Shown here: piece by piece, positions 1-20,776 of the stretch
How the letters are laid out: each line of letters starts with the position of its first letter
Numbering within the stretch: the stretch's first letter is position 1
Virus record (IMG/VR): IMGVR_UViG_3300033144_005184
Span: 1-20,776 of that record
Source of the DNA: a virus
Direction: 5' to 3' (one strand)
Length of the DNA: 20,776 nt
Translations under genes and position numbers: made by a program
The notes under the pieces: model-generated
Told to the model about the DNA's origin: nothing
Seen by the model: only the letters and a program-made list of their open reading frames with translations
The model's database searches: none

Positions 1-220
1 TCGAAGTGCCTACACCGGATGTTGCAGCTGCAAATGTAATAGATTGACGAGCATAAGCTGTATCATCTACGCCAACATCAACCTCGCCCGCTGTCAGATT
101 AGCATCAGTTGGGTCGGCTGTGAACAAAGCTAAAGCCAGCGTCGCATTAGGCGAAGCATACGTCGTAGCAGTTAAAATATGGTCGAGGATTGATGCCTCT
201 AAAAAATCTGACATTGCCAT
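1..220 (-). CDS. Phage tail-fibre-like structural protein, partial (3' end beyond window)
   Basis: The reading frame opens with ATG at 220 on the minus strand (MAMSDFLEASILDHIL...) and stays open to the left edge, giving 73 codons without a stop. The N-terminus has the pattern of a common small phage tail protein: a short helix (SDFLE.SILDHIL), a T.Y.SP segment, a strand reading LALFTADPTDA, then an acidic stretch and YARQSITFAAA. Such proteins are usually annotated as tail fibre or tail protein in phages of Gram-negative bacteria, but their exact role is poorly defined. The next upstream gene stops at 230, nine bases before this start, so it belongs to the same transcript. A second ATG two codons in (MSDF) is an equally good start. 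The C-terminus is not visible. Confidence 0.72.
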   Translation of the reverse strand, partial: MAMSDFLEASILDHILTATTYASPNATLALALFTADPTDANLTAGEVDVGVDDTAYARQSITFAAATSGVGTS

Positions 221-229
221 GCTAGTTCC

Positions 230-718
230 TTATGATAATGTGATTGTGAAGACATCAACCGTACCCGGCGCGTTCTCTACTACTACGATGTTACTAAGCA
301 GCATGTCGCCAGAGGTTGTACCAATAGAACCGTCGATTCTAGGTAGCGTCGTAGAAGATAGTGCATCATCTACAGCGTTGCCGCGTAGTCTAAACCATCC
401 AGCTGATACCCCTGAACCCGCAGCAGCTAAGCCCGTGTACTTCCAGTTCTCAGCGGTGGCCTTCGACAAGATCCCGCCTACCGGAGCCTCAAACTCTAAG
501 CCGTTGATAGCCGAACCCTCTACGAATGCTGCTGCATCCAAGGTGACTCGCGCCAGCAGTGTTGATGCCACTGCATTGTCGGCACTTCCCGGCTGAGCGC
601 CAGAGTAGATATCGATCACGCAATCTTTGAAGATCCCTCGCAAGCCATTAGCCCCCGTGTCCACTCCACTCTCGCCAAGTAACTTACTAAGGCACCCGGT
701 ACTATATCTTACAGCCAT
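230..718 (-). CDS. Phage structural protein of unknown function (162 aa)
   Basis: This complete 162-aa protein starts at ATG 718, preceded by a good AGGGGA Shine-Dalgarno sequence. It opens with a short helix-like segment and then a strand-rich region (CVIDIYSGAQPGSAD), a pattern often seen in small virion proteins of marine and enteric phages in which an IYSG.QP motif is followed by TLLA..TL. The remainder is rich in Gly, Ala, Ser and Thr, as in beta-structured tail or fibre components. There is no signal peptide and no membrane segment. It lies between a 388-aa tail protein and the partial tail-fibre-like gene, so a tail or tip role is likely. No specific family was recognised. Confidence 0.75.
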   Translation of the reverse strand: MAVRYSTGCLSKLLGESGVDTGANGLRGIFKDCVIDIYSGAQPGSADNAVASTLLARVTLDAAAFVEGSAINGLEFEAPVGGILSKATAENWKYTGLAAAGSGVSAGWFRLRGNAVDDALSSTTLPRIDGSIGTTSGDMLLSNIVVVENAPGTVDVFTITLS

Positions 719-729
719 TTTTAAATCCC

Positions 730-1896
730 CTACAATAGGTTGTTATCAGGCTCACCGAGGTTATCAGTAAGCGTTACAAGTTTTCTAAATCCGTTATGCT
801 CAATAACAGTTGTGTGCACAACCTTGCCCGGAGGCAGACTAACCTTTTCCTCGGTTAGATTCTTAAAAGGAAGCGCTGAGCACATCCCTTGATTAGTCCA
901 TATATGGACCATCCCTCGGTCATCTATGTCAAAAGGCCGCCCTTCAGGAGTGCCATACGAGGCCACTTCTTCAAGGTTTCCATTATACACATAGATAGCG
1001 CCCTCAGTCCCTATTATCAACCCCTGCGCATGGCCCACCATGGACGTGATACGCCCCGGCACCTGGATGTAGTCCTCTTGTAAACTGAACAAGTTCCACC
1101 AGGAGGGCTTCGACGTCCATACCACTGAGTTAGCCCCATCGTGCTGGGCTACCCAGAGGCTAGACTCGTAGTAAGCAATAGGCGCATTCGCATCAGGGGC
1201 GGGCTGCGCTCCTATCTGCTCAGCTTCTATAGGGATGCTAACGGACTTAACGTCTGTAACTGTCACGCTGCCTGTGATAAGCGAGGTGTATAGGTATAGC
1301 TCAGTGCCATCAGGCTCCGAGACGTATACGCGTACCCGATCGTTAGTCAGGAACTCAGGAGCGATAGTCAACCCTGAGTCTGTAGGGACGTCGAGGGTAA
1401 GGATATCAGAGGCCCCACCTTCACGACCCGATAGATCGGCGTAGGCGACGGCTACTTTATACTGCCCCGCAGGTAGGTTGCCACTAACCACGCTGACCTT
1501 CGGCTGTAGTGGGGTCTCTATCCTCCACGACGTGACGTTGTTCATACCATCGATGATATGCCCCGTAGATAGCACGACGAACTTCCCTATCTCTACCCAA
1601 TGGATGTAGCCAGTGGACATGCCCATGGCTATGATCTCAGAGCTAAGCCCTGGATGGATTAGTATAAGGTTACCGTTATCTACTACAAACGCACGCCTCT
1701 CATCGTGAGTGGTGAACGCGGCGGTCACGCTAGTAAGGTCTAAGCTCTTAATGAACCCAGGCCTCAGGAGGATCCCACCTGTGTCATCTACATCAATATT
1801 AGATGCTACCGTCAGGTCGCCCGGCTCGAGTCTTCTGGACTGCTGCTTGTTACGCAGTCCATTGAAGCGGCCTATGTTATGGGTAGGCTCGTCCAT
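730..1896 (-). CDS. Putative tail nozzle/hub-like structural protein (388 aa)
   Basis: The 388-aa product begins near its N-terminus with the pattern FNGLRN..QSRRLEPGDLTVASNIDVDDTGGI.LRPG. This resembles the opening of many phage tail proteins that build a beta-propeller-like body, where the phrase means roughly 'list of nodes with baseline values'; comparable openings occur in tail tube/nozzle and stabilisation proteins of short-tailed phages. Repeated short strands with aromatic and glycine turns follow (for example YYESSLWVAQHDG and IIGTEGAIYVYNG), consistent with propeller blades. The ATG at 1896 lies one base after the preceding gene's stop (TAG at 1900-1898) and has no strong Shine-Dalgarno sequence, so translation may be coupled. 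Tail-structure assignment is fairly safe; nozzle identity is an inference from sequence style and context. Confidence 0.62.
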   Translation of the reverse strand: MDEPTHNIGRFNGLRNKQQSRRLEPGDLTVASNIDVDDTGGILLRPGFIKSLDLTSVTAAFTTHDERRAFVVDNGNLILIHPGLSSEIIAMGMSTGYIHWVEIGKFVVLSTGHIIDGMNNVTSWRIETPLQPKVSVVSGNLPAGQYKVAVAYADLSGREGGASDILTLDVPTDSGLTIAPEFLTNDRVRVYVSEPDGTELYLYTSLITGSVTVTDVKSVSIPIEAEQIGAQPAPDANAPIAYYESSLWVAQHDGANSVVWTSKPSWWNLFSLQEDYIQVPGRITSMVGHAQGLIIGTEGAIYVYNGNLEEVASYGTPEGRPFDIDDRGMVHIWTNQGMCSALPFKNLTEEKVSLPPGKVVHTTVIEHNGFRKLVTLTDNLGEPDNNLL

Positions 1897-1897
1897 A

Positions 1898-2209
1898 CTA
1901 GTCTAGGTTACCCCTGACTACAAACTTGTTAATCTCAGAAGACCACGTACCTGTAGGAAGAGTAACTCTAGCTTGGATCTTCCAAGTCTTCTCTAAATCT
2001 AGGTCACCTGCAATGGTCACATACTGCAACTTACCATCGGTGCCATCTGTAGATAGTACTCCCACTCTGGAGAGGATGGTCTTATCGGGTTTCTCGAATA
2101 TTACCTCCAATGCTGAGTTGGACGAGATGTCTACTATGACCCCGCAGTCCTTGATAGTAAGTTCGAATATAGTACCGATGTCATTTAGGTGTGGATCCAC
2201 ACAGGCCAT
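1898..2209 (-). CDS. Small BppU-N/Ig-like phage structural protein (103 aa)
   Basis: This 103-aa protein contains the pattern IGTIFELTIKD.....VDIS....LEVIF.KPD.TIL....V..TDGTDGKLQYVT...DLDL..TWKIQA.V....G.WSS, which is the beta-sandwich pattern seen in BppU N-terminal-like and related phage baseplate or fibre-linked domains. These domains typically anchor receptor-binding proteins. It starts at ATG 2209, sharing one base with the TAA of the upstream 63-aa gene (TAATG), so the two are translationally coupled. The family call rests on pattern memory and would need a profile search. Confidence 0.68.
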   Translation of the reverse strand: MACVDPHLNDIGTIFELTIKDCGVIVDISSNSALEVIFEKPDKTILSRVGVLSTDGTDGKLQYVTIAGDLDLEKTWKIQARVTLPTGTWSSEINKFVVRGNLD

Positions 2210-2400
2210 TATAATTCCCCTTCTAGATCTATGCGAGAGCGTATGCTAACGGTAGAGGGATTATTTGTAGATATAGAGACGTTGCCTGAGATGTTTTCAG
2301 ACACGGAGAGCTCTACTTGTTTATTTCGTATTACACTACTTATACCTGCCCAGGCCCTATCAATCGACATGTCTAGCCGAACCATATCCGAAGCTACCAT
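2209..2400 (-). CDS. Hypothetical small phage protein (63 aa)
   Basis: This is a complete 63-aa reading frame with ATG at 2400 and a strong GGAGAG Shine-Dalgarno sequence eight bases upstream. Its stop overlaps the start of the 103-aa BppU-like gene by one base. The product is rich in Ser, Ile, Val and Asn with an alternating hydrophobic pattern (VELSVSENISGNVSIS), which suggests beta strands, possibly a small virion component or linker. No family was recognised. The good ribosome-binding site and tight spacing to both neighbours support it as a real gene. Confidence 0.66.
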   Translation of the reverse strand: MVASDMVRLDMSIDRAWAGISSVIRNKQVELSVSENISGNVSISTNNPSTVSIRSRIDLEGEL

Positions 2401-2402
2401 CT

Positions 2403-2549
2403 TTATCTCTCCACATTAAAGGGTACAGCCCTTCTAATTGATAAGGTAAAGTTAACCACCTTACCCCATATAACTGTTGGTGTTATTGTATCCCGAATCC
2501 ACCCTAAGGTGAACATCGATGTTGGGCCTTTAGTCCAGTCATTCATCAT
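2403..2549 (-). CDS. Hypothetical small phage protein (48 aa)
   Basis: A 48-aa frame starts with tandem ATG codons at 2549 and 2546 and ends at 2403, two bases before the next gene begins. The first ATG overlaps the TGA stop of the 211-aa gene in the arrangement ATGA, a classic translational coupling junction; there is no separate Shine-Dalgarno sequence. The frame could be extended to a GTG at 2603, but that would create a 58-base overlap with the upstream gene. The peptide has an N-terminal MMNDWTKGPT segment and a moderately hydrophobic middle (TITPTVIWGKVVNFTLSI). No family was recognised; it is accepted because it fills an otherwise empty gap in a gap-free operon. Confidence 0.55.
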   Translation of the reverse strand: MMNDWTKGPTSMFTLGWIRDTITPTVIWGKVVNFTLSIRRAVPFNVER

Positions 2550-3181
2550 GAGCGCTGTACCGTAGCTGTGCCATTCCCGTTGTCCGTTTTGTCTAGCGTC
2601 CACTCACCATTAGTTATGCTAGCCCCATCATCATCATACGTATTAGGTTTAGCGATATTAAGGTCTAGCCTATCAGCAATCTCTCTAAGCATAGTAGCCT
2701 CGGTTGCGGACAGCCCGCTACCTGCAGCAACCTCTATAACTTCAGAGGATGGAGGTGTGTAGTTAACTAACATGCTCACCCCTACAGGTAAGTAATCTAG
2801 CTTCACTAGCTGAGCCCCCGCCTCTCCATCATCGGAGATCATCTCTCCGATGATAGATAAGAATCCATTAGTGGGGTTCTCAATCCCTAAGCGCCAGCCG
2901 TCGTTGAACACCGCACGCCTAGGCGTGAAGTTAGCTCCAGCAGGCTCATTGCCTTGGGATGATACAGGGTTATCCATGCGGCGCACAGACTCATCCACCC
3001 TACGGATGCTACGTACCTCTCGATACATATCATCTACAGGGTGGAACACTGTGGCATCGGTCTTTAGGAAGACTATCTTATCTAGGATATCCAGCCTATC
3101 CACGAAGTCGGATGTGAAGTCGGCATAGATGCCATCCTCAAATACATCATCCTCAAAGACATCAACCGCTACGACAGCCAT
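2546..3181 (-). CDS. Phage virion-associated protein of unknown function (211 aa)
   Basis: The 211-aa protein starts at ATG 3181, which shares one base with the stop of the 231-aa gene. The N-terminal third is very acidic (repeated VFEDD), followed by DDMYREVRSIRRVDES.RRMDNPVS, a segment typical of a group of hypothetical tail proteins. The C-terminal part LSATEATMLREIADRLDLN resembles the short helix found near the end of some tail-associated proteins, where a length- or angle-setting coiled coil is present. No enzymatic motif is visible. Position within a run of tail genes suggests a minor tail protein. Confidence 0.7.
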   Translation of the reverse strand: MAVVAVDVFEDDVFEDGIYADFTSDFVDRLDILDKIVFLKTDATVFHPVDDMYREVRSIRRVDESVRRMDNPVSSQGNEPAGANFTPRRAVFNDGWRLGIENPTNGFLSIIGEMISDDGEAGAQLVKLDYLPVGVSMLVNYTPPSSEVIEVAAGSGLSATEATMLREIADRLDLNIAKPNTYDDDGASITNGEWTLDKTDNGNGTATVQRS

Positions 3182-3876
3182 TAGGTATAGAACCCCGGAG
3201 ATCTGTTCTTAGTGCCAAGCCCCATAGACTGGTAGTGGATATCTACAAAGTGTAGGAAAGGCTTAGCCCCTCCATCCATTGTATTACCTGTTAGCTCTAC
3301 CCTAGATAGGATAACGCCATCAGGCTCTAGATCCTCGGTCTTCAGTAGCCCGCCAACACCGCCAACTGAGGACAAAGGCCCCTCAGTGATTATATGCTGG
3401 TACCTAACGGTAGAAGCCGTATCTACTAAGGCTGCCACAATCGGAGTCGCAAAGAAGTCCTGGTCATGCCCTTTAGCATAGCTAGCTTCAAAGTTGCCTG
3501 TAATGCCCCCGGTAGTAACCAGAGCCGAATTGTGAGACCAGTGAGCGTGGACGTATATAGTCGTGCCTAAGACATAGTCATGGGGCAGATGGAATTCCAT
3601 ATACACCTCATCACCCACGTCAAACTGCGCCTGCTTAATACTGCCCTGGTATGTAACATACGTAGGGTCGGCTGCGGTTCCGCCTAAGCGCACCGTAGAT
3701 GTAAGATCGTGCCACGGCCAATCAGCCGTGCCAACGTCGTTCCCAGTCTTAAGCCCGACATCAGCGCCTTTAGGGATATAGATACCACTCGGATTTAACT
3801 CGAAGTGGTCTATATTCCCGTCATGCTCTACGCCATTCAGCGCCTGGCCTTTAACTAATCTTCTGGTTAAAGCCAT
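3181..3876 (-). CDS. Phage structural protein, beta-rich, unknown family (231 aa)
   Basis: A 231-aa protein with ATG at 3876 preceded by AGGGG. The centre contains VYMEFHLPHDYVLGTTIYVHAHWSHN, a pattern seen in hypothetical virion proteins in which a histidine-rich strand pair (HLPHDY, HAHWSHN) is followed by a glycine turn and a long beta region. The C-terminus reads FVDIHYQSMGLGTKNRSPGFYT, also a recurrent ending in such proteins (HYQS.G.GTKNR..-FY). The clustered histidines could bind a metal, as in some tail-tip or fibre proteins, but this is only a suggestion. It sits between the 558-aa and 211-aa tail genes and touches the latter by one base. Confidence 0.7.
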   Translation of the reverse strand: MALTRRLVKGQALNGVEHDGNIDHFELNPSGIYIPKGADVGLKTGNDVGTADWPWHDLTSTVRLGGTAADPTYVTYQGSIKQAQFDVGDEVYMEFHLPHDYVLGTTIYVHAHWSHNSALVTTGGITGNFEASYAKGHDQDFFATPIVAALVDTASTVRYQHIITEGPLSSVGGVGGLLKTEDLEPDGVILSRVELTGNTMDGGAKPFLHFVDIHYQSMGLGTKNRSPGFYT

Positions 3877-3885
3877 GCTCTACCC

Positions 3886-5562
3886 CTAAGCGTTGTTCTC
3901 TACAGAAGGAACACATGATGCGCTCACAGCTGTATCAGCCAATGTAATAGCAGTCTTCTGCTGAGTAACCCCACCGTCGCCTTCACATAAGAACACAACG
4001 TTGACAGAGGCATCGGTTGTGAAGTCATGCTCGAAGTCTACGTAGGTGTTAGCTCCAGTGATGAATGCTGATGTATTATCACCAACCCCTTTTACCACTG
4101 TGGAAACAGAGTCATCATACTCGGTTGCGCCGGCTGTGTTATAGCCTGTAGCCAAGTACATATGGAACCATGATAAGGTATCGTCAATAGCGTTCTGGCC
4201 TAGTTCTACAGTGACGGGGGTAAATACAGGGTATACACAGACTACGTCCGCGTCATCGCTGAACTCGACTAAGAGTTTATCAGTGCCCGTAAGCCCTTCA
4301 ATGAATACACCAAGACCGTCCCCACCACCTGTAATAGGTCTGACTTTACCCGTGGCAGTATACTCATACCAAGTGTCATAGTCCTTACCATTAAGGCTAA
4401 CCGGCGCTGTAGGCCCTACAGTAACGACAGCGTCCGCTTGCGCGATAGCATCTAAGTAGGCTACACACTCATCAAGGGAGCCCGCACCTGTGTTGTTAAG
4501 CGTCCAAGTAAAGTCGCCGTCGGCCCCAGCAAAGCCAGTCTCAGTCTGAGCGGAGTCCAACTTCTCTAGGGTCATACCGGTCCACGGGGCTACCTGGGCA
4601 CCCCCGTATACATCCACCAAAGGATACGTAGCAGGCACTGTAGTCAAGTGGTCAGACTCATTCAAAGCCGCACCAGATGAATAGCCCCCTAACTCTGCAA
4701 TACCTAGGGTTCCACTCGTGTCAATCCGATCGTAGTTCTTACCATATGTTCGGATAGAGAAGTAGTGAGAGGATAGCGTGTTATCAAAGTTACCGTTGGT
4801 AACATCGCCAAACACTTGGATAGCCTCGTCGATATTGCCAAGCTTAGTAAAGGGGGTAGACCCTCCGTACTGAACTGATTGGAAAGCCGGCACAGAAGCT
4901 GCCTCGATAGCACCTAGACCCTTAGGACCAAACCACAGTTGGTTTACTGTAGATCCTGTTAGCTCTCTCCAACCTGATCCACGGAACAGCTTACGAGCTG
5001 TATCATCTACAGGTGTTCTGCCGTTGACGAACTCATATGCCCCACCGAACTTAAATGTACCAGCAGTGAACCTGTTGAACTTACGTAAGGACTCATCAGC
5101 TCTACGTTCCTGGTTCTCGAACGCGTATGCGGCCTCGAATCTTAAACCGTCTAGGTTGATAAGCTTATTAGTTGTTGCAGCACCTGCTAAGGTTTCGTCG
5201 CCTGAACCAGCTTCTGTAGAAAGCGAAACCTCTACAGTTGTGATAGCTAAGCCATCTGCACTGATAGACTCGATCTCATAAGTACCGTCTTGTGTATTTG
5301 AGGCGCTTAGAGTAACTTTCATGCCCACCCGCCAACCTTCAGTAATGAAACTGCCTGCTGCACGAGTGATCTGGTCAGGAGCCGTAACACCTAGCGTCGT
5401 AGCTGCTGTAGCTGCTGTAGGTGTATATGTTGCGTATGTGGTCGCATCGCCGAAGCCAAGCTCACCATTAGTTGTGTCGAAGAATACATTACCATCCAAG
5501 AAAGTATTAGCGCTTGCCTGGTGTAGTGATGATCCATAGTTCGATAGATCTATAAGTGCCAT
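3886..5562 (-). CDS. Large phage structural protein, probable tail component (558 aa)
   Basis: This 558-aa protein starts at ATG 5562 with an AGAGG site. Residues about 50-130 form an insertion-type module (ITEGWRVGMKVTLSASNTQDGTYEIESIS...), the pattern of a small beta domain found inserted in many phage virion proteins (W..GM.VT.SG...NDGTY.V.SV). The rest includes AYAFENQERRADESLRKFNRFTAG and a long strand-rich C-terminal half with NG.DYDTWYEYTATGK. There are no membrane segments or enzymatic motifs. Size and location next to the 548-aa putative receptor-binding protein suggest a major tail or fibre part. The precise role is unknown. Confidence 0.7.
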   Translation of the reverse strand: MALIDLSNYGSSLHQASANTFLDGNVFFDTTNGELGFGDATTYATYTPTAATAATTLGVTAPDQITRAAGSFITEGWRVGMKVTLSASNTQDGTYEIESISADGLAITTVEVSLSTEAGSGDETLAGAATTNKLINLDGLRFEAAYAFENQERRADESLRKFNRFTAGTFKFGGAYEFVNGRTPVDDTARKLFRGSGWRELTGSTVNQLWFGPKGLGAIEAASVPAFQSVQYGGSTPFTKLGNIDEAIQVFGDVTNGNFDNTLSSHYFSIRTYGKNYDRIDTSGTLGIAELGGYSSGAALNESDHLTTVPATYPLVDVYGGAQVAPWTGMTLEKLDSAQTETGFAGADGDFTWTLNNTGAGSLDECVAYLDAIAQADAVVTVGPTAPVSLNGKDYDTWYEYTATGKVRPITGGGDGLGVFIEGLTGTDKLLVEFSDDADVVCVYPVFTPVTVELGQNAIDDTLSWFHMYLATGYNTAGATEYDDSVSTVVKGVGDNTSAFITGANTYVDFEHDFTTDASVNVVFLCEGDGGVTQQKTAITLADTAVSASCVPSVENNA

Positions 5563-5563
5563 T

Positions 5564-5884
5564 CTATGTTACCTCTAAGTGGTCTTCCAAGGCTGTAGCA
5601 AGCCTCATGTTTTCCCGTTTAAGCGCGTCTAACTGGGAGTTCCCGTTAGTCACGATTGTATCTAAATTCTTGGTCGCAATGGACTGCTCTTTCGCACGTA
5701 CCTCTGCTACCGCTAGCTTCATCATCTTCTCTGCTATATCACGGACAAGGAAGGTTTCCTGTACGGTGAAATGGCTAGGCAGTGTGTAAAGGGCCTCCCC
5801 CTCTAGGGATACTCTCCACTCTTCATCAGTTCCGTCGCGTGTAGTTTGGGTAGCTTGTGCTCTCGTAATATCAATCATTGTCAT
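5564..5884 (-). CDS. Hypothetical coiled-coil phage protein (106 aa)
   Basis: The 106-aa product has two possible starts, ATG 5884 and ATG 5878; both lie inside the end of the preceding 548-aa gene (stop at 5873-5871), giving a 14- or 8-base overlap. Residues 40-104 are strongly helical with heptad-like spacing (FLVRDIAEKMMKLAVAEVRAKEQ... QLDALKRENMRLATALEDHLEV), so a coiled coil is likely. Small coiled-coil proteins next to fibres often act as fibre connectors or chaperones, but nothing in the sequence proves this. It ends one base before the 558-aa gene begins. Confidence 0.68.
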   Translation of the reverse strand: MTMIDITRAQATQTTRDGTDEEWRVSLEGEALYTLPSHFTVQETFLVRDIAEKMMKLAVAEVRAKEQSIATKNLDTIVTNGNSQLDALKRENMRLATALEDHLEVT

Positions 5885-7517
5885 CCAGGGTCAGGTTCAA
5901 GGTAACAGACTTATCTGCTGCCGTTAATGTATCGTAATACATAAGCTCTTCATAGTCGTTACTAATGATCTGGACGGCGATAGCTTGGCTAGTATAAGCA
6001 TGCGTGTACACCTGTGCAGTCGTGGTCTCACGCTCTGCCCCATCTAACTCTATAGCACCTACTAGACTACCCTCCGCCGTCACAGTGTATAGTCTCCACT
6101 CGTAATCTGGTGAAGGGTTAGGGCTGACAGTGAACGTAAAGTCCTTCTGCCCTGATACAACTGTTACGGTACCTAGCCCTGTGTTATTAACTGTAGGGAC
6201 TGTAGCTGTATCCGTTACACTTATTGTAAGGGTTATCCCAGAGTCTACGCTTACAAGGATAGTCTCGTTGCCTGTAGATCCATCCGTAAGAGCGTAGTCC
6301 GCATCCGTGTTATCCCACGTCTTAGTTATATCAGCGCCTATAACCCCAAGATCCACCGCATGCCCTGTACCACTACTATTGAAAGTAGATAGAGTAACGA
6401 GAGCTATATCGCTAACCGTCAGGCCTGTAGCCAGAGGCTTATCGAATATACAAGATGTGAACGTGGACCCGCCCTGTACTACAGGTTCCTGTCTTCTATA
6501 AGTAGACCCGGTCTGAGTGCTATTAGCCCCATAGGTAAATGCCCCTACATCGGTAAACAAGCACCCTGTATGAACCGTCGTAGCTGCATCACCCACTGTA
6601 AAAGTGTACTTCGCAATAGAGCTAAGATTGACTATAGCTATGTTAGTCCACTTGAGTGTGGACCCAGCATTGGTGACCACGCCCTTATTGAATGTAGAGC
6701 TTACTCTAGGGTCGTCTGCTATTGCAATAGACTTATCAGCATCCTCAAAGTATACAGCTGTACCAGCTGTACCAAAGCTCATCAACCCCCGAGCTTTGAA
6801 TCCCCCAGGGATGATCTGTAGAAGGTTGAAACGGTCAGCCGCCGCGTTATCTATAGCGGCGTAGCCATCGAATGTCGCAGGGGTTGCGGCGTCCCCAATG
6901 GTGTACTCAACCTCTCCACGGCCATATCTAACAGCTTGGCAAGCCTGAGGATTGCCCCTCGCTTGTTTTACTGCTGCTACGCCGACCCCAACCATCTGTG
7001 TAGTGGTAGGAGACCCTATTGATCCCGCAGGTGTTAAGGTTGGATCAACCACATAGGTCGTCCACCCACCTTCTGGGGCAGGGCTCTTGTCGTTACCCGA
7101 AACCTCATGTACATCAAATACCCCGACACTGTCACCTATTAGTACAGTGATGCCCGCTTCCGCCGTACCAAAGTTACCAGCATAAGCGTTTAGCGCGGGC
7201 GGTGCCGCCCATACATGATGTATAAGTACCACCCCATCTGTGGGGACCGAGAAAGCCCCGGTATGTGTGTACATGATAGTACCTGGGCCCTTATTCCCAG
7301 TGAGGTTCCCATCTTTTGTATATTGTGCAGACGTGCAAGAGCTTAGTGCCTCGCCTGTATTTACTTTATTGTCTGTGTACCATAGATTCTCATCATCGAC
7401 CATTACCCCTGCGGAGTCCCACCCTATATTAGAACTTTCATCCCAAGTGCCCGCATCATAGTTAAGGTCGCCCGTTGCTATAGTTGTGAGGTCATTAGAA
7501 TACGCAGGTGCAGCCAT
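5871..7517 (-). CDS. Putative tail fibre / receptor-binding protein (548 aa)
   Basis: A 548-aa protein starting at ATG 7517, which overlaps the TAA of the holin-like gene by one base. The central part (about 230-400) is a succession of short hydrophobic strands separated by Gly, Asn, Ser and Thr turns, for example STLKWTNIAIVNLSSIAKYTF and STFTSCIFDKPL, the texture of a right-handed beta-helix. A C-terminal region (about 420-548) looks like one or two beta-sandwich domains (TVVSGQKDFTFTV, YEWRLYTVTAEG). This architecture is typical of host-recognition or depolymerising tail proteins. No catalytic residues can be assigned from sequence alone, so binding versus enzymatic activity is open. Confidence 0.58.
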   Translation of the reverse strand: MAAPAYSNDLTTIATGDLNYDAGTWDESSNIGWDSAGVMVDDENLWYTDNKVNTGEALSSCTSAQYTKDGNLTGNKGPGTIMYTHTGAFSVPTDGVVLIHHVWAAPPALNAYAGNFGTAEAGITVLIGDSVGVFDVHEVSGNDKSPAPEGGWTTYVVDPTLTPAGSIGSPTTTQMVGVGVAAVKQARGNPQACQAVRYGRGEVEYTIGDAATPATFDGYAAIDNAAADRFNLLQIIPGGFKARGLMSFGTAGTAVYFEDADKSIAIADDPRVSSTFNKGVVTNAGSTLKWTNIAIVNLSSIAKYTFTVGDAATTVHTGCLFTDVGAFTYGANSTQTGSTYRRQEPVVQGGSTFTSCIFDKPLATGLTVSDIALVTLSTFNSSGTGHAVDLGVIGADITKTWDNTDADYALTDGSTGNETILVSVDSGITLTISVTDTATVPTVNNTGLGTVTVVSGQKDFTFTVSPNPSPDYEWRLYTVTAEGSLVGAIELDGAERETTTAQVYTHAYTSQAIAVQIISNDYEELMYYDTLTAADKSVTLNLTLDDND

Positions 7518-7780
7518 TACCCGTTACCGAATAGTTTATCTGCGAATAGGTTTACTACGAAGGCAACACTGACTATAACGAACGTTATGCCTGCAATAAA
7601 ACTCTTCTGGCTAGCCATGGACTCACTGATCTCTCCTACGGACTCGCGTATACCCCTCATACCCTCACTTATCTCTACGCGGTGTAGTGCATCCTCGGAC
7701 TCCCGCTTGTCGCGATACCGAAGTGTATCCTCGTGGAAGGCCTCTAATCTAGTTAGCCTCTCCTTGCATTGATCATCCAT
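7517..7780 (-). CDS. Holin-like one-TM lysis protein (87 aa)
   Basis: This 87-aa protein has a charged, coiled-coil-like N-terminal part (residues 1-58, with ERLTRLEAFHEDTLRYRDKRES) and a single strongly hydrophobic segment at residues 61-80 (FIAGITFVIVSVAFVVNLFA) ending in a short DKLFGNG tail. That layout matches the XhlA/haemolysin-type holin-like proteins and other single-TM phage lysis factors. It lies directly downstream of the lysozyme and DUF1353 genes, which supports a lysis role. A membrane-anchored structural protein is the main alternative. The start at 7780 has an AGGGGA site upstream. Confidence 0.6.
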   Translation of the reverse strand: MDDQCKERLTRLEAFHEDTLRYRDKRESEDALHRVEISEGMRGIRESVGEISESMASQKSFIAGITFVIVSVAFVVNLFADKLFGNG

Positions 7781-7789
7781 CCTGTCCCC

Positions 7790-8155
7790 TTATATTGAAG
7801 TTGGTAGTGTTTTATGGCTCGCACCAGCTATACGTACGCTGTAATACACAACCTGACGCTTCCACCAGGGAGCCCCTAGATCTTTCATAGCTTCTCGTAA
7901 GATGTTATCTGCTTCCTCCCTAGTGAACTTAGGGAGGGAGTATAGGTAGTCATGTAGAACTGCAGCATCCTTTAGAACAGGGTCATCGTTATCTATGATA
8001 GACCGCAAGATCTGAGGGATAGATGCGTAATTAGTTTTGAATCCTTCGGGGACAATGTAGTCATCGCCCGCCGCAGACCTCCATATTAAGGAAGTTAGTA
8101 GGATACGCTCATCCGTACCTCGTACGGATTCTACTTTAAGGGGGGTTAGGAACAT
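7790..8155 (-). CDS. DUF1353 family protein (121 aa)
   Basis: The 121-aa protein carries the DUF1353 signature: VPEGFKTNYASIP at residues 35-47, AAVLHDYLY at 64-72, and REEADNILREAM at 79-90 followed by a W..R...Y..VR helix. Family length is usually 100-150 aa, so it looks complete. DUF1353 proteins are common in phages, often beside lysis or tail genes, and have no established biochemical function; the conserved HD and E residues hint at a metal site. Its start lies 20 bases inside the end of the lysozyme gene, indicating co-translation. Confidence 0.85.
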   Translation of the reverse strand: MFLTPLKVESVRGTDERILLTSLIWRSAAGDDYIVPEGFKTNYASIPQILRSIIDNDDPVLKDAAVLHDYLYSLPKFTREEADNILREAMKDLGAPWWKRQVVYYSVRIAGASHKTLPTSI

Positions 8156-8564
8156 ACTGGCCGGTCTCCATCTGTATAGCTAGCTCAACAGCTCTAGGCC
8201 CAACTTGGTGAGCCCACTGGCTATCGATCATCTCGTCCGACGCCTTCTTATAGTTACCAGCGTCTAAGGCTGCAAGCATGCGTCTGAATTTGAGTAGTCC
8301 GAATATGCCTAAGTTAAAGGCCATATTCACAAGGGTATCAAGGCGAACCTCATCCAGGTGCATGGCGCAGGGGATTGCGTCCATAACGCTTTTACGGGCC
8401 TTAGCCAGGTCGGTATATAACATGTCTAGAGCTTCCTGACGGGACACACCCTTCGACTCTAGGTTACGTCCGTACCCTATAGTAAGTATACCCATGGAGC
8501 ATTTATAAGGTTTGCTTCTGAAACCTTCGTGTCTTTTGACTTGATCTAGTAGTCTATCACTCAT
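8136..8564 (-). CDS. Endolysin, T4-type lysozyme (GH24)
   Basis: This 142-aa muramidase would hydrolyse the beta-1,4 bond between N-acetylmuramic acid and N-acetylglucosamine in peptidoglycan at the end of infection. The GH24 catalytic pattern is clear: E13 in KRHEGF, then eight residues, C22, five residues, T28 in TIGYGRN, that is the E-8-(D/C)-5-T arrangement with cysteine at the middle position. Downstream helices include NMAFNLG and the WA..VG.RA motif. There is no N-terminal signal-anchor, so export should depend on a holin, which fits the one-TM protein two genes downstream. Its ATG (8564) overlaps the adaptor gene's stop by four bases. Confidence 0.93.
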   Translation of the reverse strand: MSDRLLDQVKRHEGFRSKPYKCSMGILTIGYGRNLESKGVSRQEALDMLYTDLAKARKSVMDAIPCAMHLDEVRLDTLVNMAFNLGIFGLLKFRRMLAALDAGNYKKASDEMIDSQWAHQVGPRAVELAIQMETGQYVPNPP

Positions 8565-9250
8565 AACCAGCTCCCTACAACACGTTTACTACGCTGCTTT
8601 CTGCGCCACTCCTGGCGCCTAGCATCTATACGCATGCCGAAATGCAGCTCGAAAGCCTGCTCAAAGTGTAGGGCTTTGCTTGCATCTAAGGTATCAGCGT
8701 CTTGTTTTTGATATGCGCGGTGGCATATCCAGTCTAGTAGGAAGGGGCGGTGCTGCACTGGTAAGTCGGGTTCATCCCCATCACTAGCCAGGTCCTCGAG
8801 AGGAAGCCTATACACTGTTAAGCGTAAGATCTCTGAGATTAGGGGGATTGGGTATAGCTGAAGCTGCTGACTGGCTGCGCCAAATTCAGCAAAGTTGTTT
8901 AAATCGGTTAGATAAGATACGGGGGTATCTTCATCTGTAGGCCACACAGCGCTCTGTGCGTCTAGGTCTTCGAATCCTACCTTAGATATGACTCGTTGGG
9001 TCGTCTCTAGGTATGCTCGTTCTATAAGGAATACGCTTGGGTGGATCTCGTATGATGCTTGCCCTGCAATCACGTCTACGACGGAGCAGTCCACTGATGT
9101 GGAGTCTAGATTCAGGCGCGCACGAAGACATGCTTCGTTGATAGCCTCGTTAGTGTATTCGGTCAGCTCGCCATCGGTCCACAATTCATCCCCATCTACA
9201 GGATCATCTAGACGGAAACGAGCCGCCGTTTTAAGGGCGGCTAAGTCCAT
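8561..9250 (-). CDS. Head-tail adaptor protein, DUF6682-like (229 aa)
   Basis: The 229-aa protein begins with a helix-rich domain of the phage adaptor type: ALKTAARFRLDD..DGDELWTDGELTEYTNEAINEACLRAR, the recurring pattern 'W.D.EL..Y.NEA..EA'. A beta-rich middle (ASYEIHPSVFLIERAYLE) and a final helix FLLDWICHRAYQK..AD follow, ending in a basic tail. Such proteins bind under the portal and connect head to tail in short-tailed and other phages. Its location just after the capsid genes and before tail genes fits that role. The family name is given from pattern memory. Confidence 0.75.
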   Translation of the reverse strand: MDLAALKTAARFRLDDPVDGDELWTDGELTEYTNEAINEACLRARLNLDSTSVDCSVVDVIAGQASYEIHPSVFLIERAYLETTQRVISKVGFEDLDAQSAVWPTDEDTPVSYLTDLNNFAEFGAASQQLQLYPIPLISEILRLTVYRLPLEDLASDGDEPDLPVQHRPFLLDWICHRAYQKQDADTLDASKALHFEQAFELHFGMRIDARRQEWRRKQRSKRVVGSWL

Positions 9251-9255
9251 CTGGG

Positions 9256-9696
9256 TTACGCTGCTCTGTAACGGATACGAACGAAGATAATGCCTAAGGC
9301 TTCAGCTTCTGTACCGATTTCCAATGCTAACAAGTTAGTATCTTCATCGAACTTAGGAGCTTCAGCTACAGCGTCCTCAAACACTTGCGTCATAGCCGCT
9401 GTGTTGTCTGGAACCGCCATCGCTACCAAAGTAGATGCTAATGCTGTTGTTACCAACGCATCTGCATATCCTAAAGCTGCTTGTGTAAGGCCTACGCCTA
9501 CAGCTGCATCTTCACCAATAGCGGCCTCTACGATAACTGCTTCAGCAGGCTTATAGCCTAACTGTACAAAATCACCGATGCCTAAGTTATTAGCTACACA
9601 GTTGATCACGAACTCATGTTCGTAGATCTTACCGATTTCATTTGGTGCTGGGATAGTCTTTGTACCATCCATTTCCAATGTTGTTACTAGTGCCAT
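9256..9696 (-). CDS. Putative capsid decoration/stabilisation protein (146 aa)
   Basis: This 146-aa protein directly follows the major capsid gene and starts at ATG 9696 behind a strong AGGAG site. It has a beta-rich start (IYEHEFVINCVANNLGIGDFVQLGY) and an Ala/Val-rich body, with no enzymatic motif and no membrane segment. Genes at this position in phages with N4-gp56/DUF4043 capsids are usually head decoration or minor head proteins, so the call is mostly from context. A hairpin lies between this gene and the capsid gene. Confidence 0.6.
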   Translation of the reverse strand: MALVTTLEMDGTKTIPAPNEIGKIYEHEFVINCVANNLGIGDFVQLGYKPAEAVIVEAAIGEDAAVGVGLTQAALGYADALVTTALASTLVAMAVPDNTAAMTQVFEDAVAEAPKFDEDTNLLALEIGTEAEALGIIFVRIRYRAA

Positions 9697-9724
9697 TTTA
9701 GATTCTCCTAAAAATTGAGGCAGA

Positions 9725-9741
9725 GCCCCTCGTTAGGGGGG
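9725..9741 (-). terminator. Hairpin between capsid and decoration genes (possible attenuator)
   Basis: On the minus strand CCCCT-AACG-AGGGG forms a GC-rich hairpin 14 bases after the capsid stop codon. A run of five T follows about 12 bases later, just ahead of the AGGAG ribosome-binding site of the next gene. It may partly terminate transcripts after the capsid gene or stabilise capsid mRNA against 3' decay. The T-run is too distant for a textbook terminator. Confidence 0.45.
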
Positions 9742-9754
9742 CGTTAAGTTAACC

Positions 9755-10858
9755 TTATAAAGGATCAGCTGCAGCAGTTTGTAGCTGCATGACACCGAAG
9801 TCTTTACCGTTAAATACACTCTTCTTGATGCCGAAGATACTAGAAGTCGTGATAACTACTTGGTTACCACGATCTTCCATTTCTTCGTTCCAGTCAAAGC
9901 GCATGCCTGTACCAGCAGATCCGAAAGCACATACAGCAGCCTGCTCACCTAAGAACAACGCACGAGCCGAAGCTACTGTGTCGATCGTATCTAAGATAAT
10001 AGACTTATGGGTATGTAGTACAACGTTGTTGTACATGCCCAAGGAGCCTCTAAAGATAGGATTCTTACGCCCCTCTGCAGCCGCCGCAGCTTTCTGAATA
10101 TCGATCCACTCGTTGCCTGTACTAGCGCTCGTACGTAAATCATATTCTTGCCATGGGTTCATAACCACAACGAAGTGCTCTTCACCATCAACCATGATTG
10201 GCTGGATCTGAGGAGTACCCTGCGTACCGCCGCCCATCATAGTAGCTCGTGCGATAGCGCGATCTAACAATGCTAAGTCGAAAGTGTCGTCAGCAGCGAT
10301 AGTACCATCATTGCCGCCAGCGCCAGCGCTAGACTTTAAGACGTGCTCTGCGTCAGATGCTGTGAAGGCATTCTGAGCTCGGCCTTGGTACCCTAATGGG
10401 AACAAGTAATCTGAGTTCAACCCTCGAGTACCTGATAGATACATGAAGAATTGCTCGTCGAACATACGCGCCCACCATTCAGACTGTCTAGCTTTCGCTA
10501 CAGCTCTTAAATCGTGAAGAGTACGCTTGCGTGACATCTTGCCGCCTGTGTTAACACCGGCACGAGCTTGGTCGATAAAGATTTGGTCTGTGTAGAACGC
10601 TAAATCTTCCTCATTACCACGCAGCACTTTGTCACCCTCGATGGGTGCCATTTTCAACTGCAAGCTTAAGTCGTACGAGATGTTATCACCAGCATCGTTT
10701 TCAAGATGTGACAATAATTGGATTGGTGTAGATGATTTAGAACCTACGCCCATGAACTTCTTATTGAAGTACGATTTACGAGCTGTGTCTACAGCTAGAT
10801 CGCCACTCCATTTTTTGACCGCTTTTGGGTCATTAATTCCGATGACAGTTTGTGCCAT
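9755..10858 (-). CDS. Major capsid protein, N4-gp56/DUF4043 family (367 aa)
   Basis: The 367-aa product forms the icosahedral shell. It matches the N4-gp56/DUF4043 coat pattern: an N-terminal ..KKWS.DLAVDTARKSYF segment, then GDNISYDLSLQL...PIEGDKVLRGNEEDL.FYTDQI.IDQAR.GV and KMSRKRTLHDLR..AK..Q..WWARM.D, ending with a strand-rich C-terminus (ALFLGEQAAVCAFGS). This is a HK97-fold coat lineage. It starts at ATG 10858 with an AGAGG site eight bases upstream and sits directly after scaffold and CsrA-like genes, with a 93-base leader that contains a hairpin, the longest gap in the operon, suggesting separate control of this highly expressed gene. Confidence 0.92.
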   Translation of the reverse strand: MAQTVIGINDPKAVKKWSGDLAVDTARKSYFNKKFMGVGSKSSTPIQLLSHLENDAGDNISYDLSLQLKMAPIEGDKVLRGNEEDLAFYTDQIFIDQARAGVNTGGKMSRKRTLHDLRAVAKARQSEWWARMFDEQFFMYLSGTRGLNSDYLFPLGYQGRAQNAFTASDAEHVLKSSAGAGGNDGTIAADDTFDLALLDRAIARATMMGGGTQGTPQIQPIMVDGEEHFVVVMNPWQEYDLRTSASTGNEWIDIQKAAAAAEGRKNPIFRGSLGMYNNVVLHTHKSIILDTIDTVASARALFLGEQAAVCAFGSAGTGMRFDWNEEMEDRGNQVVITTSSIFGIKKSVFNGKDFGVMQLQTAAADPL

Positions 10859-10920
10859 GAGTAATACCTCTATAGTTAAATAGTTATTTCGGTAGCACTC
10901 TAGCGCTTACTTCAAATTGT

Positions 10921-10940
10921 CAGGGCTATCCAGAGCCCTG
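10921..10940 (-). promoter_or_regulatory. Leader hairpin with GGA in its loop, upstream of the capsid gene
   Basis: The minus-strand transcript reads CAGGGCTCTGGATAGCCCTG: a perfect 7-bp stem (CAGGGCT/AGCCCTG) closing a 6-base loop CTGGAT. It lies 11 bases after the CsrA-like stop and 62 bases before the capsid ATG. CsrA-type proteins recognise GGA presented in hairpin loops, so this may be a binding site for the product of the adjacent gene. A weak terminator is the alternative, but the following bases (ACAATTTGAAG) are not a T-tract. Confidence 0.5.
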
Positions 10941-10951
10941 ACGATAGTATA

Positions 10952-11131
10952 TCACTTAGGTTTACGCAGTGATAATGTTTTGTCATTAATATCGGCTAAT
11001 CTATGCTTTATTATGATCTCGGGGTCGGCATCTATCCTTAACTGAGCCTTCTTACCCGACTTACGGGTAAGAGTAACCGTTACATCCCCGATAATAAGAG
11101 TGTCTGTTACCCCTATATCTATATACAGCAT
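10952..11131 (-). CDS. CsrA/RsmA-like RNA-binding regulator (59 aa)
   Basis: This 59-aa frame starts at ATG 11131, immediately after the scaffold TAG, with GGGGGA as ribosome-binding site, and ends with TGA at 10954-10952. The peptide aligns along nearly its whole length with bacterial CsrA: DTLIIGDVTVTL matches the ETLMIGD.VTVTV segment, then AQLRIDADPEI matches QVRIGVNAPKE, and IIKHR matches VSVHRE. CsrA is a homodimeric five-stranded RNA-binding protein of about 61 aa that controls translation and stability of mRNAs carrying GGA motifs. The C-terminal H-R pair (residues 44-45), central to RNA contact, is kept, while the usual R6-R7 pair of strand 1 is replaced by I6-G7; the strand 2-3 loop is instead very basic (TRKSGKK). 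It may therefore bind RNA with altered specificity. Its place between scaffold and capsid suggests control of morphogenesis gene expression. Confidence 0.8.
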   Translation of the reverse strand: MLYIDIGVTDTLIIGDVTVTLTRKSGKKAQLRIDADPEIIIKHRLADINDKTLSLRKPK

Positions 11132-12094
11132 CTAATCCCCCATGAATCTTTCTCGGGTATCCTCTGACATCTTAGCGATGGCGCCCTCATAAGCTAGCCC
11201 GGATAGATTGTCCATATACGCGAACTCCCCATCATCACTATTGGTATCGGCCGCAGGGACGTTAGACAGGGACTTAGGGATCTTAGGATCCTTGCTACCC
11301 CTCTTACGCTGCTTGTCCTGAGCAGCCTTAAGCTTCATGGCCTCAACAACCTTCTTAGTCTCGGCTGCATCGACATTAGGGGAAGAGCGCCCAAACTTAG
11401 CATCTAGCGTACGGCCCGCTTCCTGCAAGAACCATAATCCGCTCTTCCCGAAGTTCTTCTCATCAGCGTACAGTTGCTCTAGCTGAGCGCCAAGCGCCCC
11501 GCGCATAATGGGGTCGGCACGATACACATCGTTATCCACATAGAACATATTCTGCTCCATCTCCCACTTCTGCTCAGCCGACTGCTTAGAGTGGTTAGCC
11601 GCTATCTTCTCTTCTAAGATAGCCTCACTAATACCCTGCTTAGCATTATCAAAGGTTTTAGTCAGTGCGCGGTCTTCCTTACGATAGGCTGAGAAGCTAG
11701 TCTCGCCCTCTTCGTACTTAGCCGCTAAAGCCTCGGATGCAGTCTCATACTCCGTAGTCATAGTTTCCAGCTGATCAGCTAGCCCTTCTGTACTACTGGC
11801 TTGGAAATGCGGAGCAAACGTTGCCCCTACCTCTCCTGCTGCCTCTGGAGCTGGATCCTCATTAGGAGCTTCGTCCACTGTATCCTCAACAACCTCACCA
11901 TCATCCGAAGTCTCCAGACTCTCAGCTTCAGGAGCTGGATCCTCAGCATCACCACCTGTAGGTTCGCCCCCTGTGTCTTCTCCATCTGTGGACTCCTCTT
12001 CATCGTCACCTTTAACAGCCTGTAGCTCTTCTTCCGTAAGACCTAGTGTTTCTAGGTCGTCGTCTTGTGCTACTACTTCATCATGTATACTCAT
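11132..12094 (-). CDS. Putative capsid scaffold protein (320 aa)
   Basis: The 320-aa protein lies between portal and capsid genes, the standard scaffold position. Residues 1-90 are extremely acidic and low in complexity (D/E/G/P/T-rich), the middle (about 100-250) is predicted mostly helical with coiled-coil character (LADQLETMTTEYETASEALAAKYEEGE), and a basic patch KAAQDKQRKRGSKDPKIPK follows near residue 265. Acidic disorder plus helices plus a basic capsid-binding segment is how P22- and other internal scaffolds look. It starts at ATG 12094 with GAGGG four bases upstream and ends flush against the CsrA-like gene. No protease motif is visible. Confidence 0.75.
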   Translation of the reverse strand: MSIHDEVVAQDDDLETLGLTEEELQAVKGDDEEESTDGEDTGGEPTGGDAEDPAPEAESLETSDDGEVVEDTVDEAPNEDPAPEAAGEVGATFAPHFQASSTEGLADQLETMTTEYETASEALAAKYEEGETSFSAYRKEDRALTKTFDNAKQGISEAILEEKIAANHSKQSAEQKWEMEQNMFYVDNDVYRADPIMRGALGAQLEQLYADEKNFGKSGLWFLQEAGRTLDAKFGRSSPNVDAAETKKVVEAMKLKAAQDKQRKRGSKDPKIPKSLSNVPAADTNSDDGEFAYMDNLSGLAYEGAIAKMSEDTRERFMGD

Positions 12095-12120
12095 ATCGCC
12101 CTCTTGCGCGTTGTTATAAA

Positions 12121-14499
12121 TTATTGAGCGCCCGGTTTCTTAATCCCGTCCATACTTCCTGCAGAGGAGGTACCGCCCATATTCTTATTGCTAGTCATCG
12201 GATCCCCATCGACGTCATCTACCAACCCAGCGCTACGCTCGATCTTCTTGCGTTCCCTGTCACCAATAGGCTGGCTAGCAGCCCCTTGGACAGTAGGAAA
12301 CACAGGAGCTAGGTTCTTATCGGTATACCCTGCTGAGCCTGCCACAGTGTCAGCCACCATGGAAGTCTCAGGTAGGGCTACGATCTGAGCCGCTACCTGC
12401 GTACTCTGATACAAGGCTTCCACGTTTTTAGACACTGTTTCGGCTTTAACTTTCTCAGTATCAGCGCCAGTTTTAACCGTGTCAGCCCCGACTTTCTCCG
12501 TCTCTGCGGCAGTCTTACCAACATCAGCTTCCATCTTAGATAGCTCGAGCTCAATACGTCTATCTTCCTGCTCCTTCTTCTTCTGCTCTTCAGCTTGCTG
12601 AGCCTCGATGCGGGCCATCTCCTCAGGATCGTCCTGAGCATTTGGATCAGTTTGTCCGTTTATCTTACGAATCCGAGACACAACTTCTTCCCTGCCCGGC
12701 AAGTCTGAATACTCAAACATAAGATCCATAAGCTGCATGGTAGTATCTGGATCCAGGGACTTGAACAACTCGCTAAACATATCGAACATAGCTCGTCGTT
12801 GCGTAGCTCGGTACTCTTGCTCATCAACGATGAAGTCGCCCTTAGTGCTCGTGATGTCATTCAGCATCTCCACTTCGCCCGTCTCAGGGTTGATCTCGGG
12901 CTTGTTAAGCTCTACGAAGTCAGGGGACCCATTGTCGCCAACGATACGGATAACCTTAGCCTCCGAGTAGAACTGCTCAATCAGTGATAGCTGCTTCTCG
13001 CCCTGTAGCTGGAATGCATAGCGCAGGTTGTCGAACAACTCAACTGTAATGACAGAGCCTTGCTCTTGCCTAGCGTTAACTGCCCGTCCTGATATAGCGT
13101 TGGTCTGCTTGCCGAGGTTCTCGTCAGTAACCCCAGATACATCCTGGATCATCTGCGCATCGATCTCCATGAGATTGACATGCTGCTGGGCTAGCTGTTT
13201 ATCCTGCTTTAACTCAAATAGTGCGTCTTTTCTCCCGTCTAGGAGTAACATCCCATCGGGCCGAGCCGCCTCTTCCCTGATTTCATCCCAATCACTCGTT
13301 GCATCTTCATGTGCAACAATTTGGTTTGTAGACAGTATGTGTAAGGCCTTAGACATTCGTTTGTTAAGGTTCTCTTGAGGATCTCTAATGTTACGTACCA
13401 TGCCATAGGGAGCATTATCACGGCTACGGCGATAGCCCCATACGGGAGTGAATGGGAAGTCATTATGTGCATATGGTGAATCCTCGCTCATTAACAGAGC
13501 ATGGTCGGTCATAATACAGACACGCATCTGCATGACTACTGCGTCGTAGACTGATGCGTACTCTTCGTCGATCTCGCCTAGCATGTCCTCGTTAGCATCA
13601 TCGTAGGAGTGTCCGTCAAAACGGCCTCCACGAACTACTCTCATAGACGCAGGAGTTCTATACCAGCATTCAATAAGCCTGACGCGATTTCGACGATTAT
13701 AGGAACCGTCCGTGAAGGCTCTACCAGAATTAAAAAGGATACCATCGCTAAAGCCCCTTTGGCCGTAATATCCAACCAAGAACTCATCTTCGTGAGAAAT
13801 GTCTGAATATACATTAGCCTGACTCGCTGCCATATCTAAGGTACGGGCTCTACTTGGAAACATAGCCTTAGCTATATCCAGGTCCACATACTTAGATCTA
13901 AAAATATACCTGGCGTCAGAGAGGTCACGCTCTAAGGATAGAGGATCGTGCCAGATGTTACGCCAGCTCTCGTATCTTGAGAAGATAGGCTCGTCTGTAG
14001 AGTCGCCACGGATGCCATCTTCTAGCCAGCCTATCCCACTCGTAGCTGCATCGCCGAAAGCTCGGGATACATTGAATGGGGTCTTGTTCACGTCCGACAG
14101 GTACTTTAGAAGGGCCGTCTTCGTCTCGGCGTCCTTCTGGTCGTCGTCTTTGCGAGCGTGGACCTTGAAATCCATGCGACTACGCCGCTCAGTACCAAGC
14201 ACCCAATCCACAGCGGGCTTGATACGATTGTATACCAGAGGAGCCTGTCCCCGTTCTCTAAGTTCGGCCGCATCTTCTTCTTTCCATTGCAGTCCGTCCT
14301 TAAAGTCGGAGTCTAGAGACTGCTCAAGCCTATTCTCCGACTGCACCTCGCGAGCCTGGGTCCACCAGTCTCGCAGCTTACCGTGCAGCTTCTTGTTCTT
14401 CTGACTATCGAGCGAGTTACGCTTACTACGTGGCTTCTTAACCTGCGGCTCATTTATATAGTCCTCCTCAGCGGAGTGACTCTGGAAATTATCAATCAT
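12121..14499 (-). CDS. Portal protein, P22 type (792 aa)
   Basis: The 792-aa protein is the dodecameric ring at the packaging vertex through which DNA enters and leaves. The N-terminal third has the P22-portal pattern: a helix with SD.DF.DGLQW..E....L..RGQ.PLVYNRIKP.VDWV.G.ERR.R.D, then a GDAATSGIGW.EDGI segment and WRNI.HDPL...DLSDARYI. The C-terminal part (about residues 610-700) is a long charged coiled coil (EEQKKKEQEDRRIELELSK, then repeats of KVGADT/KTGADT), likely a barrel like that of P22, though shorter or flexible. Its ATG overlaps the preceding gene's TGA (ATGA). Length fits the large P22-like portals (700-800 aa). Confidence 0.92.
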   Translation of the reverse strand: MIDNFQSHSAEEDYINEPQVKKPRSKRNSLDSQKNKKLHGKLRDWWTQAREVQSENRLEQSLDSDFKDGLQWKEEDAAELRERGQAPLVYNRIKPAVDWVLGTERRSRMDFKVHARKDDDQKDAETKTALLKYLSDVNKTPFNVSRAFGDAATSGIGWLEDGIRGDSTDEPIFSRYESWRNIWHDPLSLERDLSDARYIFRSKYVDLDIAKAMFPSRARTLDMAASQANVYSDISHEDEFLVGYYGQRGFSDGILFNSGRAFTDGSYNRRNRVRLIECWYRTPASMRVVRGGRFDGHSYDDANEDMLGEIDEEYASVYDAVVMQMRVCIMTDHALLMSEDSPYAHNDFPFTPVWGYRRSRDNAPYGMVRNIRDPQENLNKRMSKALHILSTNQIVAHEDATSDWDEIREEAARPDGMLLLDGRKDALFELKQDKQLAQQHVNLMEIDAQMIQDVSGVTDENLGKQTNAISGRAVNARQEQGSVITVELFDNLRYAFQLQGEKQLSLIEQFYSEAKVIRIVGDNGSPDFVELNKPEINPETGEVEMLNDITSTKGDFIVDEQEYRATQRRAMFDMFSELFKSLDPDTTMQLMDLMFEYSDLPGREEVVSRIRKINGQTDPNAQDDPEEMARIEAQQAEEQKKKEQEDRRIELELSKMEADVGKTAAETEKVGADTVKTGADTEKVKAETVSKNVEALYQSTQVAAQIVALPETSMVADTVAGSAGYTDKNLAPVFPTVQGAASQPIGDRERKKIERSAGLVDDVDGDPMTSNKNMGGTSSAGSMDGIKKPGAQ

Positions 14500-15059
14500 G
14501 GTATATACCTGTCAGGCTTATCGGGGACTACCCGGCCATCATAATCTTCTGGGAGGACATCTGTATCTTCTACAACCTGAGGGGAGACGATCTTAGATGC
14601 CGCATACACCGCTTTCTTACGTGCTGCCTTGAGCGCCCGCTTCCTTAACTGCTTATTAATCTGCTTAGACGCCTGCTTCATCATGGATTTGCGGCGCTCT
14701 ACCTTCTTGGCCGACTCCTTACCTAAAGCCCCCCGTAGTAGTCCCTTAGCCCCTACGAAATTTGCGGCGGCCCGCCCTATATCATTAAGCCCACCATGAC
14801 GCCGGGCAACCTCTGCGAGATTTGCCTCAGTCTGTGGGGATATAAAGGGGGGTGTCCGGAGTGAGTACTCTATAGCCTTTCGTGCGTGCTCGGCCTCTTC
14901 CTTGGTACGTAGCCCTAAAGCTTCGAACCCAGTGTTAGCTAATAGGGCTGGCTTTGTAATGAGGTCAGTAGCCCCCTGATAGAGCCCTCCACCCATAGAT
15001 GCGGCCCTGTCCAAGAACTTCCCGTATATTGGGGGTGGTTTAAGCTTGCGTTTATTCAT
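14496..15059 (-). CDS. Hypothetical basic phage protein (187 aa)
   Basis: This 187-aa protein is coupled by ATGA overlaps to the gene before it (start at 15059) and to the portal after it (stop at 14496). It is strongly basic between residues 115 and 155 (KKVERRKSMMKQASKQINKQLRKRALKAARKKAV), a helical stretch that could bind DNA or RNA. The N-terminal half is rich in Gly/Ala/Leu with a short conserved-looking FLDRAASMGGGLYQG. No family was recognised. Location between terminase and portal suggests a DNA-packaging or internal head role, but there is no direct evidence. Confidence 0.7.
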   Translation of the reverse strand: MNKRKLKPPPIYGKFLDRAASMGGGLYQGATDLITKPALLANTGFEALGLRTKEEAEHARKAIEYSLRTPPFISPQTEANLAEVARRHGGLNDIGRAAANFVGAKGLLRGALGKESAKKVERRKSMMKQASKQINKQLRKRALKAARKKAVYAASKIVSPQVVEDTDVLPEDYDGRVVPDKPDRYIP

Positions 15060-15430
15060 TTTACTATATCACCGTTAGTGTACGCCTCGAATTCCCCGAT
15101 AGTCTCGCCTTCGACAATAACCTTGCCCTCGCCGAAGACTTCTCCCTCTTCTTTACCCGCTGGGCGCTGGATGATAAGAGTGTCGAGATTGCTAAGTATA
15201 GTATCAGCTATACGGTTGATTAGGAAGGCGTCTGGATGCATCTGCAGGTACTGTGAAATAGCGAAGCAAGCACGCATCATATATGCCTGATCAGTGTACT
15301 TATACGCTGAGCTCAGGGGTATGGCGTACATAGCCTTCCTGTTATTCCTGACGTTGTATATACCCATGGCTGGCTCGCGATCGCCATCCTCATCATGTAT
15401 AAACCCAAACCGTACTGCTATATCACTCAT
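15056..15430 (-). CDS. Hypothetical phage protein next to terminase (124 aa)
   Basis: The 124-aa protein starts at ATG 15430 and is overlapped by four bases at both ends, by the terminase before it and the 187-aa gene after it. It contains a short beta-rich start (IAVRFGFIHDEDG), a helical middle with AYMMRACFAISQYLQMHPDAF, and an acidic, glycine-rich tail (KEEGEVFGEGKVIVEGE). Proteins of this kind are repeatedly found near the large terminase in related phages without a known function. No catalytic or membrane features are visible. Confidence 0.72.
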   Translation of the reverse strand: MSDIAVRFGFIHDEDGDREPAMGIYNVRNNRKAMYAIPLSSAYKYTDQAYMMRACFAISQYLQMHPDAFLINRIADTILSNLDTLIIQRPAGKEEGEVFGEGKVIVEGETIGEFEAYTNGDIVK

Positions 15431-16896
15431 AACGTCCTCCAGTTAACTGTCTTCTTGCGCCTAGCCCCACGAGGCCTGGCCACTGCGTTCACCGGCTCTG
15501 CGAAGCCAAGGGCTAAGCTGTCGCCTATATCAGGTGATGGAAGCCCACGCTTCTTCATGTCACTCTTCTTCTCGAGCTTCACCTTCATCTGCTCGTTGTA
15601 CCCGTACTCTATTCCAGTGAGGTCATAAAGTAAGGTGTTATCATCTGGGAGATCCGCATGCTCGAGCCACTCACGCATCTTCCACCACATTTCGGCCCGC
15701 ACGTTAGCGAACTTCTCAGGGTCGATAGCTCTACTACCGGCTTGGACCTCGATACATCTGTAGGAGAGCTGCTTGAGCCGGTCAATAACACCACCCCCAA
15801 GACCAGCGCCATCCACGAATACTGCGTGGGGTTTATACTCATCTATCACCTCTGCGGTCATCGCCGCCATACTCATGAGATCTAGCTCTCGGTATTTACG
15901 TATATCTACAAGTTTCCTACCCTTGCGTACAGTGATAACGGACTGGTCATCGCCAAAACGAGCCACGTCAACGCCGACAACGATAGGGTCGACAGGATCA
16001 GCTTCGAGTTCTCTCGCCATAGCCATCTCAACAACCTCCGTTGATATGAACTGACTATCGCCGACACGAGGAAACTGGCCTTTAACCCGTACCCGTACAA
16101 AATCTGAATCCGCCCCATAGTCATCTACCCACTCTCGTATTACTACCTTATTCGTCATCCTCGCAGTACGCGAGTCAATCTGTTTATTCAGCCACCTGTG
16201 GCGCATCTTTCCGAACGTATCGGCAAAGCGCCCAGTGGATTTAGTCGGGTTGCCGAACAGGAAGATCATCGGCTCGCCATCAGTTAGACCGCCTTCTGCG
16301 ACCTCATAGATCGCATCATCGACAGCCGATGCTTCATCGAATATATAAAACGGAGTACTGCGCGCGTTGTGAAGTCCGGCAAAGGCGTCAGCGTTTTCCT
16401 TCGTCGAAGCCTGCCCGTTGACAGCCCACGCCTCTTTAAGCCCTGTGCGAAAATAGGTCAGGTTTCCACGAGACGATCGATACTCGAACCAGTGGCCGTT
16501 GATCGCCATCTTGTTCCATTTCGCCAGTTCGGCCCAGGTCTTATCTTTAAGCTGCTCATACTTACCACTCGTGACCACGCCCTTAGCGTTTGGCCGCGTA
16601 CTCATTATAAAGTGGATCAACCAGCTGGTCAGGGCACTCTTACCGATACCATGGCCGCTAGCTATACTAAATCTTATAGGATCTACAGCAGTCACGCCGT
16701 TAAACGCCCGATTCTTAATCTCATCGCCCAACTGTATCAGGAGGTCCTTCTGCCAGTCATCTGGGCCCTGAGGCCAAGGCTCTAAGGGACTGTCCTTAAC
16801 GCCCCACGGCCAGCAGAACATCACGAACCCTAGTGGGTCGTCATAGTACGTACTAACCGCTGTAGCTATCTGTACGTCGTACTCATCTTGGGTCAT
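15427..16896 (-). CDS. terL: Terminase large subunit (489 aa)
   Basis: This 489-aa ATPase-nuclease powers DNA packaging through the portal and cuts concatemers. Visible motifs: Walker A GHGIGKS at residues 81-87 (K86), Walker B FYIFDE at 183-188 with catalytic E188, coupling motif GNPT at 215-218, and RNase H-like nuclease acidic residues D310 (VVGVDVARFGDD), D362 (AVFVDGAG) and D456 or D459 (PDIGDSLALG). Both domains are complete. It starts at ATG 16896 behind GGAGAG. The gene is separated from the probable small terminase by dUTPase, an uncommon order. It overlaps the next gene by four bases. Confidence 0.95.
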   Translation of the reverse strand: MTQDEYDVQIATAVSTYYDDPLGFVMFCWPWGVKDSPLEPWPQGPDDWQKDLLIQLGDEIKNRAFNGVTAVDPIRFSIASGHGIGKSALTSWLIHFIMSTRPNAKGVVTSGKYEQLKDKTWAELAKWNKMAINGHWFEYRSSRGNLTYFRTGLKEAWAVNGQASTKENADAFAGLHNARSTPFYIFDEASAVDDAIYEVAEGGLTDGEPMIFLFGNPTKSTGRFADTFGKMRHRWLNKQIDSRTARMTNKVVIREWVDDYGADSDFVRVRVKGQFPRVGDSQFISTEVVEMAMARELEADPVDPIVVGVDVARFGDDQSVITVRKGRKLVDIRKYRELDLMSMAAMTAEVIDEYKPHAVFVDGAGLGGGVIDRLKQLSYRCIEVQAGSRAIDPEKFANVRAEMWWKMREWLEHADLPDDNTLLYDLTGIEYGYNEQMKVKLEKKSDMKKRGLPSPDIGDSLALGFAEPVNAVARPRGARRKKTVNWRTL

Positions 16897-16923
16897 TATC
16901 TCTCCGTTGTAGTTTGGGTTTCC

Positions 16924-17391
16924 CTATGCACCTGTGTGTCCAAACCCGCCGCGCCCGTTGTCATCCATGGAGCTAACCATCTTGATATCGGGGCGTATGA
17001 CCTCAGAGAACTTCAACTGGGCAATACGCCTGCCCGCCGAGATTTGTACAGGCTCACCCTCAGTGCTCCTGTTAACCAGCGGTACGAAGATCTCCTTGTG
17101 GTAGTCACTATCGATCAAGCCTACCCCAATCTTAACGTTCACGTCCTCTCTATACCCTAAGCCACTACGGCTCATAACCTCTGCACACATGTGTTTCGGC
17201 ATACGCACGGCGATACCAGTAGGCATCAGGTGGGTTTGCCCAGGGTATAACATAACTGACTCGGTAGCCTGTAGATCCATAGCAGCTGCACCCTCAGTGG
17301 CGTAGTCCGGCGCTCCCACAGCGTGTGGAAACATCCTCATCTCCACTGAATCAGGCGAATCACTACGTGATCCACCCAATCCCCTGTCCAT
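16924..17391 (-). CDS. dut: Deoxyuridine 5'-triphosphate nucleotidohydrolase (dUTPase)
   Basis: The enzyme hydrolyses dUTP to dUMP and pyrophosphate, keeping uracil out of phage DNA and feeding dTMP synthesis. All five trimeric-dUTPase motifs are present, numbered from ATG 17391 (155 aa): GAAAMDL (34-40), SRSGLGY (74-80), GVGLIDSDYHKE (89-100, catalytic D96), GRRIAQL (120-126) and GRGGFGHTG (146-154). The gene sits between small and large terminase. The start is uncertain: ATG 17433 would overlap the previous gene by 32 bases, and ATG 17340 or 17334 (a GGAG site precedes the latter) would cut into the first strand. Residues 3-15 (RGLGGSRSDSPDS) come from an interspersed DNA repeat and are not part of the normal dUTPase fold. 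Confidence 0.94.
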   Translation of the reverse strand: MDRGLGGSRSDSPDSVEMRMFPHAVGAPDYATEGAAAMDLQATESVMLYPGQTHLMPTGIAVRMPKHMCAEVMSRSGLGYREDVNVKIGVGLIDSDYHKEIFVPLVNRSTEGEPVQISAGRRIAQLKFSEVIRPDIKMVSSMDDNGRGGFGHTGA

Positions 17392-17394
17392 GTT
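17347..17394. repeat. Coding interspersed repeat, copy C (inside dUTPase 5' end)
   Basis: Copy C of a ~45-bp repeat. The 33 bases 17352-17384 are identical to those at 17830-17862 (copy A), and both ends extend with few mismatches to an ATGTT motif on the plus strand. On the coding strand it contains the hairpin GGATCAC-GTA-GTGATTC and encodes GLGGSRSDSPDS. It covers the ATG at 17391 proposed here as dUTPase start. Confidence 0.85.
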
Positions 17395-17401
17395 CTCTAT
17401 G

Positions 17402-17806
17402 TCAGTCAAGCTCACTTCTCCCAATGTACTCATGCTCTTCAATACTCTTAACAGCGATCTCCGCGATAACAGCGGCCCCCTGCTCAATGACGCTAGGTAA
17501 ATTTTTCTGAGGCGAACCCCTAAGCCGCGCAGCTTCCAGGATAATAGCAAAGTCGGTCGTAACGTTGACCTCAGCTTTAAGCTCTACGGGCAGCACCTTC
17601 AAATAGTGCTCGTAGAACTTATCTGGGTTCTTAGCCGCCCACTTCGCGTACCCATTGACCCCACCAAGCTTCTCAAACACCAGGGTAATGGACTCCTTAA
17701 CAGAGACCCCATTAGCCAGGATGTTCTTCTTCTTAGTGGCTGCGCTCTTGAGCTGCATCTCTTTAGCCCGCTCAGTGTCGGCCAACGTGTGCGTGTTGGA
17801 GGCCAA
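17402..17806 (-). CDS. Putative terminase small subunit (134 aa)
   Basis: This 134-aa protein contains the segment SITLVFEKLGGVNGYAKWAAKNPDKFYEHYLKVLPVEL (about residues 39-76), the recurring 'LGGV.G...WA..NP..FY....K.LP' pattern typical of small terminase subunits of many short-tailed phages. The basic N-terminus (KSAATKKKN) could bind DNA. Position upstream of the large terminase supports the call; dUTPase separates them. The frame begins with TTG at 17806 directly after the TAG of the 100-aa gene, in the same frame and without a Shine-Dalgarno site; ATG 17758 is the first ATG and would give 118 aa. Readthrough of the single TAG would fuse it to the upstream protein. Confidence 0.6.
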   Translation of the reverse strand: MASNTHTLADTERAKEMQLKSAATKKKNILANGVSVKESITLVFEKLGGVNGYAKWAAKNPDKFYEHYLKVLPVELKAEVNVTTDFAIILEAARLRGSPQKNLPSVIEQGAAVIAEIAVKSIEEHEYIGRSELD

Positions 17807-18109
17807 CTAACTAGTGTTTTTCGGTGAACCAGGCGAATCACTACGTGATCCACCCAATCCCCCGTTAATGTTCTTAGCGTACGTTTGTCCTAGTACAGTG
17901 CATCTATGGCCATAGGCTGTGATAGCCATGGCCATGGCTTTAGCGATTAAGCGCTGGTCCTCTCGGCCGCCAGCTCCAGAGGCTAATAGTCCATTAAGGA
18001 TCACCTTGAAGTAGTCGTCGATAGCTTTGTTTTGGGGGATGTTGCTAGTGTTTTTCGCCGAATCACTATGTGATCCGACCTTAATGTTTGACTTGGTGCT
18101 TTCGCTCAT
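17807..18109 (-). CDS. Hypothetical protein flanked by repeat-encoded segments (100 aa)
   Basis: A 100-aa protein starting at ATG 18109 and ending with TAG at 17809-17807. Its middle (residues about 26-79, KAIDDYFKVILNGLLASGAGGREDQRLIAKAMAMAITAYGHR) is helical and could be a small DNA-binding or dimerisation domain. Both ends are made of repeat-derived sequence: residues about 8-22 (NIKVGSHSDSAKNTS) from copy B and 80-100 (NINGGLGGSRSDSPGSPKNTS) from copy A. It is in frame with the following small-terminase-like gene, separated by one TAG. The upstream site is weak (AGAGA). It may be the N-terminal half of the small terminase or an independent protein; no family was recognised. Confidence 0.6.
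   Translation of the reverse strand: MSESTKSNIKVGSHSDSAKNTSNIPQNKAIDDYFKVILNGLLASGAGGREDQRLIAKAMAMAITAYGHRCTVLGQTYAKNINGGLGGSRSDSPGSPKNTS
17811..17872. repeat. Coding interspersed repeat, copy A
   Basis: Copy A lies at the 3' end of the 100-aa gene. Bases 17830-17862 are identical to copy C in dUTPase, and the flank CTAGTGTTTTTCG (17811-17823) is identical to the flank of copy B at 18045-18057. On the coding strand it contains the hairpin GGATCAC-GTA-GTGATTC and encodes GGLGGSRSDSPGS plus KNTS. Confidence 0.85.
18045..18088. repeat. Coding interspersed repeat, copy B (shorter)
   Basis: Copy B lies at the 5' end of the 100-aa gene. It has the flank CTAGTGTTTTTCG shared with copy A and the same stem-loop core with one loop change, GGATCAC-ATA-GTGATTC, followed by TTAATGTT as in copy A, but lacks the ~10-bp segments on either side of the core. 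It encodes GSHSDSAKNTS. Confidence 0.75.
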
Positions 18110-18140
18110 GAGAAAGTCTCTAGTTGTTTATTTCAGATTT

Positions 18141-18149
18141 ATTGTACCA
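18141..18149 (-). promoter_or_regulatory. Candidate extended -10 promoter for the morphogenesis operon
   Basis: On the minus strand TGG-TACAAT forms an extended -10 element 32 bases before the ATG at 18109; no good -35 is seen upstream. It is the only promoter-like element between the lone plus-strand gene and the first gene of the long minus-strand operon. The call is tentative. Confidence 0.3.
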
Positions 18150-18520
18150 TGAAAAACCATATAGACCGTGGAAAGCGCACTAAAACCGCAGTTGGCGCAC
18201 GTAAAAACGACCCATATAAGAAAGTGCACGCTAAATGTAACTTAAAAGACCCTAAGGAGCGCTTCAAATTCCTAATACGCGCATTTATAGCTGAGTACCC
18301 GCGCCCAGAAGGTTGGGAGTACAGGAGGTACCGACGGTGGGCCGAAGCATGCGTAGCTCGGGCCGAAAAGGTACGAAAATACGGTGCAATCGGGGCCGAT
18401 ATACACAATTGGTCCACGACCTCGGAGCTTGGGCGGCTAAGGGCCACGCGCTCAGTTCTAAGGGCTAGGAACTTGGCTAGGTTTAAGAACTTAGAGTTAG
18501 ACCTGCCATGGATGGATTAA
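18149..18520 (+). CDS. Hypothetical basic protein on the opposite strand (123 aa)
   Basis: This 123-aa frame reads against the neighbouring minus-strand genes. The product is strongly basic (GKRTKTAVGARKNDPYKK, YRRYRRWAEACVARAEKVRKY) and mostly helical, so nucleic-acid binding is plausible. Amino-acid composition looks natural, whereas the overlapping minus-strand frame (18139-18447) reads like a shadow. The ATG at 18149 has no recognisable Shine-Dalgarno sequence, so it may be poorly translated or leaderless. A stem-loop follows the stop. No family was recognised. Confidence 0.55.
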   Translation: MKNHIDRGKRTKTAVGARKNDPYKKVHAKCNLKDPKERFKFLIRAFIAEYPRPEGWEYRRYRRWAEACVARAEKVRKYGAIGADIHNWSTTSELGRLRATRSVLRARNLARFKNLELDLPWMD

Positions 18521-18525
18521 CAGGG

Positions 18526-18549
18526 GATCAGGGGCGTCAGCCTCTGATC
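18526..18549. terminator. Stem-loop between convergent genes
   Basis: The sequence GATCAGGGGC-GTCA-GCCTCTGATC folds into a 10-bp stem with one G-T pair and a 4-base loop, six bases after the stop of the plus-strand gene and 14 bases beyond the end of the HNH gene. Neither side has a T-tract, so a bidirectional terminator is likely from position rather than from sequence. Confidence 0.5.
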
Positions 18550-18562
18550 ACTGAAAAACGCT

Positions 18563-18844
18563 CTACCTGCCCCGCAGGTTGAACAGGCGGTTATTAGCTC
18601 TATCCCTATCCCTATGATCCACCGTCATGGGTTGTAGCCCTGTGTACATAAAGAATGCTACTCGGTGGACGTAGTAATACACATTATCAATGCGCACTTT
18701 CAAGTAGCCCTTCTTCGACTTACTACCGACTACGGCCCCCTTTTTTGCACCTTGGACTCCGATCTTACGGCTAAGCTCTCCGCTCTTAGGGTTGAGTATA
18801 AACAGTTCGTTTAAGCGGCTAATTGGGGGTAGAGGTATCGGCAT
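18563..18844 (-). CDS. HNH endonuclease, short C-terminus (93 aa)
   Basis: The 93-aa protein has the HNH_3-type pattern: F.LNPKSGELSRK at residues 15-27, GYLKVRIDNVYYYVHRVAF at 46-64 (first His H60), then VDHRDRDRANNRLFNLR at 75-91 with D76-H77 and the N..N pair. These free-standing or intron-type nucleases make site-specific nicks or breaks and are common in phages, often selfish. The usual continuation after NLR (a further Asn-rich helix) is missing; the frame stops two codons later, so the domain is minimal or truncated. It starts at ATG 18844 with AAGGAG seven bases upstream and has its own promoter. Confidence 0.88.
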   Translation of the reverse strand: MPIPLPPISRLNELFILNPKSGELSRKIGVQGAKKGAVVGSKSKKGYLKVRIDNVYYYVHRVAFFMYTGLQPMTVDHRDRDRANNRLFNLRGR

Positions 18845-18867
18845 AGTAGACTCCTTTTAAAGGTACT

Positions 18868-18896
18868 ATTATACCTTTCCAAGGTACCCTTGTAAA
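18868..18896 (-). promoter_or_regulatory. Sigma70-type promoter for the HNH gene
   Basis: On the minus strand TTTACA (18896-18891) and TATAAT (18873-18868) are separated by exactly 17 bases, a near-perfect sigma70 promoter. The start point would be about 20 bases ahead of the ATG at 18844. The promoter is wrapped in inverted repeats: AAAGGTA (18859-18865) with TACCTTT (18872-18878), and CAAGG-TAC-CCTTG (18880-18892), suggesting a repressor site. Confidence 0.75.
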
Positions 18897-18919
18897 TACC
18901 CTTGCACACTTTTTACCAT
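18890..18919 (+). promoter_or_regulatory. Weak candidate rightward promoter
   Basis: TTGTAA (18890-18895) and TACCAT (18914-18919) are spaced by 18 bases on the plus strand; each has four of six consensus bases. It would fire rightwards towards the small-gene cluster and overlaps the -35 of the leftward promoter. About 165 bases of leader containing one stem-loop would precede the first gene. The region 18845-19083 has no gene otherwise. Confidence 0.25.
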
Positions 18920-19002
18920 ACCCTCTCATCGAAAATCGAAACTGAAAACAAGGTGCCCCCCCGCCCTCTCCTAGAGCCAAGAGCAAAAGCAAGAGCGAAA
19001 GC

Positions 19003-19030
19003 CTCGGGATAGAGCCCCGAGTCTTCCTTC
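19003..19030 (+). terminator. Terminator-like stem-loop, copy 1
   Basis: CTCGGG (19003-19008) pairs with CCCGAG (19016-19021), followed by TCTTCCTTC. The flank GAGCGAAAG and the trailing CTTCCTTC are shared with the stem-loop at 19458 and in part with that at 19926, so it belongs to a small repeat family. It sits ahead of the first small gene, as if closing a lost upstream cassette. Confidence 0.5.
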
Positions 19031-19083
19031 CGATGTGATGAGTATAAGGTGACCATATCGGATCATCAAATTGGAGTAACACC

Positions 19084-19344
19084 ATGAACAACACGAAAGA
19101 AGTATTTGCAATATTACAGATGGCCCAATTTGTTGGGGTAACTCTCTCGAAAGAGGAGCTTGTGGCGGCGCATGACAAAGGTGTGTGGGGCCAAGTAATC
19201 TCGGACCACTTGTGGGACGTCGTGGCTGATTCCTATGAGTTCGCAGTTGTGCATGAGGCAAACCTTGCAGAGCTCGTGGCCGACCTAGAATCGCCAGAGC
19301 CTTTTGACCCTGATTTTTTCGGCGATGACGAAATCCCGTTCTAG
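19084..19344 (+). CDS. Small acidic protein with SSB-like C-terminal tip (86 aa)
   Basis: This 86-aa protein begins at ATG 19084 with GGAG seven bases upstream. Residues 4-65 look helical (NTKEVFAILQMAQFVGV, KEELVAAHD, SYEFAVVHEANLAELVADL). The last residues, PFDPDFFGDDEIPF, copy the conserved acidic tip of bacterial single-stranded DNA-binding protein (consensus DDDIPF), which docks onto SSB partners such as exonuclease I, RecQ, PriA and RecO. The body is too short and of the wrong pattern for an OB fold, so it is not an SSB. It could recruit or block host SSB partners; that function is an inference. It is first in a rightward cluster of small genes and ends at the start of a 54-base repeat that includes its stop codon. 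Confidence 0.75.
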   Translation: MNNTKEVFAILQMAQFVGVTLSKEELVAAHDKGVWGQVISDHLWDVVADSYEFAVVHEANLAELVADLESPEPFDPDFFGDDEIPF

Positions 19345-19390
19345 TAACAACTAAGCTCCTGCCAGGCCTGGCAGGAGCAATCATAGGAGA
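19337..19390 (+). repeat. Cassette header, copy 1 (54-bp exact repeat with 24-bp palindrome)
   Basis: These 54 bases recur exactly at 20308-20361. They start with CGTTCTAG (containing a gene stop codon), continue with TAACAACTAAG and a perfect 24-bp palindrome (19355-19378, half GCTCCTGCCAGG), and end with ATCATAGGAGA, a ribosome-binding site. Here no start codon follows the AGGAG, so the header is an orphan. Confidence 0.9.
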
Positions 19391-19398
19391 ATAACCTG

Positions 19399-19447
19399 TA
19401 ACAACAACTAAGCCCCTGCCTGCCTGGCGGGGGCTTAGTTGTTGTTA
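19399..19447. repeat. 49-nt near-perfect stem-loop
   Basis: Arms 19399-19420 and 19426-19447 are 22 bases each and complementary except for one T-G pair, with the loop TGCCT. The arms contain the header element AACAACTAAGCCCCTG in opposite orientations, so the structure looks like two half-headers joined head to head. There is no T-tract on either side. It could stop transcription from both directions or be a protein-binding site. Confidence 0.85.
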
Positions 19448-19457
19448 GAGCGAAAGT

Positions 19458-19490
19458 CTTTGGCGAAGAGACTGCCAAAGCCTTCCTTCT
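19458..19490 (+). terminator. Terminator-like stem-loop, copy 2
   Basis: CTTTGGC (19458-19464) pairs with GCCAAAG (19474-19480), followed by CCTTCCTTCT. Flanking GAGCGAAAG on the left and CTTCCTTCTGACAACAACTA on the right match the related stem-loops at 19003 and 19926. The stem bases differ between copies while pairing is kept, indicating selection on structure. Confidence 0.55.
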
Positions 19491-19521
19491 GACAACAACT
19501 ACGCACAGGGTTGTGCACAAC

Positions 19522-19582
19522 TAGGGAAATCTCCTCACTTTAGTACTCAAAATGGTACTGATTAGGGAAATCTCCTCACTTT
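19522..19582. repeat. 20-bp direct repeat pair upstream of the 112-aa gene
   Basis: TAGGGAAATCTCCTCACTTT occurs at 19522-19541 and again at 19563-19582, a 41-base period or about four helical turns. The spacer carries the inverted repeat AGTAC...GTACT. A perfect palindrome GTTGTGCACAAC (19510-19521) directly precedes the first copy. The position 18 bases before the ATG at 19600 suggests an operator, though a leader-RNA role is possible because CTCC could pair with the GGAG site downstream. Confidence 0.8.
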
Positions 19583-19599
19583 TCAATCGGAGAAATATA

Positions 19600-19938
19600 A
19601 TGAAATGTTCAAGAATGGTAATAAAAGGCCTGAGCGTCTACGCCCACACTGGTGGGGACATCCTTTTCACTGGTAAAACATTCCCCGAAGTTATGGCGTG
19701 GTACCGTGAAACTGCGTATGGCGATAGCGCTAAATCAAGTGATATCCCCGAAATTAGCGACAAATCGGGAACGATCGCCGAGCTTAGCGCTAAGCTCGAA
19801 GCGCTAACCTTACGCGACCAAGTTCGTGGAAACGTAGTGCGTACAGCGCTACAAGGGTTGGGAGAGCGTAAAAACAGTAAGGCTTACCGCCAAGCTGTAG
19901 AGGCTCTCAACGGGCTCTTGATAGAAAGCCTCGGATAG
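19600..19938 (+). CDS. Hypothetical small phage protein (112 aa)
   Basis: ATG at 19600 is chosen because CGGAG lies eight bases upstream; a longer frame to an alternative start at 19552 would run through the direct-repeat region. The 112-aa product has an N-terminal beta-like portion (MVIKGLSVYAHTGGDILFTGKTFPEVMAWY), a Ser/Ile/Asp-rich linker, then a helix pair (IAELSAKLEALTLRDQVRGNVV and SKAYRQAVEALNGLLIE). No family was recognised. The last codons (ESLG and stop) are part of a terminator stem-loop, and the middle of the gene carries a 20-bp perfect palindrome (19779-19798). Confidence 0.72.
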   Translation: MKCSRMVIKGLSVYAHTGGDILFTGKTFPEVMAWYRETAYGDSAKSSDIPEISDKSGTIAELSAKLEALTLRDQVRGNVVRTALQGLGERKNSKAYRQAVEALNGLLIESLG

Positions 19939-19957
19939 AGCCCCGAGGCTTCCTTCT
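19926..19957 (+). terminator. Terminator-like stem-loop, copy 3, overlapping a stop codon
   Basis: AAGCCTCGG (19926-19934) pairs perfectly with CCGAGGCTT (19943-19951), followed by CCTTCT. The TAG stop of the 112-aa gene (19936-19938) is in the loop. The 3' flank GACAACAACTAAG leads straight into the next cassette header. Confidence 0.65.
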
Positions 19958-19959
19958 GA

Positions 19960-20001
19960 CAACAACTAAGCCCCTGCATTTCGTAGGGGCATCATAGGAG
20001 A
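19960..20001 (+). repeat. Cassette header, copy 2
   Basis: This header has ACAACTAAG, then a stem-loop GCCCCTGC-ATTTC-GTAGGGGC (19970-19990, one G-T pair), then ATCATAGGAGA and the ATG at 20007. The loop differs from other copies while the stem is retained. Confidence 0.75.
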
Positions 20002-20006
20002 AATGT

Positions 20007-20315
20007 ATGGGTATTTTCACTGCGGTTAAACAGTTGGTCTTCGGTGGCCAACGTCTGGTCATATCAACAGACCAGCTGGAGTTCTCCAATATTAAGCCCC
20101 TCGTAGAACGAGTGGATTGGGGTTCTCTACGTGACCACGCCATAGGAGCCTGCTACTTAGCAGCCTGCTACTTAGCAGGTCGTGGCATCGACATGTTGAT
20201 GGTCGCGTACCCTCCGCTGTACTGGGGGATTGTATGTCTAAACATACTCACTATCGTGGTATTTACAACGGTGTATTTGAGGAATACATCGGGGTATGCA
20301 GCGGGAGCGTTCTAG
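20007..20315 (+). CDS. Hypothetical small membrane protein (102 aa)
   Basis: The 102-aa protein starts at ATG 20007, six bases after AGGAG; another ATG four bases earlier opens only an 8-codon frame. The N-terminal half is soluble-looking (FTAVKQLVFGGQRLVISTDQLEF), and the C-terminal half is hydrophobic with one clear membrane segment (about residues 72-92, YWGIVCLNILTIVVFTTVYL) and a possible second around ACYLAACYLAG. A 15-bp tandem duplication (20148-20177) creates the ACYLAACYLA repeat. No family was recognised. Small membrane proteins in early phage regions often act in host takeover or superinfection exclusion, but nothing specific shows it here. Confidence 0.7.
   Translation: MGIFTAVKQLVFGGQRLVISTDQLEFSNIKPLVERVDWGSLRDHAIGACYLAACYLAGRGIDMLMVAYPPLYWGIVCLNILTIVVFTTVYLRNTSGYAAGAF
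20148..20177 (+). repeat. 15-bp tandem duplication inside the membrane-protein gene
   Basis: GCCTGCTACTTAGCA is repeated exactly twice without a gap, adding five codons (ACYLA) in frame. Each unit also contains a short stem CTGC/GCAG, so replication slippage is a probable cause. Confidence 0.9.
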
Positions 20316-20361
20316 TAACAACTAAGCTCCTGCCAGGCCTGGCAGGAGCAATCATAGGAGA
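20308..20361 (+). repeat. Cassette header, copy 3 (54-bp exact repeat)
   Basis: It is identical to 19337-19390, including the preceding gene's stop codon and the 24-bp palindrome (20326-20349). Here the AGGAG is followed six bases later by the ATG at 20367, so this copy is functional as a gene header. Confidence 0.9.
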
Positions 20362-20366
20362 GATGT

Positions 20367-20606
20367 ATGAGTAAAATGGGAAATCACGTAATCGCGAAAT
20401 ACGAGTCACAGGACACAACAGGCCTAACACGCCACGTTGATGCGCTAGCTCGGGAGCTTGAAGAAGCTGCTGAGCTGGAGAGGTTAGCAGAGCTAACCTA
20501 TAAGCTCGCGCTCACAAAGTGCGACAGTTTTGAATTGAACGAGGACTTGTTCCACTGCGATGACATGGAAGCCATCATAGTATGCCTACGCGCGTACTTC
20601 AAATAG
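20367..20606 (+). CDS. Hypothetical small acidic helical protein (79 aa)
   Basis: The 79-aa product starts at ATG 20367, six bases after AGGAG; an overlapping ATG at 20363 opens a three-codon frame only. Residues 20-50 form a probable amphipathic or coiled-coil helix (LTRHVDALARELEEAAELERLAELTYKLALTK), and the C-terminal part is acidic (ELNEDLFHCDDMEAI). No family was recognised. The helix could mediate binding to a host or phage protein. It is the fourth gene in the rightward cassette array. Confidence 0.72.
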   Translation: MSKMGNHVIAKYESQDTTGLTRHVDALARELEEAAELERLAELTYKLALTKCDSFELNEDLFHCDDMEAIIVCLRAYFK

Positions 20607-20608
20607 CA

Positions 20609-20656
20609 GTAACACCCACAAGCCCCTGCCTGCCTGGCAGGGGCATCATAGGAGAA
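20609..20656 (+). repeat. Cassette header, copy 4
   Basis: This header has TAACACCCACAAG (a diverged form of TAACAACTAAG), then a perfect stem-loop GCCCCTGCC-TGCCT-GGCAGGGGC (20622-20644) and CATCATAGGAGAA ahead of the ATG at 20661. The loop TGCCT is the same as in the 49-nt stem-loop at 19399-19447. Confidence 0.8.
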
Positions 20657-20660
20657 TAAT

Positions 20661-20776
20661 ATGTTGAACAAAACACAAGCGTTACGAACTTTAAACACAT
20701 CCACATTCACTACAGTGAATGTGGAAGGACGCATCGCGATAAGACGCGAAAAAGACGGCAGCTATGCCGTTAGCGA
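20661..20776 (+). CDS. Hypothetical protein, partial (3' end beyond window)
   Basis: ATG at 20661 follows AGGAG with a six-base spacer and opens a frame that stays open to the right edge (38 codons, MLNKTQALRTLNTSTF...). The visible part is basic with a beta-like stretch (TFTTVNVEGRIAIRREKDGSYAV) suggesting a small beta domain. A perfect 11-bp inverted repeat with loop TACA (20700-20725) lies within the first 22 codons and would form a stable hairpin in the mRNA. No family was recognised. Confidence 0.6.
   Translation, partial: MLNKTQALRTLNTSTFTTVNVEGRIAIRREKDGSYAVS

Follow-up and report, generated by a model that had tools for sequence, protein, structure and literature searches.

By computation we found a family of CsrA-like phage proteins, a conserved bistable RNA in the leader of the neighboring capsid gene, further copies of this RNA ahead of other late genes, and the joint occurrence of the RNA and the gene for the protein. 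The CsrA-family protein probably acts in trans as a translational regulator of late genes and opens the capsid leader via a hairpin that we term S1; we infer the direction of this control and its timing. The window that was analyzed is a virus record of 20,776 bases, and its features are collected in Table 1.

A gene for a CsrA-like protein lies between the probable scaffold and capsid genes

The original prediction placed a frame of 59 residues between a scaffold-type gene and the capsid gene. This frame is real and lies on the minus strand, which had not been specified, with an ATG start and a TGA stop. As claimed, its spacing is that of an operon: the stop codon TAG (11132-11134) of the upstream gene directly abuts the ATG, and GGGGGA stands at Shine-Dalgarno distance. 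The product of the upstream phrog_8246 gene is acidic and has 320 residues, and its position and composition make a scaffold identity plausible. A portal gene lies further upstream in the window (P22 portal, E 2.3e-171), and the capsid gene is located 93 nt downstream. IMG/VR copies of the frame at the same place are 100%, 77%, and 68% identical. The frame had been described as hidden, which holds for this contig but not for the family, already annotated in isolates as "CsrA-like regulator."

Table 1. Features of the window around the CsrA-like gene
Feature	Position	Strand	Evidence or remark
Major capsid protein gene, PF13252, proposed regulated gene	9755..10858	-	E 1.1e-55
S2 3' arm GGUAUUACUC, takes in part of the capsid Shine-Dalgarno and runs up to the ATG	10859..10868	-
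Leader between CsrA-like and capsid genes, 93 nt	10859..10951	-	folding z about -2.6
Capsid gene Shine-Dalgarno AGAGG	10867..10871	-
S2 5' arm GAGUGCUACC, overlaps loop end and 3' half of S1	10891..10900	-	covarying alternative pairing
S1 hairpin GCGC-UAGA-GUGC, proposed recognition element	10895..10906	-	S1 in 59/59 leaders
Upstream hairpin, 9-bp stem, hexaloop CUGGAU, sequence not conserved; possible second site	10919..10942	-
CsrA-like protein gene, 59 aa	10952..11131	-	PHROG 8397, family profile, AlphaFold model
phrog_8246 gene, probable scaffold, directly upstream of CsrA-like gene	11132..12094	-
GGGGGA, Shine-Dalgarno of CsrA-like gene, within end of upstream gene	11136..11141	-
Degenerate S1-like GCGCAAGAGGGC over the probable scaffold Shine-Dalgarno	12098..12109	-	one mismatch, stem broken

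The protein has a predicted CsrA fold

The window protein matched PHROG 8397, "CsrA-like regulator," at E 9.7e-12, and this profile match together with the gene order upstream of the capsid gene places it in that family. Against the Pfam CsrA profile (PF02599), it gave a match at E 0.0021 but, at 18.4 bits, scored below the curated 27-bit cut-off; we therefore call it CsrA-like and not a PF02599 member by the curated rule. The likeness, which had been predicted over the whole length, is above chance but confined to residues 1 to about 44-47. PF02599 was matched at E 0.01 or better by 28 of 44 relatives, and a profile built from these 44 matched RsmE 2jpp (E 2.7e-8) as well as other CsrA chains. 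An AlphaFold model of the monomer, computed from an input alignment of 38 sequences, had five strands and a pLDDT of 86.6. Consistent with the fold that had been proposed, Foldseek ranks 1-14 in the PDB were all CsrA/Rsm (rmsd 0.7-1.7 Å, probability 0.99-1.00, E-values 0.03-0.3), the individual E-values being modest because the protein is short. We consider the assignment of the CsrA fold secure, and the description of the protein as CsrA-like is supported by the profile, the predicted fold, and the relatives. The protein presumably forms a homodimer and presumably binds RNA.

L4 and R44 have been described as critical residues of CsrA (PMC7652899). In the relatives, the L4 column is hydrophobic in nearly all, and the R44 column holds R in 12/44 and K in 7/44. 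The HR near residue 45, said to be kept, is present in the window, with a one-residue alignment ambiguity in the R44 region, but reads RHQ and EHR in the close relatives L004 and L003. The replacement of the strand-1 arginines is general for R6 (hydrophobic in 44/44) but not for R7, which is G in the window and R or K in 34/44 relatives. A lysine replaces V25 in 42/44. A C-terminal tail, A..xG(L/I/V), is common to many of the relatives and absent from the window protein; it is a possible interaction motif.

The gene is conserved in related phages

The family is annotated, with the same gene order, in phages of Burkholderia, Klebsiella, Erwinia, Pseudomonas, and Serratia. The PHROG 8397 members BcepIL02 gp49, JC1 gp47, LASTA gp20, and Pavtok gp09 belong to the same family as the window protein, and members in Bcep22-like phages occupy the same place, between the portal/scaffold-type gene and the capsid gene. 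Taken alone, the protein is ordinary, since Bcep22-like phages are known to carry its family. The family is included in a listing of phage CsrA homologues (PMC7366521), and in earlier work, in which the JC1 homologue was termed a moron gene, it had no assigned role (PMC9144972); here, it is linked to a candidate RNA element. In openly licensed PMC papers, we found neither a target RNA or leader element for PHROG 8397 nor an earlier report of the RNA element itself, although such a report may exist. Thus, the protein family is known, and the RNA hairpin switch found with it is apparently unreported.

Using the capsid protein as bait, we collected 80 IMG/VR loci, or 86 loci counting isolates. 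The frame was present upstream of the capsid gene in 79/86, and the loci without it include contig ends and inserted genes (two homing-endonuclease-like). Given this conservation at the same place, the gene behaves as a core gene of the head module and not as cargo. Phage 8P carries it in another context, beside a phrog_644 gene preceded by an S1 element. In Atu_ph08 and PBC5, about 27-30 kb separate the capsid gene from the regulator, which lies with portal and scaffold-type genes; the two are encoded on opposite strands, and S1 is retained in the capsid leader of each phage. In L067 and L068, homing-endonuclease-like frames lie between the usual site of the CsrA-like gene and the capsid gene, and the S1 hairpin still adjoins the capsid start, with a TGTA loop in L068.

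The capsid leader can adopt two alternative structures

We compared 59 unique capsid leaders, in which the gap between the two genes is 53 to 163 nt. The mean folding z was -2.5, compared with -0.3 and -1.1 in controls. Reading the folds gave the consensus of S1: GCGC, a 4- or 5-nt loop that is mostly ANGA, and GUGC. All 59 leaders contain S1 with a score ≥9, located 32-58 nt ahead of the start codon, and 44/59 reach a score of 11; with leaders excluded, 2.2% of the other segments in the same loci score 9 or more and 0.075% score 11. Because the scoring was devised after the leaders had been seen, these figures describe the element and do not test it. Loops with GGA (AGGA, UGGA) are a minority, and most S1 loops are without it. 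Several relatives have a second ANGA hairpin near the position of the upstream hairpin of the window. We rejected the CUGGAU hexaloop hairpin as a conserved CsrA site: it is missing from L003 and the isolates, and the loop differs in L004. An Rfam covariance-model search matched the leader neither in the window nor in any of ten other loci.

The loop and 3' half of S1 are also able to pair with the Shine-Dalgarno/start codon region, forming a structure that we term S2; examples are GGAUGUGC/GCACAUCC in BcepIL02, GGAAGUGC/GCACUUCC in L047, and CAUGAGUGC/GCACUCAUG in L022. Among 42 representatives with CsrA-like proteins <65% identical, a phage's own S2 pairing had a mean of -12.8 kcal/mol, compared with -9.3 +/- 0.35 when partners were swapped between phages, a difference that 0/20,000 shuffles reached. 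The window S2 is modest (own -11.4 versus swaps -9.2). The S2 pairing stood out in the leaders of other genes as well (0/5,000). For the outer pairs of S1, a similar test yielded 1.81 versus 0.70 +/- 0.16 (0/20,000), and the core stem has the compensated variants TCGC/GTGA and GAGC/GTTC. Thus, S1 and S2 each show compensatory changes. When S1 was enforced, the start region became more open in 57/59 leaders, its unpaired probability rising from 0.29 to 0.49 at a mean cost of 6.2 kcal/mol; for the window sequence (as L001), the segment from S1 to the start went from -15.7 to -10.7 kcal/mol and the unpaired probability from 0.30 to 0.42. Under the switch, the capsid start appears to be ATT in L032 and TTG in L077 and L078, not ATG, and a sequencing error is possible.

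S1 recurs before other late genes

In seven records (six phage genomes, with Pavtok lacking its last 1.4 kb, plus the window), the strict motif occurred 19 times, compared with 2.2 expected, and 18/19 occurrences were followed by the start of a reading frame, compared with 0.65 expected. The genes led by the motif encode capsid, endolysin, DarB-like giant proteins, a virion protein (phrog_8003), and an internal virion protein (phrog_511). The motif-bearing leaders of Pavtok and Parlo belong to annotated endolysin genes, and those of LASTA and Itty13 to genes identified as endolysins by similarity; a motif-led gene of Skulduggery is endolysin-like by inspection only. Within the window, this survey found a clear S1 in no gene leader other than that of the capsid gene. 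It is unlikely that the capsid protein exerts autogenous control, given that S1 is found ahead of endolysin, DarB-like, and other genes too.

In a second class, S1 overlaps the start site. A perfect S1, GCGCAGGAGTGC, covers the Shine-Dalgarno of the probable scaffold gene in L003 and L004, with the ATG 2-4 nt further on. A scan for S1 overlapping start sites listed the CsrA-like gene in 21/118 loci compared with 0/120 controls. In Sinorhizobium phage PBC5 (L092, NC_003324.1 961-972), an S1 motif, GCGCATGAGTGC, has the annotated integrase start (965) in its loop; if real, this would link the regulator to integration.

Four plus-strand leader cassettes in the small-gene region of the window (19337-19390, 19946-20009, 20308-20369, and 20620-20663) consist of a GC-rich hairpin, usually after AACAACTAAGC, and then ATCATAGGAGA, with the ATG directly next in three of the four; they look like a second, different recurrent leader element. 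A near-perfect 25-nt inverted repeat with a 5-nt spacer (19396-19450, -44.6 kcal/mol), which presents the same repeat in both orientations, is possibly a bidirectional terminator or a recombination scar. On the terminase side, a 50-nt repeat containing GAATCACTACGTGATCC occurs in two copies that are 92% identical (17347-17396 and 17825-17874), with a shorter third copy at 18059-18076.

The RNA element and the CsrA-like gene occur together

A scan of IMG/VR for S1 plus a start site, conducted blind to the gene, found at least 120 loci. Among the motif loci listed, 57/120 carry the CsrA-like gene, compared with 0/87 for a scrambled motif. The downstream families among the motif matches listed were capsid (38), phrog_644 (20), DarB-like (13), two endolysin-type families (7 and 3), and phrog_8123 (7). 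When long motif contigs without a CsrA-like gene nearby were searched whole, 13/13 encoded one, compared with 0/13 contigs from the control scan. Eight more distant phages that have a capsid homologue, and in which no CsrA-like gene was detected, have no good S1 in the capsid leader. The leader of Mwe-JY07 has S1, yet the profile finds no CsrA-like gene there; the candidate is an upstream frame read by eye. Most members used to build the CsrA-like profile were capsid-linked. The Fisher values of 1.9e-17 and 1.5e-7 treat related contigs as independent, and the association P values therefore overstate the case.

A proposed mechanism and its alternatives

We propose that S2, by pairing the region around the Shine-Dalgarno and start codon, would keep capsid translation low, and that S1, which uses the same nucleotides and would exclude S2, would leave the start site freer. 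The protein would most likely bind the S1 loop, stabilize S1, and prevent S2, and capsid synthesis would thereby be turned on. A single dimer may span S1 together with a second hairpin upstream. Activation via S1 is proposed because the leader layout resembles that of ymdA and because several leaders have two ANGA hairpins. At the probable scaffold gene of close relatives, where S1 lies over the Shine-Dalgarno, binding would instead repress, which may give both a shift from scaffold to capsid and autorepression. We lean slightly toward a wider reading, in which the protein would be a dedicated master regulator of a post-transcriptional late regulon whose operators are opened, or closed at the copies overlapping start sites, with assembly and lysis timed at translation and not only at transcription. 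The original prediction that the protein could adjust the relative amounts of scaffold, capsid, and downstream products thus gains indirect support, and more broadly than proposed, from the covarying switch in the capsid leader, the copies at other late genes, and the co-occurrence with the CsrA-like gene.

The main alternative is that the motif and the gene are two inherited features of one phage lineage; shared ancestry inflates the association statistics, and the eight negative relatives are distant. Counting against protein binding, the S1 loop ANGA differs from the ANGGA of CsrA, and R44, a critical residue of Escherichia coli CsrA, is R in just 12/44 and K in 7/44 relatives. The loop also changes along with the sequence of the start site, and the constraint on it may therefore come from S2 and not from a protein. 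One can picture the leader as a protein-independent RNA timer, the CsrA-like protein having another job: S1 would form first in transcription and delay S2, or ribosomes ending the upstream gene would open S2. S1 does lie 5' of the S2 partner and includes a G-U pair, and the leader closely follows a translated gene. However, the same element stands before genes with other upstream neighbors, on other transcripts, and occurs with the CsrA-like gene even when the two are far apart, and we regard such a timer as unlikely. Rather unlikely, too, is control of the opposite sign, in which the protein, by stabilizing S2 or blocking initiation, represses late genes until it has been titrated or diluted away. 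CsrA usually represses, and S1 copies over Shine-Dalgarno sequences exist, but S1 of the main class, 32-58 nt upstream of the start codon, lies outside the usual ribosome footprint, and S2 cannot form together with it.

The location of the gene in the head gene cluster, the poor conservation of R44, and the one peptide detected in purified JC1 virions (PMC9144972) would also suit a virion or head-assembly component that has co-opted the CsrA fold and has no RNA role. We consider this improbable: the JC1 authors call the peptide evidence not definitive (PMC9144972), the gene of phage 8P adjoins a phrog_644 gene, and the co-occurrence with an RNA motif that is independent of the gene would be left unexplained. 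It is very improbable that a host RNA-binding protein, such as host CsrA, is the true ligand of S1, with the phage protein competing or mimicking. Those S1 loops that contain GGA (AGGA, UGGA) do resemble host CsrA sites, but GGA is missing from most, and phages that infect Sinorhizobium and Burkholderia cenocepacia have a strong element. Both B. cenocepacia and Sinorhizobium meliloti, hosts of phages with the gene, were reported to be without a chromosomal csrA (PMC7366521), which also speaks against titration of host CsrA targets, the other role originally suggested, as the main one; for hosts without csrA, such titration is unlikely.

Relation to known regulators and significance

The binding by a CsrA-like protein that we favor has parallels in characterized systems. 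In Escherichia coli, CsrA activates ymdA by opening a hairpin that sequesters the Shine-Dalgarno, through two sites, one of them within the hairpin and the other immediately upstream (PMC7492729). The phage leaders would share this two-site layout and the structure hiding the Shine-Dalgarno; ymdA, however, is a single cellular gene with GGA sites, whereas the phage system would comprise a divergent CsrA, ANGA loops, and several late genes, with binding predicted. For RsmA/phz2 and CsrA/moaA, activation has likewise been proposed to work by preventing a structure that hides the Shine-Dalgarno (PMC7652899), but there both regulators and targets are cellular. Com of phage Mu, like the regulator proposed here, is a small RNA-binding protein that a phage encodes and that activates the translation of a gene of the phage (PMC6483171), but it is a zinc finger protein of unrelated fold with one described target (mom). 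The plasmid-encoded RsmQ, another CsrA/Rsm homologue that is carried on a mobile element and acts on translation, is described as controlling host behavior (PMC9928087), whereas the candidate targets here are the phage's own genes.

Overall, if the proposal is true, it gives a role to a phage gene family so far labeled as moron and illustrates the divergence of CsrA-type recognition beyond the network of the host. The operator, which is short and portable, could be put to use in synthetic biology as a positive switch of translation. Transcription is the usual explanation of late-gene control in tailed phages; a phage RNA-binding protein that acts in trans on an operator set of multiple genes would, if true, be the translational counterpart of transcriptional late control.
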